From positions 888,501 through 952,500 of the forward strand of contig NC_011420.2 in the NCBI RefSeq assembly GCF_000016185.1: 64,000 nt of DNA, given 5' to 3'. Shown here piece after piece: positions 1 to 64,000 of this stretch (within the stretch, counting starts at the first letter, position 1; the number at the start of each line of letters is the position of its first letter). Origin of the DNA: Rhodospirillum centenum SW (GTDB lineage: Bacteria > Pseudomonadota > Alphaproteobacteria > Azospirillales > Azospirillaceae). A program made the translations under genes and the position numbers. The notes beneath the pieces were generated by a model. That model was not told where the DNA came from and did not search any database. It saw only the letters and a program-made list of their open reading frames with translations.

Positions 1-117
1 CGGTACCTCTGCCGGGGCTCTGGCGCCTGGGTCCCTTTCACGGGACAAAGCACCGTGCACTTCGGTGGAGAACCGAAGGGAGAGGCCGTAAGGCCCATAA
101 GGAGAAGGACAAACAGA

Positions 118-1185
118 ATGAAACTTCGCCACATGCTCTTGGGCTCGGCCATCGCCTTGGTCGTGCCGGCCGCCGCGTCGGCCCAGCAGGCCACGGGCGA
201 GGGCTTCTATGTCGGTGCCCAGACCGGTATCAACTGGCTCCAGGATACCGAGTTCGACGGTGCCATCCGCAACACGGCCACCTTCGACGGCGCCTGGACC
301 GGCGTGATCGAGGGCGGTTACCGTCTCGGTAACGGCTTCCGCTTCGGCGCCGAGGTCGGCTACACCGACCATACCATTGACGAGATCAAGGGCGGTGCTG
401 CCGGCCGCGCCGGCGGTGCGGGCGATATCAACGCCTGGACCTTCATGGCGACCGCCTACTACGACATCGACACCGGCACGGCCTTCCGGCCCTACATCGG
501 CCTCGGCGGCGGCGTGATCCGCGCGAAGGTCGATGGCGCCGCCGATGTCTTCGCAGCCGGCAACCGGGTCTCCGACAGCGACAGCGCCCTGGCCTATCAG
601 GTCGCGGCCGGCGTTGCCTATGCCGTGTCGCCGAACCTGGACCTGACCCTGGGCTACCGCTTCCTGGGCAGCGAGGATCTGGACATCCGCCCGACCGGCG
701 GCACCCAGTTCGACACCGACTACCAGAGCCACTCCGTGCTGGTCGGCGTCCGCTGGACCTTCGGTGCGGCCCCGGCGCCGACCCCGGCGCCCGAGCCTGC
801 GCCCGCTCCCGTGGCGCAGCCGGCCCCGCCGCCGCCCCCGCCGGCGCCGGCGATCACCCGCAACTTCACCGTCTTCTTCGACTGGGACAAGGCGACCCTG
901 ACCCCGGACGCGGAGAAGGTGTTGCAGTCGGTCGCCGCCGACGCCCGCACCGGCGGTATCGCCGCGCTGCAGGTCACCGGCCACGCCGACACGTCCGGCC
1001 CGGCCGACTACAACCAGCGCCTGTCCATGCGCCGGGCCGAGGCCGTGCGGGACTACCTGATCGCCCAGGGCATCCCGGCCGGCGAAATTGCGATCGAGGG
1101 CCGTGGCGAGACCGATCCGCTGGTTCCGACCGCGGACGGTGTGCGCGAGCCGTCCAACCGCCGCGGGGTCATCATCTTCCCCTGA
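118..1185 (+). CDS. OmpA-like outer membrane porin (first tandem copy)
   Basis: This 355-residue protein should anchor the outer membrane to peptidoglycan. A Sec signal peptide ends near residue 22 (AAASA). Residues ~25-220 are rich in alternating aromatic/Gly segments ending in RWTF, as expected of an 8-strand beta barrel. A Pro/Ala linker (~221-250) follows, then an OmpA C-terminal domain with GHADTSG, NQRLS..RAE..R and GRGETD, the peptidoglycan-binding signature. I chose the ATG at 118 because AAGGAGAAGG sits just upstream and the signal peptide starts there; upstream in-frame codons only add a charged leader. A terminator hairpin follows at 1211-1240. The next gene is a close paralogue, so this is a tandem duplication. 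The substrate, if it forms a pore, is unknown. Confidence 0.93.
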   Translation: MKLRHMLLGSAIALVVPAAASAQQATGEGFYVGAQTGINWLQDTEFDGAIRNTATFDGAWTGVIEGGYRLGNGFRFGAEVGYTDHTIDEIKGGAAGRAGGAGDINAWTFMATAYYDIDTGTAFRPYIGLGGGVIRAKVDGAADVFAAGNRVSDSDSALAYQVAAGVAYAVSPNLDLTLGYRFLGSEDLDIRPTGGTQFDTDYQSHSVLVGVRWTFGAAPAPTPAPEPAPAPVAQPAPPPPPPAPAITRNFTVFFDWDKATLTPDAEKVLQSVAADARTGGIAALQVTGHADTSGPADYNQRLSMRRAEAVRDYLIAQGIPAGEIAIEGRGETDPLVPTADGVREPSNRRGVIIFP

Positions 1186-1210
1186 GCGGAAAGTCCGTTT
1201 CACGACGGGA

Positions 1211-1240
1211 AAGGGGGCGTCCTTCGGGGCGCCCCTTTTT
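1211..1240 (+). terminator. Rho-independent terminator after first OmpA gene
   Basis: A GC-rich inverted repeat (AAGGGGGCG ... CGCCCCTT) is followed directly by a run of T residues at 1236-1240. It lies 25 bases past the stop codon of the first porin, so the two porin genes are probably transcribed separately. Confidence 0.8.
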
Positions 1241-1445
1241 CGTTGCGGGATCCGGACGGGTGGACTGTGGCGGGACCTGTCCTGTCGGTATAGTTGCATG
1301 AAGGTCACGCCCGATCCAATTCGTTGCCGTCTGTGAAGTATTCTTTCGCTTGAGGCTCTTTTTGCGGTGGAGTTGCGTCTGCCTTCCCGCAGACGCCGTC
1401 CTCGGACGGCTGCCGGAGCGGCGAGCCGCAAAAGGAGGAAGAGGG

Positions 1446-2516
1446 ATGAAACTTCGCAATGCGCTGCTCGGGGGCGTGGTGGTCCTGGTTCTGCCACAGG
1501 GGCTGGCTGCCCGGACCGTCGAGGGACCCTATCTCGGTGTCCAGGGGGGCTACACCTGGGCGAAGGACATCGAGGCGAGCCTGTCGACGGTCCGCAACGA
1601 CATCGAGTTGAAGGACGGCTACACGCTGCTGGTCGAGGGGGGCTACCGTCTCGGAAACGGCATCCGGGCGGGTGTCGAGATCGGCCGGAGCGAGAGCACG
1701 ATCGGCGACATCGCCGGCGGGCTGCCCGGCCGGGCCGGCGGCGCGGGGGATGTCAGCGCCTGGACCTTCATGGGCGTGCTCTACTACGAGTTCGCGGGGA
1801 TGAGCCGCTTCCGGCCCTATCTCGGGGTCGGTGCCGGCATGGCTTCGGTCGGGCTGAACGATGCCGGTGAGCTGTTCGCGCCCGGCCTGATCGTTGACGA
1901 GGACGACCGCGCCGTCGCCTGGCAGCTCGCGGCCGGTGTGAGCTACGCGCTCTCTCCGACCCTGGATCTGACCCTGGGCTACCGCTTCCTGGACACCGGC
2001 ACGGTGAAGATCCGGGCAGCCGGCGCGGGTCTCGGATCGGCCCCCGTTGATTTCGACTACCAGAGCCATACGGCACTCGTCGGCCTGCGCTGGACCTTCG
2101 GTGCCGCTCCGGCATCCGTCCCGGCACCCGAGCCCGCTCCGGCGCCCGTAGTGCCGCCGGCCCCGCCGCCGCCGGCGCCGGCGATCACCCGCAACTTCAC
2201 GGTCTTCTTCGACTGGGACAGGTCCGATCTGACCGCCGATGCCCGGCAGGTGCTGCGCTCGGTCGCCGGGGATGCCCGCAGCGGCAACATCTTCGCCGTC
2301 CAGGTGACCGGCCACGCCGACACCTCCGGTCCGGCCGACTACAACCAGCGTCTGTCCATACGCCGGGCGGAGGCAGTGCGCGATTTCCTGATCACGCAGG
2401 GCATTCCGGCCGATCAGATCGCCATCGAGGGCCGCGGCGAAACCGATCCCCTGGTTCCGACCGCGGACGGTGTGCGTGAACCGTCCAACCGCCGCTCCGT
2501 CATCATCTTCCCGTAG
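1446..2516 (+). CDS. OmpA-like outer membrane porin (second tandem copy)
   Basis: This 356-residue paralogue of the preceding porin has the same architecture: signal peptide (MKLRNALLGG..., ending near AARA/T), beta-barrel region closing with RWTF, Pro/Ala linker, and a C-terminal OmpA domain with GHADTSG and GRGETD. The C-terminal domains of the two copies are nearly identical while the barrel loops differ, so surface parts have diverged and the peptidoglycan anchor is conserved. The start is set by AAAGGAGGAAGAGGG directly upstream of the ATG. A perfect hairpin follows at 2539-2566. Confidence 0.93.
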   Translation: MKLRNALLGGVVVLVLPQGLAARTVEGPYLGVQGGYTWAKDIEASLSTVRNDIELKDGYTLLVEGGYRLGNGIRAGVEIGRSESTIGDIAGGLPGRAGGAGDVSAWTFMGVLYYEFAGMSRFRPYLGVGAGMASVGLNDAGELFAPGLIVDEDDRAVAWQLAAGVSYALSPTLDLTLGYRFLDTGTVKIRAAGAGLGSAPVDFDYQSHTALVGLRWTFGAAPASVPAPEPAPAPVVPPAPPPPAPAITRNFTVFFDWDRSDLTADARQVLRSVAGDARSGNIFAVQVTGHADTSGPADYNQRLSIRRAEAVRDFLITQGIPADQIAIEGRGETDPLVPTADGVREPSNRRSVIIFP

Positions 2517-2538
2517 CCGGCAGCCCGTATCGGGTGGG

Positions 2539-2566
2539 GAAGGGGGCATCCTCGGGTGCCCCCTTC
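2539..2566 (+). terminator. Terminator hairpin after second OmpA gene
   Basis: A perfect 10-bp stem (GAAGGGGGCA / TGCCCCCTTC) encloses an 8-base loop, 22 bases after the stop of the second porin and before the convergent regulator gene ending at 2580. There is only a weak T stretch, so it could work in both directions. Confidence 0.7.
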
Positions 2567-2579
2567 TGTCTCGGGGGGC

Positions 2580-3230
2580 TCAGAGGCGCGGCTCGATCCC
2601 GTTGGACAGCGCCCACATCGCGGCCTGGGTGCGGTTCTGCACACGCAGTTTCCGCAGCAGCGCCTTGAAGTGCATCTTCACCGTGGATTCGGCCACGTTC
2701 AGGCGGCTGGCGATGTCCTTGTTTGAGCCGCCGCCCAGCAGACAGCTCAGGATTTCCCGCTCCCGCACCGTCAGCAGGTCGGGGCCACGGCCCGGTTCGT
2801 CCGCCGGTCCGGGACTCTCCGTGGCGGTGGTCGAGAGAGCTGCCGCCGGCAGCACGCGCTGCCCCAGCATGACCAGATGCAGGGTCCGCCGCACCGCTTC
2901 CAGGGGCATCGCCTTCGACAGGCAGGCGTCGGCCGCGCTCTCCTGACAGGCGCACAGGATGTCGCCGTCCAATGCCCCGGTCAGCACCACCAGCCCGGCC
3001 TCGGGCGCGGCTTTCCGCAGCCGGGCGATCTGGTCTGCCACGGGAAGCGGGTCGGAGATGCCGGCCGGGTCCAGGATGATGACGGCCGGCGTCGATCCGG
3101 CTTCCAGTTCGGTCAGGGCGGCGGCAAGGCTCGCCACCACCGGCGCCACCAGCAGTCCGGTTTCCGCGAGCAGGGCGCTGAGTCCCGCACCGAACAGAAG
3201 ATCGTGGTCGATCAACATGATCGTCCGCAT
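2580..3230 (-). CDS. NarL/FixJ-type response regulator (LuxR HTH)
   Basis: This is a 216-residue two-domain transcription factor. The N-terminal receiver (~1-125) has the acidic pair in LIDHD (D8/D10), the likely phospho-acceptor D54 in IILDPAG, T84 and K106, so phosphorylation looks possible. The C-terminal LuxR-type helix-turn-helix (~153-212) contains LTVREREIL and NKDIASRLNVAESTVK. The start at MRTIMLIDHD was chosen because it puts the receiver at its usual N-terminus; a longer form would add 15 residues. No sensor kinase lies beside it. It faces a second LuxR-type regulator across an AT-rich gap, which suggests cross-regulation. Confidence 0.88.
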   Translation of the reverse strand: MRTIMLIDHDLLFGAGLSALLAETGLLVAPVVASLAAALTELEAGSTPAVIILDPAGISDPLPVADQIARLRKAAPEAGLVVLTGALDGDILCACQESAADACLSKAMPLEAVRRTLHLVMLGQRVLPAAALSTTATESPGPADEPGRGPDLLTVREREILSCLLGGGSNKDIASRLNVAESTVKMHFKALLRKLRVQNRTQAAMWALSNGIEPRL

Positions 3231-3489
3231 GCCGGCCTCCGCCTCAAGGTCGAGAATTCCCGGAAACAGATTCAATTTTAGGAAAAGTTTTCATTAAATG
3301 TTGTCGGCATCAAGAAATTAAATGGTTAATAAATCCGCATTTTTTGAATAGATACCGCAAGTGGTACAGACTAGACTAAGGCGCACGGCAATGCTAGCGT
3401 CTCATGGAAAGCTGTACTGGTACCACGATGCGCGCGCGATGCGCTGTCATCTTGTCTGCCGGTGTGCTGATCCGGGTGGGGAGGCGGCC
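3231..3489. promoter_or_regulatory. AT-rich divergent promoter region between two LuxR-type regulators
   Basis: About 260 bases separate the two divergent regulator genes. The stretch ~3270-3360 is strikingly AT-rich for this genome (AATTTTAGGAAAAG, ATTAAATGGTTAATAAAT). A 7-bp inverted repeat, GTGGTAC (3361-3367) and GTACCAC (3420-3426), with the palindrome TGGTACCA inside the right arm, is a candidate operator. It presumably holds both promoters; I could not assign -10/-35 elements with confidence. Confidence 0.5.
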
Positions 3490-4209
3490 ATGTCTATCCT
3501 GTTCAGCGAAACGATGCCCGTTCAGGCTTTTCCGGCAGGGATGATGACGTCGGCCCGGGTGCCGGGAACCGTTCAACGGCCGGGTGTCCGCCGCATCGTC
3601 GTGGTCGGGGATCCGCCGTCCACGGACGGGGGGGCAGATGCCCTGGTGGCGCGGGCCGTGCCAGGCGCCGTCGCCGTGGAGGCGCTGTCGTCGGGCCATG
3701 CCCGCGACCTCTGCCGCGCCTTCGGCGCCGATCTGCTGCTGCTCGACCTGGATGCCGTCATGCCGTCCGATGCGTCGGTGCTCGCGGCGCTGGTCCGGGA
3801 CGTCGCCCCCGTGCCCGTGCTGCTGCTGTCGGGCGATGCCGGCCCCGGCGCCGTGCGTGCGGCCGTCTCCGCCGGGGCCCGGGGCCTGCTGCCGAAATCG
3901 GCCGGGCCGGAGGCGCTGGAGCACGCGATCGCCCTGGTTCTGACGGGGGTCGATCTGATCCCCCTGCCGCGCTTTCCGCACGGTCGGGCGGACGGGATCG
4001 GGCTGTCCCCGACGGACCGGCTGAAGCGCCTCACCGCCCGCCAGCGGGAAATCTACGATCTGCTCCGGGAGGGCCGTTCCAACAAGGAGATGGCGCGGCG
4101 GCTCGGCATGCGGGAGGGCACCGTGAAGGTGCATGTCCGGACCATCCTCCAGAAGCTGGACGTTCACAACCGGACCCAGGCGGCACTGCTGGGGGCGCTG
4201 CTGCCGTAA
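3490..4209 (+). CDS. LuxR-family response regulator with atypical receiver
   Basis: This is a 239-residue protein. The receiver-like domain (~33-150) keeps a probable phospho-Asp in LLLLDLDAVMP (D86 or D88), a Ser in LLLSGD and K136 in LLPKSAG. The usual N-terminal acidic pair is reduced to one Asp (D41 in VVVGDPP), so phosphorylation may be weak or absent. The C-terminal LuxR helix-turn-helix (~178-236) has LTARQREIYDLL and NKEMARRLGMREGTVKVHV. The start at 3490 is supported by GGGGAGG nine bases upstream. It is divergent from the regulator ending at 2580 and resembles it in domain order, so the pair may descend from one duplication. Confidence 0.85.
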   Translation: MSILFSETMPVQAFPAGMMTSARVPGTVQRPGVRRIVVVGDPPSTDGGADALVARAVPGAVAVEALSSGHARDLCRAFGADLLLLDLDAVMPSDASVLAALVRDVAPVPVLLLSGDAGPGAVRAAVSAGARGLLPKSAGPEALEHAIALVLTGVDLIPLPRFPHGRADGIGLSPTDRLKRLTARQREIYDLLREGRSNKEMARRLGMREGTVKVHVRTILQKLDVHNRTQAALLGALLP

Positions 4210-4307
4210 CGGCGGGCTTCCGGAGCGGGTCGGGGAACGCCCCGGGCCCGTGGCTGTTCCGGGGCGGAGGGCGAACCGTGCCCACGTAACCAGCGGAGCG
4301 GTCGATC

Positions 4308-4826
4308 GTGAACAGGTCCCAGACGTTCATCTCCAACACCCTGCCGTTCGGCCCCGTCAATGTCGGTCCCGCCGAGCGGATGGTGACGGCCGGTCTCGGG
4401 GGCACCCTGCTGCTGGCAGGGCTCGGCCGTGGAGGCCCGGGTGGCACCCTGGCGGTGCTGGCCGGCGGCCTGCTGCTGACCCGTGCCGTCACCGGCCACT
4501 GTCCCGCCTATCGGGCCATGGGCATCACCGGGACCGGGCAGACCGGCCAGTCGGGACAGGTCCCCCCGATGCATCGGCCCCAGGGCAGGGCCGGCGGCGG
4601 GCTGGCACCCGACCTGCCGCGTGCCGGCCGCGACAACCCGGCCTATCCCCGGACCCCGGACAACGGTGTGGCGGAGGTTCTGCGCCGTCCCGGCGGGAAG
4701 GCCCGTCCCACGCGCACTTGGCTGGAAGAGGAGGATCTGGTGGAGCAGGCATCGGAGATGTCCTTCCCCGCCAGCGATCCGCCCGCCTATACCGCGGAAA
4801 GCTCCGACGGCGCTCCCCGCCGCTGA
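4308..4826 (+). CDS. DUF2892 (YgaP-type) membrane protein with acidic tail
   Basis: This is a 172-residue protein with a GTG start. Residues ~17-70 resemble the DUF2892/YgaP transmembrane family: an N-terminal NVGPAERMVTAGLGG segment, two hydrophobic helices (~27-40 and ~47-60) and the CPAYRAMGI end motif. The ~100-residue C-terminal extension is unusual for the family. It is Pro/Gly/Arg-rich and ends with the acidic segment EEEDLVEQASEMSFPASDPP, a motif I have seen in small alphaproteobacterial hypothetical proteins. The function is unknown. It lies between a regulator and a phasin gene on the same strand. Confidence 0.7.
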   Translation: MNRSQTFISNTLPFGPVNVGPAERMVTAGLGGTLLLAGLGRGGPGGTLAVLAGGLLLTRAVTGHCPAYRAMGITGTGQTGQSGQVPPMHRPQGRAGGGLAPDLPRAGRDNPAYPRTPDNGVAEVLRRPGGKARPTRTWLEEEDLVEQASEMSFPASDPPAYTAESSDGAPRR

Positions 4827-5095
4827 GGCGAAATCCCCGGGCTGCGGTCCCGGGGGGGACGACCTTGGAGGTAATCCGGAGTAATGGTCGTGCGCGCAGC
4901 GGCAGAGGCCGTTTCCGCGCCACCTCCGGATGCGGATATGCTAATAATGCGGCGCAGCATGAACGGCGGCCTTCCCGCGCTCCCGGTGGGCGGGAAAGGG
5001 TCGGAACATGCCCGCGGCCGGATTCCAGGCCGGACAGACCACCGCATCAGACACAGATCACCGCATCAGACACTGCCCATTCTCTGGAGGAACCC

Positions 5096-5782
5096 ATGGC
5101 GAACGAGAAGGATACGGCTTCCGGGCGCGAGACGGCCGCCCGCGAGACTGCTGGCAAGGACGCGGCGACCCGTGAAGCATCGGCCCGCGAGGCGACGTCC
5201 CGGCGGACCGGTGAGCGGGAAGCCGCCAAGGACACCACCGGCAAGGATACCGGCACCAAGGAGGAGACCGTGCGCGATACCGTCCGGGAGGCGGCGGGCA
5301 CGGCCGGGGAGGCAGCCCACGGGACAGCCGCAGCGGTCGAGCGGACGGCGGGCGCTCTGCTCTCCGCCGGTGCCGATACGGCCGGGCGGACCGCAGTGGT
5401 CGCCCGCAACGCTGCCGATGCCGCCCGGGACCAGACCGCCCGCGCCGGGCGGGAAGCGGCGGACAGGACCGTCCGCAGTGTCGAGACCATGGTGCAGATG
5501 CAGAGCATCATGGCGGACGGTGTCCAGACCTTCTGGAAGGAGTGGATGGACTATACCCAGGGGTCGGTGCAGCGCTGGGCCGACCAGATGCAGAACCTGC
5601 TGCGGGCGCGCACGATGCAGGATGTCATCGCCACCCAGTCGGACATCGTCCGGGAGGAGATGGAGCACATGGTCCGGCGGTCGATCCGCCTGTCGGAACT
5701 GGCGTCGCAGTCCACCGATGCTGCCATGCGGCAGCTCCGCACCGGGAACCGTCCACAGGACGACGAGCGTCGGGCGGCCTGA
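5096..5782 (+). CDS. Phasin-family protein with LEA-like repeat N-terminus
   Basis: This is a 228-residue protein. Residues ~110-205 match the phasin pattern: amphipathic helices without Cys, with ADRTVRSVETMVQMQ, FWKEWMDYTQGSVQR and aromatic-rich segments. Phasins coat polyhydroxyalkanoate granules or act in general stress. The first ~105 residues are almost entirely charged and small residues in a repeating pattern (ETAARETAGKDAATREAS and similar), like late-embryogenesis-abundant (LEA) proteins. The ATG at 5096 is preceded by TCTGGAGG. A strong terminator follows at 5801. No PHA synthase gene is nearby, so granule binding is inferred from family only. Confidence 0.78.
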   Translation: MANEKDTASGRETAARETAGKDAATREASAREATSRRTGEREAAKDTTGKDTGTKEETVRDTVREAAGTAGEAAHGTAAAVERTAGALLSAGADTAGRTAVVARNAADAARDQTARAGREAADRTVRSVETMVQMQSIMADGVQTFWKEWMDYTQGSVQRWADQMQNLLRARTMQDVIATQSDIVREEMEHMVRRSIRLSELASQSTDAAMRQLRTGNRPQDDERRAA

Positions 5783-5800
5783 TCCTGCCCGATCGGTCAG

Positions 5801-5834
5801 AGGGCGCCCCGGCCGGGCCGTGGGCGCCCTTTTC
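5801..5834 (+). terminator. Terminator after phasin gene
   Basis: The 9-bp perfect stem AGGGCGCCC / GGGCGCCCT, with a GC-rich inner loop, is followed by TTTT at 5830-5833. It lies 18 bases past the phasin stop and just before the convergent rlmJ gene. Confidence 0.85.
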
Positions 5835-5846
5835 CTGTCCGTTCCC

Positions 5847-6686
5847 TTACTCGCCCCTGATCCACTCCGTCCGGCCGCCGCCGGCGCGGAATCCCAGGGC
5901 CGAGTGCAGGGCCGGCAGGACGCGCTCCAGCGCCGCGTCCGTCTGCCAGGGCGGATTCACCAGGATCATGCCCGAACCGTTCAGCCGGTCGTGCCGGTCG
6001 TCGATGCCCCAGATCAGCTCGGCCGCCAGGACCCGGGGAATGCCGGTATCCTCCAGCGCCTGATGCAGGCGCCAGACGGCGGCCCGGTCCTTCACCGGAT
6101 ACCAGAGCGCATAGACGCCCGTGGACCAGCGCCGCCAGGCCAGCTTCAGCCCTTCGACCAGACGCACGATTTCGTCCTCCGCCTCGAAGGGCGGGTCGAT
6201 CAGCACAAGGCCGCGCTTTTCCTTCGGCGGCAGATGGGCCTTCAGCGCCAGCCAGCCGTCCATGTGATGGACAGCCACCTGCCGGTCGCTGTGGAACTCC
6301 GCCTTCAGGGTGGCGACGTCCTCGGGGTGCAGTTCGGCCAGGATCAGCCGGTCGCCTTCACGCAGAAAGGACCGTGCCAGCCGGGGCGATCCGGGATACC
6401 AGCGAACGCCGGTTCCGTCGTTCAGGGCGCGCACGGCGTCGAGATAGGGCTCCAGCTCCGCCGGCGGGGGCAGGGGGCTCGCCAGCAGGCGGCGGATGCC
6501 CTCGTCGGCTTCGCGGGTGCGCCGCGCCTCCTCTCCGTCCAGATCGTAGCGGCCGATCCCGGCATGGCTGTCCAGCACGCAGAAGGGCGCCGGCTTGGCC
6601 CGCAGCCGCTCCAGCAGCAGGGCCAGGACGGCGTGCTTCATGACGTCGGCGGCATTGCCGGCATGGAAGGCGTGGCGGTAGTTCAT
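5847..6686 (-). CDS. rlmJ: 23S rRNA (adenine-2030-N6)-methyltransferase RlmJ
   Basis: This 279-residue protein is the usual length for RlmJ, which methylates N6 of A2030 in 23S rRNA using S-adenosylmethionine. It starts with the family hallmark MNYRHAFHAGNAADVMKH (1-18). The SAM-binding loop follows at DSHAGIGRYDL (~39-49), and the catalytic DPPF motif is at residues 164-167. The ATG at 6686 was chosen because the family motif begins there; longer starts add unrelated residues. The DMT transporter gene upstream ends only 13 bases before it, so the two may be co-transcribed. Confidence 0.96.
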   Translation of the reverse strand: MNYRHAFHAGNAADVMKHAVLALLLERLRAKPAPFCVLDSHAGIGRYDLDGEEARRTREADEGIRRLLASPLPPPAELEPYLDAVRALNDGTGVRWYPGSPRLARSFLREGDRLILAELHPEDVATLKAEFHSDRQVAVHHMDGWLALKAHLPPKEKRGLVLIDPPFEAEDEIVRLVEGLKLAWRRWSTGVYALWYPVKDRAAVWRLHQALEDTGIPRVLAAELIWGIDDRHDRLNGSGMILVNPPWQTDAALERVLPALHSALGFRAGGGRTEWIRGE

Positions 6687-6699
6687 CGGGGCTCGGGTC

Positions 6700-7665
6700 C
6701 TAGGGCAGCTCGCCACGCAGACGGACAGGCGGGGTCCTGCTGACGCCCAGCCGGATCTCGCGCAGGGTGATGTAGACGCCGCTGCCGATCACGATGGCCG
6801 CCCCGATCCAGACAGCGGTCTCCGGGACCTCGTCCCAGATCAGGTAGCCGTACAGCGTCGCCCACACCATCGCGGTATAGTCGAACGGCGCGACCACCGC
6901 CACCGGGGCGGAGCGGTAGGCCCGGGTCAGCAGGAGCTGCGCCACCCCGCCGAACAGGCCGATGGTCACCAGCAGCAGCAGTCCCTTCAGGTCCGGCATG
7001 ACGAACTGGAAGGGCAGCAGGATGCCGCTCGCCACGCAGGCCGTGATCATGAACCAGAAGACGATGGTGGTGCTCGGCTCCGTCGCCGACAGGCGGCGGA
7101 TGGAGATCATGGCCAGCGCGGCAGAGGCAGCCCCCGCCAGCGCCAGCACGCTGCCCAGCACCATGCCTTCCGTGGTGGCGCCGGCCGGCACATCGCCGCT
7201 CAGGCCCAGCTTCGGGCTCAGCATCACCAGCACGCCGCAGAAGCCCAGGATCAGGGCCAGGGTGCGGCGCCAGCGCACCCGCTCGCCCAGGATCAGCACG
7301 GCCAGCACGGTGGTGAACAGCGGTGCGGTGAAACCCAGGGCCGCCGCGTTCGCCAGGGGCAGCATCATGATGGCCGCGAAGCCGCAGGCCATGGCCGTGA
7401 CGCCGGCAGCGCACCGCCAGGCGTGTCCCCAGGGGCGTTCGGTGCGCAGACTGCGCAGCCCGCCCGCCGCCCTTATCATCGGCCAGATCGAGATGAGCGC
7501 GAAGAAGGCACGGAAGAAGACGATCTGGCTCAGCGGATAGGTGTCGCCCAGCGCCTTCACCATCGCATTCATGCTGGCGAACAGAAAGATCGCCAGGGCC
7601 ATGCTGCCGACGGCGGAGGCGATGGAAACGGTGGGGGAGTCGGCCTGCGCCGGTGGGAGCGGCAT
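6700..7665 (-). CDS. DMT-superfamily (EamA) transporter
   Basis: This is a 321-residue integral membrane protein with about ten hydrophobic helices in two repeated halves, as in EamA/RhaT-type drug/metabolite exporters. Typical motifs are visible: FLFASMNAMVKALG in helix 1, ANAAALGFTAPLFTTVLAVLILGERV at the end of the first EamA repeat, and APFDYTAMVWATLYGYLIWDEVP in the second. The substrate cannot be read from sequence. The start at MPLPPAQ is one option; an internal Met close to helix 1 is possible. It lies directly upstream of rlmJ on the same strand. Confidence 0.9.
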   Translation of the reverse strand: MPLPPAQADSPTVSIASAVGSMALAIFLFASMNAMVKALGDTYPLSQIVFFRAFFALISIWPMIRAAGGLRSLRTERPWGHAWRCAAGVTAMACGFAAIMMLPLANAAALGFTAPLFTTVLAVLILGERVRWRRTLALILGFCGVLVMLSPKLGLSGDVPAGATTEGMVLGSVLALAGAASAALAMISIRRLSATEPSTTIVFWFMITACVASGILLPFQFVMPDLKGLLLLVTIGLFGGVAQLLLTRAYRSAPVAVVAPFDYTAMVWATLYGYLIWDEVPETAVWIGAAIVIGSGVYITLREIRLGVSRTPPVRLRGELP

Positions 7666-7842
7666 GGGGTCGCGGGGGCGGTGCGGGGGCGACCCGGAGG
7701 ATGGGCCTCCCGGTGCGTCTGCGCCAAGCCTTCCCTGAGCATGGCAGGGTCCAGCCTGGGGACCGGGAGCCACTGTTCCGGAGCGGCAGGGGGACTGTGG
7801 TCGCCCCGTGCGGGCTGAAGGCTGCGCGGGCGTCAACCCGGG

Positions 7843-7890
7843 GGATATCAGCGTGGGAGGATATCAGCCCAGGGGGATATCCCGGTGCGG
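7843..7890. repeat. 16-bp tandem repeat containing GGATATC (three copies)
   Basis: GGATATC recurs at 7843, 7859 and 7875, exactly 16 bases apart. The first two units share GGATATCAGC, and a degenerate fourth (GGGATCAGC) starts near 7891. The array lies between the transporter gene start and the stop of the lytic transglycosylase. It could be a protein-binding array or a slippage product. Confidence 0.75.
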
Positions 7891-7894
7891 GGGA

Positions 7895-8608
7895 TCAGCT
7901 CAGCGGATCCAGGGCGGCTTGCTGGAAGGCTCGGCGGGTCCGCGGGGCGATCGACGCTTCCTGCCGCTTGCCGCAGTTCGCGGCGTCCACCAGGGCCACC
8001 TCGGTCACGCCCAGGGCGGCAAGCTGGCGTTGAACCTTGCACTGGTAGGTGCGGGCCGTCTTGCCGGCACTGCCGTTGTAGCGGGCCACGGCCTTGGCCC
8101 AGCTTCCCGTCTCGTTCCGCAGCCGCACCAGATACCGGGCGGCATAGCCGACATTGTGCTGAGGATCGACGATCTTCTCGACCGGTCGGAAGGCGGCGCT
8201 GTGATGCGCCAGGGAGATCTGCATGCAGCCGGCAGTGACGGCGCCGCGGACCTGACCGCGCCCGTCACGCAGATAGCTTGCGGCCTCGGTCTCCGACCGG
8301 GCGTAGACGGCGCGGCCCTTCACATTCACGGCGAAGGGGGAGGGCAGGCCGTCCTGACCGCTTTCCACCAGCGCCACGGCCAGCATCAGGCCGCGCGGGA
8401 TGCCGTGTTCCTTTTCCGCCTTCAGGATATGATCGACGCAACTGTCGGCGCGGGCGGTTCCGGCAGCGGCCAGAAGGCAGACGGCGGAGGCTGCGAGGAA
8501 GCGTGCCAGCCGCGGGCGCCGGACGGGGGAGATATCGGGATCGGCCACATCGGGAACGGACTCAGGGCGAGGAAGCTCGGTTCTCCGCCGGCGCATCCGC
8601 TCCATCAT
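7895..8608 (-). CDS. Lytic transglycosylase (SLT domain), exported
   Basis: This is a 237-residue protein that should cleave peptidoglycan glycan strands in the periplasm. An N-terminal Arg-rich stretch leads into a signal sequence (~34-54, ending TARA). The SLT/lysozyme-like domain has the catalytic Glu in ALVESGQDG (E82), GCMQIS (~128-133) and the late YNGSAGK motif. The cytoplasmic leader before the signal sequence is longer than usual, so translation could start further in. No partner gene is adjacent; such enzymes often serve wall turnover or insertion of envelope-spanning machines. Confidence 0.87.
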   Translation of the reverse strand: MMERMRRRRTELPRPESVPDVADPDISPVRRPRLARFLAASAVCLLAAAGTARADSCVDHILKAEKEHGIPRGLMLAVALVESGQDGLPSPFAVNVKGRAVYARSETEAASYLRDGRGQVRGAVTAGCMQISLAHHSAAFRPVEKIVDPQHNVGYAARYLVRLRNETGSWAKAVARYNGSAGKTARTYQCKVQRQLAALGVTEVALVDAANCGKRQEASIAPRTRRAFQQAALDPLS

Positions 8609-8910
8609 TGGCCGCTCCTTTGTTGCGGCCCCGCGCTCCGCGGGGCGTTACGGCCCGCTCCTGCGGGCATTCCGATCAGGCCACCGCTACCGAATGCAGT
8701 GACCGCTCCCTTGACTGTGTCCGGCGCACCATGCGTCGGCCGCATACCCATCCCAGAAGAATCGCAGCAGGTCAACAATTGATGTTCGCGACAGCCCGTC
8801 GCCCCCTCCCTCCGGGTTGACCTGGGTCAATGTCCTGGGCCTGATCGACCTGGATGATGACCGACCGTGGCGGCCTCGCTGGAAGAGACGCCGGGATCAG
8901 GAGACAGTCC
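8609..8910. other. Intergenic region between transglycosylase and ydcH genes
   Basis: This 302-base gap holds the divergent promoters of the transglycosylase gene and ydcH. A GC-rich hairpin-like stretch (CCCCGCG..CGCGGGG) lies near 8628-8646. The only convincing regulatory site is the FNR-type box at 8817-8830. I see no small gene in it. Confidence 0.5.
8817..8830. promoter_or_regulatory. FNR/FixK/DNR-type anaerobox
   Basis: TTGAC-CTGG-GTCAA is a perfect dyad matching the TTGAY-N4-RTCAA consensus for CRP/FNR-family redox regulators. It lies 80 bases upstream of the ydcH start codon, in the usual range for activation. The link to oxygen or nitric oxide is inferred from the motif only. Confidence 0.6.
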
Positions 8911-9153
8911 ATGAGCGACCGGCACGACCTTCTTCATGAATTTCCCGAGCATCGGGATCGTATTCATGAACTGAAAGCGACCAACAATCATTTTGCCCGT
9001 CTGTTCGACGAGTACCATGAGGTGGACCAGTCCATCCATCGCATGGTCGATAACATCGAGCCTGCCTGTGACGAGCGGATGGAGGCGATGAAGCGCCACC
9101 GGCTCCACCTCAAGGACGAACTGTACGCGATGATGAAGGCGGCGGAGGCCTGA
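8911..9153 (+). CDS. YdcH family (DUF465) small protein
   Basis: This is an 80-residue, highly charged, mostly helical protein. It matches the DUF465/YdcH family: HDLLHEFPEHRDRIHELKATNNHFARLFDEYHEVD at the start and LKDELYAMMK near the end, the conserved LKKEKLxLKDEL-like region. The biochemical role of the family is not established. The ATG at 8911 is preceded by GGAGACAG. An FNR-type box 80 bases upstream suggests induction at low oxygen. A hairpin at 9214-9242 may end the transcript. Confidence 0.85.
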   Translation: MSDRHDLLHEFPEHRDRIHELKATNNHFARLFDEYHEVDQSIHRMVDNIEPACDERMEAMKRHRLHLKDELYAMMKAAEA

Positions 9154-9213
9154 TCCTTTTCTGATCGCAGGGCGCGACATTGCGTCCCGCACCGGAAACG
9201 GGCATTCTTGGTG

Positions 9214-9242
9214 ATCGGCGCTGTCCCCAGGACGGCGCCGAT
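9214..9242 (+). terminator. Hairpin after ydcH (probable terminator)
   Basis: A 13-bp stem with one wobble pair (ATCGGCGC..GTCC / GGAC..GCGCCGAT) closes on a 3-base loop and is followed by TCCCTTTCC. It lies 60 bases past ydcH. If it works as a terminator, the next gene should start downstream of it. Confidence 0.55.
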
Positions 9243-9267
9243 TCCCTTTCCGGACCCAGACCCGACC

Positions 9268-10674
9268 GTGGCCCTGCCGCTCTCCGAGTGTTCCGCCTGC
9301 CGGTGCGCCGACGCCACCGCTGTGCCTGCCGTTCCGCTTCCCGTCGCGGCCCTGTCCGCCGCAACTTTGGAAGAGGCCCTGGTTGCCGCCTATGCCGGGC
9401 TGGGGCGCGGCGATACCGCCGCGGCCGAAGTCTCGGCCCGGGCGGCCCTGGTCCTTGAGCCGGACTTGCCGGAAGCCAACGCCCTGATCGCGGAGATTCT
9501 GGCCGGCCGTTCCCAGTTCGACGCCGCGGCGGCCCACTATCGCGTGGCCCTGGCGGACGGGGGCGGCCCCCTCTCCTGGCAGCGCGACCTTGCGGCGGCC
9601 CTGGAGGCCGCGGGCCATGACGCCGAGGCGGTGACCGCGTATCGGGAGATCCTTGTCCGGCGGCCGGACGATGCCGCCACGCACCGCCGTCTGGCCCGCC
9701 TGCTGCTCCGCCTGGGGGAGTCGGAGACCGCCCTGGAGCATGCGCGGGAGGCGCGTTTCCTGGCGCCGGACAGACCGGCCGACCTCGCCGGCCTCAGCGA
9801 TCTGGCAGAGGTCTTCGTCAGCGCCGGCGAACCGCTGACCGCGGCCGAGATGCTGGAGCCGGCCCTGCGCCGCGCCGATCCCGACGGTCCCGGCCTGCCG
9901 GCCGCGCGGCTGCTGTTGGGCCGGGCCTGGATCGCCCTGTCGGAGACGGAGAAGGCGCGCCGTCTCCTGGTGGAGGTGCTGGAGGCCGGGGGCGATGCCG
10001 GCGCCCACGCCGCCTCTCTGCTGGCGGGTCTGGACGGCGCCGCTGGACGCGACCTTGCTCCCGCTTATGTGCGGGCCCTGTTCGACCGCTATGCCGACCG
10101 TTTCGACACCGATCTGGTGGGCCGTCTGCATTATGTCGCACCGCAGGCGATCCGGGCCGCGCTGCTGCGCCTGGGGCTTGCGGACGGGGCCCCCCTGCGG
10201 GTTCTGGATGCCGGCTGCGGCACCGGGCTCGCCGGGGCTGAACTCCGCTCCCTGGCCGGCAGCCTTGCCGGCTTCGACCTGTCGCCGCGGATGGTGGAGA
10301 AGGCGCGGGCCCGCGGCCTCTATGACGAGCTGTGGGTGGCTGAACTGACCGCCGGCCTCGCCGCCCGGCCGGGAACCTGGGATCTGGTCGTGGCGGCCGA
10401 CGTGCTGGTCTATCTGGGCGACCTGCATCCGGTAATGGCTGCGGCCGCGGCGGCGCTGGCGCCGGGCGGGCGGTTCGCCTTCACCGGGGAGGTGACCGAC
10501 GGCGACGGCTTCCGGCTGCATGAAGGTCGCCGTTATGCGCATTCGTTGCCGCACCTGCACGCCGCCCTGGCAGCGGCCGGGTTGACCCTGGAGCTGCTGG
10601 AGGAGCATCAGCCGCGCTGGGAGAAGGGCCGGCCGGTCCCCGGCTTTCTCGGTGTCGTTGCGAAGCCGCTCTGA
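9268..10674 (+). CDS. TPR-repeat SAM-dependent methyltransferase
   Basis: This 468-residue fusion has TPR-like helical repeats in residues ~35-270 (units with A..Y..AL.L.P....), followed by a class I methyltransferase (~290-465). SAM motif I is LDAGCGTGLAG, then GFDLSPRMVEKAR and the motif-IV-like DLVVAADVLVYLGDL. The TPR part probably recognises a protein or other large substrate; the methyl acceptor is unknown. The start is uncertain. GTG 9268 lies just after the hairpin at 9214-9242, while in-frame TTG 9208 and GTG 9211 would place the hairpin inside the gene. It is convergent with lrgB. Confidence 0.82.
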   Translation: MALPLSECSACRCADATAVPAVPLPVAALSAATLEEALVAAYAGLGRGDTAAAEVSARAALVLEPDLPEANALIAEILAGRSQFDAAAAHYRVALADGGGPLSWQRDLAAALEAAGHDAEAVTAYREILVRRPDDAATHRRLARLLLRLGESETALEHAREARFLAPDRPADLAGLSDLAEVFVSAGEPLTAAEMLEPALRRADPDGPGLPAARLLLGRAWIALSETEKARRLLVEVLEAGGDAGAHAASLLAGLDGAAGRDLAPAYVRALFDRYADRFDTDLVGRLHYVAPQAIRAALLRLGLADGAPLRVLDAGCGTGLAGAELRSLAGSLAGFDLSPRMVEKARARGLYDELWVAELTAGLAARPGTWDLVVAADVLVYLGDLHPVMAAAAAALAPGGRFAFTGEVTDGDGFRLHEGRRYAHSLPHLHAALAAAGLTLELLEEHQPRWEKGRPVPGFLGVVAKPL

Positions 10675-10691
10675 CCGGCGACATCGTTCCG

Positions 10692-11408
10692 TCAGCGGAA
10701 CAGGGACAGCAGCACCGGCACCAGCAGCGCCGTCAGCAGCCCGTTCAGGGCCATGGCGATGCCGGCGAAGGTGCCGGCCAGGGGGTGCGCCTGGAAGGCG
10801 GCGGCCGTGCCGATCCCGTGCGCGGCGGTGCCCATGGCCGTACCCACGGCCCGCGGGTCGCGCACCCGCAGCAGGCGCAGCACGCTGCCGCCCAGCACGG
10901 CCCCCAGGATGCCGGTGCAGATCACCAGGGCGGCCGTCAGCGACGGCAGGCCGCCGATCTTCTCCGCGATGCCCATGGCGATGGGGGTGGTGACGGACTT
11001 CGGCGCGATGGAGGCCGCCACCTGCGGCGTCGCCCCCAGCAGCCGTGCCGTCATCTCGGCGGAGAGCACGGCCGTCACCGATCCCGCCAGCAGTGCCGCC
11101 GCCAGCGGCAGGGCGCTGCGCCGCACCTCCGCCCGGTGCTGCCAGAGCGGTACGGCCAGCGCCACCGTGGCGGGTCCCAGCAGGAAATGCACGAACTGCG
11201 CCCCGTCGAAATAGGTCTGGTAGTCGGTCCCGGTCGTGACCAGCACGGCGATCAGCAACACCACGGCCAGCGCGACCGGGTTCATCCAGGGCCGCCGGCC
11301 GGCCCGCTCGAACAGCCTGACCCCGACCAGATAGGCCAGCACGGTGGCTGTGAGCCAGAGCAGGGGGCTGGCCTTCAGATAGACCCAGATGTCGGCCAGC
11401 CCGTTCAT
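10692..11408 (-). CDS. lrgB: LrgB/CidB-family membrane protein
   Basis: This 238-residue protein has about seven hydrophobic helices and the LrgB signatures SIAPKSVTTPIAMGI (~132-146) and GTAAHGIGTAAAF (~192-204). With LrgA it forms the holin/antiholin-like pair that affects murein hydrolase activity and metabolite export; plant and bacterial members transport glycolate or pyruvate. The start codon overlaps the lrgA stop by four bases (ATGA), indicating translational coupling. Confidence 0.93.
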   Translation of the reverse strand: MNGLADIWVYLKASPLLWLTATVLAYLVGVRLFERAGRRPWMNPVALAVVLLIAVLVTTGTDYQTYFDGAQFVHFLLGPATVALAVPLWQHRAEVRRSALPLAAALLAGSVTAVLSAEMTARLLGATPQVAASIAPKSVTTPIAMGIAEKIGGLPSLTAALVICTGILGAVLGGSVLRLLRVRDPRAVGTAMGTAAHGIGTAAAFQAHPLAGTFAGIAMALNGLLTALLVPVLLSLFR

Positions 11409-11806
11409 TCCCCGGCCCTCCCGCTGCCCGCCCCGCTGCCCCTGTCATCCGCCGCTGGCGCCGGGTCTTCCCCGCGCCCGGCCAGCAGGCGGAAGACGGC
11501 GCCGGTCACGGCCAGGGTCAGCACCGTGCTGACCAGCAGCGCCCCCAGGATGGCCGGCCATTCGGCCCCGATGCGGGAGGCGTGCAGCATGATCCCGACG
11601 CCGGCCGGGACGAACAGCAGCGACAGGTTGCCGAGCAGGCCCTTCGCCAGCCCCTCCAGGGCTGGGTCGGGTCCGTGCCGGCGCAGCAGCCAGGCGAACA
11701 GCAGCAGCGTGCCCAGCACCGGGCCCGGCACCGGCAGGCCGAGGGCATGGGCGGCCAGCTCTCCCGCCAACTGGCAGGTCAGCAGCACGGCGATGGCGGA
11801 AACCAT
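11405..11806 (-). CDS. lrgA: CidA/LrgA-family holin-like protein
   Basis: This is a 133-residue protein with four hydrophobic helices and the family motif LPVPGPVLGTLLLF (~22-35), followed by LSLLFVPAGVGIM (~59-71). It is the small partner of LrgB, and the two genes overlap by four bases. The start at MVSAIAVLL fits the family N-terminus. The C-terminal ~20 residues are Asp/Gly-rich and probably cytoplasmic. No LytTR or LysR regulator is adjacent. Confidence 0.92.
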   Translation of the reverse strand: MVSAIAVLLTCQLAGELAAHALGLPVPGPVLGTLLLFAWLLRRHGPDPALEGLAKGLLGNLSLLFVPAGVGIMLHASRIGAEWPAILGALLVSTVLTLAVTGAVFRLLAGRGEDPAPAADDRGSGAGSGRAGE

Positions 11807-11891
11807 GGCGGGCGATTCCTCCGGAATCCGGACGATGTGGCAGGTTCCCGGCATGCGCCCGCGCGCGTCCGGGGTCAAGCCGCCGGGTCCC

Positions 11892-13439
11892 TCAGAAGAG
11901 CGTGGGCAGGGTCAACCGCAGCGGGGCGGGCGCGCCTTCGGCATGCCATTCCGCCTCCAGCGCGCCGTCCGGCTGCCCGGTCAGGGAAAGCCAGTTGCGG
12001 GCCGGCAGCAGCCGGCGCCCGGTTTCGGCGAAGCCGGGGAACTCCAGCGTCAGCCCGTCGGCCAGGGGCTCGCGCCGGCCGGCCAGCCGCTCCAGCATGT
12101 CCACCGCGAAGCCGGCCGGCGGCGGATGCACGATGCCCGAACTGATGAGCTGCCAGATCTCCAGGTCCAGCCCGCGCAGGACCCCGACGCCGCCCAGATG
12201 CACCTCGCCCGACACCACCGTCACGCGGCAGCGCGTCTCCCGCACGAACCCGGCCAGAAGCCGGAGCAGGCGGATCCATTCCTCGCGGTGGGCGGGGCTG
12301 CGCCACTGGTCGCGCAGGTCGTCCTCCAGCCGCTGCCGCCCGGGGATCAGGTTCAGGATGCGCTCGGCCAGCCCCAGGCCGGGGAACAGCACCGGCACGC
12401 CCGACATCAGCAGCAGGTGGCGGGCGCCCCGGTAGCGGTCCAGCCAGCCGGGCAGCGCCTCCCAGGTCGTCTCCGACATCACCCGGTCCGGCCGTCGCTC
12501 GCTGCGCAGGTCCAGCGCCAGCACCCCGACCCCGTTCAGGGTCAGACCCTGGCTCAGCACGCCGGTGCCGGGATCGGCCAGCAGGGTTTCCGGCGGGTCG
12601 TCCGCCATGCCGAGCTGGAACAGCCGGAACGCCTTGCGTGCCGCGGCGAAGACGGCGCGGTAGGGGTCCGAGTCCAATACCGCGTCGGGATGGGAACCCC
12701 AACCGTCCAGGATGTCGTGATCGTCCCACATGCACAGCGCCGGGACCGACGCCAGCACGGCCGCCGTCTCCGGCTGCGACCAGCCATGCCGGTAGACCTC
12801 CAGATACCAGCGGTCCAGCCGTGCGGGCAGGTCGGGCGGCAGCGGGGTGGAACCGCGGCGGGCGGCGGTGGCAGCGGTCAGCCCCTCCACGCCCTGCCAC
12901 AGCCCGTCGGCATAGACCTGGTCGCCGCCCAGCAGCAGAAGGTGGAACGGCTCCGCCCGGTGACGGCCCAGCAGATGGCCCCAGCGGGCGTTGCGCGACA
13001 GGCCGGCGGCGGCGATCGCCGCCTCGTCCTCGCAGCCGCCGCAGGAGGCGAAGGCGATCCGGGGCGGGACCAGCGTGCCGGGCAGGGCGAAGTGCCAGCG
13101 CCGGTCGTCACCGTCCAGCCCGTACCCGGCGCGACCGTCCTGGACGCCCCGCGGCACGGCGAAATCGTAGCGCCAGAGCCGCTCGACCACGCCGCCGTCC
13201 AGGCTCCACTCGGCCAGGAATCGTGGCGGCACGGGCAGCGAGACGCCCTCCACCCGGAGGTCGGCCGGTTCCGCGTCGCCGCGGAACAGCATGCAGCAGG
13301 ACACGCGCCAGCGGCCGCCCTGCGTGCCGCGCGCCAGCAGGACGGGACCGAGTCTCAGCTCGGGCCTGGGCGGACGGCGCGGCTTCGACCGGGCGGGCCG
13401 GGCACCGTCCGGTCGGGGAACGGGGGGGCAGGGGATCAT
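11892..13439 (-). CDS. PhoD-like metallophosphatase
   Basis: This is a 515-residue protein of the alkaline phosphatase D-like group. Metal-binding motifs are visible in order: FASCGG (~130-135), LLLGGDQVYAD (~168-178), MWDDHDILDGWG (about 60 residues later) and VVSGEVHLGG in the C-terminal third. No clear signal peptide is present, so a cytoplasmic enzyme is likely; the substrate (phosphodiester or phosphomonoester) is unknown. The start at MIPCPP is the first Met that excludes sequence shared with the next gene. An alternative is a later internal start, since the first ~25 residues are Pro/Arg-rich and poorly conserved in type. Confidence 0.85.
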   Translation of the reverse strand: MIPCPPVPRPDGARPARSKPRRPPRPELRLGPVLLARGTQGGRWRVSCCMLFRGDAEPADLRVEGVSLPVPPRFLAEWSLDGGVVERLWRYDFAVPRGVQDGRAGYGLDGDDRRWHFALPGTLVPPRIAFASCGGCEDEAAIAAAGLSRNARWGHLLGRHRAEPFHLLLLGGDQVYADGLWQGVEGLTAATAARRGSTPLPPDLPARLDRWYLEVYRHGWSQPETAAVLASVPALCMWDDHDILDGWGSHPDAVLDSDPYRAVFAAARKAFRLFQLGMADDPPETLLADPGTGVLSQGLTLNGVGVLALDLRSERRPDRVMSETTWEALPGWLDRYRGARHLLLMSGVPVLFPGLGLAERILNLIPGRQRLEDDLRDQWRSPAHREEWIRLLRLLAGFVRETRCRVTVVSGEVHLGGVGVLRGLDLEIWQLISSGIVHPPPAGFAVDMLERLAGRREPLADGLTLEFPGFAETGRRLLPARNWLSLTGQPDGALEAEWHAEGAPAPLRLTLPTLF

Positions 13440-13542
13440 GGAAACGGACCCGGGGGCGTCGGCGGTCGTGGTGACTCCGGCGGACCGACGGCTGGGGAAC
13501 GCACGGCTGCCACTGGACCGGAAAGCCGGCAGACAGGGGGCG

Positions 13543-13782
13543 TCACCCGTGCGCGGGACCACGACCACGCAGCAGCGCCAGCATGTTCGCCGGCACGGGC
13601 TCGTCCAGCACCGGATCGTACAGGCGGTGCAGTTCGTCCGCCTGCTGGCGATAGCGGTCCAGCAGACCGCGGGCGGTCGGATCATGTTCGATCGCCGCCT
13701 CGATCTCGCGCCGTTCATCCTCGCTGAGCGCGCCGTCGAGGTAGGCGTTGATGTCGGTCATGGTCAGTTTCTTCATCAACAT
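13543..13782 (-). CDS. Short soluble anti-sigma-like protein
   Basis: This is a 79-residue protein. Residues ~8-50 (MTDINAYLDGALSEDERREI) resemble the N-terminal sigma-binding part of alphaproteobacterial anti-sigma factors. It continues with LHRLYDPVLDEPVPANMLALL, a segment that also resembles the core of NepR. It stops there, without the transmembrane helix and periplasmic domain of ordinary family members (~250 residues). ATG 13782 is preceded by GAGGGTGG. An EcfG-type promoter match lies upstream at 13854-13878, and an ECF sigma gene lies 1.1 kb away. Either a natural minimal regulator or a truncated gene; nothing after the stop encodes a membrane segment. Confidence 0.72.
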   Translation of the reverse strand: MLMKKLTMTDINAYLDGALSEDERREIEAAIEHDPTARGLLDRYRQQADELHRLYDPVLDEPVPANMLALLRGRGPAHG

Positions 13783-13853
13783 CGTCCGGACCACCCTCTG
13801 CCGCTCTCCCGACGGATCAAGGCAGAAAATGTCGCCGCAGCGGCCAGACAGTC

Positions 13854-13878
13854 AACATCGGGATCAGGACCTTGTTCC
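13854..13878 (-). promoter_or_regulatory. EcfG-type promoter for the anti-sigma-like gene
   Basis: Read on the minus strand, this is GGAAC-N16-TGTT, against the general-stress consensus GGAAC-N16/17-CGTT (one -10 mismatch). It lies ~70 bases upstream of the start codon at 13782. Its -35 element forms the left half of the palindrome GTTCC-C-GGAAC (13874-13884) shared with the divergent promoter. Confidence 0.6.
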
Positions 13879-13879
13879 C

Positions 13880-13904
13880 GGAACGGGGCGCTCCCGGCCC
13901 TGTT
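13880..13904 (+). promoter_or_regulatory. EcfG-type promoter for the SDR gene
   Basis: GGAAC at 13880-13884, then 16 bases, then TGTT at 13901-13904, matches the general-stress consensus with one -10 mismatch. It lies 31 bases upstream of the SDR start codon. It is back-to-back with the minus-strand promoter, their -35 elements separated by one base. Confidence 0.6.
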
Positions 13905-13935
13905 GAGGCGGAGACACGGTCAACGGAGAGGACCC

Positions 13936-14811
13936 ATGCCCCCCGACCAGCAACGGGAAATGCCGCACGGTCAGCCGGCACAGCACCAGGAAAGGCAACC
14001 GGGGCGCGAGCACCGGATGACGCCCCGCCCGGTCTTCATCCGGGAGGAGTATCGCGGCAGCGGCAAGCTCACAGGCAAGGTCGCGCTCGTGACCGGCGGC
14101 GACAGCGGCATCGGCCGCGCCGTCGCCGTCCATTTCGCCCGCGAGGGGGCGGATGTCGCCATCGCCCATCTGGAGGAGGATCAGGACGCCGGGGAGACGA
14201 AGCGGCTGGTGGAGGCGGAAGGCAGGGAGTGCCTGACCTTCCGTGGCGATCTCGGAAACGAGAACACCTGCCGCGACCTCGCCGGGCAGGTCATGGACCG
14301 TTTCGGCCGGCTGGACGTGCTGGTCAACAACGCGGCCGAACAGCATGTCTGCGAAAGCCTGGCGGACATCTCCGCCGAACAGCTCGAACGCACCTTCCGC
14401 ACCAACATCTTCGCCCAGTTCTATCTGACGAAGGCGTGCCTGCCGCACCTGCGCAAGGGGGCCGCGGTCATCTGCACCACCTCCGTCACCGCCTATCGCG
14501 GCAATCCCAAGTTGCTGGACTATTCCGCGACCAAGGGCGCCATCGTCACCTTCGTGCGCTCGCTGGCGGCCCAGCTCGCGCCCGAAGGCATCCGCGTCAA
14601 CGGCGTCGCGCCGGGGCCGATCTGGACCCCGCTGATCCCGGCCACCTTCCCGGAGGAGAAGGTGGAGCAGTTCGGCGGCGATGAACCCCTGGGCCGGCCC
14701 GGGCAGCCGGCGGACGTGGCGCCGTCCTACGTCTTCCTGGCCTCGGCCGACAGCGCCTACATCAGCGGCCAGGTGCTGCATCCCAACGGGGGCGAGCCGG
14801 TGGAGAGCTGA
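13936..14811 (+). CDS. SDR-family oxidoreductase (general-stress type)
   Basis: This 291-residue protein belongs to the classical short-chain dehydrogenase group that includes Bacillus YdaD/YhdF-like stress proteins. It has the cofactor loop TGGDSGIG (53-60), NNAA (131-134) and the catalytic Ser (~183), Y196 and K200 in YSATK. The N-terminal ~45 residues (Gln/Pro/His-rich, then a PRPVFIREEYRGSGKLTGKVA segment) are typical of that subgroup. GGAGAGGA precedes the ATG. An EcfG-type promoter lies upstream and a perfect 13-bp terminator hairpin downstream. Substrate unknown. Confidence 0.92.
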   Translation: MPPDQQREMPHGQPAQHQERQPGREHRMTPRPVFIREEYRGSGKLTGKVALVTGGDSGIGRAVAVHFAREGADVAIAHLEEDQDAGETKRLVEAEGRECLTFRGDLGNENTCRDLAGQVMDRFGRLDVLVNNAAEQHVCESLADISAEQLERTFRTNIFAQFYLTKACLPHLRKGAAVICTTSVTAYRGNPKLLDYSATKGAIVTFVRSLAAQLAPEGIRVNGVAPGPIWTPLIPATFPEEKVEQFGGDEPLGRPGQPADVAPSYVFLASADSAYISGQVLHPNGGEPVES

Positions 14812-14816
14812 ACCGC

Positions 14817-14847
14817 CGGCGGGAGGCCCGTTCCGGGCCTCCCGCCG
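14817..14847. terminator. Bidirectional terminator between SDR and ECF sigma genes
   Basis: A perfect 13-bp stem (CGGCGGGAGGCCC / GGGCCTCCCGCCG) with a 5-base loop lies between two convergent stop codons (14811 and 14868). It has no T run, so strength is uncertain. Confidence 0.75.
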
Positions 14848-14867
14848 TCCCGACCGCGCTCCCGCCG

Positions 14868-15341
14868 TCAGGCCGCCATCATGGTGTTCAGCCGTTCGCG
14901 CGCCCGGCACAGGCGGGAGCGGATGGTGCCGATGGAGACGTTCAGCTTCTCCGCCGCCTCCTGATAGGGCCGGCCCTCGATGGCGACCAGCTTCACCACC
15001 TTGCGCTGGCACGGGGTCAGGGTCCGGAAGGCGCGGTCCACGTCGCGGCAGACCAGCCGCGAGAGCTGCGTCGCCTCCACCGAGGCGGCATGGTCCCACA
15101 GCTCCACCTTCGTCATGTGCTTTTCGCGCTGAAGATTGTTGAAGTGCAGGTTCTTGAGCATCGTCGTCAGCCAGGCCTGCATGTTCGTTCCGGGCTCGAA
15201 CCGGTGTGACCGGGAGAGCGCCCGGGCGATGCAGTCCTGCGTCAGATCCTCCGCGGCATTGGCATCGCGCGTCAGCTTGCAGGCGTATCGATGCAGGGCC
15301 GGAATGCAGCTCACCAGCTCATCGGTGAAGGAGTATGCCAT
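14868..15341 (-). CDS. ECF-family RNA polymerase sigma factor (EcfG/RpoE-like)
   Basis: This is a 157-residue sigma factor. Region 2 (~6-75) has ANAAEDLTQDCIARAL and FEPGTNMQAWLTTMLKN. Region 4 (~101-152) has LTPCQRKVVKLVAIEGRPYQEAAEKL and the recognition helix IGTIRSRLCRARERL. Length and motifs fit the alphaproteobacterial EcfG/RpoE-like groups. ATG 15341 follows GGAG; upstream sequence in the same frame is low-complexity Arg/Pro. A perfect EcfG-type promoter (15695-15719) points at it across a ~350-base leader, suggesting autoregulation. No PhyR gene lies in the window, and the short anti-sigma-like gene at 13543 is the nearest candidate regulator. Confidence 0.9.
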   Translation of the reverse strand: MAYSFTDELVSCIPALHRYACKLTRDANAAEDLTQDCIARALSRSHRFEPGTNMQAWLTTMLKNLHFNNLQREKHMTKVELWDHAASVEATQLSRLVCRDVDRAFRTLTPCQRKVVKLVAIEGRPYQEAAEKLNVSIGTIRSRLCRARERLNTMMAA

Positions 15342-16038
15342 CGTTTGGCTCCGTCTTTTCGATCGTCGTGGTGGCGTCGCGGTCGAAGATCCGTTGCGCG
15401 TCCGGCACGGACCGCCGGTGGTCGCGGCTTCCCGGTCGCGGCCGCGCCTGCGGCCGTCGTCGGGAGGTGTCGCAATTTCCGGTGGTGTCGCCCGGGGGTG
15501 TCGGGCGTCAGGAAACCTCGCGGCCCGGACGGTCATGCCGTCGCGCTGCCGCCGGGGCGGTATGTGACAAGAAGGAAATCACAGGGGCTCTTCCGGCCTT
15601 GGGTGACATTGTTGCCTCCCGGTCACTTCGGTCCGCGCAGACGGAACCTCGCAGGTCTCAGAAGTGCTACGGCGCTTGGCGTCGTCGGCAGGGTAACGGG
15701 AGGCGGTCGGCGATGTTCCGTTCCCGTTACAAGAATCGGCGTCAGTGTCTTGAAATTCCGTAAGTTCCTTAGTTAATCCTCCGGAAGGCGAGCGGGGCGC
15801 CGGACTCCCCCGGGCGAACGGTCGGGGTTTATCGGAAGGAGCGGCAGGGCGGCGCTCCCAGGACCCGAATTCTGTTGCCAACGGACCGGGACCGGTGCGC
15901 AATGGGGTATCGGTGGCCTGCTGGCTGTTCGGTCAATGGAGCTTTAACCATATCGTCGCCAAGCATAGTTCTGCTGCTCCGCGCACCATGATGTCGCGGC
16001 CGGTGGTACAGACTGCTGACAAGGAAGAGTCGACGCCC
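15342..16038. other. Long intergenic region between ECF sigma and glgP genes
   Basis: These ~700 bases separate divergent genes. The sigma-side half (15342-15695) would be a long untranslated leader if the EcfG-type promoter at 15695-15719 is used. I found no NepR-like or other convincing small gene on either strand. The right part carries the glgP promoter, which I could not locate precisely. Confidence 0.5.
15695..15719 (-). promoter_or_regulatory. Perfect EcfG-type promoter upstream of ECF sigma gene
   Basis: On the minus strand the sequence reads GGAAC-N16-CGTT, an exact match to the general-stress promoter consensus of alphaproteobacteria. It is oriented toward the ECF sigma gene, 354 bases before its start codon. 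Autoregulation is inferred. Confidence 0.65.
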
Positions 16039-18615
<2,577 letters not shown>

Positions 18616-18626
18616 GGCCTGCGGTC

Positions 18627-18663
18627 CGGCGCGCCTGCCGCCGCGGACAGGCGCGCCGTTTCC
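18627..18663. terminator. Terminator between glgP and amidohydrolase genes
   Basis: A perfect 11-bp stem (CGGCGCGCCTG / CAGGCGCGCCG) with a 10-base loop is followed by TTTCC. It sits in the 55 bases between two convergent stop codons. Confidence 0.8.
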
Positions 18664-18670
18664 GCCCCGC

Positions 18671-20122
18671 TCAGCCCTTCGGTTCGAACGGGGTGCGGCG
18701 GCCTTCCATCTTGTGGATGGTGCCGCGGCGCATGACGAAGTCCACTGATTCCAGCACCGTCACGGCGTCCAGCGGGCTGCCGGACACGGCGATGATGTCG
18801 GCATCCTTGCCGGGCTCCAGGCTGCCGGCGCGGTCGGCGATGCCCAGCAGGTCCGCAGCGTTCACCGTTGCCGCCCGGATGGCGTCCATCGGGGACAGGC
18901 CGGCATCCACCATCAGCTTGAACTCCTGCGCATTGATGCCGTGGGCGCTGACGCCGCTGTCGGTGCCGAAGGCGATCTTCACCTCGGCCTTGGCGGCGCG
19001 GGCGAAGTTGCGCTGCATCATCGGCCCCACGGTCAGGGCCTTGCGCTTGACGGCCGGCGACATGGCGCCGGGCCGGTTCGCCATGTCCACCACCGTCTTG
19101 CCGGCCAGCAGGGTGGGCACCAGATAGGCGCCGGTCTGGCGGAACAGCTTGATCGATTCATCGTCCAGGTAGCTGCCGTGCTCCACGCTGTCCACGCCGG
19201 CGCGCAGGGCGGCGTTGATGCCGTCGGCCGCGTGGGCATGGGCGGCGACCTTGCGTCCCATCATGTGCGCCGTCTCCACGATGGAGCGCAGCTCGTCGTC
19301 GAACATCTGCTGGCCGGTGCCGGCGGCGATCTGGCTCAGCACGCCGCCGGTGGCGGACAGCTTGATCAGGTCGGCCCCGCGCCGCACCTGCTCGCGCACG
19401 GCCTGGCGGCAGGCATCGCCACCGTCGCAGACATTGAGACGGCTGTCGGACAGGGCCTCCGTGACCCTCTCGTTGAAGCCGTTGATGTCGCCGTGCCCGG
19501 CGGTGACGGCCAGCCCCTGGCCGGCGACCAGCAGGGTGGGGCCGCGCACCTTGCCGGCGGCGATGGCGTCGCGCAGGGCCACGCCCGTGCGGGCGCTGGA
19601 GCCGACATCGCGCACGGTGGTGAAGCCGGCCATCAGGGTACGCTCGGCGAACACCGTGCCGTCCAGGATCGACCGCTCCGGGTCGTCGGTGACGCTGCGG
19701 AGCTGGCTGTCCGGTCCCAGCTCGAAGATGATGTGGACATGGCTGTCGATCAGCCCGGGCAGGACGAAGGCATCGCGCAGGTCCACCACCTGCGCATCGG
19801 GCGCCTGGATGTCCGCCGGCTGCGCGAATCCGGCGCGGATCTCAGCCACCTTGCCGTCGCGCACGACGATGGTCTGCTGCGTCGCCGGCTTCTCCCCCGG
19901 CACGGCCAGCAGGGTGCCGGCATGGATCAGGGTCACCGGCCCCGGCGGGGCGGGGCTGGCCGGTGCGGTCTGCGCCGCGGCAGGGGCCGTGCCGGCGAGG
20001 GCGAACAGCCCGGCCAGCGCCGCACCGGCCAGCAGCCGGCGGGCGGACCGGCGCGGGCCGGTGGACGGGAAGGCGGCGGGTGAGGGAACGGCGGAAGGAT
20101 CGGCGGACATGACAGTGGACAT
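18671..20122 (-). CDS. Exported imidazolonepropionase-like amidohydrolase
   Basis: This is a 483-residue member of the metal-dependent amidohydrolase superfamily, closest in type to Xaa-Pro dipeptidase/imidazolonepropionase-like enzymes. An N-terminal RRSARRLLAGAAL...APAAAQ stretch (~24-51) is a signal sequence, so the enzyme is probably periplasmic. Metal-site motifs are DSHVHI (H128, H130), LIKLSATGG, HAHAADGINAAL with DSVEHGSYLD, and FGTDSG. The start MSTVMSADPS follows AGGGAG. The substrate (perhaps a prolyl dipeptide or cyclic amide) is not deducible. A SnoaL-like gene lies 120 bases upstream on the same strand. Confidence 0.9.
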   Translation of the reverse strand: MSTVMSADPSAVPSPAAFPSTGPRRSARRLLAGAALAGLFALAGTAPAAAQTAPASPAPPGPVTLIHAGTLLAVPGEKPATQQTIVVRDGKVAEIRAGFAQPADIQAPDAQVVDLRDAFVLPGLIDSHVHIIFELGPDSQLRSVTDDPERSILDGTVFAERTLMAGFTTVRDVGSSARTGVALRDAIAAGKVRGPTLLVAGQGLAVTAGHGDINGFNERVTEALSDSRLNVCDGGDACRQAVREQVRRGADLIKLSATGGVLSQIAAGTGQQMFDDELRSIVETAHMMGRKVAAHAHAADGINAALRAGVDSVEHGSYLDDESIKLFRQTGAYLVPTLLAGKTVVDMANRPGAMSPAVKRKALTVGPMMQRNFARAAKAEVKIAFGTDSGVSAHGINAQEFKLMVDAGLSPMDAIRAATVNAADLLGIADRAGSLEPGKDADIIAVSGSPLDAVTVLESVDFVMRRGTIHKMEGRRTPFEPKG

Positions 20123-20243
20123 GGAAGCTCCCTGGTCGTTGCTGCCGCCCGGCAGCCCTCTTCGCGGGGGCCTGTCCTGCGTCCGGGCGGGGCGGGTATT
20201 CTGGCCGTCCCGTGGCGGGACGGGAAGGGCACCCGCGGACTCC

Positions 20244-20642
20244 CTAATACCGCTCCGCCAGATGGATACGGTCACCCGGCGGGCTGGCGGATTCGGCGAA
20301 GGTCTCCACGGCCTCCGCGATCAGGCCGTCGCGCAGCCGGTAGAAGCCGCTGCACAGCAGGACCGCCCGGCCCGTCGTGATGCGGACCCGGGCCGCCGCG
20401 CGGTCGCCGCTGGCGACCACCTCCCCGAGCTGGACCCGCCGCTCGCCCGCCTCGCGGCGGTTGAGCGCGACGAAGGCGTCGGCCCCCCGGATTCGCTCCC
20501 GCGTCTGCGGCCATTCCACCACCAGTTCCTCGGCCACCAGCCGGCGCACGGTGTCCCAGTGGCGGGCGGCCATGCCCTCCCACAGCGCCGTCACCACGGC
20601 GCCGGCATCGGCTCCCGGCGCGTCCCCCCTCGGCCTGGGCAT
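20244..20642 (-). CDS. SnoaL/NTF2-like protein
   Basis: This is a 132-residue alpha+beta protein of the nuclear-transport-factor-2-like superfamily. Visible features are VTALWEGMAARHWDTVRRLVAEE (first helices), VEWPQTRERIRG, and a C-terminal strand-rich part with FYRLRDGLIAEAVETFAE. Such proteins are often small ligand-binding or isomerase domains; no catalytic residues can be assigned. ATG 20642 is preferred because GGAG lies at a normal distance; ATG 20657 has it too close. It is upstream of the amidohydrolase on the same strand. Confidence 0.75.
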   Translation of the reverse strand: MPRPRGDAPGADAGAVVTALWEGMAARHWDTVRRLVAEELVVEWPQTRERIRGADAFVALNRREAGERRVQLGEVVASGDRAAARVRITTGRAVLLCSGFYRLRDGLIAEAVETFAESASPPGDRIHLAERY

Positions 20643-21066
20643 CCCCGTTCTCCGCATGTCTCCGGTTTCAGGTGTCCGATTGTACCCGTTTTGTTCTCAT
20701 CGGCAACCGCGTTGCGCGGGCTGCCTGCGCCCCGCGACATGCAGCCCTGCGCGGCCCGACCCTGCGCGGTATGCGGAAAACACTGGAATCCTCCGCCGGC
20801 TTGGTCCATATGAAGCCGTCACCGAGTGGCTGAGGGGCCCCGGCGCCGTTCCGTTTTCGCAACCGGCGCCACCGCATCGCCCCGTCGAGATTTTCGGGTC
20901 GTGCCTGTCCGCCGCCACCGTGCGGCGTGTCCCTCGCTCTCCGAACAAGCCGAGCCGCTCTTTGCGCAATCGCGGCGCACCTGTCCGGTAGGATCCGGCC
21001 GGGCGCCGTCCTGCGCCGTCGCATCCGGACCCTTGGTCCGGGTGGGGTGGCGCTTGTTCGAAAGGT
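20643..21066. other. Intergenic region before DEAD-box helicase gene
   Basis: About 420 bases lie between divergent genes. A hairpin-forming pair, GGCGCCGTT (~20842-20850) and AACCGGCGCC (20861-20870), lies in its middle. Helicase genes of this class often have long leaders, so part may be 5' untranslated. A tRNA-like phrase near 20818-20838 does not fold into a tRNA. I see no gene. Confidence 0.45.
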
Positions 21067-22653
21067 ATGGTTGACGTGACTGGTTCCGTTTCCTTTTCCG
21101 ATCTCGGTCTGCTTCCCCATCTCCTGAAGGCCGTGGAGGAGCTTGGCTTCACCACGCCGACGCCGATCCAGCAGCAGGCGCTGCCGGCGGCACTGACCGG
21201 CCGCGACGTTGTCGCCTCCGCCAACACCGGCACCGGCAAGACCGCGGCCTTCGTGCTGCCGTCCCTGCAGCGCATCGCCACCACCGCCCGGGCCGAGGCG
21301 GCCTGGGGCCCGCGCGTCCTGGTCCTGACCCCGACCCGCGAACTGGCCTCGCAGGTGCTGGAGAGCGTGCGCAACCTCTCCAAGTTCGGCCGCATCCAGA
21401 CCGGCACGATCCTGGGCGGCATGCCCTACCGGCAGCAGCTTGAGATGCTGCGCCGGCGCGTGGACCTGATCGTCGCCACCCCCGGCCGCCTGATGGACCA
21501 CATGGAGCGCGGCCGGCTGGACCTGTCGGGCGTGGAGGTCCTGGTGCTGGACGAGGCCGACCGGATGCTCGACATGGGCTTCCGCGAGGCCGTGGAGTTC
21601 ATCGCCGCCGCCTGCCCGGCGGAGCGGCAGACCCTGCTGTTCACCGCCACGCTGGACCGCACGGCGGAACGGCTGGCCCAGACCCTGACCCGCGACCCGG
21701 TGCGCATCGACGTGGCCGGCAAGGCTGTCGTCACCGCCCAGGTGGAGCAGCGCTGGCTGCGCGCCGACGGGCTGGAGCACAAGCACAGGCTGCTTGAGAC
21801 CCTGCTGGGCGGGGAAGAGTTCGGCAAGGGCATCGTCTTCATCGCCACCAAGCTGGATGCCGACCGGCTGGCCGACACCCTGTCGGAGAAGGGCCACAAG
21901 GCGATGCCGCTGCACGGCGACATGCAGCAGCGCGACCGCAACCGCGTCGTCCAGTGGCTGCGCGACGGCCGCATCAACGTGATCGTGGCGACCGACGTGG
22001 CCGCCCGCGGCATCGACATCGCCGATCTGACCCATGTCATCAACTTCGACCTGCCGAAGCAGGCCGAGGATTATGTCCACCGCATCGGCCGCACCGGCCG
22101 GGCGGGGGCCAGCGGCGTCAGCTACAGCCTGTTCACCCGCATGGAGTGGCGGCAGGTCCGCGCCATCGAGGCCTACACCAACAAGGCGGCCGACATGCAT
22201 GTCCTGCCGGGCCTGGAGCCGATGCCGGAGCCGGAGCGTCGGCCGGGCGGCTTCAACAAGGGCCGGCCGGGTGGTGGCAAGCCGGGCTTCAAGGGTCGCG
22301 GCTTCGGCGGCGGCAATGGCGGGGGGGGCGGCTACCGCGGCAACCGCCCCTGGGGCGAGCGCCGGGACGGCGAGCGGTCCTTCGGGGACCGTCCGTTCGG
22401 GGATCGCCCGCAGGGTGACCGTCCGCACGGTGACCGCCCGCATGCCGATCGGCCCCACGGCGAGCGCTCCTTCGGGGATCGTCCCCACGGCGACCGTCCC
22501 CAGGGCGAGCGGTTCCGCAACGACCGGCCGCGGGGCGACCGGCCGCATGGCGAGCACCGTCCCCACGGGGAGCGCGGCCACAGCGAGCGTCCGGCCCGGA
22601 GCTTCCGCCAGGATGCCGGCTCGGCTCCGATGAGCCGTCGCCGTCCGGCCTGA
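21067..22653 (+). CDS. DEAD-box RNA helicase (RhlE-like)
   Basis: This 528-residue ATP-dependent RNA helicase should act in ribosome assembly or RNA decay. Motifs in order: Q motif GFTTPTPIQ (~27-35), Walker A ANTGTGKT, PTRELASQ, DEAD in VLDEADRMLDMGF, motif III as TAT rather than SAT (LLFTATLDR), then VATDVAARGIDI and HRIGRTGRAG. From ~residue 385 on there is a Gly-rich segment and an Arg-rich tail of GDRPxG/GERSFGDRP-like pentads, likely an unstructured RNA-binding tail. The ribosome site (AAAGG) is very close to the ATG. A hairpin follows at 22666. Confidence 0.95.
   Translation: MVDVTGSVSFSDLGLLPHLLKAVEELGFTTPTPIQQQALPAALTGRDVVASANTGTGKTAAFVLPSLQRIATTARAEAAWGPRVLVLTPTRELASQVLESVRNLSKFGRIQTGTILGGMPYRQQLEMLRRRVDLIVATPGRLMDHMERGRLDLSGVEVLVLDEADRMLDMGFREAVEFIAAACPAERQTLLFTATLDRTAERLAQTLTRDPVRIDVAGKAVVTAQVEQRWLRADGLEHKHRLLETLLGGEEFGKGIVFIATKLDADRLADTLSEKGHKAMPLHGDMQQRDRNRVVQWLRDGRINVIVATDVAARGIDIADLTHVINFDLPKQAEDYVHRIGRTGRAGASGVSYSLFTRMEWRQVRAIEAYTNKAADMHVLPGLEPMPEPERRPGGFNKGRPGGGKPGFKGRGFGGGNGGGGGYRGNRPWGERRDGERSFGDRPFGDRPQGDRPHGDRPHADRPHGERSFGDRPHGDRPQGERFRNDRPRGDRPHGEHRPHGERGHSERPARSFRQDAGSAPMSRRRPA
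22368..22592 (+). repeat. In-frame 15-bp repeats encoding G-[DE]-R-P-x pentads
   Basis: The 3' part of the helicase gene consists of ~15-base units coding for GDRPH, GDRPQ, GERSF and similar pentapeptides. Third-position changes show it is old enough to have diverged. Copy number could vary between strains. Confidence 0.75.
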
Positions 22654-22665
22654 CGCATGAGTCCG

Positions 22666-22687
22666 GGGGGCGGCCTGTACCGCCCCC
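22666..22687 (+). terminator. Terminator hairpin after DEAD-box gene
   Basis: A perfect 8-bp GC stem (GGGGGCGG / CCGCCCCC) with a 6-base loop is followed by only TT. It begins 13 bases past the helicase stop codon. Confidence 0.6.
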
Positions 22688-22827
22688 TTGGCCGCCCTAT
22701 CGCCGCCGGCCGGCGGTGCGGGTCCGGATTTCCGGCGTCCCGGCTTTCCGGGGCTTCGAATTTCCGGGCGCATCGGCTAGATCACTGCGCGGTATCCGCG
22801 CCATGAGAACCGACCCAGAGCGTCCCC

Positions 22828-24444
22828 ATGCCCGCCAACATCCTTGAGGAAGAGGTCCGCAAGCGCCGCACGTTCGCGATCATCGCGCACCCGGACGCCG
22901 GCAAGACCACCCTGACCGAGAAGCTGCTGCTGTTCGGCGGCGCCATCCAGATGGCGGGCGCCGTGAAGGCGCGCGGCGAACAGCGGCGCGCGCGCTCGGA
23001 CTGGATGAAGGTGGAGCGGGAGCGCGGCATCTCCGTCACCGCCTCGGTGATGAACTTCGACTATGCCGGCCGCACCTTCAACCTGGTGGACACGCCGGGC
23101 CACGAGGACTTCTCCGAGGACACCTACCGGACGCTGACGGCCGTGGACAGCGCGGTCATGGTGATCGACGCCGCCAAGGGCATCGAGAGCCAGACCCGCA
23201 AGCTGTTCGAGGTCTGCCGCCTGCGCGACGTGCCCATCGCCACCTTCGTCAACAAGATGGACCGGGAGGCGCGCGATCCGTTCGAACTGATGGACGAGAT
23301 CGAGAGCGATCTCCAGCTTGAGGTGACGCCTGCCTCCTGGCCGATCGGCTCGGGTTCGGAGTTCAAGGGCTGCTACGACCTGATCCGCGACCGGCTGATC
23401 CTGATGGACCGGCGGCAGGGTGACGTCGCTTCCGAAGGCATCGTCTGCACGGGCGTGGACGATCCCCGGATCGACGAGCTGGTCCCCGCGGATCTGGCGG
23501 CGAAGCTGCGCGAGGACGTGGAGATGATCCGCGGCCTCTGCCCGCCCTTCGATCTGGAGACCTACCGCGCCGGGCATCAGACCCCGGTCTTCTTCGGCTC
23601 CGCCATCAACAATTTCGGTGTGCGCGAGCTGCTGCTGGGGCTGGCCGAGTACGCGCCGCCGCCGCGGCCGCAGAAGGCCGACGGCCGCGCCGTCGAGCCG
23701 GTGGAGGGGAAGGTCACCGGCTTCGTCTTCAAGGTCCAGGCCAACATGGACCCCAACCACCGCGACCGCATCGCCTTCTTCCGCCTCTGCTCGGGCCATT
23801 TCCGGCGCGGCACGAAGCTCAAGCACATGCGCTCGGGCAAGCTGCTGGCGGTGAACAACGCCGTGCTGTTCCTGGCCCGCGACCGCGAACTGGCCGAGGA
23901 CGCCTTTCCCGGCGACATCATCGGCATTCCCAACCACGGCACGCTGCGCATCGGCGACACCCTGACCGAGGGGGAGGAGCTGCGCTACACCGGCGTGCCC
24001 AGCTTCGCGCCCGAACTGTTGCAGCGCGTGCGCCTGGACGATCCCATGAAGGTGAAGCACCTGCGCAAGGCGCTGGAGCATTTCGCGGAGGAGGGGGCGT
24101 CCCAGGTCTTCAAACCGCTGGTCGGGGCGGACTGGGTGGTCGGTGTCGTCGGTCCGCTCCAGTTCGAGGTGCTGGCTGCCCGGCTGGAGGCGGAATACGA
24201 CCTGAAGGCCCGGTTCGAGACGGCCGGCTACGACAGCGCCCGCTGGGTCGAATGCGACGATCCGGTGAAGCTGAAGTCCTTCGTGGACAGCCGCCGCGCC
24301 GATCTGGCCGAGGATCATGACGGGGCGCTGGTCTATCTTGCCCGCAACGGCTGGCAGCTCAACCGGGCGCAGGAGGATTTCCCCGAGATCCGTTTCATGA
24401 AGACCCGGGAACAGAACCGTCTTGTTACCACCCAGGCGGCATGA
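22828..24444 (+). CDS. prfC: Peptide chain release factor 3 (RF3)
   Basis: This is a 538-residue translational GTPase that recycles RF1/RF2 after peptide release. GTPase motifs are AHPDAGKTT (20-28), the switch region ARSDWMKVERERGIS, DTPGHEDF and NKMDRE. The remainder covers RF3 domains II and III (GPLQFEVL, and ARW..C near the C-terminus). Length matches the family (~530). It stands alone and ends with a classic terminator. RF3 is absent from many alphaproteobacteria, but I am confident of identity over EF-G because of the length and the RF3-type switch sequence. Confidence 0.96.
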   Translation: MPANILEEEVRKRRTFAIIAHPDAGKTTLTEKLLLFGGAIQMAGAVKARGEQRRARSDWMKVERERGISVTASVMNFDYAGRTFNLVDTPGHEDFSEDTYRTLTAVDSAVMVIDAAKGIESQTRKLFEVCRLRDVPIATFVNKMDREARDPFELMDEIESDLQLEVTPASWPIGSGSEFKGCYDLIRDRLILMDRRQGDVASEGIVCTGVDDPRIDELVPADLAAKLREDVEMIRGLCPPFDLETYRAGHQTPVFFGSAINNFGVRELLLGLAEYAPPPRPQKADGRAVEPVEGKVTGFVFKVQANMDPNHRDRIAFFRLCSGHFRRGTKLKHMRSGKLLAVNNAVLFLARDRELAEDAFPGDIIGIPNHGTLRIGDTLTEGEELRYTGVPSFAPELLQRVRLDDPMKVKHLRKALEHFAEEGASQVFKPLVGADWVVGVVGPLQFEVLAARLEAEYDLKARFETAGYDSARWVECDDPVKLKSFVDSRRADLAEDHDGALVYLARNGWQLNRAQEDFPEIRFMKTREQNRLVTTQAA

Positions 24445-24475
24445 TCTTTCCCATCGCCGTTTCAAAGCGTACCCG

Positions 24476-24505
24476 CCCCCGGATCGGATGATCCGGGGGT
24501 TTTTA
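24476..24505 (+). terminator. Rho-independent terminator after prfC
   Basis: A perfect 10-bp stem (CCCCCGGATC / GATCCGGGGG) with a GGAT loop is followed by TTTTT. This is the clearest terminator in the window. Confidence 0.95.
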
Positions 24506-24587
24506 TTAGGGAAATCTCAATAGAACCGGCAGACCATGCTCCTATCCATTCGGGTAGGCGTGGTGCCGCTTTCCTTTTGCAGGGGCG

Positions 24588-24950
24588 ATGTCATTTCAGC
24601 CCGGATGCTCGAAACCAGCACCGGACTCCGGCCCCGCGATCGTGCGCACCTTCCTCCCCGCCCTGGCACTTCTTCTCTGCACCTGGCCCGCGGTCGCTCT
24701 CGTGTCGGCGGGACCTGCCCCCGGCGCGGCAGAGGTTGCGGTCGTCTTCAGCCCGTGGAGCACGGCCGCGAGCCGGTTCGCGGCGCTGGAGGCGGCGGAC
24801 GCCGTGCCGGTCCGCGCCGGGGGCGCCTCCTTCATCTGGGTGGTGCGCTCCGACCGGCCCGGGCTGACCGTCCGGCTGCACGCGGCCGGCCTTCTTCTTC
24901 TGCTGGACCCGATCGCCGCCGGCGGATGCCGGGCGACGGAGCAATCTTGA
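24588..24950 (+). CDS. Small exported protein upstream of chemoreceptor
   Basis: This 120-residue protein is of unknown function. A hydrophobic segment (~20-44, [21 protein letters not shown]) acts as signal sequence or membrane anchor. The rest has a compact alternating pattern: [30 protein letters not shown], then [33 protein letters not shown]. This is probably a small periplasmic domain of a family seen sporadically in Rhodospirillales. Two Cys residues lie at the ends (one in the signal region). It ends 20 bases before the chemoreceptor start, so the two are probably one operon and may act together in sensing. Confidence 0.68.
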
Positions 24951-24970
24951 CCCGAGGGATGGGACGCCTG

Positions 24971-26434
24971 ATGGCCACCGACAACGAGTTTCTCCGGCTC
25001 CGCCGGATCGGCAACCGCCTCTTCGCGGGCGCGCTCTGGGCGCATCTGCCGGTCCTGATGCTGGTCGGCTGGCTGAACGGCACCGGCGGCTGGGGGCATG
25101 AGGCGCTGGCCGCCCTGATCGCCGCCGCGGTGACCCTCAGCCTGTGGCTCGACCGCGACGGGGAGGCGACCAGCTTCATGGTTGCCGTCGGCATGGTGGG
25201 CATGGTGGCGCTTCTGGTGGCGAAGGCGGCCGGTCCCTGGCAGATCGACCTGCACATGTACTTCTTCGCCGTCTTCGCCATGCTGGCCGTCTACTGCGAC
25301 TGGCGGGTGATCCTGGTGGCGGCGGCGGTCACGGCGGTCCACCACCTGACCCTGAACTTCGTGATGCCCTACGCCGTCTTCCCCGACGGTGCCCGGTTCT
25401 CCCGCGTTCTGCTGCATGCCCTGATCGTGGTGCTGGAATGCGGCATGCTGATCTGGGTGACCCGGACGTTGCGCCGGCTGCTGCATCAGTCCGACGAGGC
25501 CGTCGCCAAGGCCCAGGAGAACACCCGTCGCATGGCCGAACTGTCCAGCCGGCAGGCCGAGGCTGACGCCCGCGCCAGCCAGGAGCGGCGCACGGCTCTC
25601 GCCAGCGTCGGCAGCCGCTTCCAGACGGAGGTCGGCGGGCTGATCGACCAGGTGGCCGGGGCGGCCCAGGGCATGCGGGACAGCGCCACCGCCATGGGTG
25701 ATCTCGTGCGCCGGACCGGCTCCCGCACGGAGGCCGTCTCGCAGTCGGCCGGTCAGGCTGCCGCCGGCGTGGAGAGCGTTGCCGCCGCGGCCGAGCAGCT
25801 CGCCGCCACCATCCGCGAGCTGACCGCCCGCGTCGCGGAGAGCAGCCGCATGGCGGAGGTCGCCACGGCCGATGCCCGCCGCACCAACCGGACCGTGGCC
25901 GGCCTGAACGATGCCGCCAGCCGCATCGGGGAGGTGGTGAACCTGATCGGCTCCATCGCCTCGCAGACGAACCTGCTGGCGCTGAACGCCACGATCGAGG
26001 CGGCCCGGGCCGGGGAGGCGGGCAAGGGCTTCGCGGTGGTGGCCGGCGAGGTCAAGAGCCTTGCCAACCAGACCTCCCGCGCGACGGAGGAGATCACCCA
26101 GCAGATCGCCGCCATCCAGGCCGTGGCGACGGAAGCCGCCACCGCCATCGGCCAGATCAGCGGCACCATGGACCGGCTGAACGAGATCGCGGCCGGCGTC
26201 GCCGCCGCGGTCGAGCAGCAGGACGCGGCAACGCGGGAGATCGCCCGCAACGTCACCGACGCCTCCAACGGCACCCGCGCCGTGTCCGCCACCATCTCCG
26301 AGGTGGCAGCCGCGGCGCGGGATACCGGCGGGCATGTCGGGCAGGTCGTCGGTGCCGCCGGCGAACTGGCCGACGAGGTGGCCCAGCTCCGCGCCGCCGT
26401 CGCCGCCTTCGTCGATCGCCTCAAGGCGGCGTGA
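24971..26434 (+). CDS. Methyl-accepting chemotaxis protein with six-helix membrane sensor
   Basis: This is a 487-residue chemoreceptor. In place of a periplasmic sensor it has about six membrane helices (~17-37, 45-60, 70-88, 97-111, 113-131, 146-165), with conserved-looking His residues in DLHMYFFA and VHHLTLNF. These could bind a metal, haem or quinone. The cytoplasmic part has the MCP hairpin [44 protein letters not shown] and lacks a CheR/CheB-tethering pentapeptide. ATG 24971 uses GAGGGATGGGA as ribosome site; ATG 24959 is an alternative. The stop lies in a 27-base tandem duplication. Confidence 0.9.
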
Positions 26435-26459
26435 GGCGGCGACCGCCTCAAGGCGGCGT
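26417..26459 (+). repeat. 27-bp tandem duplication across the MCP stop codon
   Basis: CGCCTCAAGGCGGCGT occurs at 26417-26432 and again at 26444-26459, a period of 27 bases. The copies carry TGA and TAA stops in the same reading frame, so readthrough of the first stop would add a second DRLKAA ending. Confidence 0.85.
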
Positions 26460-26488
26460 AAGGCTGCGGCGTCGGACGCGGAGGCCCG

Positions 26489-26890
26489 TCAGTAGGTCAG
26501 TTCCAGCGTGCCGTTGTCGTTCTCCCCGCCATAGGTGCCGTCGGCCAGCGGGTAAATATCGGCCTGTGGCACGTTGAGCTGCTGGATCAGATAGGCATAG
26601 GCCGCGCTGACGCCGTTGGCTGGGTTCTCCCAGAAGGCGATCTGGCCGATCACCTTGATCTGCTGCCAGGCGCCGACCGCGGCCACCACCTGGTCGGCGG
26701 CGGCATTGTCGAAGAGCGACCTGTCCGGCGCCGAGATGGAGAGGTGGACGCCCGTCACCTGCCCGTTGCGCAGCGACAGCACCCCGATGCAGGAGCTGAA
26801 GCCGGTGAACATCACCTGTCGCGGATCGGAGGCGTACTCCCGTTCCGCGATGGCCTGGGCATTCGCCCCCGGTGCCAGAACATAGGGCAT
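26489..26890 (-). CDS. Uncharacterised Cys/His protein, possibly CheD-like
   Basis: This 133-residue soluble protein is not one I recognise with certainty. Residues 28-52 read MFTGFSSCIGVLSLRN, then GQVTGVHLSI. A Cys (C34) after two Ser and a His (H49) in GVHLS recall the catalytic Cys/His arrangement of CheD glutamine deamidases (SC...GxxH, usually 17 apart; here 15) and of CNF-type toxins with a similar fold. The C-terminal part (IYPLADGTYGGENDNGTLEL) is strand-rich. GAGGGAGCG precedes the ATG. It converges on a chemoreceptor gene, CheD's natural substrate class. The CheD link is inference from a short motif. Confidence 0.6.
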   Translation of the reverse strand: MPYVLAPGANAQAIAEREYASDPRQVMFTGFSSCIGVLSLRNGQVTGVHLSISAPDRSLFDNAAADQVVAAVGAWQQIKVIGQIAFWENPANGVSAAYAYLIQQLNVPQADIYPLADGTYGGENDNGTLELTY

Positions 26891-27035
26891 GCGTCGCTCC
26901 CTCGGTCGGTTGTGGGGTGGGTTTGTACCTTCCGGATAACACAACCGATAGATCGTATCAATCATATAGCTTTCCGGGACTGCGCAGACGGGCGCCTCTT
27001 CCCCGGCGGAGGCAGCACCTGCTACCTTTCCCGTC

Positions 27036-27539
27036 ATGCTGCTCTTCGCCTTCGGGACCCTGATGGATGCGGACGTGCGTGCGCTCGTGCTCGGGCGCGC
27101 GAGCCCGGATGCGGAGGCACGTCCGGCCATCCTGCCGGACCACCGGCGCCTGCGCGTGGCGGGGGAGGTCTATCCGGCGGTCGTTCCCGATCCGGGCGGG
27201 GCGGTGGCGGGCCTGCTGCTGCCGCTGCGCTCCCCCCACGAGCGGGAGCGGGTGCAGTATTTCGAGGGGCTGCACCAGATCCTGCGCGGCCACACGGTGC
27301 GCTGCCGGCGCGACGGTCCGGTCACCGCCCTGGTCTGTGCCAGCGCCGACACGGTGCAGGTCGGGACGGAGCCGTGGTCGTTCGCGGCGTGGCGGGCGCG
27401 GCACAAGGCCGTCTATCTGTCGGCGACGGCGGCCTACATGGCGGGGTTCGGCAGGGTCGGGGTGCGCGAGGCGCTCGCCGGCTGGGCCGGGGCCTTCGCA
27501 GCGGTGCCGCCGGGCGGATCGGCGTCAGCCGGCGGCTGA
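27036..27539 (+). CDS. Gamma-glutamylcyclotransferase-like (AIG2/GGCT fold) protein
   Basis: This 167-residue protein starts with MLLFAFGTLMD, the substrate-binding YGTL-type motif of the gamma-glutamylcyclotransferase family. That family releases 5-oxoproline from gamma-glutamyl amides. The fold's later features are visible: VYPAVVPDPGGAVAGLLL and a Glu in ERVQYFEGLHQIL, the likely catalytic acid. The substrate could be a gamma-glutamyl amine or peptide. Its 3' end overlaps the convergent transglutaminase gene by 15 bases. Its setting beside amide-forming enzymes is suggestive. Confidence 0.82.
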   Translation: MLLFAFGTLMDADVRALVLGRASPDAEARPAILPDHRRLRVAGEVYPAVVPDPGGAVAGLLLPLRSPHERERVQYFEGLHQILRGHTVRCRRDGPVTALVCASADTVQVGTEPWSFAAWRARHKAVYLSATAAYMAGFGRVGVREALAGWAGAFAAVPPGGSASAGG

Positions 27540-28466
27540 CAGCGGCTCCACCCGCACCTCCACCGTCAGCGTGTGCATCCCGCCGCCCAGGATGACGCCG
27601 CGCAGCGGGCAGACATCGTCGTAGTCGCGGCCCCAGCCCAGCGTGACATGGTCCAGCCCGGCGGTGACATCGTTCGTCGGGTCCAGGTCCAGCCAGCCGT
27701 CAGCGGTTCCGCACCAGGCCTGCACCCAGGCATGGCCCGCCGCCGCCCCGCGCCAGGAGGCTGCCCCCTGCGGCGGCTCGGTGCGCAGATAGCCGCTGAC
27801 ATAGCGGGCCGGCAGCCCAAGGGCGCGCAGGGCGCCGATCATCAGATGGGCGAAGTCCTGGCAGACGCCGCGGCGCTGCGCCAGCACCTCCCGTACCGGC
27901 GTGCTGACCGTCGTCGCCGTCGGGTCGAAGGCGAAGTCGGCGTTGATCCGGTGCATCAGGTCCAGGCAGGCCAGGGCCACGGGCCGGGCCTCCGGGAAGC
28001 TCGGCAGGGCGAAGCCGGCCAGCGCCTCGTCCGGGGCCGGCACGCGCGGGCTGGCGTAGAGGTACTCCGCCGTCTCCGGCAGGTCGGGGGCGGCGTCGCG
28101 CACCGCCTCCCAGGCCGGGGTCAGGGCCGGGTCGGACAGGGCGGGGGCGCGCACCTCCACCTCCAGCTCGGCGGTGACGGTCAGGTCCCGGTGCGGCGTC
28201 TGCACGGCGGCATAGGTCACCGGGTTGCCGAACCAGTCCAGCCGGTCCACGGCCACGGCCGGCTGTGGCGCCAGGACCAGGGCCGCGCCCTGCACCGTCT
28301 GCCGCGGATGCGGCCGTGGGGCCAGATGCGCCAGGAGCTGGGAGGAGGTCACCGGCTCGCCATAGGCGTAGCGGGTGACGTGCCGGCAGCGGTAGCGCAC
28401 GGCAGCGGCAGGGACGGCGTCCGGGGCGGGAATGGCGGGCGCGTCAGGTGGCACGGGCGAAGGCAT
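27525..28466 (-). CDS. Transglutaminase-like protease/ligase
   Basis: This is a 313-residue cytoplasmic protein. Residues ~24-110 match the bacterial transglutaminase N-terminal beta domain (RYRCRHVTRYAYGEPV, SSQLLAHLAPRP). The catalytic core follows with C202 (RRGVCQDFAHLM), H245 (GHAWVQAWC) and D262 (WLDLDPTND), a complete papain-like triad. It may cleave or form amide bonds. It is the last gene of a three-gene leftward operon; its start overlaps the ATP-grasp/alpha-E gene by 23 bases. Confidence 0.9.
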   Translation of the reverse strand: MPSPVPPDAPAIPAPDAVPAAAVRYRCRHVTRYAYGEPVTSSQLLAHLAPRPHPRQTVQGAALVLAPQPAVAVDRLDWFGNPVTYAAVQTPHRDLTVTAELEVEVRAPALSDPALTPAWEAVRDAAPDLPETAEYLYASPRVPAPDEALAGFALPSFPEARPVALACLDLMHRINADFAFDPTATTVSTPVREVLAQRRGVCQDFAHLMIGALRALGLPARYVSGYLRTEPPQGAASWRGAAAGHAWVQAWCGTADGWLDLDPTNDVTAGLDHVTLGWGRDYDDVCPLRGVILGGGMHTLTVEVRVEPLSAAG

Positions 28467-31006
28467 GGCTGAAATAGGCCTGGGAGATCAGGTCGGAGAT
28501 CTGGGGCAGGACGGTGTCCAGCCGCTCCACCAGATGCAGCAGCACGGCCGGGTCGCGGCCGGTATCCTCGCGCATCGCCTGGAACAGCAGGTCGTGCAGC
28601 AGGCCCAGCGCCGTCTCCACCGGCGGCCGGGCCTCCTGCTCCGTCTCCGTGCGGGGCAGGGAGACGAGCTGTGCCGCCACGGCGTCGAGCTGGTAGAGCA
28701 GCGAGCGGGGGTGGTCGGACTCCGCCAGCAGCAGCGACAGGGCCGGCGCCGTCCGCAGTCCGGCGGGGAAGCGGGCACGGTACTCCCCGCCCGACGCGGC
28801 CAGCTCCAGCAGCACGGCCAGGGCCGGGTGCGGGGCCGTGCTTCCGCTCAGGAGCCCGGTGCCGCGCAGCCCCGCGGCGATGCCGATCGCCCGCTCCAGC
28901 CGGCGGCCCAGCACCAGGAAGCGCCAGCCGGGGCTGCGCACCATGCCGTCCTGCTCCAGCCCGGCCAGCGCCGCCATCGCCGTCGCCAGATCGTCCAGCC
29001 GCAGCATCGCGGCGGCCAGCCCGCCGCCGGGAGCGTCGGCCGTCAGCGCGTCGAGCTGCGCCAGCACCCGCGACAGTTCCGGCGGCAGCCGGTCGCGCAC
29101 GCCGACGGCGGCCCGGCGCAGCCGGTCCAGGGCCGCGCGCAGCCCGCCGGGGTTGGCCGGGTCGAAGGCGATCTCGATGGACTGGCGGATGCCGCGGGCG
29201 CTGTCCGCCGGCGGCAGGGCGGCGATCGCCGTCGGCACCAGCCCGATCCAGCCCATCAGGCGCAGCAGCGGCAGCAGCTCCTCCGTGGCGCCGGGCCGGT
29301 CCTCCTCCACCAGCCGGGCCGCCGCGGCGCGCAGCACGCGCACCCGCGCGTCGGCCCGCTCGGCATAGCGGCCCAGCCAGAACAGATGGTCGGCGGCGCG
29401 GCTGGGCAGGCTGCCGGAGACGGGGACGGGTTCCCGCTGCCCGGCCTCCGGCACCTGGTTCCGGCGGCGGCCTCCCGTATCCGGACCGGAGCCGACGACC
29501 CAGGCGTCCTTGGCGCCGGCGCCCTCCTGCAAGGAGACGGACGGGTGCCGGGGATCGGCGGAGATGCGCACCAGCCCGCCGCGCATCACGGTCCAGCCCG
29601 ATCCGGTGGCGCAGGCGAAGACGCGCAGCACCAGCGGCTGCGCCTCCACCGTGCCGTCGCGCCAGACCGGCGCGGTCGAAGGCGGGGCGATGGCCTGTCC
29701 GACCCAGCGGACGGGGCCGGCCTCGATACGGCCGGCCAGCGCCGCGCGCCGGGTCCGGTCCAGTTCGCTGCCCAGCACCGGCCGGCCGGGCAGGGCGGAG
29801 AAGGCGGGGCGGAGCGACAGCCGGTCCAGCGTCGCCAGCATCTCGCGGCGCTGCCCCGGCTCCCCGGCCCAGAGCGTCGGCACGTCCGGCAGGCAGAGGT
29901 CCTCGCCCAGCAGGTGCCGGCACAGAGCCGGCATCCAGGGGATCAGGGCGGGGCTGTCCGTCAGGCCCGATCCCAGGGCGTTGGCCACGGCCACGCTGCC
30001 GGCCCGCACCGCCTCCAGCAGTCCCGGCACGCCCAGCGCGCTGTCGGCCCGCAGTTCCAGCGGATCGCAGAAGCCGTCGTCCACCCGGCGCAGGATCACG
30101 TCCACCCGCTCCAGCCCGGACAGGGTCTTCAGGTAGACGGCCTGGTCGCGCACCGTCAGGTCCGCGCCTTCCGCCAGGGTCAGACCCAGATGGCGGGCCA
30201 GATAGGCATGCTCGAAATAGGCTTCGTTCAGGGGGCCGGGGGTCAGCAGCACGGCCCGCGGCGTCCCGTCGGGACCGGAGGCGCGCGGGGCGATCCGCAC
30301 CAGCGTGTCGCGCAGCGCCTCGAAGAAGGGGGCCAGCCGGTCCACGTTGCAGGCGCGGAAGACATCCGGCAGCGTCTGGCTCAGGATGACCCGGTTCTCC
30401 AGCGCATAGCCGGCCCCGGTCGGGGACTGGGTGCGGCTGGCCAGCACGCGCCAGACGCCGTCGCCACCGCGCACCAGATCGGCGGCGTAGAGCACCAGCC
30501 GCACCCCGCCGGGCGGCTCCACCCCGTGGCAGGCGCGCAGGAAGCCGGGATCGGCGTGCAGCAGGGCGGCCGGGATGACGCCGCCGCGCACCAGCGACTG
30601 GCCGCCGTAGAGATCGGCCAGCACGGTCTCCAGCAGGCGGGCGCGCTGCATCACGCCGTCGGCGATGGCGCGCCACTCCTCCGCCGGCAGCAGCAGCGGG
30701 ATCGGGTCCAGCGGCCAGGGCCGCTCGTGTCCCTGGGCGTCGCCACCGTCGCCGTACAGGTTGTAGGTCACCCCGTTCTGGAACAGCAGCCGCCGCGCTG
30801 CCTCCCAGCGTTGCGCCATCACCTCCGGCGCGAACGGGCCGTGCGCGGAGAAGAAGCCCTGCCAGTGCGGACGCAGCCGGCCCGTGCCGGTGACCATCTC
30901 GTCCCAGACGGTGCCGGCACCGTAGCCCGGCGCGTCCGCCTCCCCGAACAGGGAGGGCTGCGCCTCCGGGCGGGAGACGGCGACCTGGGGCAGCATCGCG
31001 GCGGGA

Positions 31007-31014
<8 letters not shown>
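28444..31014 (-). CDS. Circularly permuted ATP-grasp + alpha-E domain protein
   Basis: This is an 856-residue fusion. The N-terminal ~470 residues match the circularly permuted ATP-grasp family (DUF404/DUF407): LLFQNGVTYNLYGDGGDAQGHERPWPLDPIPLLLPAEEW, later ENRVILSQTLPD, LLTPGPLNEAYFEHAYLAR and VILRRVDDGFCDPLELR. The C-terminal ~330 residues, beginning LFWLGRYAERADARVRVLRA, are the helical alpha-E domain (DUF403). ATP-grasp enzymes ligate a carboxylate to an amine; comparative genomics predicts a peptide-like product here. It overlaps the upstream gene by 8 bases and the downstream gene by 23. Confidence 0.9.
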
Positions 31015-34351
<3,337 letters not shown>

Positions 34352-34735
34352 GCCCGTCCCCCTTGATGATCCAGCCCCTCGCGGGGACCCTGGGCCGGGA
34401 AAGCCTACCACCAACGGCGGGGGCGGTTAAGCTGCGATGCACAATGGCGGCGGAGTCGCCATGGCCGTCCCCGCACTGTAACGGTTCCGCTACCAATTCT
34501 CCTTATGCTGGTGCAGAGGGGGCCCGGGGGTGTCTGCGGGAAGGTGCCGGTGGCGCCCGGGGCGGACTCCCGCCTCATACTTCTTCGCAGCAGGGGCCTG
34601 GAAATTGTTGAAAGCCCTTGTTAACCACCCCATGATTAAAACGGATTACCGCGCGGGTGCGCGGTCTTTTGTGGTACGCGCTTTTACCCGGAGGCGGGGA
34701 CGCGCGTATCGGGGCCAGGAGGGGACGAAGACGCC
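34352..34735. other. Divergent region between amidoligase operon and flagellar operon
   Basis: These 384 bases should carry promoters for both the leftward transglutaminase/ATP-grasp operon and the rightward fliL operon. The right part (34590-34680) is relatively AT-rich (TTGTTAACCACC, ATGATTAAAACGG). I searched by eye for a sigma-54 GG-N10-GC pair facing fliL and did not find a convincing one. No gene seen. Confidence 0.45.
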
Positions 34736-35257
34736 ATGACGGCCATCGAAACGGATGGCGGCGGAACCGAACAGGAACTCCCGCGCAAGAAGCTCAGCGG
34801 CAAGAAGATCGTCCTTTTCATCGTGCTGCCGATCCTGGTGATCGGTGCCGCGGCTGCCGGCGTCGTCTTCTCCGGTATCCTGCACAAGGGGGACGAGGAA
34901 CATGCCGAGGAGGAGGAGACGCATGCCGCTCCCCCCGCCGAGTGCAAGGGACCGCCGGCCTTCGTCGATTTCCCCGACGTCCTGGTCAACCTCAACACCA
35001 AGGAACGGCGCCCGCAGTTCCTGAAGCTCAACATCAAGCTGGAGTTGTGCTCGGCCCTGGACGTGCCGGCCGTGACCGCGGTGCTGCCGCGCATCACCGA
35101 CACCTTCCAGGTCTATCTGCGTGAGTTGCGGGTGGACGACCTGAACGGGTCGGCCGGCGTCTACCGTCTGCGTGAAGAACTCCTGATGCGGGTCAATACC
35201 GCGGCCTACCCCACACGCGTGCAGGACGTGCTGATCCAGGAAATTCTGGTACAGTGA
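34736..35257 (+). CDS. fliL: Flagellar basal body-associated protein FliL
   Basis: This is a 173-residue inner membrane protein that supports the stator and motor torque. It has a short cytoplasmic N-terminus, one membrane helix (~26-46, VLFIVLPILVIGAAAAG), an acidic linker (GDEEHAEEEETH) and a periplasmic FliL domain (PAFVDFPDVLVNLNTKERRPQFLKLNIKLEL ... YPTRVQDVLIQEILVQ). It opens the rightward flagellar operon and is followed after 22 bases by fliM, the standard order. Confidence 0.96.
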   Translation: MTAIETDGGGTEQELPRKKLSGKKIVLFIVLPILVIGAAAAGVVFSGILHKGDEEHAEEEETHAAPPAECKGPPAFVDFPDVLVNLNTKERRPQFLKLNIKLELCSALDVPAVTAVLPRITDTFQVYLRELRVDDLNGSAGVYRLREELLMRVNTAAYPTRVQDVLIQEILVQ

Positions 35258-35279
35258 TGCCGGGGGGCGAGGGGTAACC

Positions 35280-36368
35280 ATGGCGGGTCCGGAGCTTAGC
35301 GAAGAAGAGCGTATGGCTGCCGAGTGGGCCGCCCTCGCGGACGAGGGCGGCGGGGGCGGTGGCGACGACAGCTTCGGCGAGATGGGCGGCGGGGGCGGGG
35401 CGACCCGCGTCCTGAACCAGGACGAGATCGACAGCCTGCTCGGCTTCGACCGGGACGGCGCCGGCGACGGCGACAATACCGGCGTCATGGCGCTGGTGAA
35501 CTCGGCGCTCGTCAACTACGAACGCCTGCCCATGCTGGAGGTGGTGTTCGACCGCCTCGTGCGCATGATGTCCACCAGCCTGCGCAACTTCACCTCCGAC
35601 AACGTGGAGGTGTCGCTGGACCAGATCAGCTCGGTGCGCTTCGGCGATTACCTGAACTCCATTCCGTTGCCCGCGATGCTGGCCGTGTTCAAGGCGGAGG
35701 AGTGGGACAATTACGGCCTGATGGTCATCGATTCGGCGCTGATCTACTCGATCGTGGACGTGCTGCTGGGCGGCCGGCGCGGCACCGCGGCGATGCGCAT
35801 CGAGGGGCGGCCCTACACGACCATCGAGCGCAATCTGGTCGAGCGCATGGTCCATGTCGTGCTCTCCGACCTGTCGGCCGCCTTCGATCCGCTCTCGCCC
35901 GTCACCTTCCGCTTCGACCGGCTGGAGACCAATCCCCGCTTCGCCACCATCGCGCGCCAGGCCAACGCCGCCGTGCTGGTCAAGCTGCGCATCGACATGG
36001 AGGACCGCGGCGGCCGGCTGGAACTGCTGATCCCCTACGCGACGCTGGAGCCGGTGCGCGAGCTGCTGCTCCAGATGTTCATGGGCGAGAAATTCGGACG
36101 TGACAGCATCTGGGAGACGCACCTCGCCAGTGAGCTGTGGATGACCGACGTGCATCTTTCCGCCGTGCTCGACGAAATCACCCTGTCCCTCTACGACGTC
36201 CTGAACTGGCGCATCGGCAGCCGCGTGCTGCTGAACGTGGCCCCGGACGACACCATCGAACTGCGCTGCGGCGACGTTCCCATGTTCCTCGGCCGCATGG
36301 GCCGCAAGGGCGGCAACATCGCCGTGCGTATCGACCGCGAAGCCCCCAAGCCGGAGCAGCAGCCATGA
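35280..36368 (+). CDS. fliM: Flagellar motor switch protein FliM
   Basis: This 362-residue C-ring protein binds phospho-CheY through an N-terminal motif, seen here as LNQDEIDSLLG (45-55), preceded by an unusual Gly/Asp-rich stretch (~20-40). The middle domain contains the GG motif region (VDVLLGGRRG) and the C-terminal SpoA domain includes VLLNVAPDDTIELRCGDVPMFLGRMGRKGGNIAVRI. No fliN or fliG gene lies in the window. Its stop overlaps the start of the next gene. Confidence 0.97.
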   Translation: MAGPELSEEERMAAEWAALADEGGGGGGDDSFGEMGGGGGATRVLNQDEIDSLLGFDRDGAGDGDNTGVMALVNSALVNYERLPMLEVVFDRLVRMMSTSLRNFTSDNVEVSLDQISSVRFGDYLNSIPLPAMLAVFKAEEWDNYGLMVIDSALIYSIVDVLLGGRRGTAAMRIEGRPYTTIERNLVERMVHVVLSDLSAAFDPLSPVTFRFDRLETNPRFATIARQANAAVLVKLRIDMEDRGGRLELLIPYATLEPVRELLLQMFMGEKFGRDSIWETHLASELWMTDVHLSAVLDEITLSLYDVLNWRIGSRVLLNVAPDDTIELRCGDVPMFLGRMGRKGGNIAVRIDREAPKPEQQP

Positions 36369-36961
36369 TGTCTGGCCTTCTTTCCCTGCTGCTGGACGTG
36401 GTCGTGATCGGGCTTCTGGTCGCCACCATCGTCTATGCCGTCCGCCTCAACCGCCAGCTCTCCGCCGTCAAGGACAGTCGGGCCGAGCTGGAGGGGCTGG
36501 TCAAGGGCTTTGCCGAGGCCACGGCCCAGGCCGACGCCAGCGTGCGCGGCATGCGCAAGGCCGCCGGCGAATCCGGCGAGCATCTCCAGTCCCTGCTGGA
36601 CCGGGCCCAGACCCTGAAGGAGGAGCTGGAGATCATCGTGCAGGCGGCCGACGGGCTGGCCAACCGGCTGGAGGTGGCCTCGGGCCGCGCCCGTCAGGCC
36701 ATCGCTCCCGCCACCATGCCGCCTGCCGCCGTCCGCCCCGCGCCGGCGCCGGCTCCTGTCGCCATGCCGCCGCGCCCGGCCCAGCCCCGGCCGCCGCAGG
36801 CCCGCCCGGTGCCGCCGCCGTCGGCTGCGGCGGATGAACCGATGCCCGCCCCGGCCATGCCGTCCGCCCCGGCCCCGGCCCCGGCTCCGGCCAGCGGCGC
36901 GGAACCGCGCTCCAAGGCGGAGCGTGAGCTGCTGCAGGCGCTGGAGAACATGCGGCAATGA
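36365..36961 (+). CDS. DUF6468 flagellar-operon membrane protein
   Basis: This is a 198-residue protein with one N-terminal membrane helix (~5-25, LLSLLLDVVVIGLLVATIVYA), then a long coiled-coil-like region (~30-110, RLNRQLSAVKDSRAELEGLVKGFAEATAQAD). A Pro/Ala linker and a short conserved end (KAERELLQALENMRQ) follow. It matches DUF6468, found in alphaproteobacterial flagellar operons; its job is unknown. It overlaps fliM by four bases and the motE-like gene by four bases (ATGA), so the three are translationally coupled. Confidence 0.85.
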   Translation: MMSGLLSLLLDVVVIGLLVATIVYAVRLNRQLSAVKDSRAELEGLVKGFAEATAQADASVRGMRKAAGESGEHLQSLLDRAQTLKEELEIIVQAADGLANRLEVASGRARQAIAPATMPPAAVRPAPAPAPVAMPPRPAQPRPPQARPVPPPSAAADEPMPAPAMPSAPAPAPAPASGAEPRSKAERELLQALENMRQ

Positions 36962-37788
36962 CCTCCGCCCCGCTCTCCCGCCGTTCCCCCCCTCCGCCGC
37001 CGGCGCGCGCCAAGGCCGCACCGCGCCGCGGGGGCAAGCCGGCCGCGGCGCCGAAGCCGCCGCCGCGCAGCCTGTTCGCGCGCTTCCGGCTGTTGCCGCT
37101 GACGATCTTTGCCGCGGTCCTGCTGCTGGGGGCGCGGGTCGTGGACATCTGGACCTCCGTCGCCTCCGGCACCGCCTTTCCGGAGATCGCGTCCTCCGTC
37201 GCCGATCCCGGCACGTCGGGCGGCCTGCCGCGGGAGACCCGCACCCAGGTGGCCGACGCCGGACAGGCGAAGCCGGCGGAGACGGCCGGGCAGGGCACGG
37301 CACAGCCGGCAGCCCCGGAGTCCGCCCCGCCGGCCGCCCCCGAGGCACCCTCTGCCCCGCCGGGCCAGACCTTCACGCCCTCGGAGCTGGAGATCCTCCA
37401 GCGCCTCCAGGACCGGCGCGAACAGCTCGACCAGCGTTCGCGCGACCTCGACCAGCGCGAGGCGCTGTTGCAGGTCGCGGAACGGCGCCTCGACCAGAAG
37501 ATCGGCGAACTCCAGACCCTGCGCGGGGAGATCCAGGCCCTGCTGCGGACCGTGAACGAGGAGCAGCAGGCCCAGCTCGACAGCATCGTCAAGATCTACG
37601 AGACGATGAAGCCGAAGGAAGCCGCCGCCATCTTCGAGGCGCTGGACGATACCGTGCTGCTGAACGTGCTCAGCCGCATGAAGGAGACCAAGGCCGCACC
37701 GATCCTCGCCTCGATGGACCCCAAGCGGGCGCAGGAGGTGACGATCATGCTGGCCGACCGCAAGAAACTGCCGAGCCTGCCGGAGTGA
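36958..37788 (+). CDS. motE: MotE-like flagellar protein (MgtE N-domain)
   Basis: This is a 276-residue protein: a Pro/Arg/Lys-rich cytoplasmic N-terminus, a membrane helix (~46-60), a Pro/Ala periplasmic linker, a coiled coil (~140-200, LQDRREQLDQRSRDLDQREALLQVAERRLDQK) and an MgtE-N-like end (LDSIVKIYETMKPKEAAAIFEALDDTVLLNVLSRMKETKAAPILASM). In Sinorhizobium MotE is a periplasmic chaperone for MotC. The symbol is by architecture and position; a general MgtE-N flagellar protein is the safer name. Confidence 0.82.
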   Translation: MTSAPLSRRSPPPPPARAKAAPRRGGKPAAAPKPPPRSLFARFRLLPLTIFAAVLLLGARVVDIWTSVASGTAFPEIASSVADPGTSGGLPRETRTQVADAGQAKPAETAGQGTAQPAAPESAPPAAPEAPSAPPGQTFTPSELEILQRLQDRREQLDQRSRDLDQREALLQVAERRLDQKIGELQTLRGEIQALLRTVNEEQQAQLDSIVKIYETMKPKEAAAIFEALDDTVLLNVLSRMKETKAAPILASMDPKRAQEVTIMLADRKKLPSLPE

Positions 37789-37867
37789 CCGCAAAATGCG
37801 TGCGCAGGTTCCCGTCCAGTATCCGCATGGCCGCGCGGGCCGTTACCGCGCTTGGGTGAGGTGATCC

Positions 37868-38506
37868 ATGATCCGTGCTTCCGACCCCGTTCTCCAGGAG
37901 CGCCTGGACTCCGCCCGTACCCAGGCCGGCCAGCCGTTGACCCGTGAGGAGGTCGCCGAGATCGTCTCCTCCGTCGTCGCCTCGATGGGCGGTGACATCA
38001 GCCAGACGGAGGTGAAGCTCTATTCGGAGCTGGAGGCGCTGGCGCGCTACATCAACAACGCCAAGAAGGAAATCGCGGCCATCCGGCCGACCGACATCCA
38101 CGAGGAGCACATCCCCCGCGCCACGGACGAGCTTGATGCCGTCGTCGGCCACACGGAGGAGGCGACCAACCGAATCATGGACGCCTGCGACCAGATCATG
38201 GCCATGTCGGGCGAGGTGCCGGGCGAGGTTTCGAACCGGCTGATGACGATCACCACCGGCATCTACGAGGCGTGCAACTTCCAGGACATCACGGGCCAGC
38301 GCATCTCCAAGGTGGTGCGCGCGCTCAAGCACATCGAGGCGAAGGTCGAGGCGCTGCTGCTGGCCTTCGGGGAGGAGGTGCAGCGCCGCCATCCCAACGT
38401 GGTCGAGGAAGTGAAGAAGGACGACGAGGACAAGTTCCTGCTGCACGGGCCGCAGCTTTCCGGCCAGGGCGTGGACCAGTCCTTCATCGACAGCCTGTTC
38501 GACTGA
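37868..38506 (+). CDS. cheZ: Chemotaxis phosphatase CheZ
   Basis: This is a 212-residue mostly helical protein that dephosphorylates CheY-P. The catalytic segment is FQDITGQRISKVVRAL, with D140 and Q144 corresponding to the Asp/Gln pair of E. coli CheZ. The C-terminal VDQSFIDSLFD ending resembles the CheY-binding tail. A strong ribosome site (GAGGTGA) precedes the ATG. Its place between fliM/motE and the motB-like genes ties switch, phosphatase and stator parts in one operon. Confidence 0.92.
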   Translation: MIRASDPVLQERLDSARTQAGQPLTREEVAEIVSSVVASMGGDISQTEVKLYSELEALARYINNAKKEIAAIRPTDIHEEHIPRATDELDAVVGHTEEATNRIMDACDQIMAMSGEVPGEVSNRLMTITTGIYEACNFQDITGQRISKVVRALKHIEAKVEALLLAFGEEVQRRHPNVVEEVKKDDEDKFLLHGPQLSGQGVDQSFIDSLFD

Positions 38507-38520
38507 CCGGGGCGGCGCTC

Positions 38521-39201
38521 ATGCTGTCCGGGGGCGACAACGCCGCGGATCAGGACGACGGGGGCGGCGGCATGCTGCTCTACCTGGCCCTGTTCATCCT
38601 TCTGCTCGCCTTCTTCATCCTGCTGACCTCGCTGGCCAGTTTCGACGAGCGGCGGGCCGGACAGGTGCTGGAGAGCGTGGACCGTGCCTTCTCGCTGCGG
38701 ACCAGTCTCAGCGGCCGTCAGGGTGACCATGACCGGGAGGCGGCGCTGGCGGACGCCTCGCGCGCCCTGCGTGATCTGGGCGATCTGTTCCAGGCGGAGA
38801 TCCCGCTCGCCAAGCTGGAGGCTCCGGCCGACGGAAGCACCCTGCTGGTGACGCTGGGCGCGGACGATCTCTTCACCCCCGGTACGCTGTCCTTCCGGCC
38901 GGAGCGGGCGGGGCTGGTCCACCGCATCGCCGACGTGCTGGCGCCGCGGCCCGCGGGTGTGCAGGTCCGCACGGATGCCCTGGTCGCGCCCGGCAATCCG
39001 GCGGGGCGCGGTCCGGTGGGCGAGGTCGCCCGCGTCGGTGCTCTGGCCCGCGGGCTGGTCGGCCAGGGCGCGCCCGCGGCGGCGCTCTCCATCGGGATCG
39101 AGCCGGGGCGCCCGGCGGGCGAGCTGCGATTCCTCTTCCGCATCCACGATCCTGCGGCGCCGGCCGTGCGCCTGACCGCCGGTGCGGATGGTGCGCCATG
39201 A
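38521..39201 (+). CDS. Degenerate MotB-like membrane protein
   Basis: This is a 226-residue protein with one N-terminal membrane helix (~18-40, LLYLALFILLLAFFILLTSLASFDERR) followed by a periplasmic domain. The arrangement resembles MotB, but the proton-channel Asp inside the helix is missing and the OmpA-type peptidoglycan motif is not clear (only VQVRTDAL survives). It overlaps the next, better conserved MotB-like gene by four bases, so the two proteins probably form a complex. No motA gene is nearby. Confidence 0.75.
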   Translation: MLSGGDNAADQDDGGGGMLLYLALFILLLAFFILLTSLASFDERRAGQVLESVDRAFSLRTSLSGRQGDHDREAALADASRALRDLGDLFQAEIPLAKLEAPADGSTLLVTLGADDLFTPGTLSFRPERAGLVHRIADVLAPRPAGVQVRTDALVAPGNPAGRGPVGEVARVGALARGLVGQGAPAAALSIGIEPGRPAGELRFLFRIHDPAAPAVRLTAGADGAP

Positions 39202-39917
39202 ACGGCGCGATGCGTCTGCTCGCCCTGCTGCCGTCGCGCCGGACCGCGTCGGGGCGGGCCTGGCTGGTGAGCTTCACGGATCTGGTCTGCCTGATGCTGA
39301 CCTTCTTCGTCATGCTCTACGCCATGTCGGACCCGGCGGACCCGCGTTACCGCGCCCTTGCCGGCGGGCTGCATGGCGACCTTGCCGTGCGGGCCGAGGG
39401 GGAGGCGGCCCCGGAGGCGGCCTTCAACGTGGACAGGCTGAACCGGGAGCAGGCCATCGACCTCGGCTATCTCGGCCGGGTCTTCGAGACGCAGATGGCC
39501 GGGCATCCAGAACTGGCGCAGGTCCTCATCACCCGGCGCGACGGCCGGCTGGTGCTGGCGCTGCCGGCCGACCTGCTGTTCGCCCCCGGCGATGCCGCCC
39601 TGTCGCCCGCGGGGCTCAGGGCGCTGTTCGTGCTGGGGGGCGTGGCGGGCAACATCGGCAATGCGCTGGAGGTGGTGGGGCATACCGATCCGCGGCCCGC
39701 GGGCAGCCGTTGGCCGTCGAACTGGGAACTGTCGCTGGCCCGCGCCCAGGCGGTTGCGGATGCCCTGCACGGCGCGGGCTATCTCCGCGCCATCACCGTG
39801 CGCGGACAGGCCGACGCCCAGTTCCCGGAGACGGCGCCGTTCCTGCCGGTGGCGGAGCGGATGCGCCTCGCCCGCCGGGTTGACGTGATCGTCGCCGAGC
39901 ATGGGGGGATGCGCTGA
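39198..39917 (+). CDS. MotB-like protein with OmpA-type domain
   Basis: This is a 239-residue protein. The membrane helix SFTDLVCLMLTFFVMLYAMSDP (~24-45) carries the MotB-type Asp at its start. The C-terminal OmpA-like domain (~125-235) has LLFAPGDAALSPAG, EVVGHTDPRP, LARAQAVADAL and VRGQADAQFP, the peptidoglycan-binding pattern. A proton-conducting stator would need a MotA partner, absent here. It is coupled by overlaps to the degenerate MotB-like gene before it and the TPR gene after it. Confidence 0.82.
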   Translation: MNGAMRLLALLPSRRTASGRAWLVSFTDLVCLMLTFFVMLYAMSDPADPRYRALAGGLHGDLAVRAEGEAAPEAAFNVDRLNREQAIDLGYLGRVFETQMAGHPELAQVLITRRDGRLVLALPADLLFAPGDAALSPAGLRALFVLGGVAGNIGNALEVVGHTDPRPAGSRWPSNWELSLARAQAVADALHGAGYLRAITVRGQADAQFPETAPFLPVAERMRLARRVDVIVAEHGGMR

Positions 39918-42900
39918 TGCGGCGGCCTCCGTTGCAGACCCGGCTGACCACCCTGGCGTCCGTGCTCGCGCTGCTGGCCGGAACGGAGGCGTTCGCCCAG
40001 CCGGCACAGCCGGGTTCCGCGGCGCCGGCCGCCCAGCCTCCGGCACAACAGGCGCCCGCCACGGCTCCGGCCCCCCTGCCGCGCGTGGCTGTCCGGGCCG
40101 GCATCCATCCCGGTTATACCCGGCTGGTGTTCGACTGGCCGTCCGATGTCGGCTACCGTGTGGAACGCGACGGCACGCAGGTGACGCTGCGCTTCGACCG
40201 GGCCGCGCGGGCCGACTTCGCCCAGGCCCGCCGGATCAATCCTCCGCGGGTGCAGGGGCTGGCCCAGGTTTCCGATACGCCCGGCCTTGCCGTCCGTTTC
40301 ACCGTCGCTGCCGACGCCACGCTGAAGGACTTCCGCAGCGGTGCCCGTGTCGTGGTGGACATCGCCGGTCCGTCGCCCGCGGCGGCGGCCCCGGCTGTCG
40401 CGGAAGCGCCGCCCGCGGCTCCGCCGTCCCCCCGGCCGGCCAGGGAGGCCCCGACGCCGGCCCCCGGCGCACAGACCGCCAGTCCGTCCCCTGCACCCGC
40501 CCCGTCTTCTGCACCGGCGCCGGCTGCCGGGCCGGCCGGCCAGCCTGCTCCCCTCCCGCCCTCTGCCCTTCCGCCCTCTGCCCTTTCGCCCTCTGCCCGC
40601 TCCCCCTCCGCCCGTCCGCCGCGGACGGAGGAGGAGCGCCGGCAGGCCGAGGGTGCGCCGCTCTGGCAGCTCAGCCAGCAGCGGGCCGCGGCCCAGGGCG
40701 GCACCCCCGCCGCAACCCCGCCGGCAGGGGGGCCGCCTGCACCCGCCCAGCCTGCGCCGGCCCAACCCGAATCGCCCCAGCCTGCGCCGGCCCCGCTTCC
40801 GGCCGGGGCGCCGCCCGCAGCCCCCCCGGCACCTGCCGAGCCCGTGGCGGCGGTCGAGGCGGCCCCCGTCATCGTCGCCTTCGATCCGCAGGCCCCGACG
40901 GCGGCGGCCGTGTTCGAGCGGGCCGGCTGGCTCTACATCCTGTTCGACCGTCCGGTGCCGCCCGGCACCGCGCCTGCGGCGGTGCAGGGCCTGACCGGCG
41001 CCATCGAGCCCGTCAGCCATGCCGAGGGTGGCGGTTTCCGCCTCACCCATCCCGTCATCCTGACCCCGCGGGTGGAGAAGGAGGGCACGGTCTGGCGCGT
41101 CGTCCTGGCCCGTCCGGAGGCGCAGCCCGCCCCCGGCGACGGGATTCCCGCCGATGCGGAGCCGGATTTCGCGCTGGGACCGCGGCTGGTGCTGAAGGTC
41201 CCGGACGCCGCCCGGGTGATCGACTTCAACGATCCCGTCGTCGGGGACACCCTCAAGGTCGTGCCGCTTCCGGTGGCCGGGCAGAACATGCCGGTGCCGC
41301 TGCGTCTGGCCGACGCGCAGATCCTGCCTTCGGCTCAGGGCATCGTCGTGCGCCCGGTCAACGACCAGCTTCTGGTGCAGCCGGTGCGGGAGGGGGTGGA
41401 GATCACCGTGCCCGGCGGTCTGCGCCTCTCCCCGCCGGAGGATATCGCCGCCGCCCTGCCGCCCCCCCCGGCGGAGCCGGAGCGGCTCTACGACTATGCG
41501 GCCTGGGGGCAGGTGCCGCCGCAGAACTACATCCGGCGCCGTCAGGATCTCTGGCAGGAGCTGGTGGCGGCCCCGCCCGGCAACCGCGGCCGCGAGCGCC
41601 TGAAGCTGGCCCGCTTCTACCTCGCCAACGGCTGGGGGGCGGAGGCGCTCGGCCTGCTGGACCTGATCCTGGAGGAACAGCCCGATCTGGACCGCCGCGC
41701 CGAGTTCCTGGCGGTGCGCGGTGCCGCCCGGGCGCTGGCGGGCGACCCGGACGGGGCCATCGCCGACCTTTCCTCCCGCAGTCTGGTGGGCGAGCCCGAT
41801 GCCGACCTCTGGCAAGCCGCCGCGCATGCGGAGAAGGGGGAGTGGGACCGGGCGGCGACGCTCTTCGCCCGGCAGGCGCGCCTGCTGCGCGACTATCCGG
41901 AGCCCTTCTTCTCCCGGCTTGCCCTGCTGGCCGTGGATGCGGCGCTGCGCCAGGGCGATCTCGATACGGCGGGACGGCTGATCGACCGGCTGGACCGCCG
42001 CGGCGCCGACGACGGCCCGCGCGCCGCCGCCTTCCACTATTTCGCGGGCGAGCTGGCGCACAAGCAGGGCGATGACAAGAAGGCAGAGGATGCCTGGGAG
42101 AAGGCGGCCGCCTCCAACGACCGGCTGTACCGGACCCGCGCCACCAAGGACCTGATCGACCTGCGCCTCGCCACCGGCAAGCTGCCTCCGGAGAAGGCGG
42201 CGGAGGAGATGGAGAAGCTGCGCTTCGCCTGGCGCGGCGACGACCTGGAGCTGGAGATCCAGCGCCGGCTGGGCGAGGTTCACGCCCTGGCGAAGCAGTA
42301 CCCGGCCGCCTTCGACACGCTCAAGCGCGCCATCACCCTCTATCCCGACAGCCCGCAGGCGGCGGAGATCGCCAAGCGGATGTCGGACATCTTCGCCAAC
42401 CTGTTCGTCCAGGACGGGGCGGCGTCGATGCCGCCGCTGGAGGCGCTGGCGCTCTACGAACAGTACCGCGAGCTGACCCCGCCCGGCCCCGACGGCGACC
42501 TCGTCATCCGCCGGCTGGCGGAACGTCTGGTCGAGATCGACCTGCTGGACCGCGCGGCGGAGCTGCTGGAACATCAGGTGCAGTACCGGCTGGCCGGAAC
42601 GGAGAAGGCGCAGGTCGGCACCCGCGCGGCCGGCATCCGGCTGCTGGACGGCAAGCCGGACAAGGCGCTGGCGACTCTGGACGCCAGTGAGATGCCGGAC
42701 CTGCCCGCCGCACTGGCGGAGGAGCGCCGGCTGCTGCGCGCCCGTGCCCTGGCCGACCTGGGCCGTGGGTCCGAGGCGGTGGGCCTGCTCGCCGCCGACG
42801 GCTCGCGCCCGGCCAAGCTGCTGCGCATCGACGTCGCCTGGCGCGACAAGCAGTGGCCGGCCGCCGCCGCGGCCCTGGCCGATCTGATCGGCCCGCCCCC

Positions 42901-43225
42901 CGCGGCGGGCGCGGAACTGCCGGCCGAGCAGTCGCGGCTGGTCATCAACCGGGCCGTGGCCCTGGCGCTGGCACAGGACGATGCCGGCCTGCGCCAGATC
43001 CGCGACCAGTTCGGCCCGGCGATGGAAAAGACGGCCGACGCCACGGCCTTCCGCGTGCTGACCCGTCCGGACGAGGCGGCGGGGCTGGTCGATGCAGCGA
43101 CGATCCGGTCCCGCATCGCGGAGATCGACATGTTCCGCAGCTTCCTGGACGTCTACCGCACCCGCCAGCAGGCCGCGACCCCGCCCGCCGCCGATACGCC
43201 CCCGGCTCCCGCCGGGCTGAACTGA
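39917..43225 (+). CDS. Large exported AMIN-like/TPR protein of the flagellar operon
   Basis: This is a 1,102-residue protein. It has a signal peptide (~1-28, ending AFAQ), then an AMIN-like beta domain (~52-150; GYTRLVFDWPSDVGYRVERDG) that may bind peptidoglycan. A long Pro/Ala/Ser low-complexity stretch (~155-310) follows, then a second similar beta domain (~330-470), and finally ~600 residues of TPR-like helical repeats with many L..A....A.. units. It begins at the stop codon of the MotB-like gene (TGATG). A periplasmic scaffold for the stator is a reasonable guess. The convergent stop lies in a perfect inverted repeat. Confidence 0.78.
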   Translation: MRRPPLQTRLTTLASVLALLAGTEAFAQPAQPGSAAPAAQPPAQQAPATAPAPLPRVAVRAGIHPGYTRLVFDWPSDVGYRVERDGTQVTLRFDRAARADFAQARRINPPRVQGLAQVSDTPGLAVRFTVAADATLKDFRSGARVVVDIAGPSPAAAAPAVAEAPPAAPPSPRPAREAPTPAPGAQTASPSPAPAPSSAPAPAAGPAGQPAPLPPSALPPSALSPSARSPSARPPRTEEERRQAEGAPLWQLSQQRAAAQGGTPAATPPAGGPPAPAQPAPAQPESPQPAPAPLPAGAPPAAPPAPAEPVAAVEAAPVIVAFDPQAPTAAAVFERAGWLYILFDRPVPPGTAPAAVQGLTGAIEPVSHAEGGGFRLTHPVILTPRVEKEGTVWRVVLARPEAQPAPGDGIPADAEPDFALGPRLVLKVPDAARVIDFNDPVVGDTLKVVPLPVAGQNMPVPLRLADAQILPSAQGIVVRPVNDQLLVQPVREGVEITVPGGLRLSPPEDIAAALPPPPAEPERLYDYAAWGQVPPQNYIRRRQDLWQELVAAPPGNRGRERLKLARFYLANGWGAEALGLLDLILEEQPDLDRRAEFLAVRGAARALAGDPDGAIADLSSRSLVGEPDADLWQAAAHAEKGEWDRAATLFARQARLLRDYPEPFFSRLALLAVDAALRQGDLDTAGRLIDRLDRRGADDGPRAAAFHYFAGELAHKQGDDKKAEDAWEKAAASNDRLYRTRATKDLIDLRLATGKLPPEKAAEEMEKLRFAWRGDDLELEIQRRLGEVHALAKQYPAAFDTLKRAITLYPDSPQAAEIAKRMSDIFANLFVQDGAASMPPLEALALYEQYRELTPPGPDGDLVIRRLAERLVEIDLLDRAAELLEHQVQYRLAGTEKAQVGTRAAGIRLLDGKPDKALATLDASEMPDLPAALAEERRLLRARALADLGRGSEAVGLLAADGSRPAKLLRIDVAWRDKQWPAAAAALADLIGPPPAAGAELPAEQSRLVINRAVALALAQDDAGLRQIRDQFGPAMEKTADATAFRVLTRPDEAAGLVDAATIRSRIAEIDMFRSFLDVYRTRQQAATPPAADTPPAPAGLN

Positions 43226-43277
43226 CCCGGCCCGGCTGCCGCGGACCCTGGGGCCGGACGGCGCCAGGGCCGGGTCA
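43223..43277. terminator. Inverted repeat joining two convergent stop codons
   Basis: TGACCCGGCCC (43223-43233) and GGGCCGGGTCA (43267-43277) form a perfect 11-bp stem. The first three bases are the TGA stop of the TPR gene, and the last three are the reverse complement of the fliP TGA. It can terminate transcripts from both sides. Confidence 0.75.
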
Positions 43278-44042
43278 GGTCGTGCCGAAGCTCTGCACCA
43301 GACTGCCGACGATCAGATACCAGCCGTCCACCAGGACGAAGAAGATCACCTTGAACGGCAGGGCGATCAGGGTCGGGGGCAGCATCATCATGCCCATCGA
43401 CATCAGCACCGACGCCACCACCATGTCGATGACCAGGAACGGCACGAAGACCAGGAAGCCGATCTCGAAGGCCCGCTTCAGCTCCGACAGCATGAAGGCC
43501 GGGATCACCACCTGGAGCGGCACGTCCTTGGGGTCGGCCACCGGCCCCGTCTTGGCGATGTCGAGGAAGAGCTGCAGGTCGCGCTCGCGCACATGCTTCA
43601 TCATGAAGCCGTGGAACGGCTCCACCGCGCGGTTGAACGCCGTCAGCTCGTCGATGTCCTCATTGATCAGGGGCCGGATGCCGTTGGCGTAGGACTCCTG
43701 CATCACCGGCGCCATGATGAAGAAGGTCAGGAACAGGGCGAGACTGACCAGCACTTGGTTCGGCGGCACCTGCTGCGTGCCCATGGCCGAGCGCAGGAAC
43801 GACAGCACGATCACGATGCGCACGAAGCAGGTCATCATGATCAGGATGCTGGGCGCCAGCGACAGCACCGTCAGCAGCGCGACGAGCTGGATGATCCGGC
43901 CGGTCGCGGTGCCGCTCTGCTCGCCCAGGTCGAGCTGGAAGTTCTGCGCCGCGGCGGGTCCCGTCAGCAGCAGGAGAAGGCCGCCCAGGGCGACCGGCAG
44001 CAGCAGCCAGAGCAGCGTCTTCGGCGGGGGCAGGATGCGCAT
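43275..44042 (-). CDS. fliP: Flagellar export protein FliP
   Basis: This is a 255-residue core component of the type III export gate. It has a cleavable signal peptide (1-~32, ending AAAQ), then membrane helices with APSILIMMTCFVRIVIVLSFLRSAMGTQQVPPNQVLVSLALFLTFFIMAP, the charged loop ANGIRPLINEDID, and the C-terminal LPPTLIALPFKVIFFVLVDGW. It lies two bases after fliO; fliQ and fliR are on the opposite strand 3-4 kb away, so the gate genes are split. Confidence 0.97.
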   Translation of the reverse strand: MRILPPPKTLLWLLLPVALGGLLLLLTGPAAAQNFQLDLGEQSGTATGRIIQLVALLTVLSLAPSILIMMTCFVRIVIVLSFLRSAMGTQQVPPNQVLVSLALFLTFFIMAPVMQESYANGIRPLINEDIDELTAFNRAVEPFHGFMMKHVRERDLQLFLDIAKTGPVADPKDVPLQVVIPAFMLSELKRAFEIGFLVFVPFLVIDMVVASVLMSMGMMMLPPTLIALPFKVIFFVLVDGWYLIVGSLVQSFGTT

Positions 44043-44044
44043 GC

Positions 44045-44446
44045 TCAGGCCCCGTTCCCGTCGGCTGGTCCGCCTGCTGTTCCGCCGGTCCGGGCCGGTT
44101 CGCCCCGGACCCGTGCCAGCGCCTCGCGGAACGCCAGGGACGGCGGTTTCGGCTGCGTCGCCGGTTGCGGCGGCGGCGGGGCGGCGGGCAGTCCGCCCTC
44201 CACCACCAGGTCCGTGGCGGCCCCCAGCAGCAGCAGATGCTCCACCCCGTCGCGGCGCACCAGCACCAGCCGGCGCTTGGCGTCCAGCGGCAGCACCTCG
44301 ACGACGGCCAGCCGCCGGTCGCCCCGGGCCCGCGCCACCAGCCCGGCCCCCGGGCCGAACCGGCGCAGCAGCAGGCCGAAGACGCCGATCAGGGCCAGCA
44401 CGAAGACCAGGGCCACGATGAAGCGCAGATAGCTCGTCGCGTCCAT
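44045..44446 (-). CDS. fliO: Flagellar protein FliO
   Basis: This is a 133-residue protein with one N-terminal membrane helix (~8-28, FIVALVFVLALIGVFGLLLRRFG) and the FliO-type cytoplasmic core LAVVEVLPLDAKRRLVLVRRDGVEHLLLLG (~46-74). A Pro-rich tail follows. FliO helps assemble FliP rings. MDATSYLRF was chosen as start by family form. It directly precedes fliP, as usual. Confidence 0.88.
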   Translation of the reverse strand: MDATSYLRFIVALVFVLALIGVFGLLLRRFGPGAGLVARARGDRRLAVVEVLPLDAKRRLVLVRRDGVEHLLLLGAATDLVVEGGLPAAPPPPQPATQPKPPSLAFREALARVRGEPARTGGTAGGPADGNGA

Positions 44447-44495
44447 GCTCAGGCTCCGGGGACGCCCGCGGGCGGGCGGGAAGGGGGACGCGGCA

Positions 44496-44846
44496 TCAGG
44501 CTTCTTCCGGCTTGCGGTAGGCGGCGACGGCACGCATGCGGCGGCTGGCCGGCTCGGCCCCGCCCAGCGTCTCGCCGTGGGTCTCGGTCAGCGCCGCCTG
44601 CACGCCCTCCAGGGCCGCCAGCACCTCCTCAAGGAAGGGCAGCAGCAGGCGGGCGTGCGCCGGCGGCAGGGCCACGGCGGCATCCAGGAGCTGGCGCGCC
44701 TCCGTCTCCAGCCCGGCCAGATCGACCAGATCGCGCTGGCGCACCAGCCCGGCGCTGCGCTCCAGCACGGTGCGCAGCTCGGAAAGTGCCGCGGCGATCT
44801 CCTCAGGCGAGGCAGGGGGCGGGGCGGGGGGCGGGGTCCCGGTCAT
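44496..44846 (-). CDS. Hypothetical helical protein of flagellar cluster (FlgN-like?)
   Basis: This 116-residue, all-helical, soluble protein has the pattern ...EEIAAALSELRTVLERSAGLVRQRDLVDLAGLETEARQLLDAAVAL, which recalls FlgN/FliT-type export chaperones (a long amphipathic hairpin). A C-terminal SRRMRAVAAYRK segment is basic. Sequence similarity is too weak to assign function. It overlaps fhlB by four bases (ATGA) and precedes fliO, so a role in export is likely. Confidence 0.7.
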   Translation of the reverse strand: MTGTPPPAPPPASPEEIAAALSELRTVLERSAGLVRQRDLVDLAGLETEARQLLDAAVALPPAHARLLLPFLEEVLAALEGVQAALTETHGETLGGAEPASRRMRAVAAYRKPEEA

Positions 44847-45157
44847 GGCGCGGCCTTTCCGGTCGGGGCCGGCGCGCCCGGCGTCGTGCCGTTCGCCCGG
44901 TAGACGTAGGCAAGGATTTCCGCCACGGCGGCAATCGCTTCCAGGGGGATTTCGCTGTCCAGGTCCAGGGCGGACAGGATTTCCGCCAGATCGGCGTCCT
45001 CGCGCACCTTGACCCCGGCGGCGAAGGCCATCTCCAGGATCTGTTCGGCCACGGCCCCGTGTCCGCTGGCGACGATGCGCGGCAGCGACTCGCCGCCCGG
45101 CTGGTGCCTCAGGGCGACGGCGACGGGACGGCGCGGCGGTGTCTCCGGCTGGCTCAA
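44843..45157 (-). CDS. FhlB: FlhB C-terminal domain homologue
   Basis: This is a 104-residue cytoplasmic protein matching the C-terminal domain of FlhB/YscU export-switch proteins: VAVALRHQ, LPRIVASGHGAVAEQILEMAFAAGVKVREDADLAEIL, DSEIPLEAIAAVAEILAYVYRAN. It lacks the membrane half and the self-cleaving NPTH sequence; only the part after the cleavage site is present. In other bacteria FhlB can replace the cleaved FlhB domain. A full flhB lies at 47767. It heads the leftward fliO-fliP cluster. Confidence 0.88.
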   Translation of the reverse strand: MSQPETPPRRPVAVALRHQPGGESLPRIVASGHGAVAEQILEMAFAAGVKVREDADLAEILSALDLDSEIPLEAIAAVAEILAYVYRANGTTPGAPAPTGKAAP

Positions 45158-45498
45158 GGCGACAGGCTCACGGATGCGGGCTCACGGCGACGGTTTCATG
45201 CAGGGCGCGCGCCGTGGCGGGCCGATCCTGCGCGGCGCAGCTTAACAAATCCTTCCCCCCGGTAAACCCTGCGGGTTGCCCCGGCCGGGTCACGGTTTTC
45301 CAACTCTTAACCCTATGGGTGGAGTATGATAGGAAAAGATAGATTCAATTTTATGCATTCCGCGTCATGCCGCCGGCCGGACCGGGCACCGGGATGCATG
45401 AAGGTGACCGGCAGGGTCGGTATCCAGGCACGGTTCTTGCTTGCCAGTGAGGCGGGAACCAAGTCCGGTGCAAGCCAAGTCGGGCAGGGAAGGGTGTC
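45158..45498. other. Divergent flagellar intergenic region
   Basis: 341 bases separate fhlB (leftward) from flgB (rightward). Part of it (45300-45360) is AT-rich (GATAGGAAAAGATAGATTCAATTTTATGC). A sigma-54 promoter faces flgB at 45427-45440. I could not find a matching one for the leftward cluster, and there is no gene in it. Confidence 0.5.
45427..45440 (+). promoter_or_regulatory. Sigma-54 promoter for the flgB operon
   Basis: AGGCACG-N4-TTGCTT contains the invariant GG (45427-45428) and GC (45439-45440) exactly 10 bases apart, as RpoN promoters require. It lies 58 bases before the flgB start. Middle-class flagellar genes in alphaproteobacteria are commonly RpoN-dependent. Confidence 0.75.
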
Positions 45499-45906
45499 AT
45501 GGACCTGAACAAGATCGGCCTGTTCAAGCTCATTTCGGAGAAGATGGCCTGGCACAGCCAGCGCCAGGGCGTTCTGGCGCAGAACGTCGCCAACTCCGAC
45601 ACGCCCGACTACAAACCCCAGGACCTTGTGGCCTTCGATTTCCGCAAGGAGCTGCGCGAGAGCGGCCGGATGGAGATCGCGCAGACGAACCCGATGCACA
45701 TGGCCGGCACCCTGCCCCGGGACCGGCCCTTCAAGGACGGCCGCCAGCGCGCCACCTACGAGACGGCGCCCGACGGCAACGCCGTGGTGCTGGAGGAGCA
45801 GATGACGAAGCTGGGCCAGAACGCGATCGAGTTCCAGGGCGTCACGAACATCTACCGCAAGCAGATCGCCATGCTGAAGACGGCGCTCGGCCGTGGCGGG
45901 CAGTAA
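45499..45906 (+). CDS. flgB: Flagellar basal-body rod protein FlgB
   Basis: This 135-residue protein of the proximal rod starts with the helical MDLNKIGLFKLISEKMAWHSQRQGVLAQNVANSDTPDYKPQDL. The NVANSDTP motif is shared by all rod/hook proteins. It ends with a helix (VTNIYRKQIAMLKTAL). GGGAAGGG precedes the ATG. It heads the operon flgB-flgC-fliE-fliQ-fliR-flhB and is driven by a sigma-54 promoter. It travels through the export gate encoded next door. Confidence 0.97.
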   Translation: MDLNKIGLFKLISEKMAWHSQRQGVLAQNVANSDTPDYKPQDLVAFDFRKELRESGRMEIAQTNPMHMAGTLPRDRPFKDGRQRATYETAPDGNAVVLEEQMTKLGQNAIEFQGVTNIYRKQIAMLKTALGRGGQ

Positions 45907-45929
45907 CGGGCACGACGGGAGACTGACCC

Positions 45930-46340
45930 ATGGACCTGATGAACACCCTGTCGCTCTCCGCCGCCGGCCTGAAGGTGCAGGGCACCCGCCTGCGCGTGAT
46001 CGCGGAGAACCTCGCCAACGCCAACTCCACGGCGCCGACGCCGGGCGATCTGCCCTACCGGCGCAAGGTGGTGCTGTTCCAGAACGTGCTGAACCGCGAG
46101 CTGGGCATGCCCACCGTGAAGGTGAAGAAGATCGACGTGGACCGCAGCGACTTCCAGCGCCGCTACGATCCCGGCCACCCCAGCGCCGACGCCGAGGGCT
46201 ACGTGCTCACGCCCAACGTCAATTCGCTGGTCGAATCCATGGACATGCGCGAAGCACAGCGGTCCTATGAGGCCAACCTCAACGTGATCGACACGACGCG
46301 CCAGATGCTGACCCGTACCATCGAGCTTCTGCGCAGCTAG
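45930..46340 (+). CDS. flgC: Flagellar basal-body rod protein FlgC
   Basis: This 136-residue rod protein has the N-terminal motif TLSLSAAGLKVQGTRLRVIAENLANANST and C-terminal helix VESMDMREAQRSYEANLNVIDTTRQMLTRTIELLR. It is adjacent to flgB (23 bases) with its own ribosome site. It is the usual length. Confidence 0.97.
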   Translation: MDLMNTLSLSAAGLKVQGTRLRVIAENLANANSTAPTPGDLPYRRKVVLFQNVLNRELGMPTVKVKKIDVDRSDFQRRYDPGHPSADAEGYVLTPNVNSLVESMDMREAQRSYEANLNVIDTTRQMLTRTIELLRS

Positions 46341-46372
46341 GCGCGCAGGCTTTCCCGCAGGAGTGACCGAGC

Positions 46373-46681
46373 ATGGCCGTTCCCTTCACCAGCGCCGCCG
46401 CCGCCTACGCGAACGCCGCCGTCCAGGGCCTCAAGCCCGGCATGAAGACCCCCGCCGAGGAGGGCGAGTCCTTCGGCGACCTGCTGCGCCACGCGGCGGA
46501 GGAGTCGATCGACACGATGAAACTCGGCGAGCAGAAGAGCATCGAGGGCATCGTCGGCAAGGCGGATCTGGCCGATGTCGTGACCGCGGTGAGCAATGCC
46601 GAGGTCACGCTCCAGGCGGTGGTGAACGTCCGCGACCGGGTCATCACCGCGTACCAGGAAATCCTCCGGATGCCGATCTGA
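46373..46681 (+). CDS. fliE: Flagellar hook-basal body protein FliE
   Basis: This is a 102-residue protein linking the MS ring to the rod. It has the family pattern ESFGDLLRHAAEESIDTMKLGEQKS, then VVTAVSNAEVTLQAVVNVRDRVITAYQEILRMPI at the C-terminus, a typical FliE ending. It is the usual length and lies in the expected flgB-flgC-fliE order. Confidence 0.96.
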   Translation: MAVPFTSAAAAYANAAVQGLKPGMKTPAEEGESFGDLLRHAAEESIDTMKLGEQKSIEGIVGKADLADVVTAVSNAEVTLQAVVNVRDRVITAYQEILRMPI

Positions 46682-46697
46682 CGGACGGGGCAGGGCC

Positions 46698-46973
46698 GTG
46701 ACGGATGCGGATGTCATCGCCATCGGGCGCGAGGCGCTTCTCGTCGTCGTCATCGTCGGCGGCCCGCTGATGCTGATCGGCCTCGTCGTCGGTCTCGTGA
46801 TCTCGCTGTTCCAGGCGCTGACCCAGATCCAGGAGCAGACCATCACCTTCGTGCCGAAGATCGTCATCATGTTCGCGGCGATGGTGTTCCTGATGCCGTT
46901 CATGCTGGGGCACCTGCGCTCCTTCATGGAAGGGATCGCGGACAAGATCGTCGCCATCGGCTCCGGCGGCTGA
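46698..46973 (+). CDS. fliQ: Flagellar export protein FliQ
   Basis: This is a 91-residue, two-helix membrane protein of the export gate, starting at GTG. It has EALLVVVIVGGPLMLIGLVVGLVISLFQALTQIQEQTITFVPKI, the conserved Q-T-Q/EQT loop typical of FliQ, and a second helix. Preceded by fliE (16 bases), followed by fliR. Confidence 0.96.
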   Translation: MTDADVIAIGREALLVVVIVGGPLMLIGLVVGLVISLFQALTQIQEQTITFVPKIVIMFAAMVFLMPFMLGHLRSFMEGIADKIVAIGSGG

Positions 46974-46986
46974 GGCGGGGTGGGGG

Positions 46987-47751
46987 ATGGACCTCGCGGC
47001 GTTCGTCGGCGGTTCGGTCTTCGCCTTCCTGCTGGTGTTCGTGCGGCTGGCCGCCGCCTTCATGATCATCCCCGCGATCGGGGAGCAGGCCATCTCCGCC
47101 CGCATCCGGCTGCTGTTCGCGCTCGTCGTGGCGGCGGTGGTGACGCCGGTGGTGCGCCAGTACCTGCCGCCCGAGCCGTCGGCCCCGGCCGAGCTGGCGG
47201 CGCTCGTGGTGAGCGAGATCCTGGTCGGCCTCTTCATCGGCACCCTCGCGCGGGTGCTGCTGACCGCACTGGAGACGGGCGGCTTCCTCATCGCCAACCA
47301 GCTCGGCCTCGCCGCGGCGCAGGCGTTCAACCCGGCGCTGGCGGCGCCGGGCAATCCGATCGGTGCGCTGCTGGGCATCGGTGCGGTGGTCGTCATCTTC
47401 GCCACGGATCTGCATCACATGCTGATCCTGGCGGTGGTGGACAGCTACACCCTGTTCAGCCCGGCGGACGGGCTGCCGCTGGGGGACGCGACGGAGCATC
47501 TGGCCCAGACGGTGAACACCAGCTTCGCCATCGGGGTGCAGCTCGCCGTGCCCTTCTTCGTCATCGGCTTCCTCTTCTATCTCGGGCTCGGTCTGGTGGC
47601 GCGGCTGGTGCCGCAGGTGCAGGTCTTCTTCGTCGGCCTGCCGATCCAGATCGCCATCGGTTCGCTGATGCTGAGCCTCAGCCTCTCCGCCCTCATGCTG
47701 TTCTGGCTGACCCATTTCGAGGATCAGCTCGTCGGCCTGTTGCGGCCCTGA
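46987..47751 (+). CDS. fliR: Flagellar export protein FliR
   Basis: This is a 254-residue polytopic export-gate protein. Typical FliR sequence includes FVRLAAAFMIIPAIGEQAISARIRLLFALVVAAVVTP, VLLTALETGGFLIANQLGLAAAQAFNPA and PFFVIGFLFYLGLGLVARLVPQVQVFFVGLPIQIAIG. It is closely linked to fliQ and flhB (13- and 15-base gaps). Confidence 0.97.
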   Translation: MDLAAFVGGSVFAFLLVFVRLAAAFMIIPAIGEQAISARIRLLFALVVAAVVTPVVRQYLPPEPSAPAELAALVVSEILVGLFIGTLARVLLTALETGGFLIANQLGLAAAQAFNPALAAPGNPIGALLGIGAVVVIFATDLHHMLILAVVDSYTLFSPADGLPLGDATEHLAQTVNTSFAIGVQLAVPFFVIGFLFYLGLGLVARLVPQVQVFFVGLPIQIAIGSLMLSLSLSALMLFWLTHFEDQLVGLLRP

Positions 47752-47766
47752 CCGGGGGGAGCGGCG

Positions 47767-48846
47767 ATGGCCGAGGACCAGGACCAGGACTCCAAAACAG
47801 AAGAACCGACAGACAAGAAACTCAGCGACGCCCGGGAGAAGGGGCAGGTCGCCAAGTCGATGGAGGTCGGGAACCTGTTCATTCTCGCCTCCGGCCTCGT
47901 GATGGTGCTGCTGCTGCTTCCCTGGTCGGGCCGGATTCTCTGGGACGCGATGATGCCGTTCGTGGAGCGGCCCCATGCCATCCTGATGGCCCCGGCAGCC
48001 CTGGGCGACGTGCTGACGGACCTCACGCTGGACATCGCGTTCGCGCTGGCGCCGACGCTCGTGCTGCTGCTGCTGGCGGCGCTGGCGGCGCCGATCATCC
48101 AGGTCGGGCTGATGTTCTCCGCCGAGAACGTCTTCAAGTTCGATCTCAACAAGGTGAATCCGCTCACCGGCCTGAAGAACAAGGTCTCGCTCAAGAACCT
48201 CGTCGAGTTCCTGAAGTCGCTGGGCAAGCTGGTGCTGGTCGGCATTGTCGTCAGCGTTCTGCTGCTGCCGCTGTGGACCTCCATCGAGCATTTCCTGGCC
48301 CTGCCGCTGCCCTCCGTCATCGTCGAGACACGCCATGAGGCGGCGAAGCTCATCGCCGCCGTCGTGATCGTCCTGGGAGCCATCGCCGGGGCCGACTACG
48401 CTTTTCAGCGTTACCAGTTCATGCAGCAGATGCGCATGACCAAGCAGGAGGTGAAGGACGAGTACAAGCAGACCGAGGGCGATCCGCTGATCAAGAGCAA
48501 GATCCGGCAGCTCCGTATGCAGCGCTCCCGCAACCGGATGATGGCGGCCGTGCCCTCGGCCGACGTGGTGGTCACCAACCCGACCCATTTCGCCGTGGCA
48601 CTGAAGTACGACGCCTCGGCCATGTCGGCCCCCCGGGTGGTCGCCAAGGGGGCCGATCTGATCGCCAAGCGCATCCGTGAACTGGCGGAGGAGGCCGGGG
48701 TGCCCGTCATCTCCAACCCGCCGCTGGCCCGCGCCCTGTTCGCCACGGCCGAGATCGACGAGGAGATCCCGGCTGAACACTACAAGGCCGTCGCCCAGGT
48801 CATCTCCTATGTCTTCAAACTGAAGCGCAAACCGATTCCCACCTGA
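47767..48846 (+). CDS. flhB: Flagellar export switch protein FlhB
   Basis: This is a 359-residue protein: basic/acidic start (DSKTEEPTDKKLSDAREKGQVAKS), four membrane helices to ~residue 215, a linker and a cytoplasmic domain with the self-cleavage motif N271-P272-T273-H274. After cleavage it switches substrate from rod/hook to filament. Length and motifs are standard. It is the last export gene of the operon; a second, membrane-less homologue (fhlB) lies at 44843. Confidence 0.97.
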   Translation: MAEDQDQDSKTEEPTDKKLSDAREKGQVAKSMEVGNLFILASGLVMVLLLLPWSGRILWDAMMPFVERPHAILMAPAALGDVLTDLTLDIAFALAPTLVLLLLAALAAPIIQVGLMFSAENVFKFDLNKVNPLTGLKNKVSLKNLVEFLKSLGKLVLVGIVVSVLLLPLWTSIEHFLALPLPSVIVETRHEAAKLIAAVVIVLGAIAGADYAFQRYQFMQQMRMTKQEVKDEYKQTEGDPLIKSKIRQLRMQRSRNRMMAAVPSADVVVTNPTHFAVALKYDASAMSAPRVVAKGADLIAKRIRELAEEAGVPVISNPPLARALFATAEIDEEIPAEHYKAVAQVISYVFKLKRKPIPT

Positions 48847-48916
48847 GGGGCCTCTGGTCTCCGGCCCCCGGACTGCTATGGTGCCGCACCCGTTTTCCGC
48901 AAGGGAGAGCCGCCCC

Positions 48917-51373
48917 GTGCCGCCTGAGCCACCGTCTCCAGCGTCGCCGGACCGCCTGTCCGGCAACCCCGTGCGCGTGGCGGCGCTGGGGGCGGCGCTG
49001 CTGGCCCTGATCGGCGTCGGCGGCGTGCTGGAGGCGGTGTCCGGTTCCATCGTCGATGGCACCGTGCTGGTCTGGCTCGTGGGCAGTCTTCTGGGATTCG
49101 GTGCGCTGGGTCTGGTCTGGCTGGTCCAGCGTGCCGCTGCCGGCCGGCAGCAGGACCAGGGCCTGCTCGGCGCCGTTCTGGATACGGTGCCGGACGCGCT
49201 GGCGGTGCTGGCCCCCGACGGCCATCTGCTGCTGGCCAACCGTTCCTTCGCGGAACTGCTGCCCCAGGATGGCGGCGGGAGAACCGGCGGCGGGGGAAGC
49301 GTCAGGACGGCCCTGGCCGCCGCGTTCCCCGACCTGGGCATGGCCACGCTGACGCGGATGGAGGCCGCGGCGCGGCAGGGCCGGGAGACCGTTCTGGACG
49401 CGTCTTCGCCGTCCCTCCGCTCGGCCCGCTGGCGGGTGTCGGCGGTTCCGCTGCCCGGCCGGCCGGGCCATGTGCTGTGGCGGGCGGCATCCCTGCCGGC
49501 GCCGGCCTACGCCTTTCCCGATGCGCTCGACGGGGCTCCCGTGGGGGTGCTCGTCGCCGACCTGGACGGGATGCTGCTGGCGGTCAATGCCCGCGCCGCC
49601 GGCTGGCTGGACATCCCGGCCGGTGACGTGGCGGCACGCGGCCTGCGGCTTGACCAGGTGGTGGCCGGTCTGCCCGTGGCCGAGGCCCGGCCGGCCGATC
49701 TTCCGTCCGAGGTGGCGCTGCTGCGGCCCGATGGCAGCGCCATGCCGGCCAACGGCTACCGCATCGCGGAGGACGGCCCCGACGGCCGGCGCGACGTGCT
49801 GCTGCTCTGCGATCTTTCTCCGGACCTGCCGCGCCGGCAGGCGATGGAGCGGGCGGAACGGCGGTTCCAGCGGTTCTTCGAGTATGCGCCGATCGGTGTG
49901 GCGCTGGTTGATCCGGAACTGCGGCTGGCCGAATGCAACGCCACCTTCCTGTCGCTGGCCGGATCGGCACTGGAGGAGGTCCAGGGCCGGCCCATCGGCA
50001 TGGCCTTCCAACGGGAGAAACGGGCGGATCTGGTCGGGCGGCTGCTCGATGTCCTGAACGGGCGGGAGGTATCGGCCGGGAGCGCACCCATCGAGATCAG
50101 CATGCGTGGCGCGGGCGGTCCCATGGTCCACCTGTTCGCCCGCCGCATCGACCTGGACGGGGAGGGCGGCCTTGTCCTCCATGTCGTGGACATGACCGAG
50201 CAGAAAAGCCTGGAGAGCCAGATCGTCCAGTCGCAGAAGATGCAGGCGATCGGTCAGCTCGCCGGCGGTGTGGCGCACGACTTCAACAATCTGCTGACGG
50301 CGATGATCGGCTTCTGCGATCTGCTGCTGCTGCGCCACAAGCCGGGCGACCAGTCCTTTTCCGACATCATGCAGATCAAGCAGAACGCCAACCGGGCGGC
50401 CAATCTGGTCCGTCAGCTTCTCGCCTTCTCGCGGCAGCAGACCCTGCAGCCGCGGGTGCTCAGCGTCACCGACGTGCTGGCGGAACTGTCCAACCTGCTG
50501 CGCCGGCTGATCGGCGAGAACATTGAACTGCGCATGCTGCACGGCCGCGATCTGGGGCTGGTCAAGGTGGACCAGGGGCAGCTCGAACAGGTCATCATCA
50601 ATCTTGCCGTCAATGCCCGTGACGCCATGCCGGGCGGCGGTCGGCTCAGCATCGTGACCAGCAATTTCTCAGCCACGGGTCCGGTCCGGCGCGAGACGGA
50701 GGAGATGCCCCCGGGCGACTATGTCGTGATCGAGGTGGCGGATACCGGCGTCGGCATCCCGAGGGAGAATCTCCAGCGCATTTTCGATCCCTTCTTCTCG
50801 ACGAAGGAGGTCGGCTCGGGCACCGGGCTCGGACTTTCCACCGTCTACGGCATCGTGCGCCAGACGGGCGGTTTCATCTTTGTCGAATCCGCGCCCGACC
50901 AAGGGGCGAAGTTCTCCATCTTCCTGCCGCGGCACAGCGAGCCGGTGGCCACCGCCCCGCCCCCCGAGCCGAAGGAACGGGCGGTGGCTGACCTCACCGG
51001 CATGGGCACCATCCTGCTGGTGGAGGACGAGGACGCGGTGCGCGTGTTCGGCGCCCGCGCCCTGCGCAACAAGGGCTATCTGGTCCTGGAGGCGAGGAGC
51101 GGGGAAGCGGCGCTGGACCAGCTCCGGCGTGAGGGCGGCCCGAAGGTGGATCTCATCATCACCGACGTGGTGATGCCGCAGATGGACGGCCCGACCCTGA
51201 TCCGGGAGGTGCGCCGGTTGCGGCCGGAGATCAAGGTCATCTTCATCTCCGGCTACACCGAGGACAGGTTCCGCGACGCGGTGGATGCAGGCACCCGTAT
51301 CGAGTTCCTGCCCAAACCGTTCAGCCTGAAGCAGCTCGCCTCCAAGGTGAAGGAGGTCATGGCCCAGGGCTGA
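48917..51373 (+). CDS. cckA: CckA-type hybrid sensor histidine kinase
   Basis: This 818-residue hybrid kinase corresponds to CckA, the phosphorelay head that controls CtrA and so cell cycle and flagellar genes. Two N-terminal membrane helices (~15-60) are followed by PAS-like regions (~80-430). The His-kinase domain has H454 in GGVAHDFNNLL, then VNARDAMPGGG, DTGVGIP, and GTGLGLSTVYGI. A receiver follows with D750 in IITDVVMPQMDG. I chose GTG 48917 because AAGGGAG lies at normal spacing; ATG 48878 (13 residues longer) has no ribosome site. It follows flhB by 70 bases. Confidence 0.9.
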   Translation: MPPEPPSPASPDRLSGNPVRVAALGAALLALIGVGGVLEAVSGSIVDGTVLVWLVGSLLGFGALGLVWLVQRAAAGRQQDQGLLGAVLDTVPDALAVLAPDGHLLLANRSFAELLPQDGGGRTGGGGSVRTALAAAFPDLGMATLTRMEAAARQGRETVLDASSPSLRSARWRVSAVPLPGRPGHVLWRAASLPAPAYAFPDALDGAPVGVLVADLDGMLLAVNARAAGWLDIPAGDVAARGLRLDQVVAGLPVAEARPADLPSEVALLRPDGSAMPANGYRIAEDGPDGRRDVLLLCDLSPDLPRRQAMERAERRFQRFFEYAPIGVALVDPELRLAECNATFLSLAGSALEEVQGRPIGMAFQREKRADLVGRLLDVLNGREVSAGSAPIEISMRGAGGPMVHLFARRIDLDGEGGLVLHVVDMTEQKSLESQIVQSQKMQAIGQLAGGVAHDFNNLLTAMIGFCDLLLLRHKPGDQSFSDIMQIKQNANRAANLVRQLLAFSRQQTLQPRVLSVTDVLAELSNLLRRLIGENIELRMLHGRDLGLVKVDQGQLEQVIINLAVNARDAMPGGGRLSIVTSNFSATGPVRRETEEMPPGDYVVIEVADTGVGIPRENLQRIFDPFFSTKEVGSGTGLGLSTVYGIVRQTGGFIFVESAPDQGAKFSIFLPRHSEPVATAPPPEPKERAVADLTGMGTILLVEDEDAVRVFGARALRNKGYLVLEARSGEAALDQLRREGGPKVDLIITDVVMPQMDGPTLIREVRRLRPEIKVIFISGYTEDRFRDAVDAGTRIEFLPKPFSLKQLASKVKEVMAQG

Positions 51374-51561
51374 TCCCCTCCGGCGGTTACCGGCGGGGGC
51401 ACCGCCGCGCCGGGCCGCCCCCGCCCTGATGCCCCTGCCGCGCTGCCCCTTCGGAGTGCCCGGTCAGCGCTTGTCCCGGCCGGAGAGCTGCCCATATGCG
51501 GGTTCTCCCGTCGGCCGTCCGGTTCCGGTTCCGTTCGTCCCCCTCGTGGGCCGGGACGGGC

Positions 51562-51596
51562 GGTCCGGCGGGGGACTGCCTCAGCCCCGCCGGACC
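51562..51596. terminator. Hairpin overlapping the MCP stop codon
   Basis: A perfect 12-bp stem (GGTCCGGCGGGG / CCCCGCCGGACC) with an 11-base loop covers the last codons and TGA of the leftward chemoreceptor gene. It has no T tract. It sits between the convergent cckA and MCP genes and could stop both transcripts. Confidence 0.6.
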
Positions 51597-52775
51597 GTCT
51601 CCAGGAACGTCTGCACCTGGCTGCGCAGGTTGGCGGCCTCCTTCGACAGGTTGGCCGCGGCGGACTGCATCTGCGATGCGGCGGCTCCCGTTTCGCCGGC
51701 GGCCTGGGTGACACCGGCGATGTTGCTGGAGACCTCCTGGGTTCCGGCGGCGGCCTGCTGCACGTTGCCGGCGATCTCGCGGGTGGCGGCGCTCTGCTCC
51801 TCCACGGCGGCGGCGACGGTGGTGGTGATGCCGTTGATGCGGGTCACGGTCTCCGCGACCTGCCGGATGGCGGCGACGGCATCGCCGGTGGCGTTGCGGA
51901 TTTCCGCGACCTTGAGCTGGATCTCGTCGGTGGCCTTGGCGGTCTGGGTTGCCAGGGCCTTGACCTCGCTGGCGACGACGGCGAAGCCCTTGCCGGCTTC
52001 CCCGGCCCGGGCGGCCTCGATGGTGGCGTTCAGCGCCAGCAGGTTGGTCTGCCCGGCGATGGTGTTGATCAGCTCGACGACGGCGCCGATCTGCTGGGCC
52101 GCCGCCTGAAGGGTGGTCATGATCGTGCTGGTCCGCTCCACGTCCGAGACGGCCTGCCCGGCGATCTTGGTCGAGCTGTCCACCTGCCGGCTGATCTCCT
52201 GGATGGAGGCGGACAGTTCCTCGGTGGCGCCGGCCACCATGTTGACGTTGGTCGAGGCCTGGTCGGCGGCGGCGGCGACGGCGGCGGCCTGCCGGGTGGA
52301 CTGCTCGGCGGAACTGCTCATGGCGACGGCGGCGGTTTCCGTCTCGGTGGCGGAACTGGAGACGGCGTTGACGATCTCGCCGACGCTGGCCTCGAACTCG
52401 TTGGCGAGACGCATCAGCGACGCACGCCGTTCGGTTTCGGCACGGGCCTTGGCTTCGACCTGCTCCCGCTCCAGGCGCTGGCGGTCGAGCGCGTTGGTCT
52501 TGAAGACCGCCACGGCCTTGACCATGCGGCCGATCTCGTCCAGCCGCCTGGCCGTCGGGATCTCGGCCGTCAGGTCGCCGCTTGCCAGCCGGCCCATGCA
52601 GCTCTCCAGGGTGGAGAGCGGGCCGGAGATGCTGCGGGCGACCAGCCAGACGACGAACAGGGCGCCGACGATGATGACGGCGATGGTCATGCCGAAGCTG
52701 GCCAGCTTGCGCTGGAAGGCGGCATCGATGTCGTCGGTGTAGACCCCGGTGCCGATCAGGATGTTCCACGGCTCG
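51581..52775 (-). repeat. Long direct repeat, copy 1 (MCP signalling half)
   Basis: This ~1.2-kb stretch repeats at 53581-54775 with only a few scattered mismatches per line of sequence and no length change (offset exactly 2,000). It covers the HAMP and signalling domains and the second membrane helix. Beyond 52775 the two genes diverge clearly. Confidence 0.9.
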
Positions 52776-53293
52776 TAGGCGCGGATGAAGGCGATCTTCG
52801 GGAGAGGTTCGGTGGAGCCGGCCCGCGGATACCAGTACTCCACGACACCGCCGCCACTCGCCGCGGCCCGGACGAAGTCACGGACGAAGTAATTCCCGAC
52901 CGCGTCCTGGCGATCGATCCGGTCCTCGCCTTCCTGTTTCGGGTCCGGCAGCACCAGGCTGACGCCGTTCATGTCATAAACGAAGATGTAGTCGCTGCCG
53001 TCGTTGTAGCGCAGCGCGCGGGCCTGCTCCCGGAAACGGGCCAGGGCCTCCTCCCGGCTGATCTGGCCGGCCTGCACCGGCTTGTCGATGTCGGCCGCCA
53101 GACTGTGGACCATGTCCACGAGATCTTCCAACGCCTCGACACGGCTCGCCATCAGGTCCCGGCGGATTTCGATCAGGGCCTGACCGCCGACCACGGCGAT
53201 CAGGACCAGCAATGCAGAGGCGATGGCGTAGAGCTTGGCCGTGACGGCCCGCGACGCGAGGGCGGTAACGGTGGATCTGAGAAAGCCGGTCAT
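51581..53293 (-). CDS. Cache-domain chemoreceptor (MCP), copy A
   Basis: This 570-residue chemoreceptor has a membrane helix (~19-40), a periplasmic single-Cache domain (~45-195; [57 protein letters not shown]), a second helix (~205-225), HAMP and the signalling hairpin [38 protein letters not shown]. The periplasmic domain resembles sensors for small organic acids. No CheR/B pentapeptide tail is present. The C-terminal ~390 residues are almost identical to the next gene, at exactly 2,000 bases distance. ATG 53293 follows GGGAGATC. Confidence 0.93.
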
Positions 53294-53580
53294 GGGCAAA
53301 GATCTCCCTTCGCCGCCACCCTGGGGTGGCGGCCTGTCATGAAACGGGGCGGTCTTGGCGAAAGCGGCGAAAACTCGGGATGCTGAATAAAGATCGTCAA
53401 TACAGTCGTCTTTGAACCGTTTTCGCTTGAACAGCCGTTGCAGAGCCGGACAAGGCCCGGAACCCCGGGCGTCTGTCCGGCCATCGCCTTGCATCCTGCG
53501 CCGCTATCAGCGGCTCTGCTTCGGATGCCAGACGGAAACCCGGTTCAGATGCCCGGGACAGCCGGTCGGGCGGTGACGGG
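53294..53580. other. Gap between the two chemoreceptor genes
   Basis: These 287 bases include a short AT-rich part near 53385-53400 (TGCTGAATAAAGATCG), a likely promoter area for copy A. I found no sigma-28 consensus (TAAA-N15-GCCGATAA) on the relevant strand and no gene. Confidence 0.4.
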
Positions 53581-54775
53581 TCAGCCCCGCCGGACCGTCT
53601 CCAGGAATGTCTGCACCTGACTGCGCAGGTTGGCGGCCTCCTTCGACAGGTTGGCTGCGGCGGACAGCATCTGCGATGCGGCGGCCCCCGTTTCGCCGGC
53701 GGCCTGGGTGACACCGGCGATGTTGCTGGAGACCTCCTGGGTTCCGGCGGCGGCCTGCTGCACGTTGCCGGCGATCTCGCGGGTGGCGGCGCTCTGCTCC
53801 TCCACGGCGGCGGCGACGGTGGTGGTGATGCCGTTGATGCGGGTCACGGTTTCCGCGACCTCCCGGATGGCGGCGACGGCATCGCCGGTGGCGTTGCGGA
53901 TTTCCGCGACCTTGAGCTGGATCTCGTCGGTGGCCTTGGCGGTCTGGTTGGCCAGGGCCTTGACCTCGCTGGCAACGACGGCGAAGCCCTTGCCGGCTTC
54001 GCCGGCCCGGGCGGCCTCGATGGTGGCGTTCAGCGCCAGCAGGTTGGTCTGCCCGGCGATGGTGTTGATCAGCTCGACGACGGCACCGATCTGCTGGGCC
54101 GCCGCCTGAAGGGCGGCCATGATGGAGTTGGTCCGCTCCACGTCCGAGACGGCCTGTCCGGCGATCTTGGTCGAGCTGTCCACCTGCCGGCTGATCTCCT
54201 GGATGGAGGCGGACAGTTCCTCGGTGGCGCCGGCCACCATGTTGACGTTGGTCGAGGCCTGGTCGGCGGCGGCGGCGACGGCGGCAGCCTGCCGGGTGGA
54301 CTGCTCGGCGGAACTGCTCATGGCGACGGCGGCGGTTTCCGTTTCGGTGGCGGAACTGGAGACGGCGTTGACGATCTCGCCGATGCTGGCCTCGAACTCG
54401 TTGGCGAGACGCATCAGGGAGGCGCGCCGTTCGGTTTCGGCACGGGCCTTGGCTTCGACCTGCTCCCGCTCCAGGCGCTGGCGGTCGAGCGCGTTGGTCT
54501 TGAAGACCGCCACGGCCTTGACCATGCGGCCGATCTCGTCCAGCCGCCTGGCCGTCGGGATCTCGGTCGTCAGGTCGCCGCTTGCCAGCCGGCCCATGCA
54601 GCTCTCCAGGGTGGAGAGCGGGCCGGAGATGCTGCGGGCGACCAGCCAGACGACGAACAGGGCGCCGGCGATGATGACGGCGATGGTCATGCCGAAGCTG
54701 GCCAGCTTGCGCTGGAAGGCGGTGTCGATGTCGTCGATGTAGACCCCGGTGCCGATCACGATGTTCCAGGGGGCG
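53581..54775 (-). repeat. Long direct repeat, copy 2 (MCP signalling half)
   Basis: This is the second copy of the 1.2-kb repeat; see the copy starting at 51581. Homologous recombination between the copies would delete 2,000 bases and leave one hybrid receptor gene. Confidence 0.9.
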
Positions 54776-55296
54776 AAGACACTGACGTAGGTGATCTTCG
54801 GGGAAGGCTCGGTGCTGCCCGGGCGGGGATAATGGTACTCGACCGTGCCGGTGCCGGCGGTGGAGGCGACCCGGATGAACTCCCGCACGATGTAGACGCC
54901 ATTGGAATCCTGGACGTCCAGCCGGTTGGTGCCCTCCTGCCTAGGGTCGGCGCCGACAAGCTGGGTGCCGTTCATGTCGTAGGCGACCATGTAGTCGCTG
55001 CCGCCGTTGTAGCGCATCGCCCGGGTCCGGTCGCGGAAACGGGTTATCGCCTCCTCCCGGCTGATCTGGCCGGCCTGCACTTCCTGATTGAGTTCCGCTG
55101 CGATACTCTGTGCCGTCTCGACCAGATCCCCCAGCGCCTCGATGCGGCTATGAAGCAGATCCTTCCGCATCTCGATCAGAGCCTGACCGCCGACAAAGGC
55201 AATCAGAAGCAGCAGCCCGGCGGCGATGGCGTAGAGCTTGGCGGTAACGGCCCGCGAGGCGAGAGCCTCGGCAACAGACTTCAGGATGCTGGACAT
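53581..55296 (-). CDS. Cache-domain chemoreceptor (MCP), copy B
   Basis: This 571-residue paralogue of copy A has the same layout. Its periplasmic Cache domain differs ([41 protein letters not shown]), so the ligand is probably different, while the HAMP/signalling half is almost identical to copy A at the DNA level. Both lie downstream of cckA on the opposite strand. Upstream is the AT-rich recA region. Confidence 0.93.
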
Positions 55297-55754
55297 CGGC
55301 GTAAGGCTCCCCCGCCGCCAGCCCGCATCGGTGGCAGCATCTCAAGAAAAATGCACGTTCTTATGCATACTATACGATTCAGTTGGTGATAAGTGCATTT
55401 CTCGTCGGTCTTCTGTTAATGAAACGTAGACCGCGAGTTGCAGGACCACTTGTGCATATTCATTTAGTCCCGCCCTGCGCTGCACCCCTTGCATTTCTGC
55501 GGCTCCTTGATATTTCAATGGTTTGCTGGCTAAAATGTCATATGTGATATTCGAAAAGTGAATGACAGAAAATTCTAATACACTTAATGCGAGAAAAATA
55601 CCGTCTTCTTCTGAAAGTTCCAGGTCTCCCCGCCGGCGGGCGGCGGGTGCGAACATAGAGAGAACATTTTCGCTTGGCGGGAGGGAACGGAACGGGTACA
55701 TTTTCCCGCGGTTGAACGCGCTTCCCCGCCGTGCGAGAAGGAAAGGGACCGCCA
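55297..55754. promoter_or_regulatory. AT-rich recA/MCP divergent region
   Basis: These 458 bases have clearly lower GC than the rest of the window (for example 55330-55620: TATACGATTCAGTTGG, ATATTTCAATGG, ATTCTAATACACTTAATGC). They contain promoters for the leftward receptor gene and for recA. The LexA box lies at 55651-55665. Open frames on both strands here have no family signature and I do not call them genes. Confidence 0.6.
55651..55665. promoter_or_regulatory. LexA (SOS) box upstream of recA
   Basis: GAAC-ATAGAGA-GAAC is an exact GAAC-N7-GAAC, the reverse of the alphaproteobacterial GTTC-N7-GTTC LexA operator. It lies 90 bases before the recA start codon, at a normal distance for overlap with the promoter. 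Confidence 0.85.
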
Positions 55755-56831
55755 ATGTCGGCAGCTTCACTCCGTCTGGTAGACACCCCCATGGATAAGC
55801 AGAAAGCGCTGGACGCCGCCCTCGGCCAGATCGAACGCGCGTTCGGCAAGGGCTCCATCATGAAGCTCGGCGCGCGGGAGGCGATGGCGGAGACGGAGGC
55901 GATCTCCACCGGCTCCCTCGGGCTCGACATCGCGCTCGGCATCGGCGGGCTTCCGCGCGGCCGCATCGTCGAGATCTACGGGCCGGAAAGCTCGGGCAAG
56001 ACGACGCTCGCGCTCCATGCCATCGCGGAAGCGCAGAAGGCCGGCGGCACCTGTGCCTTCGTGGATGCCGAGCATGCGCTCGACCCGGCCTATGCCCGCA
56101 AGCTGGGCGTGGACGTGGACGAACTGCTGATCTCCCAGCCCGATGCGGGTGAGCAGGCGCTGGAGATCGCGGACACGCTGGTCCGCTCCGGTGCCATCGA
56201 CGTGCTGGTGGTGGATTCCGTGGCCGCGCTGGTGCCGCGGGCCGAACTGGAAGGGGAGATGGGCGACAGCCATGTCGGCCTGCATGCCCGGCTGATGAGC
56301 CAGGCCTTGCGTAAGCTGACCGGCTCCATCTCCAAGTCGCGCTGCCTCGTCATCTTCATCAACCAGATCCGGCTGAAGATCGGCGTCATGTTCGGCAACC
56401 CGGAGACGACGACGGGCGGCAATGCGCTGAAGTTCTACGCCTCCATCCGTCTCGACATCCGCCGCATCGGTGCGATCAAGGACCGTGACAACGTGGTCGG
56501 CAACCAGACCCGCGTGAAGGTGGTCAAGAACAAGATGGCGCCGCCGTTCCGGGTGGTCGAATTCGACATCATGTACGGCGAGGGCGTGTCCAAGGTGGGC
56601 GAACTGCTCGACCTCGGCATCCAGGCCGGCGTGGTGGAGAAGTCGGGCGCCTGGTTCTCCTACGACGGCCAGCGCATCGGCCAGGGGCGGGAGAACGCCA
56701 AGACCTTCCTGCGCAACAACGCCGCCGTGGCGGAGGCGATCGAGGCCAAGGTCCGCGCCAATGCCGGTCTCGTCGCCAGTGCCATGATGGGGGCGCCCGA
56801 GTCCGACGGCGACGCCGCCAGCCCGGACTGA
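55755..56831 (+). CDS. recA: RecA recombinase
   Basis: This 358-residue recombinase drives DNA strand exchange and LexA self-cleavage. It has [27 protein letters not shown] near the start, Walker A GPESSGKT (76-83), [27 protein letters not shown], and [28 protein letters not shown] (loop L2). The ATG at 55755 follows AAAGGGA. The protein starts with a ~15-residue extension relative to MDKQKAL. A LexA box and perhaps an EcfG-like site (GGAAC-N16-GGTT at 55689-55713) lie upstream; alaS follows, as in many alphaproteobacteria. Confidence 0.98.
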
Positions 56832-56912
56832 GGTCGTCCAGCCACCGGTCATTGGCTGCCGGCCCCTTCGACGGGGCGGCAGCAGCGCGTCGCAGCGGCG
56901 CCCGCGCCCTTT

Positions 56913-56959
56913 CCCCGTCCAGGCGGCGTTTCCGTCCGGAAAACGCATCCTGGACGGGG
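56913..56959. promoter_or_regulatory. Two-tier hairpin in recA-alaS spacer
   Basis: The outer stem CCCCGTCCAGG / CCTGGACGGGG is a perfect 11 bp; inside it a second stem, GCGTTTCC / GGAAAACGC, pairs with one bulge. No T run follows, so a terminator role is uncertain. Confidence 0.6.
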
Positions 56960-56987
56960 CCACCGGGTCGCTGCCGGACCCGGTGGC
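56959..56987. promoter_or_regulatory. Second hairpin directly abutting the first
   Basis: GCCACCGGGTC / GACCCGGTGGC forms a perfect 11-bp stem with a 7-base loop, starting at the final base of the preceding hairpin. The two cannot extend into each other, so a stacked structure is likely. Confidence 0.6.
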
Positions 56988-57144
56988 TCGCCGCGCGCTG
57001 ACCTGCGCCCCGCTCGGCCGCGCCGGATGCCCCGTCCGGGGGCCGTGCCCTGTGCCTTGCCGTGGACATTCCCCATCTGCCCACGGTAAAACCCCCGTTC
57101 CGCGCCATCCGGCACGTTTGACGAGCAGCAGGGCCGTACCCGTC

Positions 57145-59841
<2,697 letters not shown>

Positions 59842-59876
59842 CCGGTACGGGCCGGCGGGGGCGCCGGGCGGGCGTG

Positions 59877-59931
59877 CCGCCGTCCGGGCGCCCCGGCGTT
59901 CCGCCGTCCGGGCGCTCCCCGGCGTTCCGCC
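59877..59931. repeat. Imperfect 24-26 bp tandem repeat
   Basis: The unit CCGCCGTCCGGGCGC-CCCGGCGTT occurs at 59877-59900 and, with two inserted bases, at 59901-59926, followed by a partial third copy. It lies between alaS and the moxR gene and may form hairpins. Confidence 0.6.
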
Positions 59932-60079
59932 TGACGGACGCCCGCGGCGGCGGCCGGGATTGCCGCTTTGCAGCCGGCCGGCGGGGTGGTTATCTGCCCG
60001 CTCCCGCCGCCGACGGTCCTGAAAGGGCGCCGGTTCCGCAAGGGCGGCGGCTCCTGAACGGGCGAAGGAAGGGCAGGGC

Positions 60080-60934
<855 letters not shown>

Positions 60935-61083
60935 CCCTGGCGACCTGCCCCTGACGGATGGACGGGCGGTTCCCGGCCCATCGGCCTAGGGCGGAATCGC
61001 CGTACCTGACGGGAGTTGCCGGCCGGTGCCGCGGCGGATGCCCCTATCCTGGGGGCGAGTGATCCCCGCCGCCGGAGCCGCCG

Positions 61084-62373
61084 ATGCCCGATGCCTGTCC
61101 CGACCGGGCCGCTCTGCTGGCCGCCCGCCTTGCCGCCACCCGTGCCCGCAGCGTCACCCTGACCGACGGCCTGTCGGCCGAGGACATGGTGGTGCAGTCC
61201 ATGCCGGATGCCAGCCCGGTGAAGTGGCATCTGGCGCACACGACCTGGTTCTTCGAGACCTTCGTGCTGGGGCCGCATGCCGGCCAGCCGCCGCACGATC
61301 CCGCCTGGGCCTATCTCTTCAACTCCTATTACGTCGCCGCGGGCGACCGGCATCCACGGCCCCGGCGCGGGCTCGTCACCCGGCCCGGCGTGGCCGAGGT
61401 GCTGGACTGGCGGGCGCAGGTGGACCGCCGGCTGGCCGCCTTCCTGGAAAGCGGCCCCGCGGCCGAGGCCCTGGACCTGATCGACCTGGGCATCGCCCAC
61501 GAGCAGCAGCACCAGGAACTGCTGCTGACGGATCTGAAGCACCTGCTGGCCCAGAACCCCCTGCGGTATCTCCTGCGGCCCGCCGGCCCTGGGACGGACG
61601 ACAGGGTGCCGGGGGGGCTGCCGCCGCTCGGCTGGGTCGAGCATCCCGGCGGTCTGGTCGAGGTCGGCCATGCGGGTCCCGGCTTCGCCTACGACAACGA
61701 AGGCCCACGCCACCGCGTCTGGCTGGAGCCCTTCGCGCTCGCCGACCGGCCGGTCACCTGCGGCGAGTGGCTGGCCTTCATGGCCGATGGCGGTTACGCC
61801 ACGCCGTCGCTCTGGCTCTCCGACGGCTGGGCCGCGGTGCAGGCGGAAGGCTGGCGGGCGCCGCTCTACTGGCGCGACGCCGGGGACGGCGACTGGCGGG
61901 TCTTCACCCTGTCCGGCGAGCGCCGCCCGGATCCGGCGGAGCCGGTCGCCCATGTCAGCCAGTACGAGGCCGACGCCTTCGCCCGCTGGGCCGCCGGGGT
62001 CCATGCCGGTTCCAGCAGCCCGGCGGGCCTCGGCACCCGGCTGCCGACGGAAGCGGAATGGGAGACGGTGGCCGCCCTGCGCGCGCCCTCGGGCACCTTT
62101 GCCGATGCCGGGCGTTATCACCCCGCTCCGCTGTCGGGCCCGTCCTGGTACGGGGAGGTCTGGGACTGGACCGCGTCCGCCTATCTCCCCTATCCGGGCT
62201 TCCGCACGGCGGCCGGGGCGGTGGGCGAGTACAACGGAAAGTTCATGAGCGGGCAGATGGTCCTGCGCGGCGGCTCCTGCGCCACCCCCACGGGCCATGT
62301 CCGGCCCACCTACCGCAACTTCTTCCCGCCGGCCGCGCGCTGGCAGTTCAGCGGCCTCCGGCTGGCCCGCTGA
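61084..62373 (+). CDS. egtB: Ergothioneine biosynthesis protein EgtB
   Basis: This 429-residue iron enzyme joins (gamma-glutamyl)cysteine or cysteine to hercynine as a sulfoxide. The N-terminal DinB-like part has iron ligands likely H49/H52 (KWHLAHTTW) and H139, H143 in HEQQHQE. The C-terminal formylglycine-generating-like domain has VEVGHAGPGFAYDNEGPRHRVWLEPFALADRPVTCGEWLAFM and LRGGSCATP, with RPTYRNFFPP. Next gene is egtD, starting 26 bases after its stop. Confidence 0.95.
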   Translation: MPDACPDRAALLAARLAATRARSVTLTDGLSAEDMVVQSMPDASPVKWHLAHTTWFFETFVLGPHAGQPPHDPAWAYLFNSYYVAAGDRHPRPRRGLVTRPGVAEVLDWRAQVDRRLAAFLESGPAAEALDLIDLGIAHEQQHQELLLTDLKHLLAQNPLRYLLRPAGPGTDDRVPGGLPPLGWVEHPGGLVEVGHAGPGFAYDNEGPRHRVWLEPFALADRPVTCGEWLAFMADGGYATPSLWLSDGWAAVQAEGWRAPLYWRDAGDGDWRVFTLSGERRPDPAEPVAHVSQYEADAFARWAAGVHAGSSSPAGLGTRLPTEAEWETVAALRAPSGTFADAGRYHPAPLSGPSWYGEVWDWTASAYLPYPGFRTAAGAVGEYNGKFMSGQMVLRGGSCATPTGHVRPTYRNFFPPAARWQFSGLRLAR

Positions 62374-62398
62374 CGGGAAGCCAGAAGAGGGGGGGCCG

Positions 62399-63442
62399 AT
62401 GTCCCGCGACGCGACCACAGCACCCGGGCCGGGCCACGGCCCGGTGCGTGCCAGCTTCCTCGACCTCGCCCCGCGCGAGGAGGGATTCCGCGAGGCCGTC
62501 CTGCGCGGCCTGTCGGCCAAGCCCCGGACCCTGCCCGCGACGTTCTTCTACGATGCCGAGGGCTCGCGGCTGTTCGATCTCATCACCGCCCAGCCGGAAT
62601 ATTATCCGACGCGGACGGAGATCGGCATCCTGGCGGAGTCCGGGGCGGAGATGGCGGACCTGCTGGGGCCGGGCTGCCAGGTGATCGAGCTGGGCAGCGG
62701 CTCCTCCGTCAAGGTGCGGCTGCTGCTCGACCGGCTGGAGGACCCGGCCGGTTATGTCGGCATCGACATCAGCCGGGCGCATCTGCGCGCCGCCTGTGAC
62801 CGGCTGGCGGCGGACTATCCGGAGCTGGACGTGCTGGCCCTCTGCGCCGACTGCCTGCACCCGGAGTTCCTGGCCGGAATCGCCGTGCCGCCGCCGGCAT
62901 CGCGGCTGCCGGGGCGGCGGGTGGTGTTCTTCCCGGGCTCCACCATCGGCAACCTGGACCCGGTCGAGGCGCTGGCCTTCCTCTCCCTCTGGGGGCGCTG
63001 GCTGCGCCGGGCCGGGCCGCGCGCGGCCGACGAACGGCCCGGCGGCCTGCTGGTCGGCGTGGATCTGCGCAAGGATCCGGCCCGGCTGCACGCCGCCTAC
63101 AACGACGCGGCCGGGGTGACGGCGGCCTTCAACCTGAACCTGCTGGCCCGCATCAACCGCGAGCTGGGCGGCAGCTTCGACCCGGATGCCTTCGCCCACC
63201 GCGCCTTCTACGACCCCGAGCGCGGCCGGGTGGAGATGCATCTGGTCAGCCGCCGCGACCAGATCGTGCGGGCGGCGGGGCGGAGCTTCGCCTTCCAGGC
63301 GGGGGAGACGATCCACACCGAGAACTCCTACAAGTACACCCTGCCCGGAGTCGCCGCGCTGGCGGCCCGTGCGGGCCTGCGCACGGAACGGACCTGGACC
63401 GATCCGGACGGACTGTTCGCCCTGTTCTGGCTCGTGGCCTGA
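62399..63442 (+). CDS. egtD: Histidine N-alpha-methyltransferase EgtD
   Basis: This is a 347-residue SAM-dependent enzyme that trimethylates histidine to hercynine, the first step of ergothioneine synthesis. It has LPATFFYDAEGSRLFDLITAQPEYYPTRTE, the SAM-binding segment IELGSGSSVKVRLLLD, FFPGSTIGNLDP, DLRKDPARLHAAYND, and ENSYKY near the end. GGGGGGG precedes the ATG. It is coupled with egtB; egtC and egtE are not present, as in many proteobacterial clusters. Confidence 0.95.
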   Translation: MSRDATTAPGPGHGPVRASFLDLAPREEGFREAVLRGLSAKPRTLPATFFYDAEGSRLFDLITAQPEYYPTRTEIGILAESGAEMADLLGPGCQVIELGSGSSVKVRLLLDRLEDPAGYVGIDISRAHLRAACDRLAADYPELDVLALCADCLHPEFLAGIAVPPPASRLPGRRVVFFPGSTIGNLDPVEALAFLSLWGRWLRRAGPRAADERPGGLLVGVDLRKDPARLHAAYNDAAGVTAAFNLNLLARINRELGGSFDPDAFAHRAFYDPERGRVEMHLVSRRDQIVRAAGRSFAFQAGETIHTENSYKYTLPGVAALAARAGLRTERTWTDPDGLFALFWLVA

Positions 63443-63564
63443 GCGGAGATCGCGCTTTGCTGCCCCGATCGGACGGGGCAGGATCGTGCCGTCCGGATGC
63501 CTTGTTTCCGCCGGGATTGCCGGGCAGGGAACAGGCGTGAGCGGGCGTGTTGGGGGACGGTGCC

Positions 63565-64000
63565 ATGGCGGACTCTCTGGTCGAGCGGCAGGTCGCGCGC
63601 CTGGATGCGGCCTTCCTGCGCGAACAGCGCCGCGGCGTGCGCCTGCTGGCGATCGCGCGGCTGATCACCATGGTGGTGATCCTGGGCTGGGTCCTCTCCA
63701 TCGACGTGGCGATGGAGAATCTGCGGCCTTACGTTCTCATCGTGCTTCTGTCCGCCCTGTCGCTCGTCTCCGTCTGGCTGACCCGGACGGACTGGTACCG
63801 ACCCTGGATGCTCTATCCCCTGGTGGCGCTGGACAATCTGCTGATCGGCTACGGCCTGCTGGGCATGGCCACCATCGGCGGAGAGGTGCTGCCGCCGCCG
63901 GTGATGCTGCGTACCGTCTGGTTCTCGCTGTTCTTCCTCTTCATCGCCGGCACGGCGCTGGCGCAGTCGCCCGGCCTCGTCGTCTGGGCCGGGCTGTCCG
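63565..64000 (+). CDS. Polytopic membrane protein, 5' part (cut by window end)
   Basis: Only the first 145 residues are in the window. They contain a charged start (MADSLVERQVARLDAAFLREQRRGVR) and about four membrane helices (~25-45, 55-75, 85-105, 120-140). The arrangement recalls membrane-anchored adenylate/guanylate cyclases of Rhodospirillales, but the catalytic part is outside the window, so I cannot confirm. GGGGGACGG precedes the ATG. It lies downstream of egtD on the same strand. Confidence 0.7.
   Translation, partial: MADSLVERQVARLDAAFLREQRRGVRLLAIARLITMVVILGWVLSIDVAMENLRPYVLIVLLSALSLVSVWLTRTDWYRPWMLYPLVALDNLLIGYGLLGMATIGGEVLPPPVMLRTVWFSLFFLFIAGTALAQSPGLVVWAGLS

Follow-up and report, generated by a model that had tools for sequence, protein, structure and literature searches.

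The window analysed here, a 64,000-nucleotide stretch of the Rhodospirillum centenum SW genome, holds two matches to a stress-type promoter motif that stand back to back between an anti-sigma-like gene and an SDR gene. The locus raises the question of whether these matches are promoters, which sigma factor would read them, and whether their junction makes the site a toggle, as the initial annotation supposed.

Promoter pair

On the minus strand, positions 13878-13854 read GGAAC-AAGGTCCTGATCCCGA-TGTT, and on the plus strand, positions 13880-13904 read GGAAC-GGGGCGCTCCCGGCCC-TGTT, each with a spacer of N16 and with a single base between the -35 elements of the two, which are named P_AS and P_SDR (Table 1). 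This direct reading agrees with the initial annotation, which had described identical spacing and identical -10 elements on both strands around one palindrome, and which had the promoters facing an anti-sigma-like gene and an SDR gene, an arrangement borne out by the positions of the ORFs and by conservation in relatives. P_AS ends at a distance of 72 bases from the small anti-sigma ORF (first ATG), and 31 bases lie between P_SDR and the SDR ATG; transcription would be expected to start near 13847 and 13911, respectively. What is new here is that predicted promoters of a known kind, those of stress sigma factors, abut at their -35 elements.

Our preferred reading, which we hold at a probability of about 0.8, is that these are back-to-back promoters for an ECF sigma factor of the alphaproteobacterial general-stress type, and that they would co-induce the anti-sigma gene (as feedback) and the SDR gene together with the sigma gene itself. 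The locus is probably a general-stress-response locus.

Table 1. Features of the locus and of the related phyR region. Positions are those of the window unless a locus or contig is named.
Feature	Position	Strand	Basis
Palindrome GTTCCCGGAAC, GTTCC-C-GGAAC, holding both -35 elements	13874-13884	.	sequence; same junction in 5/31 scored genomes
P_AS, predicted promoter GGAAC-N16-TGTT, toward anti-sigma gene	13854-13878	-	-35 13874-13878, -10 13854-13857; exact in 56/58 genomes
P_SDR, predicted promoter GGAAC-N16-TGTT, toward SDR gene	13880-13904	+	-35 13880-13884, -10 13901-13904; tracks SDR gene
Small anti-sigma gene, 79 codons from ATG 13782 (ATG 13776 also possible)	13543-13782	-	zf-HC2 above cut-off
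SDR family oxidoreductase gene	13936-14811	+	adh_short_C2 1.7e-57; NCBIfam NF005214 above cut-off
ECF sigma factor gene, 157 codons, ATG 15341 chosen by homology	14868-15341	-	Sigma70_r2, r4 domains
P_sigma, predicted promoter GGAAC-N16-CGTT, 5' of sigma gene	15695-15719	-	equivalent in 29/29 evaluable named loci
Predicted small RNA region	L138 1230-1247; promoter G000:C1:3570045-3570069	minus, divergent from phyR	

Conservation in relatives

The sample comprised 82 genomes of the order, and the upstream region was scanned in all 58 scored as having the anti-sigma gene (57 at E 1e-12 or better, plus G015, whose copy lies in the same setting with its first part missing). An exact GGAAC-N16/17-NGTT points toward the anti-sigma gene in 56 of these; G045 has a 15-base spacer, and the sequence of G031 stops after the -10 at a contig end. 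G031, with 243 bases of upstream sequence, was not evaluable for the SDR gene. Among the 57 evaluable genomes, P_SDR and the SDR gene are both present in 30, both absent in 24 and discordant in three, counts that carry no tree correction and are not independent because most of the genomes come from one genus. Within the concordant 30, two calls depend on short scored SDR alignments, of 33 residues in G033 and 63 in G045. The discordant genomes are G018, with an SDR gene and no exact P_SDR, and G011 and G053, with P_SDR and no SDR gene at the cut-off used; G053 retains a C-terminal piece of the SDR.

The -10 CTGTTGT is kept in 14 of the 24 SDR-less genomes, in which the -35 is no longer GGAAC: it reads GGATG, GGACG or GGAAG in ten and is shifted or lost in four. 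A kept -10 beside a degraded -35 looks like decay of the promoter after loss of the SDR gene. The five genomes whose -35 elements are separated by one base agree in the promoter elements and differ in spacers and leaders. On this conservation in relatives P_AS and P_SDR are judged to be real, and we regard them with high confidence as genuine ECF-type stress promoters.

The -10 at the SDR gene is TGTT in all 32 matches, and at the anti-sigma gene it is TGTT in 53 and CGTT in four of 57 matches. The first -10 base appears to be both gene-specific and conserved, with CGTT at the sigma gene, TGTT at the SDR gene and mostly TGTT at the anti-sigma gene.

Sigma factor

The usual order in relatives is the anti-sigma gene, the divergent SDR gene and then the ECF sigma gene on the minus strand; where the SDR gene is missing, the next gene upstream of the anti-sigma gene is often that of the sigma. 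A large conserved gene 3' of the anti-sigma gene (~11892-13439, minus strand), here called phoD-like as a name only, is kept adjacent in many relatives. Of the 37 named loci, 29 had 400 or more upstream bases and could be evaluated for a promoter of the sigma gene; GGAAC-N16/17-CGTT was found in all 29. The CGTT form recurs in 26 of 26 further matches, from a set in which many loci end before the promoter position. P_sigma lies far upstream, its -35 starting 296-409 bases before the sigma start in the 29 named loci.

In the proposed mechanism, stress, probably acting via PhyR, would free the ECF sigma factor encoded at 14868-15341, and holoenzyme carrying the freed sigma, presumably this one, would bind either half of the palindrome and transcribe the anti-sigma gene leftward or the SDR gene rightward. 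The sigma gene would also be induced, from its own P_sigma, and the anti-sigma product would then limit the response as negative feedback.

Both P_AS and P_SDR have the GGAAC -35, the spacing of 16-17 bases and the xGTT -10 of EcfG-type promoters, and anti-sigma and sigma genes are among the apparent targets here as they are for EcfG-dependent promoters. The EcfG motif is given as GGAAC-N16-CGTT in R. etli in the excerpted text of PMC3892343 and as GGAAC-N17-20-GTT in S. melonis in that of PMC6599016. The window pair differs from EcfG-dependent promoters in that its -10 elements are TGTT, not CGTT, in that the promoters abut at the -35 through the palindrome, and in that its dependence on the sigma factor is a prediction.

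The window sigma was not filed as EcfG (ECF15), since the branch that unites sigmas encoded next to canonical NepR excludes it in two trees, with moderate support (93/95 with 18 rows and 92/96 with 49 rows) and long branches. Its closest solved relative, on the other hand, is of the EcfG type: 5uxx_A (1.4e-22), from an entry with a NepR chain as well.

The same promoters could be real and yet be read mainly by another ECF sigma, such as that encoded at G000:C1:1689414-1689854, which is 46% identical to the window sigma. The window sigma is present in 55 of the 82 genomes at 77-100% identity and follows the anti-sigma/PhyR pattern except in G069, G072 and G076, whose sigmas are up to 45% identical to it. 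These three (L045, L063 and L057, respectively) keep the anti-sigma gene, P_AS and PhyR with no close relative of the window sigma, so that another sigma may use P_AS there, and they do have a relative of the G000:C1:1689414-1689854 sigma. We consider this alternative unlikely for the window, however, as relatives with the window sigma encode it at this locus too, and the sigma gene is itself preceded by a promoter of the same form.

A further motif, GGAAC-N17-CGTT, lies 5' of a small membrane-protein ORF, presumably DUF1328-like, in locus L005 (~330-355 plus; G000:C1:1688528-1688553), close to a second ECF sigma and its membrane anti-sigma.

Spacing of the -35 elements

Both promoters were scored in 31 genomes, and the gap between their -35 elements is 15 bases in 23, one base in five, 14 bases in two and three bases in one. 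The five with a one-base gap (the window genome, G054, G055, G066 and G067) belong to four genera; in the set of named loci, those of Aerophototrophica crusticola, Oleisolibacter albus and one Rhodospirillaceae MAG have the one-base gap. With one base in five genomes against 15 in 23, the palindrome appears as a lineage-specific junction of promoters that are separate elsewhere.

Footprints were calculated by assuming that polymerase covers -40 to +20 or -55 to +20 and that transcription starts 7 bases after the -10. Under the first assumption the footprints overlap by 17 bases at the one-base gap and by 3 bases at the 15-base gap, and under the second by 47 and 33 bases, respectively. By this arithmetic, with its assumed values, competition between polymerases is most plausible in the one-base lineage, and some interference may occur at the 15-base gap too. 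With a single base separating the -35 elements, two polymerases could probably not occupy the site at once, and exclusive binding in the one-base lineage would give each initiation to either the anti-sigma or the SDR gene.

A comparison is offered by the divergent E. coli promoters of Warman et al. (PMC12825309), which in the excerpted text also serve divergent genes from one stretch of DNA, where a bound polymerase may exclude the other. The E. coli promoters are described there as sharing a -10, with starts 10-23 bases apart, whereas P_AS and P_SDR have separate -10 elements, expected starts ~64 bases apart and their symmetry at the -35; the window pair thus lies outside the bidirectional class as that text defines it.

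As an alternative, the palindrome might be a switch or partitioning device, in which a polymerase facing one way excludes the other and the anti-sigma and SDR outputs are anticorrelated from cell to cell. The closeness of the -35 elements, the overlap of the assumed footprints (17 or 47 bases) and the retention of the junction in five genomes of four genera speak for this explanation, and competition in the E. coli promoters appears when transcription in one direction rises, according to the same excerpts (PMC12825309). It is nevertheless quite improbable, because 26 of the 31 scored genomes have other gaps, because the E. coli promoters that share a -10 are there said to compete at high activity only, basal activity being too low (PMC12825309), and because mutual repression is not apparent and the anti-sigma would lower both outputs.

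The toggle of the initial annotation is not supported: the one-base junction is found in only five of the 31 scored pairs, and the toggle as a general function was rejected because the -35 gap varies among relatives. The sequence of the locus holds no sign of mutual repression between the two outputs. P_AS and P_SDR do not differ in -35 or -10, and a single sigma should therefore activate both; the minus-strand product is a predicted anti-sigma that would lower both outputs, which suggests negative feedback rather than mutual repression. The promoter pair looks like a point of co-induction, not a toggle.

Motif statistics

Because the genome is about 70% G+C, short motif matches come cheaply, and the loose motif is weakly enriched in the window: GGAACN{15,19}GTT has 8 matches, where shuffles average 3.71 and 6 in 100 attain that count, for which reason enrichment of the single motif was set aside as too weak a proof by itself. 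The stricter GGAACN{16,17}NGTT has 6 matches against 1.41 in shuffles, with one shuffle in 100 reaching 6. The genome-wide scan proposed with the initial annotation gave 44 matches to GGAACN{16,17}TGTT against 8 for the reversed pattern, and 67 to the CGTT form against 36, the reversed pattern being an imperfect control in both cases.

The pair is far rarer than the single motif. Palindromes of the form GTTCC-N-GGAAC number 14 genome-wide (8 for the reversed control, ~4 expected from composition), and the one in the window alone has a correctly spaced GTT on both sides; among the other 13, GTT stands at the right distance on one side in a single case and on both sides in no case. Given 14 palindromes, 0.0035 with GTT on both sides would be expected, odds that were computed after the fact, and six simulated first-order genomes contained no divergent pair at gaps of 0-20.

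It is hardly credible that a G+C-rich palindrome produced both matches by chance, since, common and weakly enriched as single matches are in the window, the pair has an expectation of 0.0035, is conserved in relatives and is associated with the SDR gene. The initial annotation had called paired matches unlikely by chance, and conservation in relatives settles the question in its favour.

Elsewhere in the window, at 4234-4260, two motif matches on opposite strands overlap face to face. This look-alike pair was dropped as support, being a probable by-product of the partial self-complementarity of the motif: GGAAC...GTT followed by CC tends to produce such pairs.

Anti-sigma protein

The window anti-sigma matches Pfam zf-HC2 at 26.8 bits (cut-off 22.2) and Pfam NepR at 21.3 bits, below the cut-off of 25.7. 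When the window genome was searched for NepR no match reached E 0.001, the anti-sigma gene being best at E 0.0013; among the 82 genomes, 38 have a NepR match above the cut-off, including relatives of the anti-sigma and seven genomes with canonical NepR. Searched against PDB, the profile of the anti-sigma family finds solved NepR first (3t0y_B, 3.3e-5; 2lfw_B, 0.003), followed by weak matches to 5uxx_B (0.15) and 4qic_B (0.21). With hhalign, the anti-sigma aligned to 12 NepRs over 28 columns (E 1.4e-10) and, over 64 columns, to the domain of a membrane anti-sigma that the window genome also encodes (E 1.9e-15).

The structure model (mean pLDDT 80) has four helices, at residues 8-15, 21-33, 35-59 and 65-73. 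Foldseek with this model gave no match at E <=0.001; class I anti-sigma domains fill the first five ranks among the fold matches, the best having E 0.75 and none being significant. A three-helix bundle with a fourth helix and a profile match, which define a class I anti-sigma, are found in the window protein, and its modelled N-terminal helices set it apart from a short NepR without a folded N-terminal domain. Residues L51 and Y55 are invariant in 17 of 17 rows and, with the same spacing, may be equivalent to L32 and Y36, which are functional in S. melonis NepR according to the excerpted text of PMC6599016.

The protein resembles NepR in its C-terminal segment, which aligns, in its co-occurrence with PhyR and in the position of its gene near an ECF sigma gene, and differs from it in adding an N-terminal helical domain like that of class I. 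It was not filed as a NepR, given that extra domain and the window copy's score under the Pfam cut-off. With the class I anti-sigmas (RslA, RsiW, MucA, RskA, ChrR) it shares the modelled four-helix layout, zf-HC2 and the best, non-significant, fold matches; unlike them, the window protein has no cysteine, and nothing membrane-like or sensor-like follows the domain. Overall, the anti-sigma looks like a class I-like domain with a NepR-like C-terminal segment, and it may shed light on the relation of NepR to the ordinary class I domains.

One relative, the G015 copy (L079, ~1432-1581 plus), is without the N-terminal domain and resembles a short NepR. Run against 289 genomes of the class, the anti-sigma profile had matches in 51, most of them within larger ORFs and a few of them short, so the small form may not be confined to the family.

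PhyR and a predicted small RNA

The window genome has a phyR gene. Window-type PhyR (best E 1e-60 or better) and the anti-sigma are both present in 58 of the 82 genomes and both absent in 24; in the seven genomes of genus g11, a canonical NepR next to a divergent PhyR takes their place.

As a tentative extension of the preferred reading, one that we would sooner doubt than assert, Azospirillaceae and their kin may run their stress response with an ECF sigma outside the EcfG branch and a class I/NepR-like anti-sigma released by PhyR. The anti-sigma protein would then bridge membrane anti-sigmas and NepR, and in the window lineage the -35 palindrome would split initiations by polymerase orientation between feedback and protection. 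The locus points to a likely core stress locus of a family that is largely plant- and soil-associated, and GGAAC-N16/17-TGTT is a concrete motif for finding its regulon. The natural one-base and 15-base layouts are material on whether -35 symmetry makes polymerases compete. Among the titles and abstract openings of the literature matches listed, none concerns the locus, nor PhyR in either Azospirillum or Rhodospirillum centenum, and the family's PhyR pathway is described in none of the papers listed or read, PMC4681086, PMC8999054, PMC7406223, PMC12826043 and PMC10934627 among them.

On the strand opposite phyR, a conserved core, CCTCCCTGAACCGCCA, was found in 20 of 30 phyR loci and not in the other 10. 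In all 20 core-bearing loci GGAAC-N16/17-TGTT ends 20-21 bases before the core. The stretch is predicted to be a GsrN-like small RNA, of which similar criteria have led to predictions near phyR in other alphaproteobacteria, according to the excerpted text of PMC5869019. It resembles GsrN, as described there, in promoter type, position, an exposed C-rich 5' loop and a G+C-rich hairpin, and differs in having no detected Rfam family and in the same-strand protein gene of Azospirillum-type loci. A search of six phyR loci against Rfam gave two matches, both under the gathering scores. When folded, three core-bearing stretches each give a 5' stem whose C-rich loop is exposed, together with a G+C-rich hairpin; their z-scores against shuffles are -1.7 (own genome, where 13 of 200 shuffles do as well), -2.2 and -3.3. 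For Azospirillum-type loci (L152, L155, L156, L159 and L161), where that conserved protein gene is encoded in the same orientation ~120-230 bases beyond the -10, the core may instead be the leader of this gene. Whether RNA or leader, the phyR-side motif is a second conserved use of the predicted TGTT promoter motif beside a stress-response gene. The predicted small RNA with its conserved C-rich core is also present in L139-L142, L152-L156 and L158-L167, and a T-run follows it in most of the loci shown, that of the own genome being poor.
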